Positions 1 to 64,000 of a stretch of DNA of 64,000 nucleotides are shown in pieces. Every line of letters starts with the position of its first letter. Within the stretch, counting starts at the first letter, position 1. Under the pieces are notes generated by a model. The model was not told the DNA's origin and did no database searches. It was given only the letters and a program-made list of their open reading frames with translations. The stretch lies in contig JBBDQU010000074.1 of the NCBI GenBank assembly GCA_040905865.1, positions 62,001-126,000 of the forward strand. The letters run 5' to 3'. Source of the DNA: Alphaproteobacteria bacterium (GTDB lineage: Bacteria; Pseudomonadota; Alphaproteobacteria; UBA8366; GCA-2717185). Both the position numbers and the translations under genes were made by a program.

Positions 1-872
1 TGGCTATCCGGCAACAGCCGCCGTGGCCCGACAGCCGCCGTCGGTGCGGGCTGAACCGGTTCGGCTGCCGGTGCTTTCTCCGGCGCGGCGGGCGCATCCG
101 GCGCGGCAGGCACCGGTGCGGGAACAGCCGACGCCTGCGCACGGCGCACGGGTGCCGCCGCCGCAGCGGGCGCCGCAGGCGACGGCTTTTCCGCCGGTTC
201 GGCCAGAATATCGACGACGACCTTTGTGCCGGACCGGAAATGGCGCAGCCGGGAATTGCCGGGAACGTCCAGGGAGAAAGCGACGCCATTTCCCGCATCC
301 TGCGCCGCAGGGTTTACGATACCGGGCGGCAGGTCCCGCCGGATCGCGTCAAGATCGAGCCGTGCCGGGCGGTTGAAACGAACGAGCAGATTGGGGCCAC
401 TAAGTTCGGCGCTATAGGTGACGGCGCTGTTCCAGTCGAAAACGAGCCGCGTATAGTTCGGATGCTCGCCGATACGGATGCCCAGCGGCGGTACCGTGCG
501 GCTCTGCCCATCCGGATTGCGCAGGAGATCAACGACAACCGAGTTCCCGTTCTTGAACGTGCGCAGACTGAAATCGCCCGTCAGCGCGAACCGGGCCACC
601 CGCCCGTCCGCGGAAACCGCGACATTGCCGATATAGTCCTGCAGGTATTCCCGAACCTCGTCGAAGCGACCGCTGATCGGCTGGTCGAAGCGGACAGCCA
701 GTTGGCGGTCGGCAATTGCGGCGGAATAGTTCACCGGTGCGGGCCAGTCGAAAACAATTCGGCCGTATTCCGCATGCGCCCAACCGCGAACAGGTACATC
801 CGCCGCCTGGCCTGTTCGTGTCAGAGCCAGCAGCGTCAGAAAAACCAGAACAAATATGCGTGTCGTCGCCAC
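1..872 (-). CDS. Periplasmic AMIN-like repeat protein, 3' end beyond window
   Basis: Reading on the minus strand from a GTG at 872 gives an open frame to the window edge (about 290 codons). The start overlaps the TAG stop of the MotB-like gene by one base, so the two are probably translationally coupled. Residues 1-24 form a Sec signal peptide ending in GQAA. Two similar beta-rich modules follow, each with an R(I/L)VFDW motif and a later VRF(D/N) motif (about residues 30-110 and 125-215). They resemble AMIN-type envelope-binding domains. An Ala/Pro-rich linker comes next and runs off the window. From its place at the end of a motor operon I infer a periplasmic role near the flagellar stator. 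I do not recognise a named family with certainty. Confidence 0.7.
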   Translation of the reverse strand, partial: MATTRIFVLVFLTLLALTRTGQAADVPVRGWAHAEYGRIVFDWPAPVNYSAAIADRQLAVRFDQPISGRFDEVREYLQDYIGNVAVSADGRVARFALTGDFSLRTFKNGNSVVVDLLRNPDGQSRTVPPLGIRIGEHPNYTRLVFDWNSAVTYSAELSGPNLLVRFNRPARLDLDAIRRDLPPGIVNPAAQDAGNGVAFSLDVPGNSRLRHFRSGTKVVVDILAEPAEKPSPAAPAAAAAPVRRAQASAVPAPVPAAPDAPAAPEKAPAAEPVQPAPTAAVGPRRLLPDS

Positions 873-1570
873 TAATTTTCCGTCACGCCGTGAACGATAA
901 AATCAACCCGCCTGGACAGCGCCTCGCGCTGTTCGGCGCCAATCCGCGGATCCATTCGCTCAAACCGGGAGTCGCCCAGGCCGAGAACGATTATATTACG
1001 CTCGTAGCCCGTATCGTGCAGAATTTGCGCAACCGTTTCCGCGCGGCGCAGGGAGAGCCGCTGGTTTTCCTCGAAATCCTCGCCTTCGTCGGCTGAACGG
1101 CCCGCGTGGCCGCGAATCTCCAGTTGATTGACGATATTCGAAAAAACGCCGCCCAGTTGCACGATTGACGCCTTCGCCTCCGCCGACGGCTCGTCATCTC
1201 CCGGGGCAAACATCGTACCCGATGCAACGGAAAGGGAAACACGATTGTCCTGGAGACGTACCACCGTATCGCGCAGTGTCTCGTGCCCGCCGAGCTGTTC
1301 ACGCAGGATACCGGAGAGGTATTCGGTCGAAAGCGCCGGCTGCAACTGGGTGATCGGAATCGATACGTCCGATTGGGGGTTCGGCGCCATGCCGGATTGG
1401 GAAAACCGAAGGCTTTGCGACAGCGTCCCGACGACCGCGTCCCAGTCTTCCGACGGTATCCGAGCCGTCGCATACAGCATCACAAAAAACGTCAGCAACA
1501 ACGCTATGACGTCGCCGAACGTCACCAGCCATATCGGCGCCTTGGCATGTTCCGGTTCGAATTCGTTCAT
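872..1570 (-). CDS. MotB-like stator protein with OmpA domain
   Basis: The 232-residue protein has a short cytoplasmic N-terminus, one membrane helix (about 14-34) and a C-terminal OmpA-type peptidoglycan-binding domain (about 150-230, with RGHA, LSLRRA and RRVDF blocks). Asp20 in TFGDVIALLLTFF sits where MotB has its ion-binding aspartate, so this copy should be able to form an ion channel with a MotA partner. A candidate partner is the MotA-like gene at 31504. The ATG at 1570 overlaps the upstream stop as ATGA, which decides the start; a longer in-frame extension to 1669 is unlikely. Family assignment is firm. Whether it is the main or an accessory stator subunit is inferred. Confidence 0.85.
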   Translation of the reverse strand: MNEFEPEHAKAPIWLVTFGDVIALLLTFFVMLYATARIPSEDWDAVVGTLSQSLRFSQSGMAPNPQSDVSIPITQLQPALSTEYLSGILREQLGGHETLRDTVVRLQDNRVSLSVASGTMFAPGDDEPSAEAKASIVQLGGVFSNIVNQLEIRGHAGRSADEGEDFEENQRLSLRRAETVAQILHDTGYERNIIVLGLGDSRFERMDPRIGAEQREALSRRVDFIVHGVTEN

Positions 1571-2253
1571 GGGGAAGTCCCCTGGGTCGCATATTCTCCA
1601 AAATCGACATACGCCTTGCTTTCGTCCCGGACATGGAAGCGCATGCGAATCTGCCGCGCTTCGCCCCATTGCGTTCCCACGGTCACCGTGTCGGGCGGCG
1701 CCCCGTTCGCAATCAGTTCGCGCGCGATTGCCGCGGCGCGCACAACCTGCACGGACTCGCCGCTCCTTCGCAGCCCCTTCTCGACGCCGAACACGAATTC
1801 CAGTTCATTGACAAAGCCGTCCGACTTGAACGCCAGCGCCCTGGCCGTGTTGACGAAGAGCGTCACCCTGTCAGCCCGAAGACCGGCGCCGGGTCCGACG
1901 AAAAATTCGTTTGTCGGCATGTTGACCTCCATCGTTCGCCCCTGCGACAGACGTGTCACCTTCAGCAACGGTATGGAGGCGACCCAGAGCCGTTCGAATT
2001 CATCGACGAGGTCTTCCGGTTCCGGAACCGGCGCCAGCGCGGAGATAAACACCTCCTTCGACGGCGTTTCCTGCTCCGGCGCCTGAAAGGTCAGGATCAG
2101 GGAATTGATGACCGCGCGGGTCCGGATCTCCTCGCGGGTCGCCAGGGCATTGAGAAGAATAAAGAAGGCAAGCAGCAACAGAAACAGGCCCAGAAACAAG
2201 ATAGGGCCGGTGTCTTGTACCGGCCCTGGCTTGCTGGGTTCGAAAGCGTCCAT
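1567..2253 (-). CDS. MotB-like paralogue lacking the channel aspartate
   Basis: This 228-residue protein starts the three-gene motor operon. It has a single N-terminal membrane helix (about 17-36) and a weakly conserved OmpA-like C-terminal half. Aligned on the shared LLL(A/T)FF core with the protein encoded just downstream, the position of the ion-binding aspartate is Gly22, so it should not conduct ions alone. The next gene starts inside its stop codon (ATGA), pointing to coupled, perhaps stoichiometric, synthesis. I infer a heteromeric stator or an accessory anchor. The alternative is a TolR/ExbD-like membrane protein. Confidence 0.75.
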   Translation of the reverse strand: MDAFEPSKPGPVQDTGPILFLGLFLLLLAFFILLNALATREEIRTRAVINSLILTFQAPEQETPSKEVFISALAPVPEPEDLVDEFERLWVASIPLLKVTRLSQGRTMEVNMPTNEFFVGPGAGLRADRVTLFVNTARALAFKSDGFVNELEFVFGVEKGLRRSGESVQVVRAAAIARELIANGAPPDTVTVGTQWGEARQIRMRFHVRDESKAYVDFGEYATQGTSP

Positions 2254-2431
2254 AATAAATATCTGGCTTTAAATCATCAAATCAAAACGCGCCAATATAC
2301 TATCTATGTCATCCTGACTATTTCCGCCACCCTCTATTTGCGGGCCATTCAGCAGGCTGGCTCAACCCTTCCCGCGGCAGCCTTGTTCTGTGCCGATAGT
2401 TCCGCCAGATCAGATCATGAACGGATCCTGC

Positions 2432-2818
2432 TCAGAAGTGGCCGATGACGCTGGCTAATTTAGTCTTGAGCGTCGCCGCGTTGAACGGCTTGACGATGTA
2501 AGTGTTCACGCCGGCCTGCTTTGCGGCAATAACGTTTTCCGTATTGCTCTCCGCCGTGATCATGACAAAGGGAGTCGATTTCAGAACTTCGTCGGCGCGC
2601 ACCTCCTTCAGCAGCTGGAGACCGGTCATCGGTTCCATGTTCCAGTCTGAAATCACAAGGCCGAAATTCGCGCCGCGCATCTTTGTCAACGCTTCGCCGC
2701 CATCCGTTGCTTCGTCGACATTCAAGAAGCCCAACTGCTTCAGCAAATTCCGGATAATCCGCAACATCGTCTTGTAATCGTCGACGATGAGAACGGGCAT
2801 GTTCTTGTCAACGGCCAT
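2432..2818 (-). CDS. cheY: Single-domain response regulator, CheY type
   Basis: The protein is 128 residues and is a stand-alone receiver. It has the acidic pair Asp13-Asp14, the phosphoacceptor Asp58 (ISDW), a conserved Thr in MITAES and Lys in IVKPF. CheY-P normally binds FliM to change motor direction, and FliM is encoded just upstream in this arm. The start at 2818 is fixed by a strong AAGGAGG Shine-Dalgarno; an upstream in-frame ATG at 2878 has none. A perfect CtrA-box sequence lies 77 bp upstream (2895-2909), suggesting CtrA control. Confidence 0.93.
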   Translation of the reverse strand: MAVDKNMPVLIVDDYKTMLRIIRNLLKQLGFLNVDEATDGGEALTKMRGANFGLVISDWNMEPMTGLQLLKEVRADEVLKSTPFVMITAESNTENVIAAKQAGVNTYIVKPFNAATLKTKLASVIGHF

Positions 2819-2894
2819 GCATGCCTCCTTGTATAGGGCAATCAGCACGGCAATCCCGCACCTCAAATTTGGGGTCAATTCAAACCCGATTGCG

Positions 2895-2909
2895 TTAATT
2901 CGGGGTTAA
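2895..2909. promoter_or_regulatory. Candidate CtrA box before cheY
   Basis: TTAA-N7-TTAA (TTAATTCGGGGTTAA) is an exact match to the known CtrA full-site pattern, located in the 179-bp gap between the motE-like gene and cheY. ctrA itself is at 41608. It was the only exact match I found in the intergenic spaces I checked. Confidence 0.6.
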
Positions 2910-2997
2910 AATTGAAAAATTTTGCTGTCTGGAGAAATCTTTGCCAAACCGGCGCGACAACCTACCCGTGCCATATCTTCAACAAGACAGGTCAGGT

Positions 2998-3660
2998 TCA
3001 ATTGGGGACAGCCGGTACGAGCCGGTGCTCCGCCAGTTGTTGCGTCAGCTTGCGGGCGCGTTCGGCGTCCATGGCCGCGATGATCGGCGCCACCTTACGG
3101 GCGCTCATCGACTTCATGACATCCAGCAATACAACCATGTCGAGTTCATTGAATATTGTCGCCGCGTCCTTCGGCTTCATGTTGGAGTAGATGCCGACCA
3201 GGCGGTTCAACCGTTCCAATTCCTCTTTTTCCTTGATATCGAGCAGGCCTTTTATTTCGATGCGGATCTTCTTGAATTCTTCCTGCTTTTCGACAATCCG
3301 CTGTTCCGCCGCCTTCAGGAGCACGCTGCGCTGATCGAGTTCCCGTTCGCGCCTGTCGAGCAGTTCCCGCCGTTCCGCCAGTTCCTGCAACAGGCGTATT
3401 TCGGAATGGCTCATTTTTGAAACGTCCTGGATTTCCTGCGGCGCTTCGCTGTCCCCGCCGACGGCTTCCGCCTGCGCCTTTTCCGTTTCATCAGACGCCG
3501 TTTGCATTTCCGCAACCGCCGGCTTTTCCTGGGCCGCAACGGAACCGACTTCAATGGCGCGACTGTCATCGCTGACAGCCGACCAGATATTGCCGAGCTT
3601 TACCGTCAGCATCAGTGTGGCCACGAAAATCGTTACGGGCACCAGCCGGATACCGAACAT
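2998..3660 (-). CDS. MotE-like flagellar protein (MgtE N-domain)
   Basis: The 220-residue protein has an N-terminal membrane or signal segment (about 5-25), an acidic Ala/Glu-rich spacer, a charged coiled coil (about 90-150) and a C-terminal MgtE intracellular N-like domain (about 150-205, with YSNMKPKDAATIFNELD). This layout matches MotE, the periplasmic chaperone of the motor protein MotC described in Sinorhizobium. No motC was seen in the window, so MotE describes the family here rather than a proven role. It follows the DUF6468 gene by 4 bp, so the two are cotranscribed with fliM. Confidence 0.75.
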   Translation of the reverse strand: MFGIRLVPVTIFVATLMLTVKLGNIWSAVSDDSRAIEVGSVAAQEKPAVAEMQTASDETEKAQAEAVGGDSEAPQEIQDVSKMSHSEIRLLQELAERRELLDRRERELDQRSVLLKAAEQRIVEKQEEFKKIRIEIKGLLDIKEKEELERLNRLVGIYSNMKPKDAATIFNELDMVVLLDVMKSMSARKVAPIIAAMDAERARKLTQQLAEHRLVPAVPN

Positions 3661-3664
3661 AATA

Positions 3665-4114
3665 CTACCTCATCCCCTGCAGGGCCCGCAGAAGTTCGGC
3701 TTTCGACTTGCCGCGCTCATCCTGCGACTCATCGGCCTTTGGCGGCTGTTGCGTGCGGGACTGCGACGCAGTCGTCGCGCCGGTCGCGGGCGATACGCCC
3801 CGGGCGGCGGCAATCGCGCCTTCCAGACGAGTGGCCAGTTCATCGGCCCGGTCCGTCATGAATGACAGGTCGTCGCGCAGTTCCTGGGCCTTGGTCACAT
3901 TTGCCTGCAACGCCGTCGCGGTTTCCGTCGCGCTGCTCTTCAATCGCAGCACGCTCGCCTCGGCCCGGTTGGTTGACTCCGTGAACGCGGCAATCAGCGC
4001 TTCAAGTTCCGCCTTGCCCGCCTTCAACGTCTTCAGGTTGGCGTTCAGACGAATGACATAGAAAATCACCGCCGCCATCAGCACAGCGCCCAACACGTCG
4101 ACAATAAGACCCAT
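3665..4114 (-). CDS. DUF6468-type flagellar-cluster membrane protein
   Basis: The 149-residue protein has one N-terminal membrane helix (about 4-24) followed by a cytoplasmic helical or coiled-coil region (about 28-105) and a low-complexity polar tail. This is the pattern I associate with DUF6468, a family found between fliM and motE-like genes in alphaproteobacterial flagellar clusters. Its biochemical role is unknown. It lies 20 bp after fliM and 4 bp before motE-like, in one probable transcript. Confidence 0.65.
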   Translation of the reverse strand: MGLIVDVLGAVLMAAVIFYVIRLNANLKTLKAGKAELEALIAAFTESTNRAEASVLRLKSSATETATALQANVTKAQELRDDLSFMTDRADELATRLEGAIAAARGVSPATGATTASQSRTQQPPKADESQDERGKSKAELLRALQGMR

Positions 4115-4134
4115 TTGACCGAGAAAAATAACCG

Positions 4135-5235
4135 TTACTCCATCAAGCGCTCATTGACCCGCACCGCGACATGGCCGCTTTTTCGCCCCATCGACGCCTT
4201 GAACAGCGGAACCGCGCCGCATCGTAGCACAACTTCGCTGTCAGGTTTCGCCTGTAATTGAATCTGTGTTCCGACTTTCCAGTGCATGACTTCGTTGAGC
4301 GGCAGGTAAATTTCGTCCAGCACGGCCTCGACCAGCACATCGGTGAACCACAATTCCGTCGCCAGGTGATTTTCCCAGATCGAATCACGGCCGAATTTTT
4401 CGCCCATGAACATCTGCAGCAGCAATTCGCGCACCGGCTCCAGCGTCGCATAGGGCAGCATCAGTTCCAGTCGCCCGCCGCGATCTTCCATGTCGATCCG
4501 CAACCGGGCCAGAATTGCGGCATTCGCCGGCCGCGCGATCGTGGCGAAGCGCGGGTTGGTTTCGAGGCGGTCGAACCGGAAAGTGACCGAACTCAACGGG
4601 TCAAAGGCGGCCGACAGATCCGCCAGGACAACATTGACCATGCGCTCGACCAGACCGCGTTCGATGGTCGTATACGGCCGCCCTTCGATGCGCATCGCCG
4701 CCGTTCCTCGGCGGCCGCCGAGCAGGACGTCGACAATCGAGTAGATCAGCGAACTGTCGACGGTGATGAGACCGAAATTATCCCATTCCTCCGCCTTGAA
4801 AACCGAAAGCATCGCCGGCAGGGGAATGGAATTCAGGTAATCGCCGAAACGGATCGACGTGATATTGTCGAGGCTGACCTCGACGTTGTCGGACGTAAAA
4901 TTGCGCAGTGACGTCGTCATCATGCGCACAAGCCGGTCGTATACCACTTCCAGCATCGGCAGGCGCTCATACGACACCATGCCGCTGTCGATGATCGCTT
5001 CAATACCCGACCGCTCGCCGCCGCCATCGCCGCCTTCCTGGAAGCCGAGCAGACTGTCGATTTCGTCCTGGTTCAGAACGCGAGCGGATGCCCCGTCATC
5101 GGCGTCATCGGCCATCGCGGCCCATTCATCCGCCACGGCGGAATTGTCGCCGTCTTCCCCTTCTTCAGCCATTGCCGCGCCTTCCGCGGCTACGGCGTCG
5201 TCATCGACTTCTTCTTCATCGTCAGCCATTGTCAT
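4135..5235 (-). CDS. fliM: Flagellar motor switch protein FliM
   Basis: FliM forms the middle of the cytoplasmic C-ring and receives CheY-P. The 366-residue protein has the CheY-binding motif LNQDEIDSLL at residues 54-63, then the CheC-like middle domain and a C-terminal SpoA/FliN-like domain (about 290-360). The CheY motif is usually at the very N-terminus; here it follows an acidic, Ala-rich extension of about 50 residues. ATGs at 5235 and 5229 are both possible starts; AGGA lies 3 bases before the first and 9 before the second. fliL lies 40 bp upstream. Confidence 0.95.
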   Translation of the reverse strand: MTMADDEEEVDDDAVAAEGAAMAEEGEDGDNSAVADEWAAMADDADDGASARVLNQDEIDSLLGFQEGGDGGGERSGIEAIIDSGMVSYERLPMLEVVYDRLVRMMTTSLRNFTSDNVEVSLDNITSIRFGDYLNSIPLPAMLSVFKAEEWDNFGLITVDSSLIYSIVDVLLGGRRGTAAMRIEGRPYTTIERGLVERMVNVVLADLSAAFDPLSSVTFRFDRLETNPRFATIARPANAAILARLRIDMEDRGGRLELMLPYATLEPVRELLLQMFMGEKFGRDSIWENHLATELWFTDVLVEAVLDEIYLPLNEVMHWKVGTQIQLQAKPDSEVVLRCGAVPLFKASMGRKSGHVAVRVNERLME

Positions 5236-5275
5236 GCGTCCTGATGGTCAAATGCGTACGACTGGGAATGTGCAA

Positions 5276-5815
5276 TTACTGTACCAGAATTTCGCGAAAC
5301 AGCACGTCCTTTACTTTTGCGGGATGCGTCGCCGTGTTGACCCGCGCCAGCAACTCCTCCTTTACCCGATAGACCCCCTGCGATCCCTGAAGTTCCTCAA
5401 CCCGCAATTCGCGCAGGAAAACCTGAAAGTTATCGATGATGCGCGGCATGACCGCGGCGACCCTGACTTCGTCTTCCGGGCCGGCGAGTTCCAGGCTGAT
5501 CCGCATCTTCAGAAAGCTCTGTTTTCGGCCCTTGCCGGCAAGGGTCACCAGCATTTCGTCCAGGTCGACATAATGGCTGGGCATTTCAGCAGCGGCTTCT
5601 TCCGCCGGCGGATTTTCTCCGGCTGCCTGTTCCACACCAAGGACAGAATCCAGCATGCCGCTGAAATACACGCCGGCGCCGCCGCCAACGAGCAGCAATA
5701 ACGGCAGCACAATAAACAATATGAGTTTCTTGCCGCCAAGACCCGACTTGCCGGATCCTTCTTCGCCATCGGCTATTTCGTCGCCAGAGCCGTCATCTGC
5801 TTCTTCGTTGCTCAT
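5276..5815 (-). CDS. fliL: Flagellar basal-body-associated protein FliL
   Basis: FliL is a single-pass inner-membrane protein that surrounds or supports the stators. The 179-residue protein has an acidic cytoplasmic N-terminus (1-28), a membrane helix (about 30-52) and a periplasmic stomatin-like domain including YVDLDEMLVTL and a C-terminal KVKDVLFREILVQ. It is the first gene of the minus-strand fliL-fliM-DUF6468-motE run, and its promoter must lie in the 299-bp space shared with the divergent flgF operon. Confidence 0.92.
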   Translation of the reverse strand: MSNEEADDGSGDEIADGEEGSGKSGLGGKKLILFIVLPLLLLVGGGAGVYFSGMLDSVLGVEQAAGENPPAEEAAAEMPSHYVDLDEMLVTLAGKGRKQSFLKMRISLELAGPEDEVRVAAVMPRIIDNFQVFLRELRVEELQGSQGVYRVKEELLARVNTATHPAKVKDVLFREILVQ

Positions 5816-5953
5816 AATTTCCCGATTTTCAGTTGGCGGTTATTTTGCCAATACATCGTACATACTTTGCACTTCGACCATATATTAATGAAAACAGAAT
5901 AATATTCGAATCTTAAAATTCAACGAACAAATCCGGAAGCGGGCGCCGCATCA

Positions 5954-5968
5954 CGGCAAGAAGTGCCG
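5954..5968. promoter_or_regulatory. CGGCA-N5-TGCCG palindrome before flgF promoter
   Basis: CGGCAAGAAGTGCCG is one of the recurrent 15-bp palindromes of this island. It ends 87 bp upstream of the sigma-54-like element at 6056, a normal enhancer distance for an NtrC-type activator such as FlbD. Confidence 0.6.
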
Positions 5969-6055
5969 GGCAAAGCCTTCCGGGAAACGCCCGGAGCGGC
6001 ATGGCCGACCATGGCTCCAGACCAGCATCTATATGTTTCTGCACATTTTTCGGGA

Positions 6056-6070
6056 TGGCACACCCTGTGC
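6056..6070 (+). promoter_or_regulatory. Candidate sigma-54 promoter of flgF operon
   Basis: TGGCACACCCTGTGC has a perfect -24 element and the invariant GC at -12 with the correct 10-bp separation; the -12 box is GTGC instead of TTGC. It lies 45 bp before flgF and is supported by the palindrome upstream. Confidence 0.6.
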
Positions 6071-6114
6071 ATTCCTGACGGGCAGACCACAGGCAACGAA
6101 GAAACGGTGTCCGA

Positions 6115-6843
6115 ATGGAAAACGCAGGTTATATCGCACTCTCCCGGCAATTGGCATTGCGGCGCGAAATGAGCCTCGTCGCGCATAACATCGCCAACAT
6201 GAATACACCCGCATTCAAAGCGGAAAAAATGATCTTTCGCGAACACATCACGGAACCCGCCAGGGGCGAGGCGCTCTCGTTCGTGCAGGATATCGGCACG
6301 GCGCGGGATCTGTCGGCCGGCCCGGTATCGACAACCGGCAACGACCTCGACCTGGCAATATCCGGACAGGCCTATTTCTCGATCGAGACGGCGGAAGGCG
6401 TCCGTTACACCCGGCACGGCCGGTTCCAGCTGGATGGGCAGGGCCGAATTGTAGACGGGCTGGGCGATCTCGTGCTGTCCAGTGCCGGCGCCCCGATTAT
6501 CGTGCCGCCGGATGCCGGAAGCCTGACCATTTCGGATGACGGAACCGTCAGCAGTAACGCCGCCACGATCGGTCGTATCGGCCTGTACGAGTTTGAAAAG
6601 GAATCAGAACTGAAACGCGAAGGCAACGGCCTGTTCAGCGCCGAGGGGCAGCAACCCCAGGATGCCGTCAAAAGCCGGATAGTACAGGGGGCGCTGGAAC
6701 AGTCCAACGTGCAGGCCATCATCGAAATGACGCGCATGATCGACATTCACCGATCCTATGAATCAACCGCGAAGCTCATCAAAGACGAACATGACCAATT
6801 CATGCGGTCGGTCGGAAAACTGACGAGCCTGCGGCAGAATTAA
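6115..6843 (+). CDS. flgF: Proximal rod protein FlgF
   Basis: FlgF is a proximal rod component of the flagellar basal body, exported by the type III apparatus without a signal peptide. The 242-residue protein has the N-terminal rod motif (LVAHNIANMNTPAFK, about 22-36), the central hook/basal-body fold with the DLDLAISGQAYFSIE segment, and the C-terminal helix ending in a SVGKLTSLRQN tail. flgG follows 12 bp later. FlgF and FlgG are paralogues; order and length (FlgF shorter) support this assignment. Confidence 0.93.
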   Translation: MENAGYIALSRQLALRREMSLVAHNIANMNTPAFKAEKMIFREHITEPARGEALSFVQDIGTARDLSAGPVSTTGNDLDLAISGQAYFSIETAEGVRYTRHGRFQLDGQGRIVDGLGDLVLSSAGAPIIVPPDAGSLTISDDGTVSSNAATIGRIGLYEFEKESELKREGNGLFSAEGQQPQDAVKSRIVQGALEQSNVQAIIEMTRMIDIHRSYESTAKLIKDEHDQFMRSVGKLTSLRQN

Positions 6844-6855
6844 AGGTATAACATT

Positions 6856-7641
6856 ATGAGATCATTAAGTATTGGCGCAACGGGCATGCTCGCGCAGCAG
6901 CTCAACGTTGAGGTCATTTCCCACAATATCGCCAATATGAACACGACCGCCTACACGAGGCGGCGGGCGGAATTCCAGGATCTCCTGTATCAGAACCTGC
7001 GGCGCGTCGGTTCGGAATCCTCCGACACCGGCACCATCGTTCCCGCCGGGGTCCAGATCGGACTCGGGGTCAAGACCGCGGCGGTCTACCGGATTACCGA
7101 ACAGGGCAATCTCACGCTGACAGAGAACACTTTCGATCTGGCCATCAACGGCAACGGTTACTTTCAGGTGCAATTGCCGAACGGCGACATCGCGTACTCC
7201 CGCGCCGGTTCCTTCCAGTTGAGCGCCAATGGCGAACTGGTCACCGCGGACGGCTTTATTGTCGAACCCGCCATCACGATCCCGACCGATGCCGTCGACG
7301 TTTCCGTTAACGCCAGCGGACAGGTCCTGGCGCAACAGGACGGTCAGGTCGCGCCGGCCAATGTCGGGCAGCTGGACCTCGCGATTTTCTCCAACGAGGC
7401 GGGCCTGCTGGCGATCGGCGACAATCTGTTTCTCGAGACGCCCGCATCCGGGACGCCGACGACCGGAACGCCGGGGTCGACAGGCATCGGTACGATTCAG
7501 CAGGGCTTTCTGGAAACCTCGAATGTCAACGTTGTCGAGGAAATCTCCAACCTGATTACCGCCCAGCGCGCCTATGAAATGAATTCCAAGGTCATCGAGA
7601 CATCGGATCAGATGATGGCCGTTCTCAGCAATCTGCGTTAA
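6856..7641 (+). CDS. flgG: Distal rod protein FlgG
   Basis: FlgG builds the distal rod. The 261-residue length is typical of the family. The N-terminus MRSLSIGATGMLAQQLNVEV followed by SHNIANMNTTAYTR is characteristic. The middle has the DLAINGNGYFQVQLPNG core, and the C-terminus has the ISNLITAQRAYEMNSKVI motif that caps FlgG proteins. It lies between flgF and flgA with short spacers, indicating one operon. Confidence 0.97.
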   Translation: MRSLSIGATGMLAQQLNVEVISHNIANMNTTAYTRRRAEFQDLLYQNLRRVGSESSDTGTIVPAGVQIGLGVKTAAVYRITEQGNLTLTENTFDLAINGNGYFQVQLPNGDIAYSRAGSFQLSANGELVTADGFIVEPAITIPTDAVDVSVNASGQVLAQQDGQVAPANVGQLDLAIFSNEAGLLAIGDNLFLETPASGTPTTGTPGSTGIGTIQQGFLETSNVNVVEEISNLITAQRAYEMNSKVIETSDQMMAVLSNLR

Positions 7642-7656
7642 CGCGGGAGGAACAGC

Positions 7657-8628
7657 ATGAAGGCAATACATATATTCGTGTCGCTGACAGCTGTTGTTGT
7701 TTTTCTGGCAGCCAGCGTCCAGGCGGCGCCCCGTACCTACCTTCGCTCCCATGTGGTGGTCGACAGCGATACCGTCAAACTCGGCGACGTGTTCGACGGT
7801 GCGGGCGAACTGGCCGAAAGAGTCATCGCCAATGCCCCCCGCGCCGGCCAGACCCTTATCCTGGAAGCGGACTGGCTGTACCGGGTCGCCCGCGCCTACA
7901 GGATATCCTGGCGGCCATCCAGCCGGCTGGACAAGGCAATCGTGGAACGGCGCAGTCAGGTCATCGAACCCGACCAGATCCACACGACGGTCACCGAAGC
8001 CCTGCGCCGGAAACACGACGACCTGGGCGAAATCGAAGTCGAACTGGACAACCGGACGATGCGGCTGTTTTTGCCGTTCAGCATGCCTGCCCGCGTCGAG
8101 GTCCAGTCTATCTCTTACGATTCCCACAACAAGCGCTTCTCGGCCCGGATCATCGCCCCGGATGACCGTCCGGGCGCAGTGCGGACCTCAATTACCGGCT
8201 ACGCCTACCCGGTCGTCGATATACCGATCCTGTCGCGTCGCATGAACCGCGACGAGATCATTCACGACCGGGATATCGAATGGAAAACCGTCCGGGTCGC
8301 GAATATCGACACGCAAACCATAACCGACGTTGAATCGCTCGTGGGCCTCAGCCCGCGCCGGCCGATCACGGCCGACCGCGCCGTCAGGGAAAGCGAGGTG
8401 CAGGCTCCTGTCCTTGTTGTCCGCGGCAAACCGGTCACCATTGCGCTCACGACGCCGACGATGCAACTGACCGCCATGGGAAAGGCGCTTCAGAATGGCG
8501 CGAGCGGCGATGTTGTCCGGGTTCAGAATATCAATAGCGGAAAGATTATCAGCGCCGTCGTCGTCGGGGACAAGCGCGTCGAAGTCACAACCGTTCACAG
8601 CACCTCAGCGCGGCAGGATCTGAAATGA
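7657..8628 (+). CDS. flgA: P-ring assembly chaperone FlgA
   Basis: FlgA is a periplasmic chaperone for P-ring (FlgI) assembly. The 323-residue protein has a signal peptide cleaved after about residue 24 (ASVQAAP), an N-terminal region with a KLGDVFDGAG motif, and a C-terminal SAF/FlgA domain (about 190-315, with VARGKPVTIAL-like and MGKALQNGASGDVVRVQN sequence). It has a GGAGG-type ribosome site 8 bp before the ATG. The flgH start overlaps its end by 4 bp. Confidence 0.93.
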   Translation: MKAIHIFVSLTAVVVFLAASVQAAPRTYLRSHVVVDSDTVKLGDVFDGAGELAERVIANAPRAGQTLILEADWLYRVARAYRISWRPSSRLDKAIVERRSQVIEPDQIHTTVTEALRRKHDDLGEIEVELDNRTMRLFLPFSMPARVEVQSISYDSHNKRFSARIIAPDDRPGAVRTSITGYAYPVVDIPILSRRMNRDEIIHDRDIEWKTVRVANIDTQTITDVESLVGLSPRRPITADRAVRESEVQAPVLVVRGKPVTIALTTPTMQLTAMGKALQNGASGDVVRVQNINSGKIISAVVVGDKRVEVTTVHSTSARQDLK

Positions 8629-9386
8629 CCCCGTCAATCAAAACCGGCACGATCCGGCTCACCTGTCTCGTCGTCACTGTCATGACATTGTCGGGATGCA
8701 ATGCCCTCTCCCGGCTTGCCGCAGTCGGTGAGGAGCCGAAAATATCAAGTATCCAGAACCCGACGCAGACGCAGGGCTACAGGCCGATCACCATGCCCAT
8801 GCCGGCCCCCGTCCTGGCGCACCACAATCCGAACTCGCTCTGGCGCACGGGATCGCGGGCGTTCTTCAAGGATCTCCGCGCCAGCCAGGTCGGCGATATC
8901 GTGACCGTGGTGATCGCGGTCGACGATCAGGCGGATCTCGAAAACGAAACGGAACGGTCCCGAGCCGCGGCGGAAGACGCCGGCGCCGGCGCGTTGCTGG
9001 GCTATCAGGCCGCGTTGAACCGGCTGCTGCCACAGGCCGTCGATCCGGCCAACCTGCTGAACATCAACAGCAACACAACGAATAATGGCAACGGATCCAT
9101 CGCACGCGAGGAAGAGATTACACTACGGGTCGCGGCGGTCGTCAGCCAGGTACTGCCCAATGGCAACCTTGTGCTGCATGGCAGGCAGGAAATCCGCGTC
9201 AATTACGAAGTGCGTGAAATCCAGGTTACCGGCGTGATCCGGCCACAGGACATCACCAATCAAAACCAGATTCCGCATGAACAGATTGCCGAACTTCGCG
9301 TATCCTATGGCGGCCGTGGACAGTTGTCCGACCTCCAGCAGCCGCGCTACGGCAACCAGTTGATCGACATTATCTTCCCGTTCTGA
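8625..9386 (+). CDS. flgH: L-ring lipoprotein FlgH
   Basis: FlgH forms the outer-membrane L-ring. The 253-residue protein has a lipoprotein signal with lipobox LSGC (Cys at about residue 25) and the FlgH core with GSRAFFKDLRASQVGDIVTV, the NLVLHGRQEIRVNYEVREIQVTG-type segment and the terminal GNQLIDIIFPF. The ATGA overlap with flgA suggests coupling. The operon appears to end here; a 124-bp gap separates it from the aldolase gene. Confidence 0.96.
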   Translation: MTPSIKTGTIRLTCLVVTVMTLSGCNALSRLAAVGEEPKISSIQNPTQTQGYRPITMPMPAPVLAHHNPNSLWRTGSRAFFKDLRASQVGDIVTVVIAVDDQADLENETERSRAAAEDAGAGALLGYQAALNRLLPQAVDPANLLNINSNTTNNGNGSIAREEEITLRVAAVVSQVLPNGNLVLHGRQEIRVNYEVREIQVTGVIRPQDITNQNQIPHEQIAELRVSYGGRGQLSDLQQPRYGNQLIDIIFPF

Positions 9387-9510
9387 AGCACACCATGACC
9401 GTCACGCATTCCGGGCGGTGCGAATTGCGCTGCGCGGGACAGTATCGGTATGCTGACGGCCGATCGGCGTTTCTGCCGACATGGCAACCGTTACAGGGAA
9501 GACAGGACCA

Positions 9511-10290
9511 ATGCACATCAATCCGATGCGGGCCGGCGTCGAACGCGGCGAAGTACAGATCGGCACCTGGGTCAATATGATCCGCAACCCGGCAATTCTG
9601 CCGCTGCTGAAAGCGGCCGGCCTCGACTTCGCACGAATCGACATGGAACATGCCACGCCGTCGATTGAAACCATTGCCAACATGGCGCTCATGGCGCGCG
9701 CCATTGACTTTCCAATCGCCGTCCGACCGCCGAAAGCCAATCGCGAGTGGATTACCCGTCTGCTCGACGCCGGTGTATGGAACCTGCACTGCCCGCAGGT
9801 GGACACCGCGGAACAGGCGGCCGAGATCGTCGCGGCATCACGCTACACACCAATGGGTTCACGGGGCATGGCGGGGAACACCGCGGCCACGGAGTACGAA
9901 ATCGGGGTTCCGGTCATGGACCGTCTCGCCTTCGCCAACAAGCAGGTCTTTGTCACCGTCATGCTCGAATCCGACGGCGCATTTGACCATCTCGACGATA
10001 TCGCCTCCATGGACGGGATCGACGCATTGACGCTGGGGCCGACCGATCTGGCGCAGGATCTCGGCGTTTTCGGGACACCGGATATGGGTCGGATTCTGGA
10101 TGAAAAGCGCGACCTTGTTCTGGCAGCGGCCCGGAAATACGGCAAGACATGCGCCATGCTGTGCAGCAGCGCGGAACAGGCCCGGCAGTGGAAGGAAGCC
10201 GGCGCGCTGTTGCTGGCCTACAAAAGCGAAGTAGAGGTGCTTCAGATCGGCTTCAGCCAGGCCATGGCGGAGATCAAGGGAAAAGCCTGA
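9511..10290 (+). CDS. HpcH/HpaI-family aldolase
   Basis: The protein (259 residues from the ATG at 9511) is a TIM-barrel aldolase of the HpcH/HpaI/2,4-dihydroxyhept-2-ene-1,7-dioate class. These are metal-dependent class II enzymes cleaving 4-hydroxy-2-oxo acids. Visible family features are the FARIDMEHATPS strand, VRPPKANREWITRLLDAG, GSRGMAG, the metal-ligand Glu in VMLESDGAF and the Asp in LGPTDLAQDLG. An ATG at 9481 is in frame but has no ribosome site, whereas AGGA precedes 9511. The true substrate cannot be told from sequence. It has no evident link to the flagellum and ends in a strong terminator. Confidence 0.85.
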   Translation: MHINPMRAGVERGEVQIGTWVNMIRNPAILPLLKAAGLDFARIDMEHATPSIETIANMALMARAIDFPIAVRPPKANREWITRLLDAGVWNLHCPQVDTAEQAAEIVAASRYTPMGSRGMAGNTAATEYEIGVPVMDRLAFANKQVFVTVMLESDGAFDHLDDIASMDGIDALTLGPTDLAQDLGVFGTPDMGRILDEKRDLVLAAARKYGKTCAMLCSSAEQARQWKEAGALLLAYKSEVEVLQIGFSQAMAEIKGKA

Positions 10291-10316
10291 CGCCCTTTTT
10301 GGCCGCGCGTAAAACG

Positions 10317-10350
10317 ATACAGGCCAGCATGGCGGCTGGCCTGTATTTTT
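10317..10350 (+). terminator. Rho-independent terminator after aldolase gene
   Basis: A perfect 12-bp stem (ATACAGGCCAGC and its complement) with a 6-base loop is followed by TTTTT on the plus strand. It lies 27 bp after the aldolase stop and before convergent dksA. Confidence 0.9.
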
Positions 10351-10391
10351 CATGCCGGATCGTATGACGCATCCGATTGTTGCAGCGTCGC

Positions 10392-10808
10392 TCAATCGTC
10401 GCGATGTGTCCGCTCCATCCGTTCATGCATTTCCTGCGCTTCGATGGTCAGGGTCGCGATGGGTCGTGCTTCGAGCCGACGCAGGGAAATGGGATTCTGG
10501 GTTTCCTCGCAATAACCGTATGTCCCGTCTTCAATACGCCGTAGCGCAGAATCGATCTTGTTGATCAGTTTTCTTTGACGATCTCTTGTCCGCAATTCCA
10601 GGGAGCGGTCCGTTTCAAGCGTTGCCCTGTCTGCGAGGTCCGGTTCAGCGAGGTTTTCTTCCTTGAGGCTGTTTCTGGTTTCGCCCGTATCCTTCAAAAG
10701 CTGCCTGCGCCACTGCAAGAGTTTCTGGCGAAAATACTCGTGCTGCGCAGGATTCATAAACTCTTCGTCTTCCGACGGTCGATAATCAGGCGGAAGCGTT
10801 GGGTGCAT
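10392..10808 (-). CDS. dksA: DksA-family transcription factor
   Basis: DksA binds the secondary channel of RNA polymerase and works with ppGpp. The protein is 138 residues from the ATG at 10808 (MHPTLPPDYRP). It has the coiled-coil region (about 30-95, with DLADRATLETDRSLELRTRDRQ) and the globular YGYCEETQNPISLRRLEARP segment. Of the four zinc cysteines of E. coli DksA only the first remains; the others are Thr, Thr and Ala (C-T-T-A), so it should fold without zinc. A longer upstream extension in frame is not supported by a ribosome site. It neighbours fliX. Confidence 0.92.
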   Translation of the reverse strand: MHPTLPPDYRPSEDEEFMNPAQHEYFRQKLLQWRRQLLKDTGETRNSLKEENLAEPDLADRATLETDRSLELRTRDRQRKLINKIDSALRRIEDGTYGYCEETQNPISLRRLEARPIATLTIEAQEMHERMERTHRDD

Positions 10809-10908
10809 GCGTCGCTCCACTATTAAGTTCACAAAACCGGCGCGCACTATATATTCGCGCGCGACGATCCTGCAAGCCCCGGAAATAACGCTGTCTTTTT
10901 TTCCGATC

Positions 10909-11352
10909 CTACAGCCGGGCCGCGTTGCGGCGCGGTTCGTATTTCGCCATTTCAACGCGGACACGCAGTTCGACGTCGTCCAGGAGGCTGTTCAGGTAGG
11001 GATCCGTGGCGTCCTTGCGTCGTCGCGCGACCATTTGCGCCAGATTGGTCAGCCGGTCCATGGGAATTGCCCCCATGAGCAGGTCCAGCCGTATCTGCTC
11101 CAACTGGTCCAGCGCATCGTTGCCCCATTGGCGGGCGCGGGCGTTGGCCGGGCCTTCAGTGGAATCCGGCACGCCCTGGATCGCCACCAGGGCGCCGACG
11201 CTTTGTGTCGGGGCGGCAGACCCAACGGCACCGGGCGAATCCGCCTGCGGCGATAGATGGTCGGTAAAACCGCTTCCTTTTACAGACTGGCCAGCCTTGC
11301 TTTTCGATCCGCGCGCGGACGACCGTACAGATCCTGTTGAATCGATTTTCAT
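10909..11352 (-). CDS. fliX: Flagellar assembly regulator FliX
   Basis: The 147-residue protein has a low-complexity polar N-terminal half (1-65) and a conserved helical C-terminal half (NDALDQLEQIRLDLLMGAI, then LTNLAQMVARRR and DPYLNSLLDDVELRVRVE). This matches FliX, which in Caulobacter binds FlbD and couples its activity to basal-body assembly. flbD is encoded at 32364. fliX is transcribed away from flgI across a 261-bp regulatory space. Confidence 0.88.
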   Translation of the reverse strand: MKIDSTGSVRSSARGSKSKAGQSVKGSGFTDHLSPQADSPGAVGSAAPTQSVGALVAIQGVPDSTEGPANARARQWGNDALDQLEQIRLDLLMGAIPMDRLTNLAQMVARRRKDATDPYLNSLLDDVELRVRVEMAKYEPRRNAARL

Positions 11353-11463
11353 ACGCTTAGCCTAGCTTTTTTCGGGTCAGAACGGAAATATATTCCAAAC
11401 GGGCCCGGCAACGCCCGCCGAAGCACAAATGGCGATGCGGATGGAAAACTTTGCCGGTCATAC

Positions 11464-11478
11464 CGGCACCGCTTGCCG
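11464..11478. promoter_or_regulatory. CGGCA-N5-TGCCG palindrome before flgI
   Basis: CGGCACCGCTTGCCG matches the island-wide palindrome exactly in both arms and lies 82 bp before the weak sigma-54 element at 11561, between divergent fliX and flgI. A perfect TGCCGGT-CAT-ACCGGCA hairpin overlaps its left edge. Confidence 0.55.
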
Positions 11479-11560
11479 GGACCGCGTTTCGAATGGCCGC
11501 AGCCCCTCCTGAAACTAATTTTTCTCATTGTATTTCAATGCTTTGACTTTATCCCCGTCA

Positions 11561-11575
11561 TGGCATGACTTTCGC
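11561..11575 (+). promoter_or_regulatory. Weak sigma-54-like element before flgI
   Basis: TGGCATGACTTTCGC keeps the GG and GC dinucleotides at the right spacing but deviates at two consensus positions. Support comes mainly from the palindrome 82 bp upstream and from the orthologous position before flgI. Confidence 0.35.
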
Positions 11576-11613
11576 TACGGACTCAGGGAATTTCAGGAAA
11601 TACGTGACCGGCG

Positions 11614-12777
11614 ATGGCAATGACATACAGACCCGAGATGGCGCAGCGACCCGCCCCTTTTTCACGGCGGCGTCGGCTGATTCCGGCAATCCTCACGTTG
11701 CTGGCCTTGTTCATTCATGCTCCGGCTGTGGGACAGTCGCGGATCAAGGACATCGTCTATTTCGAAGGCGTGCGCTCCAACCAGCTTGTCGGGTACGGGC
11801 TGGTGGTCGGGCTGAACGGCACGGGCGACAGCCTGGGCAGCGCCATCTTCACCCGCGAAAGCCTGATCGGCATGCTGGAGCGGCTTGGCGTCAACGCCCG
11901 CGACGATGCTCTTACAACCGATAACGTCGCTGCCGTCATGGTTACCGCCACCCTGCCGCCGTTCACCCATCAGGGCTCGAATATCGACGTTACGGTTTCC
12001 GCCCTTGGCGACGCGGACAATCTGCTGGGCGGCACCCTGCTGGTTACGCCGCTGGTCGGCGCCGATGGCGAAATCTACGCCGTCGCGCAGGGAACGATTG
12101 CCGTTGGCGGCTTCGCCGCAGGCGGCGCCGCAGAAGTCGTGGTCAAGGGCGTACCGACAAGCGGCAGGATCGCCAACGGCGCCATTATCGAGCGCGAAAT
12201 TCCCTTTCAACTGGCAAACAGGACACAGATCAAGCTTGCCCTGCGCAACCCGGATTTCACGACCGCCCGCCGCATTGCAAGGGCAATCAACGCTTTCGTG
12301 GGTTTGCCAACGGCCCAGGCCAGCGACCCGGCGACGGTCGTTATGAAAACGCCTGACAGCTACAAAGGCGAAATCATCGAACTGATTACGGATATCGAGC
12401 AGCTTCGGGTGGAGACGGACCAGATTGCGAAAGTGGTCATCGACGAACAGTCCGGCACGATCGTGATGGGCGAAAACGTCCGTATCAATCCGGTTGCCAT
12501 TGCCCAGGGCGCGCTGACGATCCGGGTCACGGAAACACCCCAGGTGTCGCAACCGCTGCCGTTTTCGAATACGGGCACCACGGAAGTGGTCCCGCGCACG
12601 GAAATCACTATCGATGAGGGCGAAGACCGCAAGCTGACCGTCCTGAACACCGGCGTCAGTCTGCAGGAACTCGTCAACAGCCTGAACGCCCTGGGCATCG
12701 GCCCCCGTGACATGATCACGATCCTGCAGGCCATCAAGGCTGCGGGCGCCCTCAACGCCGACATCCAGGTGCTTTGA
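11614..12777 (+). CDS. flgI: Flagellar P-ring protein FlgI
   Basis: FlgI forms the periplasmic P-ring around the rod. The 387-residue length is typical with its signal peptide (about 1-42, ending AVGQS). The mature start SRIKDIVYFEGVRSNQLVGYG, with GLVVGLNGTGDS, is diagnostic. The C-terminus has LVNSLNALGIGPRDMITILQAIKAAGAL. Several ATGs occur in the first 10 codons, so the exact start is uncertain. flgJ overlaps its stop codon. Confidence 0.96.
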   Translation: MAMTYRPEMAQRPAPFSRRRRLIPAILTLLALFIHAPAVGQSRIKDIVYFEGVRSNQLVGYGLVVGLNGTGDSLGSAIFTRESLIGMLERLGVNARDDALTTDNVAAVMVTATLPPFTHQGSNIDVTVSALGDADNLLGGTLLVTPLVGADGEIYAVAQGTIAVGGFAAGGAAEVVVKGVPTSGRIANGAIIEREIPFQLANRTQIKLALRNPDFTTARRIARAINAFVGLPTAQASDPATVVMKTPDSYKGEIIELITDIEQLRVETDQIAKVVIDEQSGTIVMGENVRINPVAIAQGALTIRVTETPQVSQPLPFSNTGTTEVVPRTEITIDEGEDRKLTVLNTGVSLQELVNSLNALGIGPRDMITILQAIKAAGALNADIQVL

Positions 12778-13124
12778 TGGATCCCGCAGCGGCACTCGAC
12801 CTGAGCCGGCAGACCGCGCATTCCGCGCAGGCGCCGACGATCAGGGGGACCTCGAACCCTGACAAGGCCCGGGAGGCGGCGGAATCCTTCGAGGCATTCT
12901 TCATCGGTCAGTATATCGAGCACATGTTCGCCGGCATCCGCACAGACGGCATGTTTAACGGCGGGCAGGGCGAAAAGGTATTCCGCTCCCTGCTGATGCA
13001 GGAATACGGCACCGCGATTGCAAAATCCGGCGGCATCGGCATTGCCGACACGGTGCAGAAAGCAATCCTCCAGATGCAGGAAAAAGCGCAATCAGGGACG
13101 CAACGACAGGAGCCGTCGCAATGA
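12777..13124 (+). CDS. flgJ: Rod-binding protein FlgJ (N-domain only)
   Basis: The 115-residue protein corresponds to the rod-cap domain of FlgJ (AAESFEAFFIGQYIEHMF, GQGEKVFRSLLMQEYG, and SGGIGIADTVQKAIL). It lacks the C-terminal muramidase domain of enterobacterial FlgJ, as is usual in alphaproteobacteria, so peptidoglycan cutting needs another enzyme. The ATG at 12777 shares a base with the flgI TGA; a TTG one codon earlier is less likely. It overlaps the next gene by 4 bp. Confidence 0.9.
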   Translation: MDPAAALDLSRQTAHSAQAPTIRGTSNPDKAREAAESFEAFFIGQYIEHMFAGIRTDGMFNGGQGEKVFRSLLMQEYGTAIAKSGGIGIADTVQKAILQMQEKAQSGTQRQEPSQ

Positions 13125-13564
13125 ACCCCAATATTCGTGCCCATGAACTTATCAACGTATCGGAATCGCTCATTCATGTGATGACGCGGGAAATCGAGCT
13201 ATTGAAATCCGGCAGGGTTCCGGAAATCGCCCCGTTACAGGAACAGAAAGAATCCCTGTCCGGGATTTACGCGGCGCACATAAAGCAGGCCGCCGCCGAG
13301 CCGGGCACATTTGCGGACATCGAGCCCGATACCCGCGCCGAACTTGAGCAGGTTGCCGTGAAATTCCAGAAGGTGGCCATGGAAAATGCAAATGCCGTCC
13401 GCGCCGCACTGGATATGAACGCGAAACTCGTGCAGGTCATCGCCGATGCGGTCATCAAGACCGGCCCGGCGGCAACCGGCTACACGAAAACCGGCTCCGC
13501 CCCCGGCGGCTATTCCAAGAACGGAATTCCCCCGCGCCCGGCGTCGCTGAACCGGAGTCTCTAG
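13121..13564 (+). CDS. FlgN-like flagellar export chaperone
   Basis: The 147-residue protein is predicted to be mostly helical (about 5-115), with a Gly/Pro/Lys-rich C-terminal tail ending SLNRSL. It sits directly before flgK and flgL, whose products are the usual clients of FlgN. Size, helix content and context fit a FlgN-type chaperone, but sequence similarity is weak and I rely largely on position. Start ATG overlaps the flgJ stop (ATGA). Confidence 0.6.
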   Translation: MNPNIRAHELINVSESLIHVMTREIELLKSGRVPEIAPLQEQKESLSGIYAAHIKQAAAEPGTFADIEPDTRAELEQVAVKFQKVAMENANAVRAALDMNAKLVQVIADAVIKTGPAATGYTKTGSAPGGYSKNGIPPRPASLNRSL

Positions 13565-13591
13565 GCACCCCGAAAACCGGATACCTCTGCC

Positions 13592-15718
13592 ATGTCGATT
13601 ACCCTCGCCCTTCAGACAGCCCTCACCGGCATCCAGTCGAGCCAGTTGGCCCTGCAGGTCAATGCCAACAATATCGCCAACGCCAATACGGAGGGATTCA
13701 GCCGCAAACAGGTTGAACTGTCGCCGCGGCGGCTCGACGGGCTGGGCGCCGGCGTCGATACCGTCGACATTACCCGCACGGTAAACCAGTTCCTGATCAA
13801 CCAGGTTCGCGACCAGGGCGGCAAACTGGCGGCGATCAGCGCCCGGGAACAGTTCCTGACACAAATTCAGGGTTTCCTGGGCACGCCGGACAGCAACGAT
13901 ACCTTTGCCTCCGGCCTGACCAGAATGAGCAACAATTTCGAGTCGCTTGCGCTCGCGCCGGAATCGGACGCCGCGCGCTTTACCGCCGTCAATGAGGCCC
14001 GCAGGCTGATGTCGCAGTTTACGCAGCTGGCGACAGGAATACAGACCCTGCGCGCCGAAGCCGACCAGTCAATTACAGCGGCGGTCAATACCGTCAACCA
14101 GCAGCTTGAATTCGTGGATAACCTCAATGCGAAAATCGCACAGGCGGTCGCGACCAGCGAGCCGGATGGCGAATTGCGCGACCAGCGCGACGTGGCCATC
14201 GGCAAGATTGCCGAATTACTGGATATCCGGACCTTCGAAGGCGGCAACGGCAAGGTCAGTATCTTTACCGGCGGCGGGCGGACGATCCTGAGCGAAGGCA
14301 CACTGTTCACACTGACCCATACGTCCGCGGCCCAGACAGATGCCGGCACCGCCTTTGTGCAGCCTGGCGACGCCAATTACCCCGGCGGCATCGACGGTAT
14401 TTATGTGGGCGCGCCCGACCGCGTCACCGGCGCCAATGACATCACGACGCAGATTACCCAGGGTGAGATCAAGGGCCTGATCGATATTCGCGACAATATC
14501 CTGCCGAACCTGCAGAAAGAGCTGGACCGGCTGACCTCGGTACTGGCGGCGCAGATCAACTCGATCCACAACCAGGGCACAGCGTTTCCGCCGCCCGCGA
14601 CACTTACGGGCACGCATACAATGGCGGCGACGGATGCCTTTTCCGGAACCGGCACGGTCCGTATCGCGGTTCTGGATCAGGCGACGGGCGACATCGTGGA
14701 ATTTACGGATATCAATCTTGCGGGGCTTGGCGCAACCGCGACTGTCGGCGACGTCGTCAACGCGATTAACGCCGGGCTGACCGGGACACCCGCCTCCATC
14801 AACGCCAGCGGCCAGTTCGTCATTCAGGCGCAGGCAGCCAATCAGGGAATATCCATCGGCGCGAGCACCGGCGAAGTAACGGTCGCCGGATCCCTGACCC
14901 GTAATTTTTCGCACTTTTTCGGCCTCAATGACTTCCTGACGACCGGCGCCAACGGTACGGATTACGATTCCTATGCAACGGCCCGGCAGGCCAGCAGTAC
15001 GGCGGCCCTCGGATTGGCCGGAACGCTGACATTCCGCTTCGACGGAACGGCCGGAACGGCTGTCAACTATGCCGCCGGCGAGTCACTCGAAGACATTGCC
15101 GCAACGATTAACGGCACCGCGGCACTGACCGCCGCCGGCATAACGGCAACCGTCACGGACGATTCCGGCGAGCGGCGGCTGACGATCACCGATGCAGGCG
15201 GCGATAATTTCATCATCGGCGATTCAGGCACATTGCTGACAACGCTCAACGTGATCCCGGACGATACCGGCACGGCCGCCGCGATTGCGGTAAACAGCGC
15301 CGTCGCCAGCAATCCCGACCTGTTGTCGCGGGGCCAGCTCGACCTGACCGCCGCCGTCGGCGACACGGGCACCTCCGTCGGCGACGGCGCGATTGCCAAC
15401 GCACTGGCCGGCCTGTTCGGCACAGGAATCAATTTTCCCGGGTCCGGCGGAATCAGCACCGGTACGACCACCATAATCAGTTTCGCGGCCAAGATCGTGG
15501 ATCTGCAATCCTCGCTCGCGTCGGATGCACGTTCCGACCAGCAGTTCAACGAAGTCTTTCTGGAAACCCTGATCTTCCGGCAAACCAATGACGCCGGCGT
15601 CAACGTCGACGAAGAACTCGCCGAACTCGTCATTCTCCAGAACGCCTTCAGCGCATCGGCGCGGGTTCTCACCGCGGCGTCGGAAATGCTCGATGCCCTG
15701 ATCGCTTCGGTCCGTTAG
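13592..15718 (+). CDS. flgK: Hook-associated protein 1, FlgK
   Basis: FlgK forms the first hook-filament junction ring. The 708-residue protein has the conserved N-terminus (LQTALTGIQSSQLALQVN, then NNIANANTEGFSRKQVEL) and C-terminus (VNVDEELAELVILQNAFSAS, then ARVLTAASEMLDALI). A variable middle of about 350 residues is rich in Ala/Thr/Gly with repeated beta modules (near 450-560). flgL follows 11 bp downstream. Confidence 0.95.
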   Translation: MSITLALQTALTGIQSSQLALQVNANNIANANTEGFSRKQVELSPRRLDGLGAGVDTVDITRTVNQFLINQVRDQGGKLAAISAREQFLTQIQGFLGTPDSNDTFASGLTRMSNNFESLALAPESDAARFTAVNEARRLMSQFTQLATGIQTLRAEADQSITAAVNTVNQQLEFVDNLNAKIAQAVATSEPDGELRDQRDVAIGKIAELLDIRTFEGGNGKVSIFTGGGRTILSEGTLFTLTHTSAAQTDAGTAFVQPGDANYPGGIDGIYVGAPDRVTGANDITTQITQGEIKGLIDIRDNILPNLQKELDRLTSVLAAQINSIHNQGTAFPPPATLTGTHTMAATDAFSGTGTVRIAVLDQATGDIVEFTDINLAGLGATATVGDVVNAINAGLTGTPASINASGQFVIQAQAANQGISIGASTGEVTVAGSLTRNFSHFFGLNDFLTTGANGTDYDSYATARQASSTAALGLAGTLTFRFDGTAGTAVNYAAGESLEDIAATINGTAALTAAGITATVTDDSGERRLTITDAGGDNFIIGDSGTLLTTLNVIPDDTGTAAAIAVNSAVASNPDLLSRGQLDLTAAVGDTGTSVGDGAIANALAGLFGTGINFPGSGGISTGTTTIISFAAKIVDLQSSLASDARSDQQFNEVFLETLIFRQTNDAGVNVDEELAELVILQNAFSASARVLTAASEMLDALIASVR

Positions 15719-15729
15719 GAGGCGGCGCC

Positions 15730-16683
15730 ATGTCCCGAATCGCAACCATCGCCCAGAACCGGTTTTCGGTATTCACAACCCTGAACACGCAGGAACGCCT
15801 GTTTGACGCCCAGACCCAGGTGGGCAGCGGGCTGAAATCGCAGGATTTCGCCGGGCTCGGCCGGGAGGCCGGACGGCTCATCAGCGTGAAGAACGAGTTT
15901 TCGCGGGTCGAGCAGTTCCGCTCCAACATCGAGGCAACCGATCGGCGGCTCGAGCTGATGCGTTTCAGCCTGGAAGGTGTGGAGCGCATAGCCCATGACT
16001 TCCGGACGACCCTGGCGAGCGCCCGGAATGGCGAAACCGCGAATGTCATCGGCCTGCCCGCCCTGGCGCAGGGCCTGCTGGACCAGATCGTCGATCTGCT
16101 GAATGTGAAGGATGAAAGCCGGTTCCTGTTCTCCGGCGGCAATATTCAGAACAAACCCGTCGACCTGAACAACGGGACCTATACACCGCCAGCCGTGCCA
16201 CCCTTTCCCGCCGCCGCCGATACCGACTGGTATGGCGGCGACAACGTCACCCAGCAGGCGCGCATCGACGAGGATTTTGTCGTCGATTACGGCGTGAAGG
16301 CGAATAATCCCGCCATCGAGCGGGTCATTCGCGCCTTTGACGCCATCTCCGAAATCACATTTTCGTCGCCACCCAGCGCTGCGGAAGTCGCCGTTATTTC
16401 GGACGCCATCGAGCTGCTGACCGTGGCGATCGACACCCCGCCGGTCGGTGAAGCCACGCTGAACCAGTTGTTCGCCGGCGTGGAACTGAACCGCGTCCTG
16501 CTGCGGGATGTCGACAAGAAGCACGAAAACTTCGCCGCGTTCGCGGAACGGACGATCATCGATATCGAACAGGTCGATACAGCGGAAGCCATTACGCGGC
16601 TGAATATCGAGCAGGTCACGCTGGAAGCCTCATTCGCCACGATTTCGCGCGTGCAGAACCTGTCACTGGTCAATTTCCTGTAG
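15730..16683 (+). CDS. flgL: Hook-associated protein 3, FlgL
   Basis: FlgL is the second junction protein between hook and filament and is flagellin-like at both ends. The 317-residue protein starts MSRIATIAQNRFSVFTTLN, has coiled N-terminal helices (about 20-110) with FLFSGGNIQNKPVDL, and ends with helix DTAEAITRLNIEQVTLEASF and FATISRVQNLSLVNFL. It closes the flgI-flgL run. A 95-bp gap follows in which I see no terminator. Confidence 0.92.
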   Translation: MSRIATIAQNRFSVFTTLNTQERLFDAQTQVGSGLKSQDFAGLGREAGRLISVKNEFSRVEQFRSNIEATDRRLELMRFSLEGVERIAHDFRTTLASARNGETANVIGLPALAQGLLDQIVDLLNVKDESRFLFSGGNIQNKPVDLNNGTYTPPAVPPFPAAADTDWYGGDNVTQQARIDEDFVVDYGVKANNPAIERVIRAFDAISEITFSSPPSAAEVAVISDAIELLTVAIDTPPVGEATLNQLFAGVELNRVLLRDVDKKHENFAAFAERTIIDIEQVDTAEAITRLNIEQVTLEASFATISRVQNLSLVNFL

Positions 16684-16778
16684 CCCGCCGGTATCTGCGC
16701 CATTGACAGCGCACCGTTCAGTCCGTCGAATCGCCGCCATGCCGGAACCTGAACACATGCCCCGGAAGGGAATCATCG

Positions 16779-18704
16779 GTGGCCACGGAGCCTGAGCACG
16801 GCGACGGCGAGCCGGTTGTGGGCACGCCGGGCGAATTGCTGCGGCTTGCCGCCCGCCACGTGAACGATGGCCGCTTTCCCGCCGCCGCAGCCATTTGCGA
16901 AGCCGTCATCGCCAACGATCCCGAAAACGCCACGGCATTCCACATACTGGGGCATGTCCGGGCCCGGGCCCGGAATGACGACGCCGCCATCGGTTATTTC
17001 ATGCGTGCGGTAACCCTGGCGCCGACCAATGTCGCCTTCAGCCGCAGCTTCGCCGAAGCCCTGGAAAAATCCGGCCGAAATGCGCAGGCGGTCCACGCCT
17101 GGGAACAGTATATCACCCTGGCGCCCGAGGACGCCCTGGCGCGCTATGCCTTCGGCGTCGCCCTGTATCGCGCCGGGCGGTATCGGGACGCCGCCGAACA
17201 GTTCCAATACGCCCTGAGCTGCGAACCGGCCCGCAAGGACTGGGCGGAATGCCATAACGCCCTGTCGGCGACCCTGCGCGAATGCCGCCGGTTCGGTGAC
17301 GCCGTCCGCCATGCGCGCCGAGCCGTCGCCATTTCGCCAAAGCTGGCGTCGGCGCATAACAACCTCGGACTGGCCCTGCTGGACAGCAACGACGAGCCGG
17401 GCGCGCTGGCGGCCCTCGAAACCGCGGTGCGGCTCAGACCCGACGACCCCGAAACGATCAACAATCTGGGCGTTGTACTGGCGGGAACCGGCCGGTTTCC
17501 CGCAGCGGAAACGCAGTTCCGGCGCGCCCTCGCACTGCGCCCTGGCTGGGCCGACGCGCATCTGAACCTGGCCAATGCATTGCGGCAGGCGGAGCAGCCA
17601 GAATCCGCCATGAAACACTACAACGCCGCGCTGGCTTCCGCGCCGGATGATTTTCGTGTCCACGGCAGCATGGCGCTTGCCTGGCAAAACCTGGACCAGC
17701 CGGAAAACGCCCTCGCGTCCTACCAACGGGCGCTGGCGCTGGCGCCGGAAAACCTGGAACTACTGAAAGGCCTCGGAATCGTGCAGTTATGGCGCGGCGA
17801 TTTCCGGAACGGCTGGCGTAATTACGAGCAGCGCCTGCAATGCCGCGATTTTCCCCGCCGCGATTTAGCGTCACGACAATGGACCGGTGAACCGCTGGAT
17901 GGCGGCGCATTGCTGGTGCATGCGGAACAGGGATTCGGCGATACGCTGCAGTTCTGCCGGTATCTGCCCCTGCTCTCCGACCGCTCGGGCGCCGGCAGTA
18001 TCGTGTTCGAATGCCAGCGCCCGCTGGTCGATCTGATGCGGTCTCTTGACGGGCGCCACACACTCGTCGCCCGCGGCGATCCGTTGCCGCATGTCGATTC
18101 GCATGTGGCGCTGATGAGCCTGCCCCTGCATTTCAATACGGATCAGGATACAATCCCCGCCAAAATCCCCTATCTCGCAGCAACGCCTGAAAAGATCGCC
18201 CAATGGCGCAGCCGCCTGAGGGATCCGGCCAGACCGAATATCGGCCTGGTTTGGTTCGGCAATCCGTTGCGGCAGGATGATAATATGCGGTCCTGCCCGC
18301 TGGAGGCGTTAACCCCGGTTCTGAAACGCCGTGATTTGAACCTTTACAGCCTGCAAATGGATGCCGTACACGGCGACACCGTGCGGCTCGAACAGCATGG
18401 GGTAACGGACTGGTCCCGGCATATTGCCGGTTTTTTGGATACGGCCGCCGCCCTTTGCGCCCTGGACCTCGTCATTACGGTGGATACAGCGACCGCGCAT
18501 CTGGCCGGCGCCCTTGGAAAACCTGTCTGGGTGTTGCTCGGGAAAGCCGCCGACTGGCGATACCTGCGGAACCGCGGCGACAGTCCGTGGTATCCAAGCA
18601 TGACGCTGTACCGGCAACACCGGCGCGGCGACTGGGAGGAACTTGCCAGCCGCGTCAGCGACCGCCTGCCGGGCGACAGCCCATCGCGAAGCAATTCGCG
18701 TTGA
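16779..18704 (+). CDS. TPR protein with glycosyltransferase-like C-terminus
   Basis: The 641-residue protein begins at a GTG preceded by AAGGGA. Residues about 15-360 contain some ten tetratricopeptide repeats (recurring A...Y..AL.L.P blocks). The C-terminal 260 residues resemble the GT-B donor-binding half of heptosyltransferase-like enzymes (GLVWFGNP, LDLVITVDTATAHLAGALGKPVWVLL split over 490-560). Such proteins often sit beside flagellin genes and are proposed to glycosylate flagellin. Position between flgL and flaF/flagellin genes supports this, but the activity is inferred. It converges on flaF with a 22-bp gap. Confidence 0.75.
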   Translation: MATEPEHGDGEPVVGTPGELLRLAARHVNDGRFPAAAAICEAVIANDPENATAFHILGHVRARARNDDAAIGYFMRAVTLAPTNVAFSRSFAEALEKSGRNAQAVHAWEQYITLAPEDALARYAFGVALYRAGRYRDAAEQFQYALSCEPARKDWAECHNALSATLRECRRFGDAVRHARRAVAISPKLASAHNNLGLALLDSNDEPGALAALETAVRLRPDDPETINNLGVVLAGTGRFPAAETQFRRALALRPGWADAHLNLANALRQAEQPESAMKHYNAALASAPDDFRVHGSMALAWQNLDQPENALASYQRALALAPENLELLKGLGIVQLWRGDFRNGWRNYEQRLQCRDFPRRDLASRQWTGEPLDGGALLVHAEQGFGDTLQFCRYLPLLSDRSGAGSIVFECQRPLVDLMRSLDGRHTLVARGDPLPHVDSHVALMSLPLHFNTDQDTIPAKIPYLAATPEKIAQWRSRLRDPARPNIGLVWFGNPLRQDDNMRSCPLEALTPVLKRRDLNLYSLQMDAVHGDTVRLEQHGVTDWSRHIAGFLDTAAALCALDLVITVDTATAHLAGALGKPVWVLLGKAADWRYLRNRGDSPWYPSMTLYRQHRRGDWEELASRVSDRLPGDSPSRSNSR

Positions 18705-18726
18705 ATCAGAACCGCGCAAGAATGCG

Positions 18727-19158
18727 TCAGGCGACGATGTTTTCCGTACCCGACGACGAGCCCGCCGGGGGAACAGCGGCCTGACCCGCTTCCTGGTTTG
18801 TCATCAGGCCACTGGCGATATTGCGGTTGATGTCGATCAGCACGCCCAGCTTCCGCGTATCCGGCTCGGCCAGCGCGCCGACCGTATGTTTGTCGATGAA
18901 GATGCTGAGGCTCATGATATTCGCCTTGATCTCCGAGGGCAGCGGGTTTTCATCGGAGGCGATATCCGACTGGATGATCGTCCACAAACGCCAGTTCAGC
19001 CGCAGGGACGACCGGTACTCTTCATTTTTTTCGCCATCGACCGGCACTTCGGCAAGTCGGCGCGCCGCTTCCAGAAGGGCTCGGGATTCAGTCTGGCGGG
19101 CATTCGCGCCAAGCTTTTGAGAAGACTTGTACGCCTGGCTACTCTGCAACTGTGACAT
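18727..19158 (-). CDS. flaF: Flagellin-assembly protein FlaF
   Basis: The 143-residue protein is helical with a polar tail. It has the FlaF hallmarks (AYKSSQKLGANARQTESRAL near the N-terminus, then NWRLWTIIQSDIASDENPLP and LSIFIDKHT). In Caulobacter FlaF is needed for flagellin production or secretion and works opposite FlbT. Its ATG at 19158 lies inside the end of flbT (20-bp overlap), so the pair is coupled. Confidence 0.93.
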   Translation of the reverse strand: MSQLQSSQAYKSSQKLGANARQTESRALLEAARRLAEVPVDGEKNEEYRSSLRLNWRLWTIIQSDIASDENPLPSEIKANIMSLSIFIDKHTVGALAEPDTRKLGVLIDINRNIASGLMTNQEAGQAAVPPAGSSSGTENIVA

Positions 19159-19537
19159 TTTTCAGCACCTCGCCTTCATATTTCATAAGCTTGCGGCACT
19201 TTTTCAAAGCACCGTAGAGATCGCCCCGAATGACCCCTTCGCCAATTTCCAGAATGATCGGGGTGGCGCTTGGCACGGCTTCCACGAAATCTCGCGTGAA
19301 ATTGTTAAATTTTTCTTGATAGAGCGAGGTATTGGACGGGAACATGTAAATCATCTGGACTGCGAAATAGACCCGCTTGGCGGGCGAATCCGCCTGTTCT
19401 TCCGTCATGATATCGCGTTCCCGCAATACGCTGGCCTTGTTTTCCAGGACCAATTCGGTCTTCTGGCCGCCATTCACAATCACGGCCTGATTGATCACAA
19501 TTTTTTCGCCGGGTCGAAGCGCTAGTTTGAGCGGCAT
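19139..19537 (-). CDS. flbT: Flagellin mRNA regulator FlbT
   Basis: FlbT represses flagellin synthesis by acting on the 5' leader of flagellin mRNA until the hook is built (known in Caulobacter). The 132-residue protein starts MPLKLALRPGEKIVINQAV, the conserved family N-terminus, which fixes the start at 19537 over longer in-frame ATGs. It has the QMIYMFPSNTSLYQEKFN and AVPSATPIILEIGEGV blocks. A perfect sigma-54 promoter lies 148 bp upstream, giving a leader of about 135 bases. Confidence 0.95.
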   Translation of the reverse strand: MPLKLALRPGEKIVINQAVIVNGGQKTELVLENKASVLRERDIMTEEQADSPAKRVYFAVQMIYMFPSNTSLYQEKFNNFTRDFVEAVPSATPIILEIGEGVIRGDLYGALKKCRKLMKYEGEVLKNVTVAE

Positions 19538-19684
19538 TATCGTAGTCTCGCCTGTCTCTAGTTCATTTCCTGTCGCGGCACATTTTACCGCAATTTCGGT
19601 CATCTTCAATTCTTGCAGGCGGCGCCGGCAAGCCGACATTTTTTACCTGATCGAACGCCACAAGGATCGAAAATCGATACACAC

Positions 19685-19699
19685 GCAAGTAACGTGCCA
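19685..19699 (-). promoter_or_regulatory. Sigma-54 promoter of flbT-flaF
   Basis: On the minus strand the sequence is TGGCACGTTACTTGC, a perfect TGGCAC-N5-TTGC. It lies between the terminator of the first flagellin gene and flbT. No CGGCA-N5-TGCCG palindrome was seen within 130 bp upstream, so activation may use more distant sites. Confidence 0.85.
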
Positions 19700-19715
19700 T
19701 CGATGACGGCTTCAG

Positions 19716-19744
19716 AAAAAAGGGCGACGAAAAATCGCCGCCCT
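19716..19744 (-). terminator. Rho-independent terminator after flagellin gene
   Basis: On the minus strand a GGGCGGCGA / TCGTCGCCC stem (one G-T pair) is followed by TTTTTT. It separates flagellin transcription from the flbT promoter just downstream. Confidence 0.88.
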
Positions 19745-19819
19745 CTATGTCAGTTTTCTGACCGAAATTCGTGAATAATCTGAACAGACTGAGGCGATCC
19801 AGATTAAAGACGAACTGCT

Positions 19820-20647
19820 TTAGCCGAACAGGGCCAGGATCGATCGCTCACTCTGACTCGCCAGAGACAGTGAGTTGATGCCGAGCTGCTGGCGTGTCTG
19901 CAGGGCCAGCAGGTTCGCGCTTTCAAGGTTCAGGTCCGCCTGTGTCAGCTTGCCGGCGCCGCCTTCGAGCGTATTCGCCAGATCGGTGGTGAAGGTCAGC
20001 CGCGTCTGAAGCACCGAAGCATTCGAACCCAGCGTGGACGCGGACGTACGAAGTGTTGTCAAGGCGTTGTTGATCGCCGTAATCGCGAGATCGATATCGG
20101 AATTCGCGACGAAATCGTTGGCGCCTGCCGCAATATTGAGACCGGTGGCAGCCGTCGTCGAATCGATACCCGCGATTGTCAGGGCGCTGCTGCCGTCTTC
20201 GTTGAAGTTGACGGTCAGGTTATCCGGTGTCGCCTGCAACAGGTTCGTACCGGCAAAGCTGGCATCGGTCGTAATACTGTCGACCTGATCCAGCAACGCA
20301 TTGAACTGCACACTTAATGAAGACCGTTCATTGGTGTCACTCGTTGCCTTCGCCGTGATCGCCAGACCCTTGGCCTGTTCAATCAGATCGGTGATTGCCT
20401 CGATACCGTTGATCGCTGCTTCGAGCGAGCTGATGCTCTGATCGATGTCCGACTTCAGATTGTTCAGATCATCGGCGCGGTTCGTCAGACTTGCCGATGC
20501 AAAGAACGCGGATGCATCGTCAAGTGCCGAACTAACGCGCAAGCCGGTCGCCAGCTTGCCCTGGGTTGTATCGATAAGGGATTGGGTCCGTTGCAGCGTC
20601 AACAGGTTAGAGCGCACCGCACTGGATAGGGTAATATTATCAGCCAT
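19820..20647 (-). CDS. Flagellin (first copy)
   Basis: The 275-residue protein is a short flagellin with both conserved ends: the N-terminal D0/D1 helix (NLLTLQRTQSLIDTTQGKLATG, split) and the C-terminal helix (LNLESANLLALQTRQQLG then SLSLASQSERSILALFG). The central domain is only about 100 residues, so a thin variable surface is expected. GAAGAAGGA precedes the ATG. Its sigma-54 promoter at 20743-20757 leaves a leader of about 85 bases, a possible FlbT target. It is a paralogue of the gene at 20988. Confidence 0.96.
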   Translation of the reverse strand: MADNITLSSAVRSNLLTLQRTQSLIDTTQGKLATGLRVSSALDDASAFFASASLTNRADDLNNLKSDIDQSISSLEAAINGIEAITDLIEQAKGLAITAKATSDTNERSSLSVQFNALLDQVDSITTDASFAGTNLLQATPDNLTVNFNEDGSSALTIAGIDSTTAATGLNIAAGANDFVANSDIDLAITAINNALTTLRTSASTLGSNASVLQTRLTFTTDLANTLEGGAGKLTQADLNLESANLLALQTRQQLGINSLSLASQSERSILALFG

Positions 20648-20742
20648 GTCATTTCCTTCTTCTAGGATTATTTCGATTGCATTCTACAATCAGTTATGTG
20701 GCTGCACTGTCCATCGGAGCACCACAGCCACGCCGAACGCAC

Positions 20743-20757
20743 GCAATTACCGTGCCA
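20743..20757 (-). promoter_or_regulatory. Sigma-54 promoter of first flagellin gene
   Basis: Minus-strand TGGCACGGTAATTGC is a perfect TGGCAC-N5-TTGC with the favoured G after TGGCAC. Two palindromes lie about 100-130 bp upstream. Confidence 0.9.
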
Positions 20758-20855
20758 TATAATACGGTCCCGCCAATCCGGCGCTAACGCAGGTTTAGTG
20801 TTACAATGATGACATTAAGAAACGGTTTATGCGGGCAAAAACCGCCAAAACGGCC

Positions 20856-20890
20856 CGGCAATAATTGCCGGGTCCGGGCAATATCTGCCC
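20856..20890. promoter_or_regulatory. Pair of SGGCA-N5-TGCCS palindromes
   Basis: CGGCAATAATTGCCG (20856-20870, extending to a 19-bp palindrome) and GGGCAATATCTGCCC (20876-20890, also a 19-bp palindrome with flanks) are spaced 20 bp centre to centre, on nearly the same helix face. A third, weaker copy starts near 20833. They lie upstream of the first flagellin promoter and are probable enhancer sites for FlbD. They also lie after the second flagellin gene and could form hairpins. Confidence 0.65.
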
Positions 20891-20938
20891 GGTTGGCCTG
20901 GCATCAGGATCAGGCCACGCCTTGCTTTTGCTGTATTC

Positions 20939-20981
20939 CGTGTCGAAATTCGCCGCTATCGAAGCGACTGATTTCGACACG
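20939..20981 (-). terminator. Large hairpin just after second flagellin gene
   Basis: CGTGTCGAAAT at 20939-20949 pairs perfectly with ATTTCGACACG at 20971-20981 (11 bp); the 21-base loop holds a further TCGC/GCGA pairing. It begins 7 bases after the stop. There is no U-tract, so it may protect the mRNA 3' end rather than terminate transcription. Confidence 0.5.
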
Positions 20982-20987
20982 GTCCTA

Positions 20988-21815
20988 TTAGCCGAAGAGG
21001 TTCAGAATCGCTCGCTCGCTCTGCGCCGCCAACGACAGGGAATTCAGCCCAAGCTGCTGGCGGGTCTGCAAGGAGAGCAGATTGGCGCTTTCTTCGTTCA
21101 GATCCGCCAGCGTCAGTTTTCCTGCGCCTTCCTCCAGCGTATTGACGAGGTCTTCGGTGAAGTTCAGGCGGGTTTGCAGCACCGTATTGTTCGATCCGAG
21201 GACCGCGGCGGAAGTCCGCAAGGTTGTCAGCGCGCTCCGCGTCGCCGTCAGCGCCAGATCAATATCCGAATCGGCGACAAAGTCGTTGGACGCCGCGGCA
21301 ACGTTCAGACCGGTCGCCGCCGTGGAGGTATCGATACCGGCCACCGTCAACTGGCTGGTGCTGTCTTCGTTGAAATCGACGACCATGTTGTCCGGCGTCC
21401 CCTGAATCAGGTTCTGGCCCTGGTAACTGGAGTCGTTGGCCAGATCGTCGATATTCTGCAGCAGTGAATTAAACTGCGCCGCCAGGGAAGAGCGTTCGTT
21501 CGTATCGGAAGTCGACTTGGCGGTAATCGCGATACCCTGCGCCTGCTCGACGAGGCTCGTAATCGCCTCGATACCGTTGATCGCGGCCTGAATCGTACTG
21601 ATCGACTGGTCGATATTGTCTTTCAGACCGTTCAGATCGTCGGCCCGGAAGGTCAGGGCGCGCGCAGCGAAGAAGGCGGCGGCATCGTCAAGCGCCGATG
21701 CGACCTTCAGGCCAGACGCCAGCCTGCCCTGGGTCCGGTCAGCAAGATCGTTGGTCCGGTTCAATGTCAGCAGATTGCTTCGGATTGCCGCCGAAAGCTG
21801 AATTTTCTCTGCCAT
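20988..21815 (-). CDS. Flagellin (second copy)
   Basis: This 275-residue flagellin is clearly paralogous to the one at 19820: the same length, N-terminal helix (RSNLLTLNRTNDLADRTQGR), IEAITSLVEQAQGIAITAK block and C-terminal end (LGLNSLSLAAQSERAILNLFG). The ATG at 21815 has an AGGAG site; an upstream in-frame start at 21872 is not needed. A perfect sigma-54 promoter at 21926-21940 implies a leader of about 100 bases. The two leaders are not obviously alike, so the two filament subunits may be regulated differently after transcription. Confidence 0.96.
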   Translation of the reverse strand: MAEKIQLSAAIRSNLLTLNRTNDLADRTQGRLASGLKVASALDDAAAFFAARALTFRADDLNGLKDNIDQSISTIQAAINGIEAITSLVEQAQGIAITAKSTSDTNERSSLAAQFNSLLQNIDDLANDSSYQGQNLIQGTPDNMVVDFNEDSTSQLTVAGIDTSTAATGLNVAAASNDFVADSDIDLALTATRSALTTLRTSAAVLGSNNTVLQTRLNFTEDLVNTLEEGAGKLTLADLNEESANLLSLQTRQQLGLNSLSLAAQSERAILNLFG

Positions 21816-21925
21816 GTTCGTTCTCCTGTTCTGGGCCTCCGCGGCCTGGCACACCCTTTTCCCTCTGAACACAAGTGATCATCAGGGCCGAGAGCGACGC
21901 GGCGAATACTCTCCAGAACCGAATG

Positions 21926-21940
21926 GCAATGGTTGTGCCA
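21926..21940 (-). promoter_or_regulatory. Sigma-54 promoter of second flagellin gene
   Basis: Minus-strand TGGCACAACCATTGC is a perfect TGGCAC-N5-TTGC element, 111 bp before the flagellin ATG. Confidence 0.9.
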
Positions 21941-22046
21941 ACCTGAAAATTCCACTAGCACATTGTTTTAACTAATATTTATTTCTCTCGAAAAACCCGG
22001 TTCCGGCGCGATCGCCGCGAATTGCCGGGTAAGTCTTGCCCCGATC

Positions 22047-22061
22047 CGGCAGTTCTTACCG
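22047..22061. promoter_or_regulatory. Near-palindrome upstream of second flagellin promoter
   Basis: CGGCAGTTCTTACCG differs from CGGCA-N5-TGCCG by one base and ends 106 bp upstream of the sigma-54 element on the minus strand, the same distance seen at other promoters here. Confidence 0.45.
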
Positions 22062-22240
22062 GTTCGGTTTCATTTGAAAACCACGGTACGGCATCCCGTG
22101 ATACCTGGAGCCGCCTGTTCCGCAGACCATGCGGAGCGGACCCGGGGGGCGACTGGGCCAGATGGTCGTAACAATAGCCGGGCTGCAAATCGCACGGACT
22201 CAAATCTGTTTTGAAAATTAACCGTTTAACCAATTCACGG

Positions 22241-22287
22241 CGGCAATTTCTGCCGTTTCGGCGCAGGCAACCCGGCAAAATTTGCCC
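22241..22287. promoter_or_regulatory. Two further palindromes in flagellin-flaG space
   Basis: CGGCAATTTCTGCCG (22241-22255) and CGGCAAAATTTGCCC (22273-22287) lie 32 bp apart (three helical turns). They are about 270-310 bp from the flaG-like promoter and about 300-350 bp from the second flagellin promoter, so they could serve either as remote enhancers. Confidence 0.55.
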
Positions 22288-22554
22288 GCCCCTTGGCGGA
22301 AGCCGGAACAAAGTGCCGAGTCGGTTCATCGCCGGCGCGCAACCGGCCCCGATAAAAACGGTCCCATTCGGATGCCCGGATAAAAGGCGGCCTTCCGCCC
22401 CGGAAGCCGTCGCTCCCGTTAACATTTTCTTTAATATTCAATGAAGTAAATTGAGCATTTAATGCAATAGTACCACTCGAGGACGACAGAAAAAGCCCTG
22501 AAATGACCCCCAGCGCTCATGATTATGGACGATTCATTCTGCATTTTCGCAAAA

Positions 22555-22569
22555 TGGCACGCCAATTGC
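22555..22569 (+). promoter_or_regulatory. Sigma-54 promoter of flaG-like gene
   Basis: TGGCACGCCAATTGC is a perfect TGGCAC-N5-TTGC element on the plus strand, 169 bp before the flaG-like ATG. Confidence 0.88.
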
Positions 22570-22737
22570 ACCGTATCTTTATGGCGATCACCAGCCGTTA
22601 ACGTTAAACGCTCGCTAAAAGCCGGGAATAAAGTCAGGTACAGTATAATCCCGAAAATCGGGACATGCTGATTGAAGTGCAAAACGCACCTGTTACCCGT
22701 CGTTGAATTGACAGAATGCCAATCGCGGGAGGGAAAA

Positions 22738-23172
22738 ATGGAGTTCGGCTCACTCGGTTTCGGGACTCAGTCTCAAACCGCGATCAATCAGAGTATCACG
22801 ACGGCGCCGCCGCAGAGCGCGACGCTTGCATTGAATCCCGAATATGTCGTCACATCGGCCGCCGCTTCCGGCAAGCCTGAAAATGAACTGCGCCGCGACA
22901 ATTCGAACCAGCGCAGGGGAGACGCACCGTCGGCCAGTGACGAGAAACGGGCGCCGGAAGAACTGCAATTGAGTAGCCGTCGCACTACCCTCAATTTCGA
23001 TAGCGAGCAGAACCGGGTTTTCCTGGAAGTCATCGACAGGGAGACGGAGAAAGTTATCGAACGTTTGCCGTCCGACACGATGGTCGCCCTCATCAGGGAA
23101 GCCATACAACCGCTCGAGTCCAGCAGCCCCGATAATGCGGACAAAACCGGACGGACCGATACGTCGGTCTAG
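22738..23172 (+). CDS. FlaG-like flagellar protein
   Basis: The 144-residue protein starts at an ATG preceded by GGAGGG. The N-terminal 80 residues are polar and variable. The C-terminal part (about 85-125) has the FlaG-family signature: LNFDSEQNRVFLEVIDRE, then TEKVIERLPSDTMVALIRE. FlaG proteins influence filament length or cap assembly, but their mechanism is unclear. Located between flagellin genes and fliK with its own sigma-54 promoter, it is probably a late flagellar gene. Confidence 0.72.
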   Translation: MEFGSLGFGTQSQTAINQSITTAPPQSATLALNPEYVVTSAAASGKPENELRRDNSNQRRGDAPSASDEKRAPEELQLSSRRTTLNFDSEQNRVFLEVIDRETEKVIERLPSDTMVALIREAIQPLESSSPDNADKTGRTDTSV

Positions 23173-23230
23173 CCGTTACTCCGGTACCACATTTTCCATT
23201 ATTCCCGCACTGCGCAGTTTTGCACCATCA

Positions 23231-23245
23231 CGGCAATTTATGCCG
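23231..23245. promoter_or_regulatory. CGGCA-N5-TGCCG palindrome before fliK
   Basis: CGGCAATTTATGCCG is a perfect-arm palindrome ending 107 bp upstream of the fliK sigma-54 element; it also follows the flaG-like gene by 58 bp. Confidence 0.6.
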
Positions 23246-23352
23246 TTCCGCGGTGGAACTATTTTTCCTGAATTGCCGAAGCGCGCGCTTCGTGCGCCGT
23301 GCCAAATCCCTAACATCATATAATTTCAACAAGTTGCGATAGCCGAAATGCT

Positions 23353-23367
23353 TGGCCCGCTGATTGC
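23353..23367 (+). promoter_or_regulatory. Sigma-54 promoter of fliK-flgD-flgE
   Basis: TGGCCCGCTGATTGC deviates from TGGCAC-N5-TTGC by one base (A to C) and is preceded by T and followed by T as in the extended consensus. It lies 35 bp before the fliK start. Confidence 0.75.
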
Positions 23368-23402
23368 TGTGTTTGTGCCGCACACATTAGCAAGGAACGA
23401 CC

Positions 23403-24998
23403 ATGCAGGTATCTTCCGTAGAAACGGCGCCGGGCGCAGGTATTGGCAAGGAAGCCGCCAAGCCGTCTCAAGCCGCATCCGATGCCTTTGCTATCCTGTT
23501 GCAGAACGCCCTGACGCAAAACCCCACTATCTCGAAACTCAGGAGCCCTGGGGAAAGCGCGCTGGCGGATCATTTGTCGGCGGATCGCCCGACGGGCGCG
23601 GACAGGCCGTTACGCGATGAGGGCGGCGCTTACGTTTCAGATACGCTGACAGCCCAGGCAGACACTTACGTTTCAGATACTCCGGCAGCCCAGGCAGACA
23701 AGGACATTGCGACCGACGCAGCCGGAGCGCAGCAACAGTCGGCGCCTGATCACGATAAGGCTGCCGAAGGTGAAGCGGATAATCCCGCGGCGCTGACAAA
23801 TGCGACCGAAGCCCGGATATCGTCAGGCCGGACGCAAGCCGATTCAGCCACGGCCGCACAACAGAACAAGTCCGCATCGCCGGTCGGGGCCGCATACAAA
23901 CCGCTTGTGACCGAAGGAAACCCGGCCGCTGGCGCCACACAGGACGCGAAAATCCCGGTCAATAGCGCCTTGCGACCCGAAGGCGATACCGGCGCGACCG
24001 CCAGCCGGGCGACGGCGCAGGTGATCGACGGGGGTCGCTCTTTCGTTTCCCGACCGGCGAATACCCTGTCCGCCGCCGCGACACTTTCCGCCCAGACGGG
24101 CGCCCCGGAAAAACACGCCCAGGCCCCGGCTGCGCAGGCCGGTGTCGCGGACGCCGCCAAAGATGCACAAAAGCCATCGTCGCTGGCGAATGGCGAAACC
24201 GGCCGATATTCCGGAACCCCGCGCCAGGCGGAAGCCGGCGGCAATCTGCTGCTGAATGCCGGCCGCGCGAAACCTGCATCCGCCAATGCCGGCCGCACCG
24301 GCCAGCAGACGTCGCAATACGCCCAAACGACCCCGAATGGCGCCGCAGGCAACCCCGCGGCCCAGCAGCAGGCCGCGGCGCCGGTGCAGCCCGCTCCGCC
24401 GCAGCCGCTTCCGCCCACAGCAAATAGCCGGCCGACGCCCGTCATGGATCGGGCCGGTTCCCTCCCCGTCACAGAATCCACTCCAACGGTCGGCGCCGGC
24501 CAGGCGGGGACCCCGGCATCAGCCTCAACTGCGCGGGTAGCCGCGCCCGTCCCGGCACGACCCGCCTCGCCGCCATCCGACCTGAAAGAGCAGATTTCCG
24601 TTCAGGTTCAGAAAGCGGTCGAGCAGGGAATCGATAGGATCCGTATACAGCTGAAACCGGCGGATCTGGGCCGTCTTGAAATTCAGCTTGACGTCGCGCA
24701 GGACGGCAAGGTCGCCATAGTCGTCAACGCGGACCGGCCGGAAACCCTGGAAATGCTCCGGCGCGACGCCCGGGGATTGCAGCAAGCCCTGCTGGATGCA
24801 GGCCTCCAGACGGATTCCGGCGGCCTTAGCTTCAATCTCGGCGGCGGCAACGCTTCATTCGGCGAGCAACTCGCAGACGGAGCCCGACCGGATGGCAGCA
24901 ATGGCGCCAGTACCGACAAGAACGATGAGAGCGGTGCAGCCACTGATACCAACCCCCATCGGCGTTCCAGCAACAGCCAGATAGACGTGGAGGTTTAG
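23403..24998 (+). CDS. fliK: Hook-length control protein FliK
   Basis: FliK is the secreted ruler that sets hook length and switches export specificity. The 531-residue protein has a long Ala/Pro/Gln-rich unstructured region (about 1-390) and the conserved Flg_hook domain (about 395-480, with IRIQLKPADLGRLEIQLD and the following QALLDAGLQTDSGGL). Residues 76-99 contain two copies of a 12-residue repeat from a 36-bp tandem duplication. flgD starts 5 bp later and flgE follows, the standard hook-gene order. Confidence 0.93.
   Translation: MQVSSVETAPGAGIGKEAAKPSQAASDAFAILLQNALTQNPTISKLRSPGESALADHLSADRPTGADRPLRDEGGAYVSDTLTAQADTYVSDTPAAQADKDIATDAAGAQQQSAPDHDKAAEGEADNPAALTNATEARISSGRTQADSATAAQQNKSASPVGAAYKPLVTEGNPAAGATQDAKIPVNSALRPEGDTGATASRATAQVIDGGRSFVSRPANTLSAAATLSAQTGAPEKHAQAPAAQAGVADAAKDAQKPSSLANGETGRYSGTPRQAEAGGNLLLNAGRAKPASANAGRTGQQTSQYAQTTPNGAAGNPAAQQQAAAPVQPAPPQPLPPTANSRPTPVMDRAGSLPVTESTPTVGAGQAGTPASASTARVAAPVPARPASPPSDLKEQISVQVQKAVEQGIDRIRIQLKPADLGRLEIQLDVAQDGKVAIVVNADRPETLEMLRRDARGLQQALLDAGLQTDSGGLSFNLGGGNASFGEQLADGARPDGSNGASTDKNDESGAATDTNPHRRSSNSQIDVEV
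23629..23700 (+). repeat. 36-bp tandem repeat inside fliK
   Basis: Two adjacent 36-bp copies (23629-23664, 23665-23700) encode YVSDT-(L/P)-(T/A)-AQAD units. It is in frame, so it changes only the length of the disordered ruler region. Confidence 0.8.
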
Positions 24999-25003
24999 GC
25001 AAA

Positions 25004-25696
25004 ATGGAAGTCAATGCATCAACTGCGGCATCCCAGGCCCAGGCCGGCAGCACGACAAAGTCCCTCTCCGGCCTCGCCGACAATTTCGACAATTTTTTGA
25101 CCATTCTGACGACGCAATTGCAGCATCAGGACCCCCTGTCCCCCCTGGACTCCAACGAATTCACCAGCCAGCTGGTGCAGTTCACCGGCGTCGAACAGCA
25201 GGTTCTGCAGAACAAGAACCTGGAGCAACTGATCGCCCTGCAGGGTACCAACCAGCAACTGGGCGCTGTTTCCTTCCTCGGCAAGGTGGTCGAGGCGGTC
25301 GGCAACACCAACATGCTGACCGATGGCGAGGCCACATTCTCCTATATCCTGCCACAGGCTGCGAAGACAGCGGTCATACAGGTATTCAACAATTCCGGCG
25401 ACCTCGTATTCCAGGAACCCGTCGACAAGGACGCCGGGCTGCACGATTACGAGTGGGATGGCAGCACAACGAATGGCGGGACCGCGCCAGAAGGAATCTA
25501 CAGGTTTGCGGTTACGGCCCTGGATGACGCCGAAGAACCGATTGCTGTCGTGCACCGCGTGCTCGGCCTCGTGACCGGCGTGTCGATCGAAAACGGAGAA
25601 ACCGTCCTTGGCATCGGCGATGTCGGCGTACCGCTGGATTCCGTAACGGGGATCCAGACCGCGCCGGACAAGTCGAACACAGAAGAACAGAGCTAA
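25004..25696 (+). CDS. flgD: Hook-capping protein FlgD
   Basis: FlgD caps the growing hook and is later lost. The 230-residue protein has the conserved N-terminal region (FDNFLTILTTQLQHQDPLSPLDSNEFTSQL in parts, about 28-60) and a C-terminal FlgD Ig-like/tudor region (VFQEPVDKDAGLHDYEWDG in parts). It sits between fliK and flgE on the same strand with a 5-bp gap from fliK. Confidence 0.95.
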   Translation: MEVNASTAASQAQAGSTTKSLSGLADNFDNFLTILTTQLQHQDPLSPLDSNEFTSQLVQFTGVEQQVLQNKNLEQLIALQGTNQQLGAVSFLGKVVEAVGNTNMLTDGEATFSYILPQAAKTAVIQVFNNSGDLVFQEPVDKDAGLHDYEWDGSTTNGGTAPEGIYRFAVTALDDAEEPIAVVHRVLGLVTGVSIENGETVLGIGDVGVPLDSVTGIQTAPDKSNTEEQS

Positions 25697-25746
25697 TAAT
25701 CGATCCGCGGCGCCAGTCGCACGCGGGTCAAGAAGGAGGTTGATCT

Positions 25747-27099
25747 ATGAGTATCTTCGGTGCGTTGCGATCAGGCGTCAGCGGATTATTCTCGCAAAGT
25801 CAGGCGCTGGCGATGGTCGCGGACAATATCGCGAACATGAACACGACAGGCTACAAGGGCGTTTCGCCAAGGTTTTCCACGCTGGTCACGACGCAGGCTT
25901 CGGCCAACAGCTTTACCCCCGGCGGCGTCCGGATCAACACCCTGTCGTCGATCGATCAGCAGGGCCTGCTGGAATCCTCCGCATCGGCAACGGATCTCGC
26001 CATTTCCGGCGACGGGTTCTTCGTCGTTTCGGACAATGCGACCGCCGGCCAGGGCAACATTGCCTTTACCCGCGCCGGGTCTTTCCGACCCGACTCCAAC
26101 GGCAATCTCGCAAATACGGCGGGGCAGTTCCTGACCGGCTGGCCGATCGTCGATGGTGTCGTACAGCAGACCAGCATTCTGAGCGCCTTGACGACCGTCA
26201 ATGTATCCAATCTGGCGTCGTCTCCAATTCCGACGTCGGAGGTCGAACTCGGGGCAAACCTACCGGCCAGCGCGGCAACCGGGGATACTTTCGATCTCTC
26301 CGTAGAGGCGCTGGACAAACAGGGCGGCAGCCATACGCTGGTTCTCACCTATACGAAGACCGCAACCACAGACCAGTGGGACGTGACCGCCACCGTAACG
26401 GGCTCTTCTTTCGTCGATATCGATTCCAATGACGACGGCACCGCCGGCGACAATGCGCTGATTGCCGGCGCGACCAGCACCCGGCTCGGCACAGTCACCT
26501 TCAGCGCCGATGGCACGCTGGCGTCGGTCACGGCCAATACAGCGGCCGGCGACATTGCAACCATCAGCGCCTCAAACCAGTTCGTATTCGACCTGGACCA
26601 TGACAACACGCTGGCGACCGGTACGGCCGACGACCGTGTCCAGGTTGTGCTGGATCTCGGCACGGTCGGGGCGACAGACGGCATGACCCAGTTCTCCGGA
26701 ACGTTCATCCCCAACTTCATCAACCAGAACGGACGCCAGTTCAGTTCCATCACCGGCGTGAACGTGTCGGAGGACGGGACGGTGACCGCATTGTTTGAAA
26801 ATGGCGAAACGCGGGACATCTTCCAGGTCCCCGTCGCCGCGTTCCCCAACCCGAACGGGCTGACGGCGCTGACCGGCAATATCTTCAGTTCGTCGGCTGA
26901 AGCCGGAACCCCCGTCGCCCTTGCCGCCGGGACCGGCGGCGCGGGTTCAATCGTTGCCAATGCCCTGGAGGCGTCAACGGTCGATCTGGCGGACGAATTC
27001 ACGCGGATGATCGTCACGCAGCGCGCCTTCTCGGCCAATACCAAAATCATTACGACAGCCGATGAAATGCTCGAAGAACTGACACGGGTCATCCGCTAA
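25747..27099 (+). CDS. flgE: Flagellar hook protein FlgE
   Basis: FlgE polymerises into the hook. The 450-residue protein has the N-terminal motif (MSIFGALRSGVSGLFSQSQ followed by DNIANMNTTGYKG), middle FlgE D2-type domain, and C-terminal VDLADEFTRMIVTQRAFSAN with KIITTADEMLEELTRVIR. The spacing from flgD is 50 bp with GGAGGT just before the ATG, a very strong ribosome site that suits a highly expressed protein. A strong terminator follows. Confidence 0.97.
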   Translation: MSIFGALRSGVSGLFSQSQALAMVADNIANMNTTGYKGVSPRFSTLVTTQASANSFTPGGVRINTLSSIDQQGLLESSASATDLAISGDGFFVVSDNATAGQGNIAFTRAGSFRPDSNGNLANTAGQFLTGWPIVDGVVQQTSILSALTTVNVSNLASSPIPTSEVELGANLPASAATGDTFDLSVEALDKQGGSHTLVLTYTKTATTDQWDVTATVTGSSFVDIDSNDDGTAGDNALIAGATSTRLGTVTFSADGTLASVTANTAAGDIATISASNQFVFDLDHDNTLATGTADDRVQVVLDLGTVGATDGMTQFSGTFIPNFINQNGRQFSSITGVNVSEDGTVTALFENGETRDIFQVPVAAFPNPNGLTALTGNIFSSSAEAGTPVALAAGTGGAGSIVANALEASTVDLADEFTRMIVTQRAFSANTKIITTADEMLEELTRVIR

Positions 27100-27130
27100 C
27101 GCGCAGCTTCCCCGATAATACTCCTTACCT

Positions 27131-27163
27131 GCGGCCCGGCATCCCTGCCGGGCCGCTTTTATT
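27131..27163 (+). terminator. Rho-independent terminator after flgE
   Basis: GCGGCCCGGCA pairs perfectly with TGCCGGGCCGC around a TCCC loop, followed by TTTTATT. It closes the fliK-flgD-flgE unit. Confidence 0.93.
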
Positions 27164-27304
27164 GCTGCGGCCAGTATGTTCGCCAACACGAATCCCGTCG
27201 CCGCTTTTACCCTTTGTTTAAGATATTCGCGTCTAATCCCTTTTACGGCACGCAACCGAACTGCATCGCCCGGGTCACGCCGGCATTCGGAGTTGCCGGG
27301 AAAT

Positions 27305-27637
27305 ATGGGTACGAAGGATAAAACGGTGAACGATTCCGCCACCGCACGTTTTGAAAAGGCAAGCAGTCCATCGGTCATCGGACCCGATGGCAAGGTGATG
27401 ACCTTCGCCGACCTGCCGCCGGCGAACACGAAGCGTTGGGTCGTTCGCCGCAAGGCTATCGTCGTATTCGCCGTTCGCGCCGGTCTGCTGACGCTCGAGG
27501 AAGCCTGTGAACGCTACAGCCTTTCGGTGGAAGAATTCATTTCGTGGCAAAGGCTTATTGAAAGTCACGGCATGCGCGGACTGCGTACCACACGCCTGCA
27601 GCAATACAGGAAATCGCGCCTGCGCCGCAGAATATAG
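27305..27637 (+). CDS. sciP: CtrA inhibitor SciP (DUF1153)
   Basis: SciP binds CtrA and blocks its recruitment of RNA polymerase in G1 Caulobacter cells. The protein is 110 residues from the ATG at 27305. The conserved domain spans about 22-105: VIGPDGKVMTFADLPP, NTKRWVVRRKAIVVFAVR, GLLTLEEACERYSLSVEEF and SWQRLIESHGMRGLRTTRLQ. The start is uncertain because the ribosome site is weak, and a GTG a few codons in is also possible. Location between flgE and fliF puts a CtrA regulator inside the flagellar island. Confidence 0.88.
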   Translation: MGTKDKTVNDSATARFEKASSPSVIGPDGKVMTFADLPPANTKRWVVRRKAIVVFAVRAGLLTLEEACERYSLSVEEFISWQRLIESHGMRGLRTTRLQQYRKSRLRRRI

Positions 27638-28183
27638 GCCGCCGAAGCGCCTGTATTGGCGCGCGATCGGTACCGCCGCCAGAAGGGCAGCATTTTCTTT
27701 CTGAAAAACTGCCTGTTTCAATTGTTTCAATGCGGGCATCATCCCCGTCCATTTGGCGCGAACGTAGTTGCCTGCTGAAAGCATAAAAATATTTACGAAC
27801 TTTAACTTTATTTAAATAAAATTTTAAGTACATTGTTTATAAATTGGAGCATCAAAAAAATGTCTTTCGATCCGGAGGATACAATGCACCTTGCGCAACC
27901 GGCAGCAGTTACCTGCCTTGGCCCGGACGAATCTGCCGACTGCTGTATTGAATCAGTAAAACCTGAAACTGAGCAGCCCCATTGCATTATTTCTGCTTTC
28001 AAGTTCTTAGTATCCGTCCGGTTTCATCATTCGGGTATTAGCCGAAACACTATTTTAATGATTGGACTGGGCAAAAATTGCCGCCTTTTGACTTCACCTT
28101 TACTGAAACGTCGTGTAGATTCGGTTCCCGGGTTCCCTTCGGCGCCCCGGTAAATCGAGTCGTAGCCTGCGAGGAACACTGCC
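27638..28183. other. 546-bp space between sciP and fliF
   Basis: I see no supported gene. An AT-rich stretch at about 27,775-27,870, unusual for this GC-rich island, contains three TTAA motifs at N6 and N8 spacing (near but not exact CtrA boxes). A GGGCA-N5-TGCCG palindrome lies at 28069. The fliF promoter must be in this space, but no clear sigma-54 or sigma-70 element can be named. Confidence 0.5.
28069..28083. promoter_or_regulatory. FlbD-like palindrome just before fliF
   Basis: GGGCAAAAATTGCCG fits the island palindrome and lies 100 bp before the fliF start with no sigma-54 element between them. In Caulobacter FlbD represses fliF through a site in its promoter; this site could play that part. 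Confidence 0.5.
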
Positions 28184-29848
28184 GTGGATGCATTTCTTCA
28201 GATAATACGCAATATCGGCACATTGCGGTTGGGCATGATGGCAAGTGTCGCCATAGGACTTGTTGCGTTTTTCGTATTTCTTACAACACGCCTCACGACA
28301 CCGAATATGTCGCTTTTGTATGGCGACCTTAGTCCTTCGGATTCAGGCCAGATAGTTGCGATCCTGCAGAACCAGAATATTCCAGTGGAGGCCCGGAACA
28401 AGGGCGCAGAAATCTACGTCCCCCTGACACGTGTCGGTCAGGCCCGACTGCTCGTCGCCGAAGAAGGCCTGCCCGGCAGCGGGACACTGGGCTACTCTGA
28501 AATTTTCGACAAGGATAACGCGCTTGGCTCGTCTAGTTTTGACAATGAAATCAAGAAATTACGGGCTCTGGAGGGCGAAATTGCCCGTACGATAGCGTCG
28601 CTGGACATGGTCAAGGGCGCCAAGGTTCTGCTTGTCATGCCGCGCCGGGAACTGTTCACACGCGAACGGCAGGTCCCCAGCGCCTCCATTGCGTTGCGGA
28701 TGCGCGGATCCACTCGGTTGGATCGCGGCCAGGTCCTCGCCATTCAGCACCTGGTCGCCGCCGCCGTGCCCGGCCTGCAGCCCGCGCGGATATCCATCGT
28801 CGACGATCGTGGCACGCTGCTGGCGCGGCTGGGCGACGCGGATAATCCGCAACTCGGCAGCATGACGCCGGATGAACAGCGGATTGCATACGAAAACCGC
28901 ATGGCCGCCCGTCTGACCGAACTGCTGGAACGGTCGCTTGGTTTCGGTAAGGTCCGTGTTTCCGTAACCGCCGAACTCGATCTGGAACGCATCGAAACAA
29001 ACGAGGAAATCTACGACCCCGAAGGCCAGGTTGTCCGGTCGACCCAGACGATTGAAGATTCCAGCCAGAGCCAGGATGCCGGACCCGATGCCGTTACCGT
29101 CGGCCAGAACCTGCCGGATGCGCAGCAGCTTGGCGGCGAAGCCGGCAGCACGGACCAGTCAAACCGCATTGAAGAAGCAACCAATTTCGAAATTTCAAAG
29201 ACCGTAAAGCGGGGCGTTCGCGAAGCCGGATCCGTCACACGCGTTGCCGCCGCCGTGCTGGTCGACGGCACATTGACCACGGGCCCGAACGGCGAACAGG
29301 CCTATACGCCGCGCACACCGGAGGAAATGGAGCAGATCGAGAAGCTGGTCCGCAGCACGATCGGATTCGACGCCAATCGCGGCGATGCGGTTGAAGTCGT
29401 GAACATGCGGTTCAGTGAACCGGCGGTCAGCGACGCCGATATCGGGCCGCAGGACATTTTCGGGTTCCGGCATAGCGAACTGATCGGGCTCGTCGAAAAG
29501 CTTGTCCTTCTGGTGGTTGGCTTCCTCGTCATCCTGCTGGTCGTCCGTCCCGTGATCAGCAAATTCTTCGAGGCTTCCGCTGCGGCGACGGAGGCCATTG
29601 TCCACACGGCGGAACAGCAGATGCTTACCGATCAGTCCGGCAATACGCCGGCGCTGGCCGGCCCGGGAGGATCCATGGCCATGGCCGGCGCCGGCGCGGT
29701 GCCAGAAGAGGAGGATCCCATGATAAATCTGAGCAATATCGACGGCCGCGTGAAAGCGTCGTCATTGCGCAAGATCGGTGAAGTCATCGATAAACACCCG
29801 GAAGAGGCCGTTTCGATCATGCGATCCTGGATGTATCAGGATGCCTGA
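28184..29848 (+). CDS. fliF: MS-ring protein FliF
   Basis: FliF builds the inner-membrane MS-ring and houses the export gate. The 554-residue protein starts at GTG. Its first membrane helix is at about 17-38, followed by the YscJ/FliF periplasmic domain (MSLLYGDLSPSDSGQIV, EEGLPGSGTLGYSEIFD and KVLLVMPRRELFTRE) and RBM3 region. A second membrane helix is at about 440-465, and the FliG-binding tail (NLSNIDGRVKASSLRKIGEV, then EEAVSIMRSWMYQ) is intact. Unusually, no fliG follows: fliH comes next. Confidence 0.96.
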   Translation: MDAFLQIIRNIGTLRLGMMASVAIGLVAFFVFLTTRLTTPNMSLLYGDLSPSDSGQIVAILQNQNIPVEARNKGAEIYVPLTRVGQARLLVAEEGLPGSGTLGYSEIFDKDNALGSSSFDNEIKKLRALEGEIARTIASLDMVKGAKVLLVMPRRELFTRERQVPSASIALRMRGSTRLDRGQVLAIQHLVAAAVPGLQPARISIVDDRGTLLARLGDADNPQLGSMTPDEQRIAYENRMAARLTELLERSLGFGKVRVSVTAELDLERIETNEEIYDPEGQVVRSTQTIEDSSQSQDAGPDAVTVGQNLPDAQQLGGEAGSTDQSNRIEEATNFEISKTVKRGVREAGSVTRVAAAVLVDGTLTTGPNGEQAYTPRTPEEMEQIEKLVRSTIGFDANRGDAVEVVNMRFSEPAVSDADIGPQDIFGFRHSELIGLVEKLVLLVVGFLVILLVVRPVISKFFEASAAATEAIVHTAEQQMLTDQSGNTPALAGPGGSMAMAGAGAVPEEEDPMINLSNIDGRVKASSLRKIGEVIDKHPEEAVSIMRSWMYQDA

Positions 29849-29959
29849 AATCCTGCATGCCCATAGTATTGCCGTGTCCGGGTATCGCGGCGACAGGGGT
29901 CGAAACTTGTGTATGGCGCGTTACGGGACGTCCGGCAAATGAAACCGGCTTTGGAAACA

Positions 29960-31051
29960 ATGAAATATCCTCGCTATCTGTTCGATGTCGATTTCGACGC
30001 CATCCCGAAAAAGCCGGCGAGGCCAAGCGAGGCGGAGTTGCAGGCGAAGGCGGCCCCGACATTTTCCGAAGAAGACCTGAAGCGGGAATGCAGCAAAGCC
30101 CGCGAAGAAGGCCGCCAGGAGGGACTCGCGCAATCCAACGCCGGTTTCGAACACCGGATAGCGGAAACCCTGACAAGCATCGACGCCAGGTTTTCCACGC
30201 TGGACGCGGCACAACGGAAAACCAATGAACGGATTGCGCAGTCGGCGATCAGCCTCGCGGCCGCGATTGCCGGCAGGATCGCGCCGGAATATGCCCGGGA
30301 AAACGGACTGGCGGAGATCGAGGCATTCGTCACGCAATGCATGTCAAATCTGTTCGGCGATATCGAAATCGCAATCCGGGTTCCTGACGCCCTGGCGGAG
30401 GCACTTGGCGAACGGTTACCGCCGGTGGCGAAACGGCACGGGCTGGATAATGGCATCAGGATTATCGCCGACCCCGATATGCCCCCTGCCGATTGCCAGG
30501 TAGACTGGACCGATGGCGGCGCCGAACGTAATGGCGCCAGGCTGCTGGCCAGCATCGACGCCATCGTCGAAAAGTTCCTCGAACACTCCCGCGAACTGGG
30601 CGCTGACGCCACCGATGAACTGCAACCAGCAGATTCCGCCGAAACGCCGGCGTCGTCGTCTGTGGCCGCGGAAGAGACGCCCGCAGCGGCGGCACAGGCT
30701 ACGCCGAGGATCAGCGCAACATCCGCCGCCGTTTCGCCTGAACCCCCGTTACCGGCCGAATCCACTGAGCGTCCGGCCGGCGACGATCGGACCTCACCTG
30801 ACCAGGTGGCCACAGCGCCCGAAACAGAGGTCGCCCCCGCAGCGGCGCCGGCAGAGCCGGTCGGTGAAACGCCCGAGACCGTGCACCATGAGACGGCATC
30901 CGATATTCGGGCGCAGGAACCGGCAACAGCCGCCGGCCATGACGCGCCGCCGGCCCTGCCGGGCGCCGTCGGCCACGCACCGACATCAGCGACCGCCGAG
31001 GGCCCGGCACTTCCCGGGGCCATCGCACCGGGCGCGCCCGCCAGGAAATAA
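29960..31051 (+). CDS. fliH: Flagellar export regulator FliH
   Basis: FliH binds the ATPase FliI and links it to the C-ring. The protein is about 363 residues from the ATG at 29960 (MKYPRYLFDVDFD), which matches the usual alphaproteobacterial N-terminus; ATGs at 29939 and an in-frame start at 29909 are alternatives. The conserved FliH/YscL helical region runs about 35-210 (AREEGRQEGLAQ). The last 140 residues are an Ala/Pro/Glu-rich extension not found in typical FliH. It starts 111 bp after fliF, where fliG is normally found. Confidence 0.85.
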   Translation: MKYPRYLFDVDFDAIPKKPARPSEAELQAKAAPTFSEEDLKRECSKAREEGRQEGLAQSNAGFEHRIAETLTSIDARFSTLDAAQRKTNERIAQSAISLAAAIAGRIAPEYARENGLAEIEAFVTQCMSNLFGDIEIAIRVPDALAEALGERLPPVAKRHGLDNGIRIIADPDMPPADCQVDWTDGGAERNGARLLASIDAIVEKFLEHSRELGADATDELQPADSAETPASSSVAAEETPAAAAQATPRISATSAAVSPEPPLPAESTERPAGDDRTSPDQVATAPETEVAPAAAPAEPVGETPETVHHETASDIRAQEPATAAGHDAPPALPGAVGHAPTSATAEGPALPGAIAPGAPARK

Positions 31052-31084
31052 CCGCGGCAAGCGCCCGCAACAAAGGATACGGAT

Positions 31085-31120
31085 ATGGCAGAAAATACAG
31101 ATATGGCAGAAAATACAGAT
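31085..31120 (+). repeat. 18-bp tandem duplication of fliN start
   Basis: ATGGCAGAAAATACAGAT occurs twice head to tail, giving two in-frame start codons; a partial third copy (ACGGCAG) follows. Confidence 0.9.
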
Positions 31121-31486
31121 ACGGCAGGCGAAGAAGACGCGGCACCGGAACTGAAAGACCTGGATACTGATCCGGCGGAACCGCAGGACAGTGGTGTCGA
31201 TCCGCACATTGCCGGCCTGGACACGCCGACCGGCGCCCGCGACCTGGAAGCGGTTTATCAGATTCCGGTCCAGGTTTCCGCCGTGCTCGGAAAGTCCACG
31301 ATGCAGGTCAGCAACCTGTTAAAAATGGGTCGCGGCGCGGTGGTGGAACTCGACCGCAAGGTCGGCGAAGCGATCGATATTTATGTCAACAACCGCCTCG
31401 TCGCGCGCGGCGAAGTCGTCGTTGTCGAAGACAAGCTTGGTGTTACCATGACGGAAATCATCAAGACCGACCGACCGGGCAGCTAG
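31085..31486 (+). CDS. fliN: Flagellar motor switch protein FliN
   Basis: FliN forms the lower C-ring. The 133-residue protein has an acidic N-terminal tail and the SpoA domain (about 55-130: IPVQVSAVLGKSTMQVSNLL, GRGAVVELDRKVGEAIDIYV, NNRLVARGEVVVVEDKLGVT). The first 12 residues are two copies of MAENTD, because an 18-bp block including the start codon is duplicated (31085-31120). Either ATG could start translation; GGA lies 4 bases before the first. Confidence 0.95.
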   Translation: MAENTDMAENTDTAGEEDAAPELKDLDTDPAEPQDSGVDPHIAGLDTPTGARDLEAVYQIPVQVSAVLGKSTMQVSNLLKMGRGAVVELDRKVGEAIDIYVNNRLVARGEVVVVEDKLGVTMTEIIKTDRPGS

Positions 31487-31503
31487 TGGACAGAGTCTGA
31501 CAG

Positions 31504-32340
31504 ATGGCAACGGATACCAACACAGGCGGCGCCCCGATACGACCGATATCACCGCCAGCGGCCCGGAACGCGGTAGACATTGCCACGATCGTCGGCATAC
31601 CCGGCGCCTTTGCACTTATCTTTGCGGCTATTTACCTTGGGGGGACCCCCGGCGCGTTCATTAATCTGCCGTCTATATTCATCGTCCTCGGCGGGACGTT
31701 CGGCGTTACGACCGCGTGCTACTCGCTGGCGGATATGGTCAACTCCGTGCGTATCGTCGCACAAACGGTTTTTCACCGGTCGCGCGATTCTTCGGCGGCC
31801 GCGGTACATGTCCTGCAACTCGCCCAGATTGCCCGGTATAGGGGCGTACTGGCGCTACAGCCCCATGTCGATCAGACCGTATCGGAACGCATGCTGCACC
31901 GTGGCCTGACAATGGTCATGGACGGCACGCCGGGCGACGAAATCGAACGGATCATGCAACAGGAATTGCAGGCCATTGCGCAGCGCCACACGCGCAGCGC
32001 CAGCGTATTGCGCAAGGCGGCGGATATTTCACCCGCGATGGGATTAATCGGCACCCTGGTCGGGTTGATCCAGATGCTGGGCAACCTGGAAGACCCGAGC
32101 ACGATCGGGCCATCCATGGCCGTTGCCCTGCTAACCACTTTTTATGGCGCGATTCTCGCCAACATGGTTTTCATGCCGCTGGCTTCGAAGCTGGAACGCA
32201 ATTCCAGCGAAGAAACCCTCATCAACCATCTTTACGTCATGGCCTCCGCCTCCATCGGGCGGCAGGAAAACCCCCGGCGGCTGGAAATGCTTCTGAACAC
32301 TATCCTGCCGCCCGGTAACCGGGTCGAATATTTCAACTAG
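31504..32340 (+). CDS. MotA-like stator channel protein
   Basis: The 278-residue protein has the MotA/PomA layout: two N-terminal membrane helices (about 22-45 and 55-75), a cytoplasmic loop with the charged residues that face FliG (about 100-165), and two C-terminal helices (about 175-195 and 210-232). Motifs include PAMGLIGTLVGLIQMLGNLEDPS and GPSMAVALLTTFYGAILANM. It is closer in layout to PomA-like MotA than to TolQ. Its B-subunits are probably the proteins encoded at 872 and 1567, as no motB is adjacent. Confidence 0.88.
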   Translation: MATDTNTGGAPIRPISPPAARNAVDIATIVGIPGAFALIFAAIYLGGTPGAFINLPSIFIVLGGTFGVTTACYSLADMVNSVRIVAQTVFHRSRDSSAAAVHVLQLAQIARYRGVLALQPHVDQTVSERMLHRGLTMVMDGTPGDEIERIMQQELQAIAQRHTRSASVLRKAADISPAMGLIGTLVGLIQMLGNLEDPSTIGPSMAVALLTTFYGAILANMVFMPLASKLERNSSEETLINHLYVMASASIGRQENPRRLEMLLNTILPPGNRVEYFN

Positions 32341-32363
32341 GCCATACAGGAACGAGATCGACA

Positions 32364-33731
32364 ATGAGACTACTGATCGTTGGAAGCCTTGAAGGACACA
32401 TCAGCACGGCCGGGAAAATTGCCATTTCCCGAGGCGCCAAGGTCGCGCATGTCCATTCGATCGACGAAGCCCTGAACGCGCTGAGATCGGGACAGGGTGC
32501 GGAACTGCTGATGGTGGACGTCAAACTGAATGTAGGCGACCTTGTGTCGAGACTTCTGCAGGAACGGATCAACGTTCCGGTCGTATCCTGCGGCATCGGC
32601 ACCGATGCGGACGCCGCTGTCGAGGCGATCCGCCAGGGCGCCAGGGAATACATCCCCCTGCCCCCGGATCCGGAACTTATCGCCGCGGTGCTTGAAGCGG
32701 TAGCCGCGGAAAGCAATACCATCATTCACCGGGACCCGGCGATGAAGGCCGTCATCAGCCTCGCCGACCAGATCGCGCCGTCGGAAGCATCGGTGCTGAT
32801 CACCGGGGAGTCGGGTACGGGCAAGGAACTGATGGCGCGCCACGTTCACATGAAAAGCAAACGCGCAACGAAAAGTTTTGTCGCCGTCAATTGTGCGGCC
32901 ATTCCGGAAAACCTGCTGGAATCGGAGTTGTTCGGCCATGAAAAAGGGTCGTTTACCGGCGCCATCGCGCGCCGGGTCGGAAAGTTCGAGGAGGCGGATG
33001 GCGGGACGCTCCTGCTCGACGAAATCAGCGAATTGCATCCGCGCCTGCAGGCCAAGCTGCTACGGGCAGTGCAGGAACGCGAAATAGACCGTGTCGGCGG
33101 CGTCAAGGCGATCAAGGTCGATGTCCGCCTGCTGGCCACTTCCAACCGGAACCTGGAACAGTCGGTCCGGGACGGTGATTTTCGCGAGGACCTCTTTTTC
33201 CGTCTGAACGTGGTGAACCTGCGGGTGCCGTCGTTGCGCGACCGGCCGCAGGATATCGAACTGCTGGCGAATTATTTCGCCGACAAGTATTCCGAGGCGA
33301 ACGGAGTCGCCCGCAAGGAAATCGGTGCGGATGCCCTGCATCAACTGCAAATGCATCAATGGCCGGGGAACGTCCGGGAACTGGAGAACACCATGCACCG
33401 CTCGGTTCTGCTGTCCCAGGGGCCGGAACTTGCCATCGATGCGGTAATGCTGAGCCTTGCCGGATCCACCATGCAGACGCCGCCTGCCGCATCGGAAACG
33501 CCGCCCGCCGCGCCGCCGCAACAGACGGATATGGGCAGCTTCGTTGGCCGGACGGTTGCGGAAGTGGAACGCGACCTCATTATCGACACGTTGCAGCATT
33601 GTCTTGGCAACCGGACCCATGCCGCCAACATCCTCGGCATTTCGATCCGCACCCTGCGCAACAAGCTGAAACTCTACACCGAAGACGGCAGGGCGGTTCC
33701 AGTGCCCGGCGAAACCGAAGCGCATTTCTAG
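32364..33731 (+). CDS. flbD: Sigma-54 activator FlbD
   Basis: FlbD is the NtrC-type activator of late flagellar genes. The 455-residue protein has an N-terminal receiver-like domain (1-115), an AAA+ domain with Walker A GESGTGKE (148-155), the sigma-54 loop GSFTGA (195-200; usually GAFTGA) and Walker B LLLDE (216-220), then a Fis-type helix-turn-helix (THAANILGISIRTLRNKLKL, near 425-445). The receiver lacks the acidic pair (Gly7-Ser8) and the conserved Lys, so phosphorylation is unlikely. This fits control by FliX, encoded at 10909. Confidence 0.95.
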   Translation: MRLLIVGSLEGHISTAGKIAISRGAKVAHVHSIDEALNALRSGQGAELLMVDVKLNVGDLVSRLLQERINVPVVSCGIGTDADAAVEAIRQGAREYIPLPPDPELIAAVLEAVAAESNTIIHRDPAMKAVISLADQIAPSEASVLITGESGTGKELMARHVHMKSKRATKSFVAVNCAAIPENLLESELFGHEKGSFTGAIARRVGKFEEADGGTLLLDEISELHPRLQAKLLRAVQEREIDRVGGVKAIKVDVRLLATSNRNLEQSVRDGDFREDLFFRLNVVNLRVPSLRDRPQDIELLANYFADKYSEANGVARKEIGADALHQLQMHQWPGNVRELENTMHRSVLLSQGPELAIDAVMLSLAGSTMQTPPAASETPPAAPPQQTDMGSFVGRTVAEVERDLIIDTLQHCLGNRTHAANILGISIRTLRNKLKLYTEDGRAVPVPGETEAHF

Positions 33732-33785
33732 AATATTCTGTGCACGGCTGCATTTTGACGTGTGCGTGACGGGAGCTGATAGTAA

Positions 33786-35900
33786 ATGACCGACGCGTCG
33801 CCTGGAATTGGGGGTAAGGGCGGCCCACCCGACATCGGGGACATCCTTTCCCGTATCGGCAAGCACGGCGATGTCGCGCTGGCGCTGGGCATCGTCGCGA
33901 TTCTGGTCGTTTTGCTGTTGCCGATGCCGACATGGATGCTCGACTTTTCCCTGGCGGTATCGATCACCTTCTCCGTCCTGATCCTGATGACCGTACTGTT
34001 CATCAAGGAGCCGCTGGAGATCAATTCGTTTCCGACGATCCTGCTGATCGCGACCATGCTGCGCCTGGCGCTGAACCTGGCGTCCACACGCCTGATCCTA
34101 TCCGAAGGACATACGGGCCCCGCGGCCGCCGGCAAGGTTATTGAGGCCTTCGGCAATTTTGTCGTCGCCGGCAATTACGTGATCGGCATCATCGTGTTCG
34201 GAATCCTGGTGCTCGTCAATTTCGTCGTCATTACCAAAGGTGCCGGCCGGATCGCCGAAGTGGCCGCCCGTTTCAGCCTGGACGCCATGCCCGGCAAGCA
34301 GATGGCCATCGACTCCGACCTGTCCTCGGGCCTGATAAACGAAGATGACGCGCGCGCGCGCCGCAGCATGCTGGAAGCGGAAAATTCCTTTTTCGGCGCC
34401 ATGGACGGTGCGTCAAAATTCGTGCGTGGCGATGCGATCGCCGGCCTGCTGATCACCTTCATCAATATTATCGGCGGCATCATCATCGGCACGGTGCAGC
34501 GCGACCTGTCGATATCACAGGCGGCCGAATTCTACACGCTGCTGACTGTCGGCGACGGGCTTGTCAGCCAGATTCCGGCGCTCATCGTATCCATCGGCGC
34601 CGGCATGCTCGTCACCAAGGCCGGCGTGAAAGGCACGACGGACAAGGCCATTTTCGGCCAACTCGGGGGGTATCCGAACGCACTCTGGCTGTCCGCATTC
34701 CTGATGGGTGTCATGGCCCTGCTGCCGGGAATTCCCGCCATTCCGTTCATTCTGCTCGCCGCCCTGGCCGCAGGCGCCGCATACATGCTGACGCGTCAGG
34801 CAGAACAGATCCTCGAGAAGGCGGCAACAGACGCGGCCACAGCCGCCAAAGCCGTTCCCGCGAAGGAGGAACCCATCACGACGGCATTGGCCATCGACCT
34901 TATCCGCCTGGAACTGGGGTATGGCCTGCTGTCGATGATCAATTCGCAGAAAGAACAGCGCCTGACCGACCAGATCAAGGCGCTGCGGCGGCAGCTCGCC
35001 TCCGAAATGGGATTTGTCATGCCGGCCGTCCGGATTCAGGACAATCTGCAACTGGCATCCAATACCTACATTATCCGGATAAAGGAAATCGAGGCGGGTA
35101 CCGGCGAATTGCGCCCGAATATGTTGCTCGTCATGGACCCGCGTGGCGCGCAAATCAGCCTGCCGGGGGAAGCAACCCAGGAGCCGACGTTCGGCCTGCC
35201 CGCGATGTGGGTCAATGAGCCCAGCCGGGAAGAAGCGATGTTCCGGGGTTATACAGTGGTCGATGCGCCAACTGTTATTACAACCCATCTAACCGAAATT
35301 ATCCGCGACAATATGTCGGAGCTGCTGTCCTATGTGGAAACGCAGAAGCTGCTCGACGAAATGGACGAGGCTCACCAGAAGCTGATAGGCGACCTGGTGC
35401 CCAACCATATTTCCATCGGCGGTATCCAGCGGGTTCTGCAAAACCTGCTGGGGGAACGGATTTCAATCCGCGACCTGTCGACGATCCTGGAGGGCGTGTC
35501 GGAAGCCTGCGGCTATACCCGCAACATCACCCAGATAACCGAACATGTCCGGTCGCGGCTGGCGCGCCAGCTTTCGGACGCCAATACGAACAACCAGGGC
35601 CATGTCCCCCTCATCACGCTGGCGCCGGAATGGGAGCAGGCATTCGCCGAGTCGATCATTGGCGAGGGCGAGGAGAAGCAACTCGCCATGTCGCCAACCG
35701 ACCTTCAGAAATTCATCGGTGCGGTGCGGACGACGTTCGAGCGGCATGCCATGCAGGGCGATGTCCCGGTCCTGCTGGTCAGCCCGGGAATCCGACCCTA
35801 TGTCCGCTCGGTCATCGAACGGTTCCGGCCCATGACCGTCGTCATGTCGCAGAATGAAATCCATGCGAAAGCCCGCATCAAGACCGTGGGCCAGATCTAG
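33786..35900 (+). CDS. flhA: Flagellar export gate protein FlhA
   Basis: FlhA is the nonameric export gate of the type III apparatus. The 704-residue length is typical. About eight membrane helices lie in residues 25-340, with the conserved cytoplasmic loop (LDAMPGKQMAIDSDLSSGLI, EDDARARRSMLEAENSFFGA). The C-terminal FlhA-C domain (about 370-700) docks chaperone-substrate complexes. It follows flbD by 54 bp and is followed by flhF after 2 bp. Confidence 0.97.
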   Translation: MTDASPGIGGKGGPPDIGDILSRIGKHGDVALALGIVAILVVLLLPMPTWMLDFSLAVSITFSVLILMTVLFIKEPLEINSFPTILLIATMLRLALNLASTRLILSEGHTGPAAAGKVIEAFGNFVVAGNYVIGIIVFGILVLVNFVVITKGAGRIAEVAARFSLDAMPGKQMAIDSDLSSGLINEDDARARRSMLEAENSFFGAMDGASKFVRGDAIAGLLITFINIIGGIIIGTVQRDLSISQAAEFYTLLTVGDGLVSQIPALIVSIGAGMLVTKAGVKGTTDKAIFGQLGGYPNALWLSAFLMGVMALLPGIPAIPFILLAALAAGAAYMLTRQAEQILEKAATDAATAAKAVPAKEEPITTALAIDLIRLELGYGLLSMINSQKEQRLTDQIKALRRQLASEMGFVMPAVRIQDNLQLASNTYIIRIKEIEAGTGELRPNMLLVMDPRGAQISLPGEATQEPTFGLPAMWVNEPSREEAMFRGYTVVDAPTVITTHLTEIIRDNMSELLSYVETQKLLDEMDEAHQKLIGDLVPNHISIGGIQRVLQNLLGERISIRDLSTILEGVSEACGYTRNITQITEHVRSRLARQLSDANTNNQGHVPLITLAPEWEQAFAESIIGEGEEKQLAMSPTDLQKFIGAVRTTFERHAMQGDVPVLLVSPGIRPYVRSVIERFRPMTVVMSQNEIHAKARIKTVGQI

Positions 35901-35902
35901 AT

Positions 35903-36892
35903 ATGCGCCTCAAAACCTACCATGCACCGACGATGGCCGAAGCCATGCAACTGGTTCGCGTCCAGCTTGGCCCGGACGCCATTATCGTGGCAACGCACGA
36001 GGATGAGGCGACGCACAGCGTGCGGGTAACGGCGGCGATCGAACGGGATGATCCCGAATTCGAGTCGGACGGCAGCGCCGGCGCGCCAGACCTCGCGGAT
36101 GAATTGAGCGGCGTTCTCGACAATCACGGAACACCCTTGGCCCTGTCCGATCAGATCGTCAGCACCGCAATCCATCTGGGAATACCGGACCCGACACTGG
36201 CGCTTGCGGGCGCGCTGGATGAGATTTACAGTTTTGCGCCCCTCCCGGCGAAACGGTCCGGGACGCCGCTGATGTTCATTGGGCCACCCGGCTCCGGGAA
36301 AACCGTTTCGATTGCAAAGCTTGCTGTCCGCGCCCGGCTCGCGGGCACGACCGTGAGCCTGATCACCACGGACACGGTAAGGGCCGGCGCCATCGAGCAA
36401 ATCGCGATTTACGCCCGTCGACTGGGTCTGGACGTGCAGAACGCTTCGACACCGCGCGAGTTCGCCGAAGCACTCGACCGGGTAAGTGCGAACACGCAGA
36501 TTCTGGTCGATACTATGGGGGTCAATCCGCACAACGCCGAGGATATCGACCGGCTCGCCGGCTTTCGCGACGTTGCGCCCCTTGAAGCGGTGCTGGTATT
36601 GACCGCCGGGCGCGATGCCCTTGAAGCGGCGGAACTGTCCGTTTCCTTTCATCCGGCCGCGCCGTCACGCCTGGTCGTCACCGGGCTGGACATGGTCCGG
36701 CGACTCGGCAGCATGCTTTCCGCCGCCGAGGCATCGTCAATTCCGTTTTCGGATGTCAGCATTGCCCCGGACATCGCCTCAAGCCTGTGCTCGCTGAATC
36801 CGGTTTCCCTCTCCCGCCTGCTGCTGGCCAAGAACCGGCACGACTCCGCGGCCCGCGTCAATGACATTTTCCAAGCGACTGGATCAAGATAA
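35903..36892 (+). CDS. flhF: Flagellar placement GTPase FlhF
   Basis: FlhF is an SRP-type GTPase that sets the polar position of the flagellum. The 329-residue protein starts MRLKTYHAPTMAEAMQLVR, has P-loop GPPGSGKT (127-134), the TTDTVRAGAIEQ motif (about 152-163) and a degenerate DxxG region (VDTMGVNP, where DTAG or DTPG is usual). The C-terminal G4 region is TGLDMVRR instead of TKxD, so nucleotide specificity may differ. It overlaps flhG by one base. Confidence 0.92.
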   Translation: MRLKTYHAPTMAEAMQLVRVQLGPDAIIVATHEDEATHSVRVTAAIERDDPEFESDGSAGAPDLADELSGVLDNHGTPLALSDQIVSTAIHLGIPDPTLALAGALDEIYSFAPLPAKRSGTPLMFIGPPGSGKTVSIAKLAVRARLAGTTVSLITTDTVRAGAIEQIAIYARRLGLDVQNASTPREFAEALDRVSANTQILVDTMGVNPHNAEDIDRLAGFRDVAPLEAVLVLTAGRDALEAAELSVSFHPAAPSRLVVTGLDMVRRLGSMLSAAEASSIPFSDVSIAPDIASSLCSLNPVSLSRLLLAKNRHDSAARVNDIFQATGSR

Positions 36893-37680
36893 TGGCTGTT
36901 AACCCTGTACCGCAGAACACTCCCAAGCCGGCCGCGAAGCGGAAGATCATTGCCGTCGCCTCCGGGAAAGGCGGTGTCGGCAAAACCTGGTTCTCGATCT
37001 CGCTCAGCCACGCCCTGAGCCAGAGCGGCGTCCGGACCCTGTTGTTCGATGGTGATCTGGGTCTGGCGAATGTCGATATTCAGCTCGGGCTGATGCCGCA
37101 GAAGGACATTGCGGCGGTTATCGCCGGCAAGACAACGCTGGCGCAGGTCGTCACCACGTTCACGGATGGCACATTCGACATTCTTGCCGGCAGGTCCGGA
37201 GCCGGAAACTTGGCATCGCTGCCGCTACAGCGGCTGACCGCCCTACGCGACGCCCTGGTCGGCATGGCGGACGGGTACGACCGGATTATCCTTGACCTCA
37301 GCGCGGGCGTGGATCGCACGGTGCAGACACTGGCGTCGGCGGCGGGAATCATTCTTGTCGTCACCACGGATGAACCAACCGCCCTGACAGACGCCTATGC
37401 ATTCATCAAGCTGTACGCCGCGGAGCATCCCGGTGCCGACCTGCGGATCATCGTCAACTTGGCGGAAACCCGGAACAGCGGACAGGATACCTACGAAACG
37501 CTGCTGAAGGCCTGCCGGAACTTTCTCGACATAGAGCCGCCGCTCGCCGGAATCATCCGCCGGGACAACAAGGTTCGCGACAGTATCCGCCACCAGACAG
37601 CGCTGCTGACCCGCTATCCATCCTGCGACGCCGCGCAGGATATCGAAGCCATTGCGGGGCGCCTGCAGCGGATCACATAG
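36892..37680 (+). CDS. flhG: Flagellar number ATPase FlhG (MinD-like)
   Basis: FlhG (also called FleN or YlxH) limits flagellar number and antagonises FlhF. The 262-residue protein is a ParA/MinD ATPase with deviant Walker A KGGVGKT (26-32), LLFDGDLGLANVDIQLGL, and DLSAGVDRTVQTLA in the switch II region. The C-terminal amphipathic helix typical of MinD-type membrane binding is not obvious. TAATG coupling with flhF and only 2 bp before the next gene indicate one transcript. Confidence 0.92.
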   Translation: MAVNPVPQNTPKPAAKRKIIAVASGKGGVGKTWFSISLSHALSQSGVRTLLFDGDLGLANVDIQLGLMPQKDIAAVIAGKTTLAQVVTTFTDGTFDILAGRSGAGNLASLPLQRLTALRDALVGMADGYDRIILDLSAGVDRTVQTLASAAGIILVVTTDEPTALTDAYAFIKLYAAEHPGADLRIIVNLAETRNSGQDTYETLLKACRNFLDIEPPLAGIIRRDNKVRDSIRHQTALLTRYPSCDAAQDIEAIAGRLQRIT

Positions 37681-37682
37681 AC

Positions 37683-39275
37683 ATGGCCATCCCACCGGCA
37701 AACAGCGCGACGACACCGCAGCCTGTCCCCGCCCCGGGAAATACCGGCACCATTCTGCAACTGCCCCCGTCACTCGCCAACACGCAGGTGGGCGATATTC
37801 TGCAAGGGACAGTCGCCGCGCGCCTCCCCAATTCGGCCGTTACGATCGAAACCCCGGCCGGACCGCTGATCCTGCGCACCGGCCTGCCCCTGCCCCCGGA
37901 TACGGCGGTCCTCATTCGAATCGTATCGGGCGGCAACCTGCCCGCGGTTATGGTGACGGTCGCCACCCAGCCGTCAACGGGCGCCCGGGCGCCCGCCCCG
38001 TCAGGCGGCGCCGGCGCCGTCCCGCAATCCAATGCGGCAGCGGACAACGTGATTACGGCATTGGTGACACGGACGCTTTCAACCAATCAGGCGGACACGA
38101 CGGCCCCGGCGTTCCGCGTCGCGGGCGCGCCGCTTGCGGGCAACGGGCCAGGCGCATCCGCGTTCCTGCCTGCCGGCACGAAGCTGCCGGTCCGCATTGT
38201 CCGCGTCGTACCACCGTCGGGAACCATCCCGGGATCCGCCGCCGCCGCCAATCTTGCGGCGGCGGCGGCACCATCGGCGGGGCGTACCGTACCTGGCGCG
38301 GCGGCGTCCGCCGCGCGCGGGAATATTTCCGGCGCGGTGCAGCAGGCGCCGGCTCACGGGACCGGCGCAACAACGGCTTCGGCTGGCGCAGTGCAGCAGG
38401 CATCGGCTCACGGGGCCGGCGCAACGACGGCTTCGGCTGCGGCATCTACTGCTGCATTCTCCGCCAAGATAATGGGTACGAATGTCGTCGGCCAACCGGT
38501 CGTTCGCACGGGAAACCTTGAACTGACGCTAACCGCCGGCAGGCCTCTGCCAACCGGCGGCACGCTGTTCCTTGAACGCGCCGGCGTGCCGCTCCTGCCG
38601 GCCCTTACGTCTACGGAACCGCAAACACTCGCGGTTGCGCAGCGATGGGAGGCGCTGTTGCAGGCGCTGAACAACAACAGTTCGCCCACGCTGCGCGCCG
38701 CGATACAGCACCTCATACCGCAACCGAACGTGCAACTTGCCGGAACGCTCCTGTATTTCATGGCGGCGCTACGCGGCGGCGATCCGCGCAACTGGCTTGG
38801 CGGAGATGTCGCCCGGCAACTGAACGCCGACGGGCTTCTTGGCCGCATCGGCGAAGAGTTCGGTCTGATGCAACGTTTGGCCACCGAGCCCGCCGGCCAG
38901 GATTGGCGGCTGTTCCTGATTCCCCTCCTGTCCGATGGACAATTGCAGCAATTGCGTCTGTTCGTCAGGGGCCGGCCCGATAACGGCGGCGATAAAAGCG
39001 AGCAGGCGGGCGTACGTTTCGTGATAGAAGCATCGTTCAGCCGCCTTGGGCCGTTTCAATTCGACGGTCTTGTCCAGGCCACGAACATGAATCTCGTAAT
39101 CCGCACCGAACAATCCCTCACCGAACAGATACGCAAGGATATCATGAATATATACGGAACCTCGCTTCAGGCGCTTGGTTTTACCGGCCGCATCGAATTC
39201 CGCGCAGAACAGTTTTTCGAGGTTCAACCGCTGGCGGAATCGGGACTGGCCGGCCGGTCGGAAGTTGTAACGTGA
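37683..39275 (+). CDS. FliK-like flagellar-cluster protein, function unknown
   Basis: The 530-residue protein has an N-terminal module (about 25-110) predicted to be beta-rich, a very Ala/Pro-rich middle (about 100-265) and a conserved-looking C-terminal domain (about 320-520, with LFLIPLLSDGQLQQLRLFVR and FVIEASFSRLGPFQFDGLVQ). This plan resembles FliK-type ruler proteins, but the classical fliK is at 23403. Similar genes downstream of flhG are annotated only as hypothetical, as far as I recall. The middle contains an in-frame 54-bp tandem duplication. A second length-control protein or an export-related factor is possible. Confidence 0.55.
   Translation: MAIPPANSATTPQPVPAPGNTGTILQLPPSLANTQVGDILQGTVAARLPNSAVTIETPAGPLILRTGLPLPPDTAVLIRIVSGGNLPAVMVTVATQPSTGARAPAPSGGAGAVPQSNAAADNVITALVTRTLSTNQADTTAPAFRVAGAPLAGNGPGASAFLPAGTKLPVRIVRVVPPSGTIPGSAAAANLAAAAAPSAGRTVPGAAASAARGNISGAVQQAPAHGTGATTASAGAVQQASAHGAGATTASAAASTAAFSAKIMGTNVVGQPVVRTGNLELTLTAGRPLPTGGTLFLERAGVPLLPALTSTEPQTLAVAQRWEALLQALNNNSSPTLRAAIQHLIPQPNVQLAGTLLYFMAALRGGDPRNWLGGDVARQLNADGLLGRIGEEFGLMQRLATEPAGQDWRLFLIPLLSDGQLQQLRLFVRGRPDNGGDKSEQAGVRFVIEASFSRLGPFQFDGLVQATNMNLVIRTEQSLTEQIRKDIMNIYGTSLQALGFTGRIEFRAEQFFEVQPLAESGLAGRSEVVT
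38331..38438 (+). repeat. 54-bp tandem repeat in the FliK-like gene
   Basis: Two 54-bp copies (38331-38384 and 38385-38438) encode the 18-residue unit GAVQQAPAHGTGATTASA with three substitutions. The repeat is in frame and lies in the disordered middle of the protein. Confidence 0.85.
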
Positions 39276-39667
39276 CCGGCGATCCCGGCGCTTTGCGCGA
39301 GAACCGGCTTGCGCTGCTTGCGGTGGAAGGCAACCCTTCAGCCCATCTGGATTACCTGAGCCGCCTGGATGGCGCCGCCGCGGGCGACCGCACCCATGTC
39401 ACCCTTTATTATGTCCCCGACAAGCTTGTTCTGCCGCCGGCAGCCTTCAATAACTACCTTGCCGCGCTCGGCGAATATTCGGGCAAATTGCTGGAGCAAC
39501 TTGCGGCGACGATTCTGGAGGACTTCAACAACGAGGTGGTTCCCCGCTGGCTGTCCATTCGGCTGGAACGGCAAATGCCGGGAATGTCCGCGCATCGGAC
39601 CCTGTTCGAAGATCAGCAGCCCAAATGGAATAATCCGGCACTGCTGGCGCGGCTTGAGCGATTCTGA
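39272..39667 (+). CDS. Small protein, faint QueF-type similarity
   Basis: The 131-residue protein overlaps the preceding stop by 4 bp and ends 6 bp before convergent fliJ. The segment VTLYYVPDKLVLPPAAFNNY, followed by LEQLAATILEDFNNEVVPRW and a basic strand LSIRLERQ, recalls half of a tunnelling-fold protein such as the preQ0 reductase QueF. The QueF catalytic Cys and NADPH motif (ESKSLKxY) are not seen, so enzymatic activity is doubtful. Function is unknown; its position suggests a flagellar or export accessory role. Confidence 0.45.
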   Translation: MTGDPGALRENRLALLAVEGNPSAHLDYLSRLDGAAAGDRTHVTLYYVPDKLVLPPAAFNNYLAALGEYSGKLLEQLAATILEDFNNEVVPRWLSIRLERQMPGMSAHRTLFEDQQPKWNNPALLARLERF

Positions 39668-39673
39668 CGCACC

Positions 39674-40093
39674 CTATTTCGTCTTGTTTCGCGTGTAGGC
39701 ATTCAGGCCAAGTTCATCAAGCGCCATTCTCTCGCGGCGATTTACCTCGGCGTGTTCGGCATCGTCGCGCGCGGCCTTGGTGATTTCGAACTTCTTCAAT
39801 CCTTCGAACGTCCGGGCGACGTCGTCGCGGGCCGCATCCACCTGCTTGCCAACCTCGCCGAGCGTTCTGTGCAGTTCGGCGCGGCGCGATATCGCCCGGC
39901 GCGCATATCCGCCATAGGTATAGCTGCCTTCGTCGGAATGCCGCGCGGCGTTCTGTTCCGTAGCGATTTCGTCCTTCAGCGCTGCAATATCACGCTCGAT
40001 CCGCGCCTGTACCTCCTCGATCTGCCGCAAGGCGCGGCGCTTCTGATCGAGTTCATAGACCCGGATCTTGATCAGCGCGTCTATCCCTTTCAC
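39674..40093 (-). CDS. fliJ: Flagellar export chaperone FliJ
   Basis: FliJ is a coiled-coil component of the export ATPase ring. The 139-residue protein is nearly all helix (about 5-125, with heptad-like KRRALRQIEEVQARIERDI). It directly follows fliI with a 4-bp overlap, the usual arrangement. Sequence conservation of FliJ is low, so context carries weight. Confidence 0.85.
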   Translation of the reverse strand: MKGIDALIKIRVYELDQKRRALRQIEEVQARIERDIAALKDEIATEQNAARHSDEGSYTYGGYARRAISRRAELHRTLGEVGKQVDAARDDVARTFEGLKKFEITKAARDDAEHAEVNRRERMALDELGLNAYTRNKTK

Positions 40094-41427
40094 GAGCCGC
40101 CCGCCGCGAATATTTCCGCCAGGCGGGCATAGCCTTCCTCAAGGTCGGAATGTTCCGTCTGCACCTGGCCGAGAAACGCCTCTATCGCCGGGAACAGGTC
40201 AATCGCCCGGTCGATCTGGGGATCGCTGCCGCGCCGGTAAGCGCCGATACGGATCAGTTCCGCCATATCCTCATAAGTGGCGAGCAGCGCGCGCGCCTGA
40301 TTGACCAGATCGTTCTGTTCGTCGGTATTGCAGTCCGGCATCGCCCGGGACACGCTTTTCAGAATATTGACGGCCGGAAAACGGTTGCGATGGGCGATGG
40401 CGCGGTCAAGCATGATATGCCCGTCCAGAATGCCCCGCACCGCATCCGATACCGGTTCATTTTCATCGTCGCCCTCGACAAGAACCGAAAACAGACCGGT
40501 GATCGTTCCCTCACCGGCGCCCGGACCGGCGCGTTCCAGCAGTTTCGGCAATTCCGCAAATACAGTCGGCGTGTATCCCTTGCTGGCCGGCGGCTCCCCT
40601 GCCGACAGGCCGATTTCCCGCTGCGCCATGGCAAATCGCGTGACGCTGTCCATAAGGCACAGGACATCCTTGCCCTGATCCCGGAAATATTCGGCAACAG
40701 CCATGGTGACATAGGCCGACTGTCGGCGCAGCAGGGCCGACTGATCCGACGTCGCGACCACAACAACGCTGCGCGCCAGCCCCTCCGGTCCCAGATCGTC
40801 CTCCAGAAACTCCTTCAGTTCCCGGCCGCGTTCGCCAATCAGCCCGAAGACGACAACATCGGCCGTGGTGAACCGCGCCAGCATTGACAGCAAAATGGAC
40901 TTCCCCACACCCGACCCCGAGAAAATCCCCATTCGCTGCCCGCGGCAGCAGGTCAGAAAGGTATTGATCGAGCGGATACCGAGGTCGAGTTTCCCGCCGA
41001 TGCGGCGGCGGGAATGTGCGGGCGGCGGATTCCCCTTGATTTCATAGGCCTTGTCGCCATGCGGCAACGGCCCCCCGCCATCGGTCGGATTCCCGAATCC
41101 GTCGATCACACGACCCAGCCAGGCCGCGCTCGGATAAATCAGCGGCTCCGTATTCGCCAGGACAACCCGGCACCCCAGCCCCACGCCATCGAGGGACCCG
41201 AACGGCATTGCCAGCGCATGGCCCGACCGGAACCCCACGACCTCGCATGGCAGGAGCTTGTCACCGCGCGCAACGATATCGCAACGGTCGCCGATGGAAA
41301 GGTTGCCCTGCACGCCGGCGACTTCCACGAGCATTCCCTGGATACCCGAAACGCTTCCAAAAACCGCACCGGCGGACAAACGCTCGATGTCGCCCTGCAG
41401 GTGGTCCAGTCGTTCGTAGAGACTCAT
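40090..41427 (-). CDS. fliI: Flagellar export ATPase FliI
   Basis: FliI is the F1-beta-like ATPase of the flagellar type III export system. The 445-residue length is typical. It has an N-terminal barrel domain, Walker A GSGVGKS (171-177), FGLIGERGRELKEF, Walker B VLCLMDSVTRFA and the conserved GEPPASKGYTPTVFAELPKL region. It is transcribed divergently from ctrA across 180 bp. fliI and fliJ converge on the fliF-flhG run. Confidence 0.97.
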   Translation of the reverse strand: MSLYERLDHLQGDIERLSAGAVFGSVSGIQGMLVEVAGVQGNLSIGDRCDIVARGDKLLPCEVVGFRSGHALAMPFGSLDGVGLGCRVVLANTEPLIYPSAAWLGRVIDGFGNPTDGGGPLPHGDKAYEIKGNPPPAHSRRRIGGKLDLGIRSINTFLTCCRGQRMGIFSGSGVGKSILLSMLARFTTADVVVFGLIGERGRELKEFLEDDLGPEGLARSVVVVATSDQSALLRRQSAYVTMAVAEYFRDQGKDVLCLMDSVTRFAMAQREIGLSAGEPPASKGYTPTVFAELPKLLERAGPGAGEGTITGLFSVLVEGDDENEPVSDAVRGILDGHIMLDRAIAHRNRFPAVNILKSVSRAMPDCNTDEQNDLVNQARALLATYEDMAELIRIGAYRRGSDPQIDRAIDLFPAIEAFLGQVQTEHSDLEEGYARLAEIFAAGGS

Positions 41428-41484
41428 TGGCCGTTATCCATAGCCCTTATGGCAGACGTAACTGGTAAATAAAGTCAAGCATGT

Positions 41485-41558
41485 TTAATTTTTTACCAAA
41501 TTGGTTAACATTTTGGGGCAATCAATAAATTGTTAACCTTTATCGTAATAAATATTAA
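41485..41558. promoter_or_regulatory. TTAA half-site cluster between fliI and ctrA
   Basis: TTAA occurs at 41485, 41505, 41533 and 41555; three of these are TTAAC. None has N7 spacing, but the 20- and 22-bp offsets put copies on the same helix face. They may be CtrA half-sites for autoregulation. The region is AT-rich, so chance is possible. Confidence 0.35.
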
Positions 41559-41607
41559 CATCGCATAGTAAGGACGTTGACCGATATTTTTTTAGGGGAG
41601 TTTAGAA

Positions 41608-42312
41608 ATGCGTATTCTTTTAGTCGAAGATGACAAACCGACAGCAGAAAGCATCGAAATGATGCTCCAGTCCGAAAGTTTCGTCGTCGATACGACCGAA
41701 CTCGGCGAGGACGGGCTCGAAATCGGTAAAATATATGACTACGATATCATTATTCTTGACCTTATGCTTCCCGATATCGACGGCTACGAAGTCCTGCGGC
41801 GGTTGCGCGATGCGCGCGTGGAAACACCGATCCTTATCCTTTCCGGTTTGGGCGAACTGGAAAACAAGGTCAAGGGACTTGGCTCCGGCGCCGACGATTA
41901 CCTGACCAAACCTTTCCACAAGAGCGAGCTTATCGCGCGGGTCAACGCCATTATCCGGCGTTCGAAAGGCCACGCACAGTCGATCATCGAAACCGGTCTC
42001 CTGCGGGTCAACCTGGACGCGCGAACCGTCGAAGTGGACGGCAAGCCGCTGCACCTGACCGGCAAGGAATACGGTATCCTGGAACTCCTGTCCCTGCGCA
42101 AGGGCATGACCCTGACCAAGGAAATGTTTCTGAATCATCTGTACGGCGGCATGGATGAGCCGGAGCTGAAGATCATCGACGTCTTCGTCTGCAAATTGCG
42201 CAAGAAGCTCTCCACCGCAACGAATGGCGAAAACTATATCGAAACCGTCTGGGGCCGCGGCTATGTCCTGCGCGACCCGATGGAGGTTGCCCTTCGCGCG
42301 CCGGCCGCCTAA
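41608..42312 (+). CDS. ctrA: Cell-cycle/motility response regulator CtrA
   Basis: CtrA is the OmpR-type master regulator of the alphaproteobacterial cell cycle and of flagellar genes. The 234-residue protein has the receiver (acidic pair Asp8-Asp9, phosphosite Asp51) and winged-helix domain with near-invariant CtrA sequence ([64 protein letters not shown]). It has a monocistronic look, with GGGGAG before the ATG and a strong terminator after. The Caulobacter-type degradation tail ending in Ala-Ala is also present (APAA). Confidence 0.97.
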
Positions 42313-42336
42313 CAAGCGCCTTTCCCTGTAGCGCAC

Positions 42337-42372
42337 AAAACCCGCCGCACGTCGTGCCGGCGGGTTTTCTGT
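42337..42372 (+). terminator. Rho-independent terminator after ctrA
   Basis: AAAACCCGCCG pairs perfectly with CGGCGGGTTTT around a 10-base loop, followed by CTGTTT. With A- and T-runs at both ends it may act in both directions, serving cheR from the other side. Confidence 0.85.
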
Positions 42373-42489
42373 TTCTCGGCAACGGGGTCCGGGCGCGGAC
42401 TTGCCAAGCGCTGCATCACGAGAGCAGCGCGGCATAATTTCGAAGGATTAGCGGCCGGTATACCGCGTATCATGCAGGAAGGATCCACC

Positions 42490-43326
42490 TCAGGCGGACA
42501 TGCGCATCCCGGCGCCCCGTGTCAGCTGATACATGCCGCGCTGGTCCGAAACCGGCCGGAAGATTTCCGTCAGCCCCAGAACCGTTTCCGCACCGCCCAG
42601 ATAGAGTACCCCGTCATCCGGCATGATCGAGCCGATGCCGTCGAGGACCCTGGCTTTCGTATCGCGGTCAAAATAGATCAGGACATTGCGGCAGAAGACT
42701 ATATCGAATTCCCCCAGTGCCGCCGGGTTCGACAGCAGGTTGAACGGGCTGAACCTGACCATGGAAATCAGCTCGCTGCTGATTTTCCATTTATCGCCAT
42801 CCTGATTGAAATATTTCACCAGTAACGTAATCGGCAGTCCCCGCTGCACCTCGAACTGGCTGAACATCCCGCTTTTTGCCTTGTCCAGCATCACGGTCGA
42901 GAGATCCGTCGCGACGATTTCAAAATTCCACCCGGAATATAAGGCGCCCGCTTCCTTTATCGTCATCGCGATCGAATAGGGTTCCTGACCGCTGGAACAG
43001 GCAGCGCACCATATCCTGATTTTCCTGCTGCTTGCCCGAGATTTGGTCAGTTTAGGGAAGACAATGTCGCGAAGTTGCTGAAAGGGCTTGGTATCGCGGA
43101 AAAACAGTGACTCATTGGTTGTCATCGCTTCGACGATATCCTTCACGATCCCGTCGTCGCGCTTTGCGCGCACAACGGCGACGAGTTCGTCGAGGCTCTT
43201 CATGCCGGCCTTTCGGGTAAGGGGCATCAGCCGGCTTTCCAGCAGGTACGCCTTCTCCTCGCTGAGCACGAGACCGGACCGATCCCGGATCAGGTTCGCC
43301 ACAAATTGAAAATCTGTCAGTGTCAT
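42490..43326 (-). CDS. cheR: Chemotaxis methyltransferase CheR
   Basis: CheR methylates glutamates of chemoreceptors with S-adenosylmethionine. The protein is 278 residues from the ATG at 43326 (MTLTDFQFV), chosen for its GGAAAG site over an in-frame upstream ATG at 43458. It has the N-terminal helical domain (1-70), TTNESLFFRD, the SAM-binding WCAACSSGQEPYSIAM, and IVFCRNVLIYFD. It lacks the TPR or receptor-tail extension. No chemoreceptor or cheB is in the window. Confidence 0.93.
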   Translation of the reverse strand: MTLTDFQFVANLIRDRSGLVLSEEKAYLLESRLMPLTRKAGMKSLDELVAVVRAKRDDGIVKDIVEAMTTNESLFFRDTKPFQQLRDIVFPKLTKSRASSRKIRIWCAACSSGQEPYSIAMTIKEAGALYSGWNFEIVATDLSTVMLDKAKSGMFSQFEVQRGLPITLLVKYFNQDGDKWKISSELISMVRFSPFNLLSNPAALGEFDIVFCRNVLIYFDRDTKARVLDGIGSIMPDDGVLYLGGAETVLGLTEIFRPVSDQRGMYQLTRGAGMRMSA

Positions 43327-43503
43327 AGCGCTTTCCGCTTCAGGAAACTGGAAACCTGTCCGTCCATTCCGCCCAGGGGCAGAATGACGCTGCACAGGCT
43401 GTCGGTCGCGCAACCGCCCCCGGTTTACGCCGGACGACCAACACACGCCGCCGGTCATATCCGTGGCCAGGTAGCGGCATGGTTTGCGCGATGACGCCCC
43501 GCA

Positions 43504-43869
43504 TTACAAAAGGCCCACCTGGACGAACTTGCTCTGAATAATTTCGCTGTCGAACGGCTTCATGATGTATTCGCTGGCGCCGGACACGAGGGCTTCGCGT
43601 ATATGGTCGATAGCGTTTTCCGTTGTACAGAACACGACCGGCACATCGCAGCCGCCGGGAACGGCCTGAAGCGCGGCGAGGAATTCCATCCCGTTCATCA
43701 CCGGCATGTTCCAGTCCAGCAGAACACCATCAGGCAGCTTGACCTTACACCGCTCCAGCGCGACCTGCCCGTCCTCGGCCTCCTCGACATCGAATTTGAG
43801 TTCCTCCAGTATTTTTCGGGCGACCATGCGGATCACCCGCGAGTCATCGACAACAAGGCACGATTTCAT
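43504..43869 (-). CDS. Single-domain response regulator beside CheA-like kinase
   Basis: The 121-residue receiver has Asp8-Asp9, phosphosite Asp52 (LLDWNMP), Thr in FCTTEN and Lys in IMKPF. It starts within the stop codon of the CheA-like gene (ATGA), so the two are coupled and it is probably that kinase's direct target. It is not closely similar to the CheY at 2432. Candidate partners are the FliM switch or ChpT. Confidence 0.9.
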   Translation of the reverse strand: MKSCLVVDDSRVIRMVARKILEELKFDVEEAEDGQVALERCKVKLPDGVLLDWNMPVMNGMEFLAALQAVPGGCDVPVVFCTTENAIDHIREALVSGASEYIMKPFDSEIIQSKFVQVGLL

Positions 43870-45353
43870 GGTGTTACTCCGGATTTACCTGCGTGTGATC
43901 CTATCTTCTGCCCTGCCGTTGGCCTGCATCGACTGCCCGTCACTGCAGTGACTGCGTGTGGTGCAGCGTCTGGATTACGGGCGCCGTATGCGCGGAAGCC
44001 GCTTCTTGCCAGGGTGCATAGCGGATTCGGCGCTATCGACACTGGTGGCACCGAACGCTCGCCCGCATTTTCGGCATTCAGTGCGGAAACGACCGCGAGG
44101 GTCAGCGGAACCTTGATGCTGAACGTGGTCCCGACACCTTCGGTCGACCGCACTTCGACGGCGCCGCCCGTCTTTTCGATATTCGTCTTGACCACATCCA
44201 TACCGACGCCGCGCCCCGAGACAAAAGTAACGGCGGCGGCAGTGGAAAGACCGGCGTTGAAGACGAATTGCTGGATCTGCTGCGTCGAAAGGCTCCTCAT
44301 GTCGCTTTCCGACACAAGGCCGGTTTCAAGCACCTTTTCGCGAATACGCGCCGTATTCAGCCCCTTGCCATCGTCGCTGATTTCAATGCGGATATGTCCG
44401 CCTTCGTGACAGGCGTTCAGCGTGATGGTGCCTGTTTCCGGCTTTCCGCTCGCAAGGCGATCCTTCGGCATCTCGATCCCGTGATCGGCGGCGTTTCGAA
44501 CCATATGGGTCAGCGGATCCTTGATCAGTTCGAGCATCTGACTGTCGAGTTCCGTATCGGCCCCGATCATCTGAAGATCGATCTTTTTGTCGAGTTCGAT
44601 GGAAAGATCGCGGACAATACGCGGCATTTTCGACCAGGCACTTCCAATCGGCAGCATCCCGATCTTCATGACCGCTTCCTGCAATTCCGTAGTCACATGA
44701 CTCAGGCGCTGCAACGGCGCGCTGAATTCGCTTTCCGTCTCGTTCCGAAGCATCTGCATCAGCTGATTGCGGGTCAGAACGAGTTCCGAAATCATCGTCA
44801 TCAGACTTTCAAGCAGCGCGACATTGACGCGAGTAGTCCGGCTTGTAACCGATCCCGTCTTTTGGCCGTGTGGCGGCTCCCTCTCCCCCACACGGCCCGA
44901 TACCTCCAATTCCGCCACGATAGACGGCGAATTTTCCTTGGCAGGTGCAGGCCTGTCTTCAGCCGCTTCAACCACTGTACCGTCCGCGAATGCGTTCAGA
45001 CGTGAGATCGGATCGCTGTCCTCGCCTTCCGGTTCCTCTTCGTTCGCCTCAAGTTCATGAAGCAACAATTTGATCCGATCGATTCCTTCCAGAATCAGCG
45101 ACACCGCGACCGGCGTGACGTCAATCTCGCCGTCGCGAATTTTACCGAGAACATTTTCGACGGCATGCGCGACCGATTCCAGTCGCGGCAGCCCCAGAAA
45201 TCGACAGGTACCCTTGATCGTGTGAACGAGCCTGAAAATATTATCCAGTAATGACGAATCGTTTGGATTCTGCTCCAGTTTCACGAGTTCCTCTTCAAGA
45301 ATACCCATGTTTTCGGCGGTCTCGGTCAGAAATTCTTTGAGCAGATGATTCAT
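43866..45353 (-). CDS. CheA-like histidine kinase lacking the P5 domain
   Basis: From the ATG at 45353 the protein has 495 residues. It has the P1 phosphotransfer domain with His44 (LVHTIKGTCRFLGLP), a short linker, the P3 dimerisation helix (MTMISELVLTRNQLMQML) and the P4 ATPase domain (N box MVRNAADHGIEMP, G1 ISDDGKGLN, G2 GRGVGMDVV). The sequence then breaks soon after the normal P4/P5 junction (PLTLAVVSALNAENAGERS), leaving a low-similarity tail of about 55 residues. The CheW-like P5 domain that docks to receptors is missing, and no other frame holds it. An in-frame ATG at 45443 is a less likely start. Confidence 0.85.
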   Translation of the reverse strand: MNHLLKEFLTETAENMGILEEELVKLEQNPNDSSLLDNIFRLVHTIKGTCRFLGLPRLESVAHAVENVLGKIRDGEIDVTPVAVSLILEGIDRIKLLLHELEANEEEPEGEDSDPISRLNAFADGTVVEAAEDRPAPAKENSPSIVAELEVSGRVGEREPPHGQKTGSVTSRTTRVNVALLESLMTMISELVLTRNQLMQMLRNETESEFSAPLQRLSHVTTELQEAVMKIGMLPIGSAWSKMPRIVRDLSIELDKKIDLQMIGADTELDSQMLELIKDPLTHMVRNAADHGIEMPKDRLASGKPETGTITLNACHEGGHIRIEISDDGKGLNTARIREKVLETGLVSESDMRSLSTQQIQQFVFNAGLSTAAAVTFVSGRGVGMDVVKTNIEKTGGAVEVRSTEGVGTTFSIKVPLTLAVVSALNAENAGERSVPPVSIAPNPLCTLARSGFRAYGARNPDAAPHAVTAVTGSRCRPTAGQKIGSHAGKSGVTP

Positions 45354-45482
45354 CGCTATGTCTTCATCCTGCGTTACGGCACTCCTGTTCGGGAGCAGGC
45401 GAAATGTGCCGCGAAGCTCCATGAGAATTACACGGAATTTCACATGGATAGATTAAGAAGCGGTAAATGGTTACCGGCGCGC

Positions 45483-45504
45483 AAACCGCGCAAAAGCGCG
45501 GTTT
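45483..45504 (-). terminator. Hairpin between chpT and the CheA-like gene
   Basis: AAACCGCGC and GCGCGGTTT form a 9-bp stem with a 4-base loop, 17 bp after the chpT stop. The U-run is short, so it may only attenuate. A near-match CtrA box (TTAA-N7-TAAA) lies at 45453-45467. Confidence 0.5.
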
Positions 45505-45520
45505 TACTGTGACATAATTG

Positions 45521-46162
45521 TTACCGCGCGAGCAGAACAGAAAGCGTGGTCTGCCCTGCAACGCTATCGTCGATCACCACACGGGTCGACAGCCGGTCCG
45601 CCAACCGGGTCAGGAAATAGGCGTGAACGCTTCGCGGGGTCAACCCGTCGACACTTGCGCCGGCTTCGAGCGCAGCGTGGCACTCGTCTGGAACGCGCGC
45701 GCCTTCCCCCTCCGCGATAACGGAGACCCCTACATGGCCCGCGTGATCTTCAAAGCCAATGCGGATCGTCCCGCCCCGAGGCAGTATCTCCGTTGCAAAC
45801 GGCAACAGGTTCAGCACCAGTTTTCCCCAGCCCTCCGACCATTCCGAAATGCCGGCGCCTTCCGGCCAATCCAGACGGCACCGACTGTACGACAGGTATC
45901 CTGCCGCCAGTTCCCTGACCTCCGCATCGGAGACAATGGACGCCGTGCCGGCCCGGCCGTAAGCCATGCGGTAAAATTTAAGTCTTTCCGCCACGAGGGA
46001 GGCGCTGCTGGCAATCAGCGGCATGGCGTCCGGCAGCATGGACTCGTCAAATTCCTGTATCATTTCAATACCATTGTTGATCGCGCCGACCGGGCTCGCC
46101 AGTTCATGGCATAACCGGGCGCACAACAATTCGGTAATCCTGATATCAAGAAGCTCTGGCAC
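45521..46162 (-). CDS. chpT: Histidine phosphotransferase ChpT
   Basis: ChpT passes phosphate from hybrid kinases to CtrA (and CpdR). The 213-residue protein has the phospho-His motif LCARLCHELASPVGAINNGI with His19, an antiparallel helical dimerisation bundle (1-80) and a degenerate HATPase-like C-terminal fold (about 90-213) without ATP-binding motifs, as is normal for ChpT. It is located 4 kb from ctrA and upstream of the P5-less CheA. Confidence 0.9.
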   Translation of the reverse strand: MPELLDIRITELLCARLCHELASPVGAINNGIEMIQEFDESMLPDAMPLIASSASLVAERLKFYRMAYGRAGTASIVSDAEVRELAAGYLSYSRCRLDWPEGAGISEWSEGWGKLVLNLLPFATEILPRGGTIRIGFEDHAGHVGVSVIAEGEGARVPDECHAALEAGASVDGLTPRSVHAYFLTRLADRLSTRVVIDDSVAGQTTLSVLLAR

Positions 46163-46468
46163 TATCGCTCACATCTTCGCAACAAAAGCGGTCTCGCCGA
46201 AAGATCATATCGGCCAGGGTCGAACCTAACCCATTCGCCTGATTGTCCCAAACCTTTGTTACCGGATACAGCCGTTTTGGCGCTAAACCATGCCATCCAC
46301 GGAGACACATGTCCTAAATCCGGGGTCGTTGCCATCGGCCGGACAGATTGCCGCGCCGTAACATGTGCGCTTGCAATATCAGGTTTATTGCGCTTCCCTT
46401 TTCGGAAGCGAACAGGGGCAATTTCTCACTTGTCAACCGCGACTTCCTGAAAAGCAACCGGTGACGTC
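46163..46468. other. 306-bp divergent space, no gene seen
   Basis: This lies between chpT (minus) and the DUF364 gene (plus). The only structure I see is a small CGCTTCC / GGAAGCG hairpin at 46391-46410. No clear promoter elements can be named. Confidence 0.4.
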
Positions 46469-47215
46469 ATGAACGATCAAGTACTGATGAACCGGGCGGG
46501 ACTGAAACACTCCCTGTACCGGGATCTTGCTGCTGACGTAACCGGCCGGGCGCAACGGGTTATCGTCGGGCTGAACTGGACCCTTGTCGAGGGCCCGGAC
46601 GGCGCCGGACTGTCCCACACGCCGGCGCGCGGTACCGGGGGCTGTTTCTCGCTGCCCGATCCCGGTGGTTACCGCGGGCGGGATCTCGCGTCGCTCGCCG
46701 CGATGGTCGATTCCGACAATGTCTTCGAAACGGCTATTGCCATCGCCGCGGCAAATGCCTTCCACAATCGATACGACCTGACCGGCAGCCGAAAAAACGG
46801 CCTCGATCTGATACCAAACGGCGGATCCGACACCGTCATCGTCGGTCGCTTCCCGGGTATCGACCAGCGCATTCCCGAAGCCAGGGTCATTGAACGAGAA
46901 CCCGGCCCGAACGATTATCCGGAATCCGCCGCCGAAATCCTGTTGCCGGAATGCCGGCACCTGATCGTCACGGCATCGACAATGCTGGATGGCGCCCTGC
47001 CCCGGTTGCTGTCGCTTGCGCCACAGGCCTATACAATCCTGTTGGGCCCTGGCACTCCGATGGCCGCGACGCTGTTCGAGCATGGGATCGATGCATTATC
47101 CGGCCTGATCGTCGACGATATCGACGCGTTGTCGCAGGCGGTGATCGAAGGCGGCGCCGTCCGCGCCATGAAACGACATTCGCACAATCTATCCCTTTTC
47201 AAGCCCGGTCCGTAA
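46469..47215 (+). CDS. DUF364/DUF4213-type protein, possible metal role
   Basis: The 248-residue protein has an N-terminal enolase-like half (about 1-100, with RVIVGLNWTLVEGP, GCFSLP, AIAAANAFHNRY) and a C-terminal Rossmann-like half (TVIVGRFPG, LIVTASTMLDGALPRLL, TILLGPGTPMAATLFEHGID). This is the DUF4213-DUF364 pair, proposed to act in heavy-metal chelation; the reaction is unknown. The gene sits with mobA, fdhD and moaA, which suggests molybdenum or another metal. It converges on mobA with a 27-bp overlap of 3' ends. Confidence 0.75.
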   Translation: MNDQVLMNRAGLKHSLYRDLAADVTGRAQRVIVGLNWTLVEGPDGAGLSHTPARGTGGCFSLPDPGGYRGRDLASLAAMVDSDNVFETAIAIAAANAFHNRYDLTGSRKNGLDLIPNGGSDTVIVGRFPGIDQRIPEARVIEREPGPNDYPESAAEILLPECRHLIVTASTMLDGALPRLLSLAPQAYTILLGPGTPMAATLFEHGIDALSGLIVDDIDALSQAVIEGGAVRAMKRHSHNLSLFKPGP

Positions 47216-47818
47216 CCCGGGCAGGAAAGCCGCCGCCTGTTCTAGGTCTTCGGGACGGTTGGTATTGAAGAAGGGATCAAGCGCCCCGACGGGAAAATCG
47301 ACGACGGCCAGACGGTACCTGCCGGTCCAGCGATCCACCTTGCGGATTTCCTCCGTCACCATTGCCTCACGCAGGGCATCGCGCAGCCGGACGGGCCAAA
47401 GCCCCGCCACCGGATGCGTTCTTCCCGCCGATGCCGCACAGGCCATGTCCGCGCCTTCGCGCTCCGTCGCCGCAACCATGCTGCTGACAAGGTCATTCGG
47501 CATAAATGGCGCATCTGTCGGAAAACTCGCCAGCCAGTCGCATCCCGGATGATGCGCCGCCGCCCACTCCATACCCGTCAGGACACCCGCCAGCGGGCCG
47601 GCATTGCCACTGACGACATCCGGCAGGACCGGCAGGCCGTAGGCGGAAAACCGGGACGGATCGCCATTCGCGTTCAGGGCCAGCGGACCAACCTGCGGCG
47701 CGACGCACCGGATAATCCGCGCGAGGATCGTTTCACCACCCAGCGGTCGCAGGCATTTGTCGCCGCCGCCCATGCGACGCGACAGCCCGCCCGCTAAAAG
47801 TACGCCGGCAACGCTCAT
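47189..47818 (-). CDS. mobA: Molybdenum cofactor guanylyltransferase MobA
   Basis: MobA attaches GMP to molybdopterin to make the bis-MGD cofactor used by formate dehydrogenases and related enzymes. The protein is 209 residues from the ATG at 47818. It has the nucleotide-binding start (VAGVLLAGGLSRRMGGGDKCL), the FPTDAPFMP metal-binding motif and the FNTNRPEDLEQA end. ATGA overlap with the diguanylate cyclase gene upstream fixes the start. Confidence 0.93.
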   Translation of the reverse strand: MSVAGVLLAGGLSRRMGGGDKCLRPLGGETILARIIRCVAPQVGPLALNANGDPSRFSAYGLPVLPDVVSGNAGPLAGVLTGMEWAAAHHPGCDWLASFPTDAPFMPNDLVSSMVAATEREGADMACAASAGRTHPVAGLWPVRLRDALREAMVTEEIRKVDRWTGRYRLAVVDFPVGALDPFFNTNRPEDLEQAAAFLPGLRTGLEKG

Positions 47819-48729
47819 TCCTTCGGTCCGTTCCGCCACATCTGCACCCGGTTGCGCCCGCCGCTCTTGGCCGCATACAACGCTTCGTCCGCAAATTCTA
47901 TGGTCTGCTTCAGGGTGATCGACTCATCGGCGAGGCACAGACCGAAAGACGCGGTCAGCGGCAACGCCGTGCCATCCGGCAGCAGGATCGGCTGGTCCGC
48001 CAGGGACAGGCGCAGGCGCTCGACAATTTCGATGGCGCGCTCATCGCCGGCGCTGGGCAGGCAGATCAGAAACTCCTCGCCGCCATACCGGAAAATTTCG
48101 TCATACGGTCGCAGCTTCGACAGAAAGCGTCCCGCGACCATGCGCAACACGTGGTCGCCGGCGGGATGGCCGTGGGTGTCGTTCACCAGTTTGAAATGGT
48201 CGATGTCCGCCAGAACGATGCAGCACGGCGTGCCCGCGCGCAGCGCCCGCTCACGCTCGCGTTCCAGGACCTGCATCATGACCTGCCGGTTCTGCAATCC
48301 GGTCAGCGGATCCAGTTCCGAAACGGCCATGCGGAACGCTTCACGAATGCGCCGGGCCTGCAGGTTGAAGCGCTGAATCTTCTCCGTAAACGCATCATAT
48401 TCGGCTGTCGGAATCGCCGTGCCCAACGCAGCCTTCTGGGCCAGGAAACGGCCGAACTCATGCATTGCCTCATAGGATTGGGCGAGCGAACGAAACGCCG
48501 ACTGGTCCAGCAGCCCGCGGTCCCGATTCAGGTCCATCCAGCTCCCGAATCGGGTCAGAAACTGCGAGTATTCCGATACGACGATCTGATCGGCCGCCTC
48601 GTTACAGATGACTGAACGATGCCACTTCTGCAGCCATTCGGCGGTTTCGTCGATAGCCGAATCAATACTGCTCAGAACGCCGCTCGTATCAATGGGTTCG
48701 CCTCCGGATCGATGTTCCCACCCTGCCAT
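47815..48729 (-). CDS. GGDEF diguanylate cyclase
   Basis: The 304-residue protein makes cyclic di-GMP. The C-terminal GGDEF domain (about 140-298) has an intact GGEEF active site, the DPLTGLQNR start and ADIDHFKLVND metal site. No RxxD inhibitory site is obvious. The N-terminal helical region (about 15-110) contains KWHRSVICN, FGSWMD and YEAMHEFGRF, reminiscent of the CZB zinc-sensing domain of DgcZ, though the zinc Cys is absent. Cyclic di-GMP could tie metabolism to motility; this is inference. It is coupled to mobA. Confidence 0.88.
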   Translation of the reverse strand: MAGWEHRSGGEPIDTSGVLSSIDSAIDETAEWLQKWHRSVICNEAADQIVVSEYSQFLTRFGSWMDLNRDRGLLDQSAFRSLAQSYEAMHEFGRFLAQKAALGTAIPTAEYDAFTEKIQRFNLQARRIREAFRMAVSELDPLTGLQNRQVMMQVLERERERALRAGTPCCIVLADIDHFKLVNDTHGHPAGDHVLRMVAGRFLSKLRPYDEIFRYGGEEFLICLPSAGDERAIEIVERLRLSLADQPILLPDGTALPLTASFGLCLADESITLKQTIEFADEALYAAKSGGRNRVQMWRNGPKE

Positions 48730-48747
48730 TGCCCCCGCCCCCGGCCG

Positions 48748-49629
48748 TCATGCGGCCGTCTCGTCCATGCTCGCCTTGCGACGGGCCTTTCGTGATTCCT
48801 CCGGCACCGTTGCCGGGTCGGTGTCATAGACGATGCGTTCGTCGCCGGACAATGCGATGAATCGATGACCGCGCGCGCGACCGATGAGGGTCAGCCCCGC
48901 CTGCCGCGCCAGTTCCACGCCCCACACCGTGAACCCCGACCGGGAGACCAGGATAGGAATGCCCATCTGCACCGTCTTGATGACCATCTCCGAGGTCAGC
49001 CGCCCCGTCGTATAGAATATCTTGTCGCCCGGCGAAATACCATGCATCGCCATATAGCCCGCGATCTTGTCGATGGCGTTATGCCGCCCGACGTCCTCCA
49101 TATACAGCAGCGGCCTGTCTTCTTCCGCGAGCACACAGCCATGGATCGCCCCGGCTTCGAGATACAGGCTGGGCGTGGTGTTCACCGTCCTCGTCAGGGC
49201 ATAGAGCCATGATGTTTTCAGCACCGCGGCACCCGGCAGGCGGACATCCTCGAATTTTTCCATCAGGTCGCCGAAGGCCGTGCCCTGGGCGCAGCCGGAG
49301 GTCAGCGTCTTCTTGCGCAGCTTGTCCTCAAAATCGGTTTCCCGGTCGGTCCGGACCACGACGACATCGATATCGTCGTCGTAATCGACGCCGAGGATAT
49401 TGTCCTCCGGGCGCAGCATATTCTGATTGATCAGGTAGCCGACCGCCAGATACTCAGGATAATCGCCGATGGTCATCATGGTCACGATTTCGCGCGAGTT
49501 CAAAAACAGCGTCAGCGGCCGTTCCACAACGACGGAGATTTCCATCGCATCGCCATTCTGATCGACACCGGAAATCCGTTGCGTCAGCCGCGTATCCGTC
49601 GGGTCCGGCTTGAGAAGGAAATCGTTCAT
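48748..49629 (-). CDS. fdhD: Formate dehydrogenase sulfurtransferase FdhD
   Basis: FdhD transfers sulfur to the molybdenum cofactor of formate dehydrogenase. The protein is 293 residues from the ATG at 49629 (MNDFLLKP). Family blocks are VVVERPLTLFLN, IGDYPEYLAVGYLINQNM, the catalytic-loop TSGCAQGT with one Cys, GAIHGCVLA, YMEDVGRHNAIDKI and the TTGRLTSEMVIK region. The formate dehydrogenase structural genes are not in the window. Confidence 0.93.
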   Translation of the reverse strand: MNDFLLKPDPTDTRLTQRISGVDQNGDAMEISVVVERPLTLFLNSREIVTMMTIGDYPEYLAVGYLINQNMLRPEDNILGVDYDDDIDVVVVRTDRETDFEDKLRKKTLTSGCAQGTAFGDLMEKFEDVRLPGAAVLKTSWLYALTRTVNTTPSLYLEAGAIHGCVLAEEDRPLLYMEDVGRHNAIDKIAGYMAMHGISPGDKIFYTTGRLTSEMVIKTVQMGIPILVSRSGFTVWGVELARQAGLTLIGRARGHRFIALSGDERIVYDTDPATVPEESRKARRKASMDETAA

Positions 49630-49938
49630 GTCCTGAATATGGCCCGCTCCCGGTTCCGCGACAAGCACAAGACCCTGTTCCCGGTCCAACGGAGCCCGCA
49701 ACCACGCCACATGGGCGCACCGTCCAGAAGCCCCACTCATCCGCCCGACATTTCCATATTCGCCGCCTGCGACCGCCCGGCGCCATTTAATTGAAATTCA
49801 ACGCCTTGAACACCGGGCGGGGCGGAACTACCTTTTCATCAGGCGGCAAGCACATATTGCCAGATATGCCGCGTCACCCTAATTTCGAACAAATGAAAAT
49901 CCGGATGCCAAAACCGGAGCAACCAAGGACACCAGATC
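49630..49938. other. 309-bp divergent space fdhD-moaA
   Basis: No gene is seen. It must contain divergent promoters for fdhD and moaA. A GGCAA-N7-TTGCC inverted repeat with outer GCGGCA/TGCCGC arms lies near 49,850-49,885 and could be a leader hairpin of moaA. I cannot show that it is a molybdenum-cofactor riboswitch. Confidence 0.35.
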
Positions 49939-50931
49939 ATGATTGACCCCTTTGGTCGTCATATTTCCTATTTACGCGTATCGGTAACGGACCGGTGCGA
50001 CTTCCGGTGCGTCTACTGCATGTCGGAAGACATGACCTTTCTGCCGAAGGCGGAAATTCTGTCGTTGGAGGAACTGGAGCGGCTTTGCAGCACCTTCGTG
50101 AAGCTTGGCGTGCGGAAACTGCGCATGACCGGTGGCGAACCGCTGGTCCGGCGCAACATCATGTGGCTGTTCCGTCAACTGGGACGACATCTGGAATCCG
50201 GTGCGTTGGACGAACTCACACTGACGACGAATGGCAGCCAGCTTGCGAAATATGCCCGGGAACTGGCGGAAATCGGCGTCCGCCGCGTCAATGTTTCGCT
50301 GGATACGCTAGACCCGGAGAAGTTCCAGAAGATCACCCGCTGGGGCCGCTTTGAACAGGTAATGGAAGGCATTGCCGCCGCCAAGGATGCCGGGCTCGGC
50401 GTCAAGATCAACGCCGTTGCGCTGAAGGGCGTCAACGACAACGAACTGCATGACATGGTGCGCTGGTGCGGCGCCGGCGGCTATGATCTGACCTTCATCG
50501 AGGTCATGCCGATGGGCGATATCGGCGGTGAAATGCGGTTCGACCAGTACCTGCCGCTTTCGGCGGTGCGGGCGGAACTGCAGAAACAGTGGACGCTGAA
50601 CGAATCGAATTTCGATTCCGGCGGACCGGCTCGCTATGTCGAGGTTGCCGAAACCGGCCGAAAAATCGGCTTTATCACGCCGTTGACTCACAATTTCTGC
50701 GAATCCTGCAATCGGGTCCGGCTGACCTGTACCGGAACCCTGTACATGTGTCTGGGACAGGAAGACGCCGCCGATCTGCGCGCGCCCTTGCGGGCGAGCG
50801 ATGACGACGATCTGCTGATTGCCGCCATCAACGAGGCTATCGGCCGCAAGCCGAAAGGCCATGACTTCATCATCGACCGCCGCAATACAGGCCCGGCCGT
50901 AGGCCGCCATATGAGTGTCACTGGCGGTTAA
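49939..50931 (+). CDS. moaA: GTP 3',8-cyclase MoaA
   Basis: MoaA is the radical-SAM enzyme that starts molybdopterin synthesis from GTP. The 330-residue protein has the N-terminal iron-sulfur motif with Cys20, Cys24 and Cys27 ([13 protein letters not shown]), GGEPLVRR, and the C-terminal cluster cysteines ([16 protein letters not shown], then C in LYMCLG). It ends in the required Gly-Gly. It is isolated from other moa genes here. Confidence 0.96.
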
Positions 50932-51013
50932 AACCTATTCAGGCATGCAGATTGCGCTGGCGATCGACGACGATCCTGTCGTCAGGTCCACCCGCACGGT
51001 GACGTGTTCGCCA

Positions 51014-51021
51014 ATTATCTG
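51014..51021. repeat. Target-site duplication, left copy
   Basis: ATTATCTG directly abuts the left inverted repeat and is repeated at the right end (54898-54905). Confidence 0.92.
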
Positions 51022-51045
51022 GGTAGTGTCTCAGTTTGAAATTTA
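51022..51045 (+). repeat. Left terminal inverted repeat
   Basis: This 24-bp sequence matches the reverse complement of 54874-54897 without mismatch. Confidence 0.95.
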
Positions 51046-51086
51046 GCGGTATTGACACTCTGGTCTGGATGGCGTCGCATGGCGCT

Positions 51087-51389
51087 ATGGCAGAACGCGA
51101 CCCATACGTCAGCATTAAAGCCGTCGTCACCATTGAAGGGCCGGCGGAGGAAATCCTTGCGCGTGTTCGAAATCTCAAGACGGGCGAGCGCGCGGTATCG
51201 ATTGAGGCGACGTTGCCACGACGAGGCGGGCGCGGCATCGATTTCCATACCCTACCAATCATCAAGAACGGCGAGACACAAACCGCCATCGAGCAATTGG
51301 AACGGTTGCACCGTCAGACTATCGTGGACGAAGACACAGACCGCCGTCTTGAGAATCTCATTATTGAATTTGGACGATTCACCGAATAG
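51087..51389 (+). CDS. Small transposon protein, unknown function
   Basis: From the ATG at 51087 the product is 100 residues (MAERDPYVSIKAVV); an ATG at 51069 and a TTG at 51036 inside the terminal repeat are in frame too. The sequence is mixed alpha/beta with EEILARVRNLKTGERAVSIE and a polar helical C-terminus (TAIEQLERLHRQTIVDEDTD). I do not recognise it. It is followed after 15 bp by another small gene in the same direction. Confidence 0.5.
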   Translation: MAERDPYVSIKAVVTIEGPAEEILARVRNLKTGERAVSIEATLPRRGGRGIDFHTLPIIKNGETQTAIEQLERLHRQTIVDEDTDRRLENLIIEFGRFTE

Positions 51390-51404
51390 GACCATATAAG
51401 GGGC

Positions 51405-51668
51405 ATGCCAAAAGGACCAAAGGGCCAGAAGCGCCCCGCCGATGTCATCGGCAACGCCGTCCGCGTCATGCAGATCGCCACGGGCGAAGCCGAGGAAGAA
51501 TTCGACGAGAACGGCAAGAACAAGGCCGCCCAGGAATTAGGTCGCAAGGGCGGCAAGGCGCGTGCCGAAAAGCTGACGAAGGAACAGCGGACCGAGATCG
51601 CAAAAAAGGCAGCTAAGGCTAGGTGGAGAAAAGGTCAGCCTGTTCAGGGAAAGAAAGAGCCCGTTTAG
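51405..51668 (+). CDS. Small basic histone-like/RNA-binding-like protein
   Basis: The 87-residue protein is rich in Lys, Ala and Glu. The C-terminal part (about 45-80: KNKAAQELGRKGGKARAEKL then EIAKKAAKARWRKG) is typical of small histone-H1-like or RNA-binding proteins found on mobile elements. AAGGGG lies just before the ATG. Its last 50 bp overlap the end of the convergent AAA+ gene. Its role may be nucleic-acid binding, by inference only. Confidence 0.7.
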   Translation: MPKGPKGQKRPADVIGNAVRVMQIATGEAEEEFDENGKNKAAQELGRKGGKARAEKLTKEQRTEIAKKAAKARWRKGQPVQGKKEPV

Positions 51669-52872
51669 CATCCTCTCCGATAATATTTTCCGTCATCGCT
51701 TTCATCAAAACATACGGCTGCATAGCTGGCTGGCGGAATCTGAACCGATACGCTCGAGGCTCCCCAAGCCGTTGGAGTATCTCTTTTCGTTTTGGATCGA
51801 TGAAGGCTTTCAGATGATTCTGAAAGTTGGCGATTTCAATCGGACGGCCAAGGATGTCAGAAAGAGGCTCTTTAACTGCAACCGGCGTAAAATACCCGCT
51901 TTCATCCGGCCTAGCCAAAGCGCACGCCGTGAGCACTTGTTTTAATAAATTGCCAGGCTGATTGCTGCGCGTTGCTGACTCGTATGCGTCTTTAAAACTT
52001 TGGTCAGATGCTTTTATTAAGTCGTCTATAGCGGTATCAACATCGGCTTCTTCAATCCTGAGACGTTTACCGGTAGTTATTGCGCTTAAACATGCGTGCT
52101 TCCCAAGCCCATGGACGTAAGCAGGCAAGCCTTTAGCTAAATTTATGATTTTCCATTTTGCGTCTCCTTTTATCGTGAAATCTAACTGCTTTAAGCGCGG
52201 GTCCAGAACTTCTACTAATTCTTCCTTATTCATGCGCGGCATCAATATTTCTTCTGTACAACGCTGTATCGATTCATGGTGCTCTATCAGAGCGCCAACG
52301 CTATCCGCGACGCCAACAACAATTATTGTCACATTGGTTCCAGAATCTGAGAGAGCCTTTATCACATTCGCTATCATGACTGGCGCTTCATCGTCGCGGA
52401 TTTCATTAAATTCATCGATAACGATAACGGGGATGTCGCTTTCTAAGAATTGGCCGCACTCGGAAACAAAATCATCAGGCGTAATGGTGTCTGGGTACAA
52501 GTCGGCAACATCATATTCTTGGTCACCATCTCCAACATCGCCTCGAAACTTTATTCGCTTGAATATTTTTTTTGCCAGCGTGTGGAAATTATCGGTGGGG
52601 AATGCTTGGACCCGGTAATACTGGATTCGATCTGTTTTCGCCGGGATAACGTATGGAATTATTCTCGCTAATGATGTTTTCCCCACACCCCTTTCCCCGT
52701 ACAAAATTACGTGCCTGCCCCTTTCCGCGATTGCGTCGATAATACGAAGCATCTGCCCTGACCGCCCAGCAAACAGCTCAGCGACGGTAACAGGTGTCGA
52801 TGGGGTAAATAGCTCGTTTATTTCAAACCGTTTAGCCAAAATATCGTCAAGCGTGGTCAGCCGTTTCGCCAT
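51619..52872 (-). CDS. Transposon-borne AAA+ ATPase
   Basis: From the ATG at 52872 the protein has 417 residues. It has an Orc/Cdc6-like start (ELFAGRSGQMLRIIDAIAER), Walker A GERGVGKT (59-66), Walker B PVIVIDEFNEI (Asp153-Glu154), a sensor-1-like TIIVVGVADS and a C-terminal helical lid/winged-helix-like region (about 230-400). AAA+ proteins beside transposases (IstB, TnsC, MuB) select targets, but this one lacks obvious similarity to those and could be a regulator or a defence ATPase. It is divergent from the transposase gene, sharing a 125-bp promoter space. Confidence 0.75.
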   Translation of the reverse strand: MAKRLTTLDDILAKRFEINELFTPSTPVTVAELFAGRSGQMLRIIDAIAERGRHVILYGERGVGKTSLARIIPYVIPAKTDRIQYYRVQAFPTDNFHTLAKKIFKRIKFRGDVGDGDQEYDVADLYPDTITPDDFVSECGQFLESDIPVIVIDEFNEIRDDEAPVMIANVIKALSDSGTNVTIIVVGVADSVGALIEHHESIQRCTEEILMPRMNKEELVEVLDPRLKQLDFTIKGDAKWKIINLAKGLPAYVHGLGKHACLSAITTGKRLRIEEADVDTAIDDLIKASDQSFKDAYESATRSNQPGNLLKQVLTACALARPDESGYFTPVAVKEPLSDILGRPIEIANFQNHLKAFIDPKRKEILQRLGEPRAYRFRFRQPAMQPYVLMKAMTENIIGEDAKRALSFPEQADLFST

Positions 52873-52997
52873 TGCAGAGGCTTCCGTAGTTAAACCCAAT
52901 GCGTAATGGTAACATTTATGGCCTTACTGATACAAGTAGGCACCGTACTTATATCTTTTGCCTTGACCCTAAGCATAAAAGTTCACATAATAGGGGC

Positions 52998-53870
52998 ATG
53001 AACAAATTGCCCCTCGCAAAGCGCGTCCAAATCCTCAACATGCTGGTTGAGGGTTCCTCCATGCGGTCCATCAGCCGGGTTGTCGATGTTTCGATAAACA
53101 CGGTCAGCAAGGCGCTTGTTGACGCGGGCGCGACCTGTTCCGCCCTTCACGATGTCCATGTCCGCGACGTGAAGGCCAAGCGCGTGCAGTGCGATGAAAT
53201 CTGGTCGTTCACCTACGCGAAGCAGAAGAACGTCGCGACGGCGAAAGCCGCGCCGGAACAGGCTGGCGATACTTGGACCTGGACGGCGCTGGATGCCGAT
53301 AGCAAGCTGATCGTTGCCTATCTCGTTGGCGGGCGCGATGCAGAATACGCAAACGCCTTCATGGATGACGTTGCGTCCCGGCTCGCCAGCCGCGTCCAGA
53401 TGACGACAGACGGGCACAAGGCGTATCTGGAGGCCATTGAGGGCGCATTCGGTGCCGACATTGATTACGCGCAGTTAATCAAGATGTACGGCAATGCGCC
53501 GGAGTCCTTTAAAGGCCGCTACAGCCCCGCCGATTGCACCGGCATTCGCAAACGGGCCGTCGAAGGCAATCCCGAAGAAAAGCACGTCAGCACGTCATAT
53601 GTAGAGCGTCAGAACCTGACGATGCGTATGAGCATGCGCCGGTTCACGCGACTGACGAACGCGTTCTCGAAAAAATTTGAGAACCATATGCACATGGTTG
53701 CGTTGTATACGGTGTGGTACAATTTCATCCGCATCCACAAGACGCTGAAAGTCACCCCTGCCATGCAGGCTGGCATCACGGATCACCTTTGGTCGTGGGA
53801 AGACGTGATTTCGGAAATGGACGCAGGGGCTCCGAAGCCGGGTCCACGAGGCCCGTATAAAAAACGATGA
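52998..53870 (+). CDS. IS1-family-like DDE transposase
   Basis: From the ATG at 52998 the protein has 290 residues. A helix-turn-helix (about 20-43, SMRSISRVVDVSINTVSKAL) precedes the catalytic core with Asp66 (CDEIWSF), Asp138 (TTDGHKAY) and Glu203 (YVERQNLTMR); the last motif is characteristic of IS1-type enzymes. The C-terminus is basic (PRGPYKKR). Unlike classical IS1 no frameshift is needed. An upstream in-frame start at 52899 is not supported by a ribosome site. Confidence 0.9.
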   Translation: MNKLPLAKRVQILNMLVEGSSMRSISRVVDVSINTVSKALVDAGATCSALHDVHVRDVKAKRVQCDEIWSFTYAKQKNVATAKAAPEQAGDTWTWTALDADSKLIVAYLVGGRDAEYANAFMDDVASRLASRVQMTTDGHKAYLEAIEGAFGADIDYAQLIKMYGNAPESFKGRYSPADCTGIRKRAVEGNPEEKHVSTSYVERQNLTMRMSMRRFTRLTNAFSKKFENHMHMVALYTVWYNFIRIHKTLKVTPAMQAGITDHLWSWEDVISEMDAGAPKPGPRGPYKKR

Positions 53871-54020
53871 CCGTTTCCTGTATATGAAATATTAAGGAAA
53901 CCGGTGGTAATTTGGGGTCGCCTGCCCCATTTACGTAAGGTATACAGGCGTGTTATTGTCCGACCGAACATCTTTTGGTTGTCCGCTTCATGGCAATCTG
54001 GTGGGCGGGGGCAATAGGGG

Positions 54021-54251
54021 ATGGCAGACGTTACAAAGGAGGTAGCGCCTGGATGGCTCGAAATTATAAAGGCTGCGGCCAGAGAATCGTCCAAGCAGGA
54101 GCCGTTTTTAACGCTGATAGCGGTTCTGGCCACTGTGACGCTACTCACAGTAGGGCCATATTGGCTACGGTTACATTACAAATATTTAGCCGTACGGTCT
54201 GAGCATCAACAGCGCTTTGGGGCAATTCGCAGAGGCGTAGGGTCCGAATAA
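54021..54251 (+). CDS. Small single-pass membrane protein on transposon
   Basis: The 76-residue protein has a short amphipathic N-terminus, one membrane helix (about 29-47, FLTLIAVLATVTLLTVGPYW) and a basic C-terminus. AGGGG lies just before the ATG. Its stop abuts the start of the next gene, so the two are one unit. The family is unrecognised. Confidence 0.6.
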   Translation: MADVTKEVAPGWLEIIKAAARESSKQEPFLTLIAVLATVTLLTVGPYWLRLHYKYLAVRSEHQQRFGAIRRGVGSE

Positions 54252-54761
54252 ATGGAATATATCTTAACCTTCATACTCGTTTCGTTGGCGCTATTGGTTT
54301 GCTACCTAGCGTATCGCGCTCATCGTAAAATTACGATGATGGAGGACGCTTGGGTGCATAGGGAGTGTATCGCTATGCATGCCTTTAAAATTGAGAGCAA
54401 TCCAGCCGCATCTCCTGAAGCGAAAAATTTTATTAAGGAATTAGCGGATCACGCCTTCGATGACGTGACAATGCGCCGCATTCTTCACGGCTCAAGAAAG
54501 TCGCGATCAAAGAGCAATGCGAGCCCTCGGAAAGTGCTTGAGACCGCGTTCCCAGATGATGAGGTGGAGCCCTTGTATGAAGCTGCGCGCGCATTCGCCT
54601 ACCTCTGCTTTCTGACGCATCCGGAGATAGCGGCAGACCTTAAGCGCAAAAAGCGGCCCAAAGAGCTTAAAGCAATGAGAAACAGCCAAGCACACACCGT
54701 GATCGACCGTTTCCGTGGCGATGACCATGGGTTTGGCGGGGGCGCGGTTGCGGCGGCTTAA
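54252..54761 (+). CDS. Membrane-anchored transposon protein, unknown function
   Basis: The 169-residue protein has an N-terminal membrane helix (about 3-21, ILTFILVSLALLVCYLAYRA) followed by a helical cytoplasmic domain (EAKNFIKELADHAFDDVTMR, EVEPLYEAARAFAYLCFLTH) and a Gly-rich end. No catalytic motif is seen. The start codon follows the preceding stop directly. The pair could be a phenotype-bearing cargo such as an exclusion or defence module, but nothing in the sequence proves it. Confidence 0.6.
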   Translation: MEYILTFILVSLALLVCYLAYRAHRKITMMEDAWVHRECIAMHAFKIESNPAASPEAKNFIKELADHAFDDVTMRRILHGSRKSRSKSNASPRKVLETAFPDDEVEPLYEAARAFAYLCFLTHPEIAADLKRKKRPKELKAMRNSQAHTVIDRFRGDDHGFGGGAVAAA

Positions 54762-54873
54762 AGGCCTCGGGCACTCAAGTTCATTTTCAGGCATCACGTG
54801 ATGCCACCTAAACCAGTGAAGTTAATTTCAAAAGCATGCCGCCTCGAACCCGCGCCGCATGCCTAGCATTTTT

Positions 54874-54897
54874 TAAATTTCAAACTGAGACACTACC
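54874..54897 (-). repeat. Right terminal inverted repeat
   Basis: It is the exact reverse complement of 51022-51045. Confidence 0.95.
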
Positions 54898-54905
54898 ATT
54901 ATCTG
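54898..54905. repeat. Target-site duplication, right copy
   Basis: ATTATCTG, identical to 51014-51021, continues directly into the 5' part of the split lipoprotein gene. Confidence 0.92.
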
Positions 54906-55328
54906 CCACAGCTTCGATGCCTTGTGCGGGCAGGCGTATTTCGCGATCAGCGATTGAACCTTCAGGCTCCGGGCGTTTATGGCATCGACGTGGTCCTGAT
55001 GGCCAATCAGCACCTCCATCCGGATCAGGTGCGCGTCGGATACATAAATCCTGCTGAATTCGCCCATTTCCGCGAAGGGGCGGAACAGATACCGTTCCTG
55101 CAGCCATCGGACTCCATCCTCCGCACGGCGCGGGTCATCGCCGCATGCCGTCACGGTCAAAATCGTTGATATCGCTGTCATGAAACGGGCAATTGGTGTC
55201 ATTCGCCGACCGTTATTATCCAATACGCCCCACGCTAGTGTCGCGGCCAAAAATTAATATAATGTTTAATGGAGCAAACCGTTAACCGCGCCGGCTTGGC
55301 TGCAAATTGTCAGAACGAGGGAAAATCC

Positions 55329-56165
55329 ATGAAAATCGGCGCAATTATCTTTGCCACGGAATACACGATCCCGATTGACGAACTGGCCCGCGAGCTGGAA
55401 CAGCGCGGCTTCGACTCGCTCGTTCTGCCGGAGCACACCCATATCCCGACCAGCCGCATATCGCCCTGGCCGGGCGGCGCCGAACTGCCGCGGGAATACT
55501 CAAATACCTATGATCCGTTCATCGCCCTGTCCTTCGCCGCAGCGGCGACCAGCACGCTGAAACTGGCGACCGGCATCTGCCTTGTGGCGCAGCGCGACCC
55601 GATCGTCACGGCGAAGTCCGTCGCAAGCCTGGATGTCCTGTCCGGCGGCCGCGTCATCTTCGGTATCGGCGGCGGCTGGAACGTGGAGGAAATGAACCAC
55701 CACGGCGTTGAATACAAAACCCGCTTCAAGCAGTTGCGCGAGCATGTCCTGGCGATGAAAGCCCTGTGGACGGAAGACGAAGCCTCCTTTTCAGGCAATT
55801 TCGTCAATTTCGGACCCACCTGGTGCTGGCCGAAGCCGGCCCAGAAACCGCATCCGCCCGTCATCATCGGCGGCGAAACGGATTACACGATCAACCGGGT
55901 TATCGAATTCGGCGACGGCTGGCTGCCGCGCGCGAGCGCGAAATTCGACCCGGCCGAAGGCATGACCCGGCTGCGTCAGGCCGCTGACAAGGCCGGCCGT
56001 GACATGTCCACCCTGTCGGTCACCGTCTTCCGGGCGCCGCCCGACGCACAGGTCCTCGAATCCTATGCGCAGGCGGGGATCGAACGGTCGCTGCTGATGC
56101 TGCCGACGGCCGACCGGGATACGGTGCTCAGGCTACTCGACGAGTACACGCCCCTCGCCGGATAA
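55329..56165 (+). CDS. Luciferase-like F420/FMN oxidoreductase
   Basis: From the ATG at 55329 (GAGGGA upstream) the protein has 278 residues. It is a TIM-barrel flavin enzyme of the bacterial luciferase superfamily, in the F420-dependent-type branch (TIGR03619-like). Motifs are FDSLVLPEHTHIPTSR, KLATGICLVAQRDPIVTAK, SGGRVIFGIGGGWNVEEM and KPHPPVIIGGETDYTINR. Whether it uses F420 or FMN cannot be decided. It converges on the hydrolase gene (21-bp gap). Confidence 0.88.
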   Translation: MKIGAIIFATEYTIPIDELARELEQRGFDSLVLPEHTHIPTSRISPWPGGAELPREYSNTYDPFIALSFAAAATSTLKLATGICLVAQRDPIVTAKSVASLDVLSGGRVIFGIGGGWNVEEMNHHGVEYKTRFKQLREHVLAMKALWTEDEASFSGNFVNFGPTWCWPKPAQKPHPPVIIGGETDYTINRVIEFGDGWLPRASAKFDPAEGMTRLRQAADKAGRDMSTLSVTVFRAPPDAQVLESYAQAGIERSLLMLPTADRDTVLRLLDEYTPLAG

Positions 56166-56186
56166 TCCAGGTTACGCCGCGGCAGA

Positions 56187-56996
56187 TTACGAACCGGTAA
56201 TCCGCTGCGCGAGAAACTGATCGATACGGGCATTCACCGCTTCCGGCGCCTCGATCATGTTGAAATGTCCGGGCCCCACCAGGTTCAGCGTGTCGCTGAC
56301 CGCGACGGATGCTTCGACAAGCTGCTGCAACGCCAGCTTCTCATCCTTGCCGACCGGGCGGCGACCGCCATCGGCGCCACGGTCCGTACTCTGGACGATC
56401 AGTACCGGTACCTTTACCTCGGCCATCGCCTGTTCCATGCGTCGCTTGTCGTAATCGACCATGTTTTTGGACAGGGGCACGGCGGTCGATTCCGGCATTG
56501 CCGCGACCTGGGCCAGCTTTTCCGCCGCCCAGTCCGGCGGGGCGCCGAAGAACATTCCCGCGAACATGTCGGTTACCAGCCTTTCGAAGCCTTTCGCGGC
56601 CAGCGCCCTGTCATAAGCCGCGTATTGTTCTTCCCTCGTCCCCACCGTACGGCTGCCATCGACCAGCACGATGCCCGCGACCCGGTCGGGCGCCCGTGTA
56701 CAGGCCTCCGTAACGACACGGCACCCCATGGAATGCCCCACAAGGATGGCGCCTTTCAGGTCTTCCTGCGCCAGCAGGTCGGCGACATCCTGGCCAAGCT
56801 GGTCGATTGTCAGCGGTTTCTCGCCCAGCGGGGACCGCCCCATGCCCCGCAGGTCTAGCGCAATCGTTTCGTGGGATTTTGAGAAATGCGAAACCTGGAA
56901 ACGCCAGTCTTCCAGCCGGCAGAGATACCCGTGGACAAAGACGATTGGCGGCGCGCCTTTCCCCTGACGCACAAAATTCAGTCTGATATCCGGCAT
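56187..56996 (-). CDS. Alpha/beta hydrolase
   Basis: From the ATG at 56996 (GGGAGGAA upstream) the protein has 269 residues. It has the alpha/beta hydrolase fold with oxyanion-hole HGYLC, DLRGMGRS, nucleophile elbow GHSMG (Ser), a lid region (about 130-190) and the catalytic His in GPGHFNMIE. The acid residue is probably the Asp in VQSTDRG. Substrate is unknown; esterase or C-C hydrolase are both possible. Confidence 0.88.
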   Translation of the reverse strand: MPDIRLNFVRQGKGAPPIVFVHGYLCRLEDWRFQVSHFSKSHETIALDLRGMGRSPLGEKPLTIDQLGQDVADLLAQEDLKGAILVGHSMGCRVVTEACTRAPDRVAGIVLVDGSRTVGTREEQYAAYDRALAAKGFERLVTDMFAGMFFGAPPDWAAEKLAQVAAMPESTAVPLSKNMVDYDKRRMEQAMAEVKVPVLIVQSTDRGADGGRRPVGKDEKLALQQLVEASVAVSDTLNLVGPGHFNMIEAPEAVNARIDQFLAQRITGS

Positions 56997-57182
56997 CCGT
57001 TCCTCCCGCTGCGCGATTTTCGGTTGCACTGCTGTACAGCAGATGGTTTCGTACGTGCAACCGAATAGCGAATGACGGGCGCACGGACCATCGCCGGAAC
57101 GAAGCGGCGAGAATTTCATGTGATGCGACAGAGGCGAGCGTTCGCGACACAATGCCGGAACCGGGACAACAGGAGCCAGCTC

Positions 57183-57401
57183 ATGAAGGTCACAATCGAA
57201 TACTGCGCCGTTTGAAACTACGAACCCAGGGCCCTCCGTGCGAGGGAATTGATTCTGTCGGTGCGCGACGCCGAAATCGCACTGGTTCCCGGTCGAAGCG
57301 GCATATTCGACATCAGAATTGACGGTGAACCGGTCTATTCCAAAAAACTGACCGGCCGTTTTCCAACCGACGACGAAATCAAGTCGATATTCTCACTATA
57401 G
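57183..57401 (+). CDS. SelW-like selenoprotein with in-frame TGA (Sec)
   Basis: Reading from the ATG at 57183 with TGA at 57213-57215 as selenocysteine gives a 72-residue protein ending at TAG 57399-57401. Residues 8-11 are Cys-Ala-Val-Sec (CxxU), in the context IEYCAVUNY, followed by a helix (RALRARELILSV). The C-terminal half has GIFDIRIDGEPVYSKK and LTGRFPTDDEI. This matches the Rdx/SelW thioredoxin-fold family over nearly its whole length, both before and after the TGA. AGGAG lies 7 bases before the ATG. A hairpin at 57232-57246 suits a bacterial SECIS. Function is probably a thiol/selenol redox reaction. If read as a stop, only 10 residues are made. Confidence 0.88.
57232..57246 (+). promoter_or_regulatory. 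Candidate bacterial SECIS hairpin
   Basis: CCCTC-CGTGC-GAGGG forms a 5-bp stem starting 17 bases after the UGA, with a 5-base loop containing G-U. Position and loop fit bacterial SECIS elements that bind SelB. The stem is short, so folding should be tested. Confidence 0.55.
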
Positions 57402-57492
57402 CGGGACATGGATTTTCATTATTTTGTAGAGCCCGCAGGTTCATGCGGCACCGGAACCGATTTCGTATGAACCTGATGCGCTCTATAACCCG

Positions 57493-58854
57493 ATGATGCC
57501 GGAATCACCCGAAAACACTGCTCATCCTGAAGGCGCCGCGAAGATCGTGGCCGTGCAGGATAGCATTTCCGGCGACGGCGATGTTTTGGCGCTTCAGCGG
57601 CAATACGAAGCATTCCCCTATCCGCCGCGCGATGTCGCGGCCGAAGCCGGCGGTCTGTCAACAGGGTCGCCCAGCCATATCCTGGAAATCGATCACTATG
57701 TCTTCGCCGGCCGGCGCGACTGGTCGCGACCGTTCCGGGCGCTGGTTGCCGGCGGCGGCACCGGCGACGCCGCCATCATGCTGGGGCAGCAATGCGCCGA
57801 TATCGGTTGCCCGGCGGATATCACCTATCTTGACCTTTCCGCATCAAGCATGGCGATTGCCGAAAGGCGCGCGCGCGAGCGCGGGCTCACCAATATCGCC
57901 TTCCGGCAGGGCAGCCTGCTGGATATCGCAACCCATCGCTGGCCGCCATTCGATTACATCGACTGCTGCGGCGTCCTGCATCACCTGTCCCGGCCGGAGG
58001 ACGGGCTGCGCGCCCTGGCGTCGGTCCTGCATCCCGAAGGCGGTATCGGCATCATGCTCTACGGTCGCTACGGGCGGACCGGTGTCTACGATATCCAGGA
58101 AATCATGCGCGGAATCCTCCGGCCCGGCGAGGACCAGGCGCTGCAAATTCCAGCCTTGCGGGCCTTGCTGGCGCAATTGCCGGGCAGCAACAGGCTGGTC
58201 CGAAACCCGGTCATCCGCCATGACGGCGATCAGCCCGACGCGGAACTTGTCGATATCTTCCTGCACCGTCAGGATCGCGCCTATACCGTGCCGGAGATCG
58301 CGGCTTTATGTGATTCGGCCGGAATGCGCATCGAATCCTTCGTACCGTCCGGCCGCTACGATCCATCGACCTTCATCGCCGACGAATCCCTGCGCCAGCG
58401 TTTTGCCGCCCTGTCATCGACGGAAAAAGCCGCCGCCGCCGAACTGATCGGCGGCAATATCGCCAAGCATGTCTTCTACGCCCTCCCGGCGGCCGCGCCG
58501 GCGCGGCGAAGCACCCTGTCCGCCACGGCCATTCCGGTGCTGAAACACCGTACCGGCGCCGCGCTGGCGGCAAAAATAACGCCGGAATCGGCCTTCCAGG
58601 CCCGGTTCAACGACCTGACCGTACTCGCCGCCGCACCGCCGCTGACGGCCGAAATCCTGCGCCGTATCGACAATTCCGCCAGTCTGGAGGATATCTATTT
58701 CGACCTGACCCTGGGTCGTCCCGGCATCGACTGGCACGGTTTCATATCGCAATTTCAGGTATTGTACGGCGCCCTGCACGGCCTGCTGAATGCCATGTTC
58801 CTGCGCCACGACCCACAAGGTTCGCCCGCAGTCAGTCGTAAACCGAAGCCATAG
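57493..58854 (+). CDS. Class I SAM-dependent methyltransferase
   Basis: The 453-residue protein has a leader with QYEAFPYPPRD, then a Rossmann methyltransferase domain (about 75-215) with motif I ALVAGGGTGDAAIML, ITYLDLSASSMAIAE and FDYIDCCGVLHHLSRPEDGL. The C-terminal 200 residues include a further helical domain that may bind the substrate. The QYExxPYP start occurs in a group of methyltransferases sometimes linked to TPR proteins; the substrate is unknown. Adjacent ATGs at 57493 and 57496 are equivalent starts. Confidence 0.85.
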   Translation: MMPESPENTAHPEGAAKIVAVQDSISGDGDVLALQRQYEAFPYPPRDVAAEAGGLSTGSPSHILEIDHYVFAGRRDWSRPFRALVAGGGTGDAAIMLGQQCADIGCPADITYLDLSASSMAIAERRARERGLTNIAFRQGSLLDIATHRWPPFDYIDCCGVLHHLSRPEDGLRALASVLHPEGGIGIMLYGRYGRTGVYDIQEIMRGILRPGEDQALQIPALRALLAQLPGSNRLVRNPVIRHDGDQPDAELVDIFLHRQDRAYTVPEIAALCDSAGMRIESFVPSGRYDPSTFIADESLRQRFAALSSTEKAAAAELIGGNIAKHVFYALPAAAPARRSTLSATAIPVLKHRTGAALAAKITPESAFQARFNDLTVLAAAPPLTAEILRRIDNSASLEDIYFDLTLGRPGIDWHGFISQFQVLYGALHGLLNAMFLRHDPQGSPAVSRKPKP

Positions 58855-58997
58855 CCGAAAAAGGCGATTGGCGGCGACATCTTGTCCTGAAATTATGAAT
58901 CGCCATCACCTTCAATCATGCAGCGCGCGATTTTTAGTTGCATATATGCCCCGTTATTATGCTTTATGCGACACTGGATTCGAGCCTTTGCAGCCTG

Positions 58998-59573
58998 TCA
59001 GAAGGACGAACCCGGTTCCTGGAGAAACGCCAACTCCGCCGCTGTCGAGTCCCGGCCCAGCACAGCGTTCCGATGGGGAAACCGGCCAAATCTTTCAATG
59101 ATCTCCTGATGCCGTTGCGCAAAGTCCAGCGCATCCCCGCCTATCGTCGAGAACAGCGCGACGGATTCCGCCTGGACTTTCGGATCTTCACAATGTTCAA
59201 GAGGCAGATACAGGAATTGACGTTCAACCACATGCAATTGCCGGTCAAAGCCGCGGCCAATCGCCCGCCGCGCATGATCCAAAGCCCTGTCATCACAGGC
59301 AAAAGCCTTCGGGTCATCCCGAAACAGATTTCGCGAAAACTGATCCAGCACGATAACAAGCGCAAGGCTGCCCTTTGGGTTTGACGCCATGGCATCGCAT
59401 GCGCCCGTTGCGGCCTGCTCGTGTAGCGGCGCGAAGTTCTCGCGGATCGCCCTGTCGAAAGCATCGTTCTTTTCAAACCAGACCACACGGTTTTCACGCG
59501 GCGGCGGGCCGAACCAGAAATCGAGAACCCGTGCGGCTTCCCTTTTCAGATTCGACACCTCTATTGATTGCAA
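58998..59573 (-). CDS. DUF924 family protein
   Basis: The 191-residue all-helical protein has the DUF924 signature: VLDFWFGPP near the start, LALVIVLDQFSRNLFRD in the middle and FLYLPLEHCEDPKVQ. The fold is TPR-like; the biological role is not established. It starts about 96 bp from the divergent PAS gene. Confidence 0.9.
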   Translation of the reverse strand: MQSIEVSNLKREAARVLDFWFGPPPRENRVVWFEKNDAFDRAIRENFAPLHEQAATGACDAMASNPKGSLALVIVLDQFSRNLFRDDPKAFACDDRALDHARRAIGRGFDRQLHVVERQFLYLPLEHCEDPKVQAESVALFSTIGGDALDFAQRHQEIIERFGRFPHRNAVLGRDSTAAELAFLQEPGSSF

Positions 59574-59669
59574 TTTTTTATTATTCTCCCTTAAGTAGAT
59601 ATCATAAACAGTTTATTAGTCACTCTGCAGTACGGTTCTTAAAATCGCGATTCAGAACAGGTACTGTCG

Positions 59670-60161
59670 ATGAATATCTTTCGTGAAAGCATACCGCATC
59701 CCAAACTCCTCCAGCTATACGACTACTGGGATGCAATTCGCGATGACCGGGTCATGCCAGGACGGCGGGATATGGACCCCCTGGATATCCCCCGCCTGCT
59801 GCCTAATATAGCGCTGTTCGATGTGGAGCATACCCCGCTACGGTTCCGGATCCGGCTCTATGGAACCGCCCTCACCAGTAATACCGGCAGCGATGTCACC
59901 GGCCGTTACCTCGACGAGCCCGGCGTTTCACCAATATCCCTCCAGACAAACCTGTCGAACAAGAAAGTTACACTGACAAAGACGCCCCACATACTCGAAG
60001 GTCTATATCCGCCGGGTACTGGCAGCAACAGCGGCAGCCATTTTTATCGCCTTTGCCTGCCCCTGTCCGATGACGGTCGGCAGGTCAGCATGCTACTGGT
60101 CGGCTGTTTTCGGGAAAAACATGCTATTGCCGAAAAGCAACGGCGCGCCGCCGTCGCCTGA
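59670..60161 (+). CDS. PAS-domain protein (PAS_5 type)
   Basis: The 163-residue protein contains one PAS-like domain (LLQLYDYWDAIRDDRVMPGR, DIPRLLPNIALFDVE, RFRIRLYGTALTSNTGSDVTGRYL in parts) of the PAS_5/DUF1488-neighbouring type common in Rhodospirillales. No output domain is attached, so it probably acts by protein contact. Ligand unknown. Confidence 0.82.
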   Translation: MNIFRESIPHPKLLQLYDYWDAIRDDRVMPGRRDMDPLDIPRLLPNIALFDVEHTPLRFRIRLYGTALTSNTGSDVTGRYLDEPGVSPISLQTNLSNKKVTLTKTPHILEGLYPPGTGSNSGSHFYRLCLPLSDDGRQVSMLLVGCFREKHAIAEKQRRAAVA

Positions 60162-60241
60162 TACGGACATAAATCTGCTCCCTGCCGGTCGCGTGATTCG
60201 GCCCGGCAGCCTTCGGAACGAACGGCGCCGGCGGCCGCTCC

Positions 60242-61846
60242 TTAACCTGCGCGGTTGTCGTCGATAATCATGGCGGAAGCCTTCTCACCGATCATTATTG
60301 TCGGCGCATTGGTGTTGCCCGTCGTCACCGTCGGCATGACCGATGCGTCGACGACACGCAGGCCCGCGATCCCGCGCACCCGCAGCCGAGAATCCACCAC
60401 CGCCATCGGATCCTCACCCATCTTGCAGGTGCCGACCGGGTGATAGATCGTGTTGCCGTTCCTGTGGGTGTAATCCTTTACGGTATCGAAGGAATCCACC
60501 TCGGGTCCCGGCGCAAGCTCACCTTTGCTGATCTCGGCAATGGCCGGCGCAGACAGGATTTTTCGGGTCTGGCGGATACCCGACTGGATGACCAGGACAT
60601 CGCTGTCGGCTGACAGGTAATTGGGGCGGATCGCCGGTCGCTCCATGGGGTCGCCGCTTTTCGCCAGGATCGTCCCGCGGCTGTCCGGGCGTACCGGACA
60701 GACGGCGACGGTGATGCCGGGTTCCTTGTCAAATGTCTTGATTTCGGCGGCGCTGTAGCTCGCCGGGGTGAACAGCAATTGCAGGTCAGGGCTGCTTAGG
60801 CCCTCCCGACTGCGGCAGAACACCATGGCGCTGGTCACGCCAAAGGTCAGCGCTCCGTTGGCGAACAGCGCATATTTCACCGCCTCCCCCATCACCCGCA
60901 GCCCGCGCGAGAGCTGGTTGATCGACATCAGATCGTGCCGGACCCGGTGCGAAATCCGCGTCACGAAATGGTCGGACAGGTTCCTGCCGACGCCGGGCAG
61001 GTCATGCCGGACCGCAACGCCGATGGATTGCAGGTGGTCCGCCGGGCCGATGCCCGAAATCTGCAGCAGGTGCGGCGAATTGATCGCACCGCCCGACACC
61101 ACAACCTCGCGTGTCACCCGCACTTCCTCTTCCGGGCCGTTGCCGCGACGGAATTTAACGCCGACGCATTTCCTGCCGTCGAACAACAGCCCCGTCGCCA
61201 TTGCCCCGGTCACGACGTCCAGGTTCGGCCGGGACCGCGCTTCCTTGAGGAAGGTCTGCGCCGTGGAGGCGCGGAAGCGTACATCCCGGGTCATCTGCGA
61301 ATAGCCGACGCCTTCCTGCTGCCTGCCGTTATAGTCGGGTGTGAACGGATAGCCGGCCTGCTTTGCCGCTTCGACGAAGTAATGGGTCAGCGGCAGGATG
61401 GTGCGGTAATCCTCGACCTTCAGCACCCCGCCCTTGCCGCGAATGTCCGGATCGCCGCCATTGCGGTAGTCCTCGGATTTTTTGAAATAGGGCAGCACAT
61501 CGTCATAGGACCAGCCGCGGCACCCCATCTGCGACCAGCCGTCATAATCGGCGGGATTGCCGCGCACATACAGCATGCCGTTGATGGAACTGGAGCCGCC
61601 CAGCGTCTTCCCGCGCGGCCAGGCGATGTTACGGCCGCCGGTGGAGGCATCGGCCTCGGTCTCGTAGTTCCAGTTCAGCACCGGATGCTGCAGCAGGGTG
61701 CGGATGCCCGCCGGGATATGGATCATCGGGTGACGGTCCGGCGGCCCGGCTTCCAGCAGCACGACCTTCGCGCCGTCGGCGCTCAACCGGTTCGCCAGAA
61801 CGCAACCGGCCGAGCCGGCCCCCACAACCACATAATCCGCCTGCAT
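60242..61846 (-). CDS. GMC-family FAD oxidoreductase
   Basis: The 534-residue protein is a glucose-methanol-choline oxidoreductase, most like choline/alcohol dehydrogenases. It has the FAD-binding start VVVGAGSAGCVLANRLS, GGSSSINGMLYVRGNP, SGGAINSPHLLQISGIGP and the C-terminal HPVGTCKMG with active-site His, then VVDASVMPTVTTGNTNAP. Substrate cannot be told; alcohol dehydrogenase is the safe call. Confidence 0.92.
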   Translation of the reverse strand: MQADYVVVGAGSAGCVLANRLSADGAKVVLLEAGPPDRHPMIHIPAGIRTLLQHPVLNWNYETEADASTGGRNIAWPRGKTLGGSSSINGMLYVRGNPADYDGWSQMGCRGWSYDDVLPYFKKSEDYRNGGDPDIRGKGGVLKVEDYRTILPLTHYFVEAAKQAGYPFTPDYNGRQQEGVGYSQMTRDVRFRASTAQTFLKEARSRPNLDVVTGAMATGLLFDGRKCVGVKFRRGNGPEEEVRVTREVVVSGGAINSPHLLQISGIGPADHLQSIGVAVRHDLPGVGRNLSDHFVTRISHRVRHDLMSINQLSRGLRVMGEAVKYALFANGALTFGVTSAMVFCRSREGLSSPDLQLLFTPASYSAAEIKTFDKEPGITVAVCPVRPDSRGTILAKSGDPMERPAIRPNYLSADSDVLVIQSGIRQTRKILSAPAIAEISKGELAPGPEVDSFDTVKDYTHRNGNTIYHPVGTCKMGEDPMAVVDSRLRVRGIAGLRVVDASVMPTVTTGNTNAPTIMIGEKASAMIIDDNRAG

Positions 61847-61920
61847 CGCGACTTCCCCCGCTGATCAATTCGGGGAAGCTTAGCGCGTCATCTCCAATCT
61901 GTCCCGCCCCGGAACGGAAA

Positions 61921-64000
61921 TCACGCCTTCAGCGCCGCCAGCACACGTTCCGGGGTAAACGGCATGTGATACAGGCGCTTGCCGGTCAGCGCATGAAACG
62001 CATTGGCCACGGCCCCGCCGACGAACGGATTGCCGATCTCTCCCAGCCCGGTGGGCCTGGTATCCCTTTCCAGGAAATCCACATGGATTTCTTCGGGCGC
62101 CTCGGACATGCGCAACACTTCGTAATCGTGGAAATTCGACTGTTCCACCGCGCCGTCCCGGATCGTCGCCCGTTCCTTCAGCACACTGGACAGGCCGTAG
62201 ATCACGCCGCTTTCGACATTGGCCCGCGCCATGTCCGGCTGCACCACGATGCCGCCATCGACCGCGACCCAGACCTTGTGCACCCGGATTTTACCGGAAT
62301 GGCGGTCGAGCGATATCTCCACCACGCCCGCCCCCAACGATCCGGACCGTTCCGATACCGACAGGCCCAGCGCGCGCCCTTCCGGGCGTTTCTCGCCCCA
62401 GCGCGACATCGCCTCAACCCGGTCGAAGACGTCTTTCGCCCTCGGTGTCAGCGCCAGGCGCTCGCGGCGGAACGCCAGCGGGTCCTGTCCTTCCGCCGCC
62501 GCCATTTCGTCGACCATGCTTTCGATGGCGAACATATTGAACGGATGCGCCACCGCCCGCCAGTGCTTCAACCGGATACCATGCGAGGCGCCGCGCAGTT
62601 CAAGGTCGAGATTGGGGATGCCGTAATAGCGCTCGATCTTTATGCCGGAGGTGATCAGCCCGCCGCCATCGCCGATGACGCATTGCCGCCATGCCGAGAC
62701 CCTGCCGTCGGTGTCGAGCGCCGTTTCGACACATTGCAGCGTCTGTGGGCGGAACATGCCGTAGGCGATATCCTCCTCGCGTGTCCAGATCATCTTCACC
62801 GGCTTACCGGTGGCGCGGGACACCAGCGCCGCCTCAATGGTGTAGTCTGGCGCCGAGCGCCGCCCGAAGGCGCCCCCCATATACTGCTGGTGGTGGATGA
62901 CCTGGTCGAAACCGAGCCCCAGCGCCGATGCGATGGCTGCCCGCGACGAACCCGGCGCCTGAGTCCCTTCCCAGATTTCCACCGTGTTCGCCGCCGCGTC
63001 GTAGCGGGCGACGGCATTCAGCGGCTCCATCTGCGCGTGGTAGCCGTAATCGCTGCGGTATTCCGCGCGGAACACCTTTGCCGCTCCCGCAAAAGCCGCA
63101 GGGGCATCGCCGGTACGGTTGACCGGCGATCCCTGCGCCGGGTCCTTGGCCATATCGGCATAGGTCTCGAACAGCGCGGTTTCGGAATCGTAGCCACGCG
63201 CGGCCGAGTCATCGCCCCACTCGACATTGAGGGCATCACGGGCGGCGATCACATGCTCGAATGTATCCGCAACGACCGCGACGCCGCGATCCAGCTTCAC
63301 GATATCCGACACCCCGTTCATCGCGCGGATTTCCGCTTCGTTCCAGCGCAACGGCGTCGCCAGTTGAACCGGCGAATGGACCGTACTGGCATAGACCATG
63401 CCCGGCACCTGCACATCGATGGAATACTGCGCGGTACCGTCCACCTTGGCCGGGATATCCGCGCGGGGTACCGGATGCCCGATGAGTCGGAAAGCGGTTT
63501 TCGGTTTCAGGTCGTCCATTGTAACCGCCGGCATGCGTGCCGGGATACTGGCCAGGGACGCGATCTCGCCATAGCCGAGCAGCCGCCCCGAAGCCGCATG
63601 AACGACCGTATTCGGTTCGGTTGTCAGTGAACCGGCATCGACTCCCCAATGTGTTGCCGCCGCGTTCAGCAGCACCTTGCGCACCTGCGCCCCCGCCAGG
63701 CGCATCTGGTCGAAATACATCATGACGGCGCGGCTGCCATAAATTCCCATACTCTTGCGGCCCGTGCCATAGCCGTAGATCCGGGGGTCGGCCGGCGCCA
63801 TTTCGAGTGTCACGGTCGACCAGTCGACGTCCATTTCCTCGGCCAGCGCGACAGGTACGCCCGTCATCGAACCCTGCCCCATTTCCGCCGCCGGGGTCAC
63901 GATGGTGATGCGGCCGTCGGCGGCGATTCGCACCCAGGCACCAATGGCCTGCCCGGCTGTACTGCCTTGCGCTTCCGGCAGCAGCACGAAGCCGTTCGCG
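61921..64000 (-). CDS. Molybdenum hydroxylase large subunit, 5' end beyond window
   Basis: The frame is open from 64000 to 61921 (about 692 codons present). It belongs to the xanthine dehydrogenase/aldehyde oxidase molybdopterin-binding subunits and is most like the isoquinoline 1-oxidoreductase beta type. Motifs include VTPAAEMGQGSMTGVPVALA, ADIPAKVDGTAQYSIDV, QYMGGAFGRRSAPDYTIEAA and the C-terminal GLGEIGNPFVGGAVANA with the active-site Glu. A GTG at 63987 is internal, because codons upstream continue the conserved N-terminal strand. It would use cofactor made by the moaA route encoded here. Confidence 0.9.
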   Translation of the reverse strand, partial: ANGFVLLPEAQGSTAGQAIGAWVRIAADGRITIVTPAAEMGQGSMTGVPVALAEEMDVDWSTVTLEMAPADPRIYGYGTGRKSMGIYGSRAVMMYFDQMRLAGAQVRKVLLNAAATHWGVDAGSLTTEPNTVVHAASGRLLGYGEIASLASIPARMPAVTMDDLKPKTAFRLIGHPVPRADIPAKVDGTAQYSIDVQVPGMVYASTVHSPVQLATPLRWNEAEIRAMNGVSDIVKLDRGVAVVADTFEHVIAARDALNVEWGDDSAARGYDSETALFETYADMAKDPAQGSPVNRTGDAPAAFAGAAKVFRAEYRSDYGYHAQMEPLNAVARYDAAANTVEIWEGTQAPGSSRAAIASALGLGFDQVIHHQQYMGGAFGRRSAPDYTIEAALVSRATGKPVKMIWTREEDIAYGMFRPQTLQCVETALDTDGRVSAWRQCVIGDGGGLITSGIKIERYYGIPNLDLELRGASHGIRLKHWRAVAHPFNMFAIESMVDEMAAAEGQDPLAFRRERLALTPRAKDVFDRVEAMSRWGEKRPEGRALGLSVSERSGSLGAGVVEISLDRHSGKIRVHKVWVAVDGGIVVQPDMARANVESGVIYGLSSVLKERATIRDGAVEQSNFHDYEVLRMSEAPEEIHVDFLERDTRPTGLGEIGNPFVGGAVANAFHALTGKRLYHMPFTPERVLAALKA

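What the first reader, a model, noticed from the sequence alone, without database searches (positions are those of the whole stretch)
57183..57401. Hidden SelW-like selenoprotein gene read through an in-frame TGA
A 72-codon frame interrupted only by TGA at 57213 encodes a protein with a CxxU motif and clear Rdx/SelW family sequence on both sides of the TGA. A Shine-Dalgarno precedes it and a hairpin lies 17 bases after the UGA. Standard gene callers would report nothing or a truncated fragment. It implies that the organism has SelA/SelB/SelC/SelD.
Basis: partly seen in the sequence, partly recalled or inferred. Interest (0 to 1): 0.88.

Follow-up and report, generated by a model that had tools for sequence, protein, structure and literature searches.

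The report
Bacterial SelW-like selenoprotein gene
This is a real gene for a small redox protein in which a stop-like UGA codon is most probably read as the amino acid selenocysteine; it is a new copy of a selenoprotein family known in bacteria since 2005, so it is genuine but ordinary.

Summary
At 57183-57401 an ATG frame behind an AGGAG motif runs to TAG with one interruption, TGA at 57213-57215; read through, it gives a 72-aa Rdx/SelW protein (Pfam 68.6 bits, cut-off 22.6) with the TGA at the second position of CxxU. The "implied" machinery is present in the same genome: selA next to selB, a tRNA-Sec with anticodon TCA, and selD. Of 102 aligned sequences 97 have TGA at exactly this codon and 5 have TGC. 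Among 98 related genomes the TGA form goes with SelB (16 of 18, Fisher p 3e-11), and the four genomes with a Cys form lack SelB. Sequence after the TGA is under purifying selection (dN/dS about 0.2-0.4). The hairpin 57232-57246, loop CGUGC 21 nt after the UGA, covaries across relatives (94.7% paired versus 61% after synonymous recoding) and meets the published bacterial SECIS constraints. AlphaFold gives a confident SelW fold. SelW-like CxxU selenoproteins have been catalogued in bacteria since 2005 and were the most abundant family in ocean metagenomes, so this is a new member of a known kind. In passing, three further in-frame-TGA genes of the PrdB/GrdB kind were found in this genome. Sec insertion itself was not measured.

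The parts
57171..57175 (+). Shine-Dalgarno-like AGGAG, 7 nt before the ATG
   Evidence: read from the sequence
57183..57401 (+). SelW-like selenoprotein gene, 72 aa with U at residue 11 (CAVU), stop TAG 57399-57401
   Evidence: fold
57213..57215 (+). in-frame TGA, predicted selenocysteine codon
   Evidence: 97 of 102 aligned sequences have TGA here, 5 have TGC
57232..57246 (+). bacterial SECIS hairpin core CCCUC[CGUGC]GAGGG; loop starts 21 nt after the UGA, G at loop position 2
   Evidence: covariation and control by synonymous recoding; constraints from PMC13188914

Best explanation
A chromosomal gene of an alphaproteobacterium (nearest named records are Alphaproteobacteria/Rhodospirillaceae assemblies) encodes a SelW-like (Rdx family) selenoprotein. 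SelB carrying Sec-tRNA(Sec) binds the hairpin just downstream of the UGA and inserts selenocysteine at position 11 (shown: gene, hairpin conservation and machinery genes; inferred: the insertion). The product is a compact thioredoxin-like protein with Cys8 and Sec11 at the end of strand 1, and most likely acts as a thiol/selenol oxidoreductase through a Cys-Sec selenenylsulfide (inferred from fold and motif). Its physiological substrate is, to my knowledge, not established for bacterial SelW.
For: Family match across the TGA. Complete Sec machinery: selA-selB, SelB 461 bits, tRNA-Sec TCA, SelD 300 bits. TGA in 97 and TGC in 5 of 102 sequences, never another residue. TGA-SelW with SelB in 16 of 18 genomes, SelB in 7 of the other 80, p 3e-11; the 2 exceptions are incomplete assemblies (88% and 77%); none of 4 Cys-SelW genomes has SelB. 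dN/dS about 0.2-0.4 after the TGA. Five-pair stem 94.7% paired with 57 double changes, versus 38-63% when slid and 61% after recoding; full stem in 63 of 86 versus about 3 expected; AGG/AGA used for 59 of 61 Arg codons in the 3' arm, versus 12% AGR in neighbouring genes. AlphaFold pLDDT 96.6, best matches 2FA8, 2OJL and other SelW-related structures, TM 0.79-0.89. TGA is an ordinary stop of neighbouring genes and of selA and selB, so reading is context-dependent.
Against: No direct evidence of selenium incorporation or expression. The window's own hairpin is not unusually stable. The relatives used in the covariation count and the genomes in the co-occurrence test are related to each other, so the counts are not independent events and the p-value is too small.
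Confidence: 0.97

Rival explanations
1. Pseudogene: a Cys-type Rdx gene with a TGC/TGT to TGA mutation, no longer made.
For: A TGA interrupts the frame.
Against: Same TGA in 97 of 102 sequences, purifying selection after it, covarying hairpin, Sec machinery present.
Confidence: 0.01
2. Sequencing error for TGC or TGT.
For: Only one assembly of this genome was seen.
Against: Relatives in the same genus and family, assembled separately, have TGA at the codon.
Confidence: 0.01
3. Read-through with another amino acid (changed genetic code, or suppression by a near-cognate tRNA).
For: A frame open across TGA alone cannot tell the amino acid.
Against: TGA terminates neighbouring genes and selA and selB; a tRNA-Sec with anticodon TCA is present; the only other residue in relatives is Cys.
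Confidence: 0.01

Closest known systems
Bacterial SelW-like selenoprotein (PMC1088965, PMC1794560, PMC2398784; listed as SELENOW-like, PF10262, CxxU in PMC13188914)
   Same: Rdx domain, CxxU, bacterial SECIS right after the UGA, Sec machinery in the genome
   Different: No difference in kind. The 2006 survey found FdhA as the only selenoprotein in the Alphaproteobacteria then sequenced (PMC1794560); here the SelW-like gene is one of at least four candidates and no TGA was seen in the formate dehydrogenase matches.
SelW-related proteins of known structure (2FA8 Atu0228, 2OJL, 2OKA, 2OBK, 2P0G, 3DEX)
   Same: same fold, TM 0.79-0.89, 27-35% identity
   Different: Longer chains, 103-108 aa; their residue at the Sec position was not checked here.
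Mouse SelW (2NPB)
   Same: same family and fold, TM 0.69
   Different: 21% identity; the eukaryotic SECIS lies in the 3' UTR (general knowledge)

Membership tests
SelW-like (Rdx) selenoprotein | Rdx domain on both sides of the UGA | tested here: met
   PF10262 68.6 bits over 2-69; TIGR02174 53.7 bits, cut-off 34.2
SelW-like (Rdx) selenoprotein | CxxU motif with UGA at the position of Cys in homologues | tested here: met
   97 TGA, 5 TGC in 102
SelW-like (Rdx) selenoprotein | bacterial SECIS: small apical loop 16-37 nt after UGA with G in its first two positions | tested here: met
   loop CGUGC 21 nt after UGA, G second; covariation; constraints
SelW-like (Rdx) selenoprotein | selA, selB, selC, selD in the genome | tested here: met
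SelW-like (Rdx) selenoprotein | thioredoxin-like SelW fold | tested here: met
SelW-like (Rdx) selenoprotein | selenocysteine in the protein | not testable with these tools
   needs 75Se labelling or mass spectrometry
NF041051 SelTWH_Campy equivalog | score over the curated cut-off | tested here: not met
   76.4 bits, cut-off 88

The most novel reading that the evidence does not exclude
In this lineage unrelated selenoprotein genes (SelW-like and three PrdB-like) share one SECIS loop, C[CGUGN]G, so a lineage-specific SelB recognition rule could be used to find the whole selenoproteome.
Probability: 0.35. Interest if true: 0.35.

Novelty: new member of a known kind. Interest (0 to 1): 0.25.

Why it matters
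It is a gene that standard callers cut or miss, and together with the machinery it indicates that this genome uses selenocysteine. It adds a clear alphaproteobacterial case to a family whose role in bacteria is still unclear. It changes no concept.

Tried and rejected
Folding energy of the window's hairpin was uninformative. A first regex search for homologues missed nearly all and was replaced by tblastn with TGA read as Cys. Formate dehydrogenase alpha and CMD/AhpD-like genes in the genome showed no in-frame TGA within the matched stretches. The second tRNA-Sec match over the cut-off is a tRNA-Ser. Neighbouring genes (alpha/beta hydrolase, methyltransferase, luciferase-like, DUF924) are partly conserved beside the gene in close relatives only and give no functional hint.

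Full report
Observation. The frame at 57183-57401 starts with ATG behind AGGAG (57171-57175), has one in-frame stop, TGA at 57213-57215, and ends in TAG at 57399-57401. Read through, the protein is MKVTIEYCAVUNYEPRALRARELILSVRDAEIALVPGRSGIFDIRIDGEPVYSKKLTGRFPTDDEIKSIFSL. It matches Pfam Rdx (PF10262) with 68.6 bits over residues 2-69, and TIGR02174 (CXXU_selWTH) above its cut-off. It is the only Rdx match in the genome.

Machinery. The same genome (4.37 Mb, 85 contigs, listed as 100% complete) has selA directly upstream of selB with overlapping ends (selA was recognised from its translation and position, not scored against a family model), SelB at 461 bits, a tRNA-Sec with anticodon TCA and SelD at 300 bits. 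TGA is the normal stop of several neighbouring genes and of selA and selB, so the genetic code is not simply changed.

Relatives. From one scan of genome contigs and 98 related genomes, 102 sequences (window included) were aligned over codon 11: 97 have TGA and 5 TGC. They come from Alphaproteobacteria and, by the record titles, Desulfobacterota, Gemmatimonadota, Planctomycetota, Myxococcota and Krumholzibacteriota. Some loci from the two searches are the same sequences, so the number of independent genomes is lower; 86 distinct TGA sequences remained after removing identical stretches. In the 98 genomes the TGA form occurs with SelB in 16 of 18 cases; the two exceptions are incomplete assemblies. 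SelB occurs in 7 of the 80 genomes without the TGA form. None of the 4 genomes with a Cys form has SelB. The Fisher p-value of 3e-11 ignores relatedness.

Selection and SECIS. Comparison with eight relatives gives dS 1.0-1.5 and dN 0.23-0.47 for the stretch after the TGA, so that stretch is constrained as protein. The window's hairpin CCCUC[CGUGC]GAGGG (57232-57246) is not unusually stable by energy. Across 86 sequences, however, its five pairs are 94.7% canonical with 57 double changes. Slid registers give 38-63% and at most 26 double changes. Synonymous recoding with local codon usage gives 61% (largest of 500: 65%). The full stem is kept in 63 of 86, against about 3 expected. The Arg codon in the 3' arm is AGG or AGA in 59 of 61 sequences, while AGR makes up 12% of Arg codons in the window's neighbouring genes. 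This points to RNA-level selection on a coding stretch. The loop lies 21 nt after the UGA with G at its second position, within the published constraints (PMC13188914).

Fold and function. AlphaFold2 gives pLDDT 96.6. The best PDB matches are SelW-related proteins 2FA8, 2OJL, 2OBK, 2OKA, 3DEX and 2P0G, followed by mouse SelW 2NPB, then thioredoxins. A thiol/selenol oxidoreductase role is the natural inference; PMC1088965 says the function is unclear but that CxxU suggests a redox role and that the protein was found to interact with glutathione.

Known or new. SelW-like selenoproteins were the most abundant family in the Sargasso Sea set (48 genes, PMC1088965) and in the Global Ocean Sampling set (427 genes, PMC2398784), and the family is listed in the 2026 review PMC13188914. 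This is a new member of a known kind.

In passing. Three genes of the GrdB/PrdB kind in the same genome continue upstream across an in-frame TGA in a UxxC motif (L130, L131, L132), with hairpins whose five-base loop is CGUGA, close to the CGUGC loop here. They score below the PrdB equivalog cut-off, so the substrate is open.

Noticed in passing
L130 TGA at 1930 (+), L131 TGA at 1939 (+), L132 TGA at 1960 counted on its - strand (own genome, contigs C10, C5, C36): Three PrdB/GrdB-like genes with in-frame TGA in a UxxC motif (VUPNC, TUPVC, VUPVC), each followed by a hairpin with loop CGUGA; probable further selenoproteins, 103-123 bits to TIGR04483 when read through (cut-off 300).
   Followed up: partly
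window 57237-57241 and L130-L132: SelW-like and PrdB-like SECIS candidates of this genome share the loop CGUG(C/A) closed by C-G, while SelW relatives in other phyla have loops such as GGUCU: possible lineage-specific SelB recognition.
   Followed up: partly
own genome, L122 (C84:33239-35290): The formate dehydrogenase alpha gene over the family cut-off has no in-frame TGA in the matched stretch, so the Sec machinery here does not seem to serve it.
   Followed up: partly
window 52899-53870: Open frame that looks like an IS1-type transposase (by eye, not searched).
   Followed up: no
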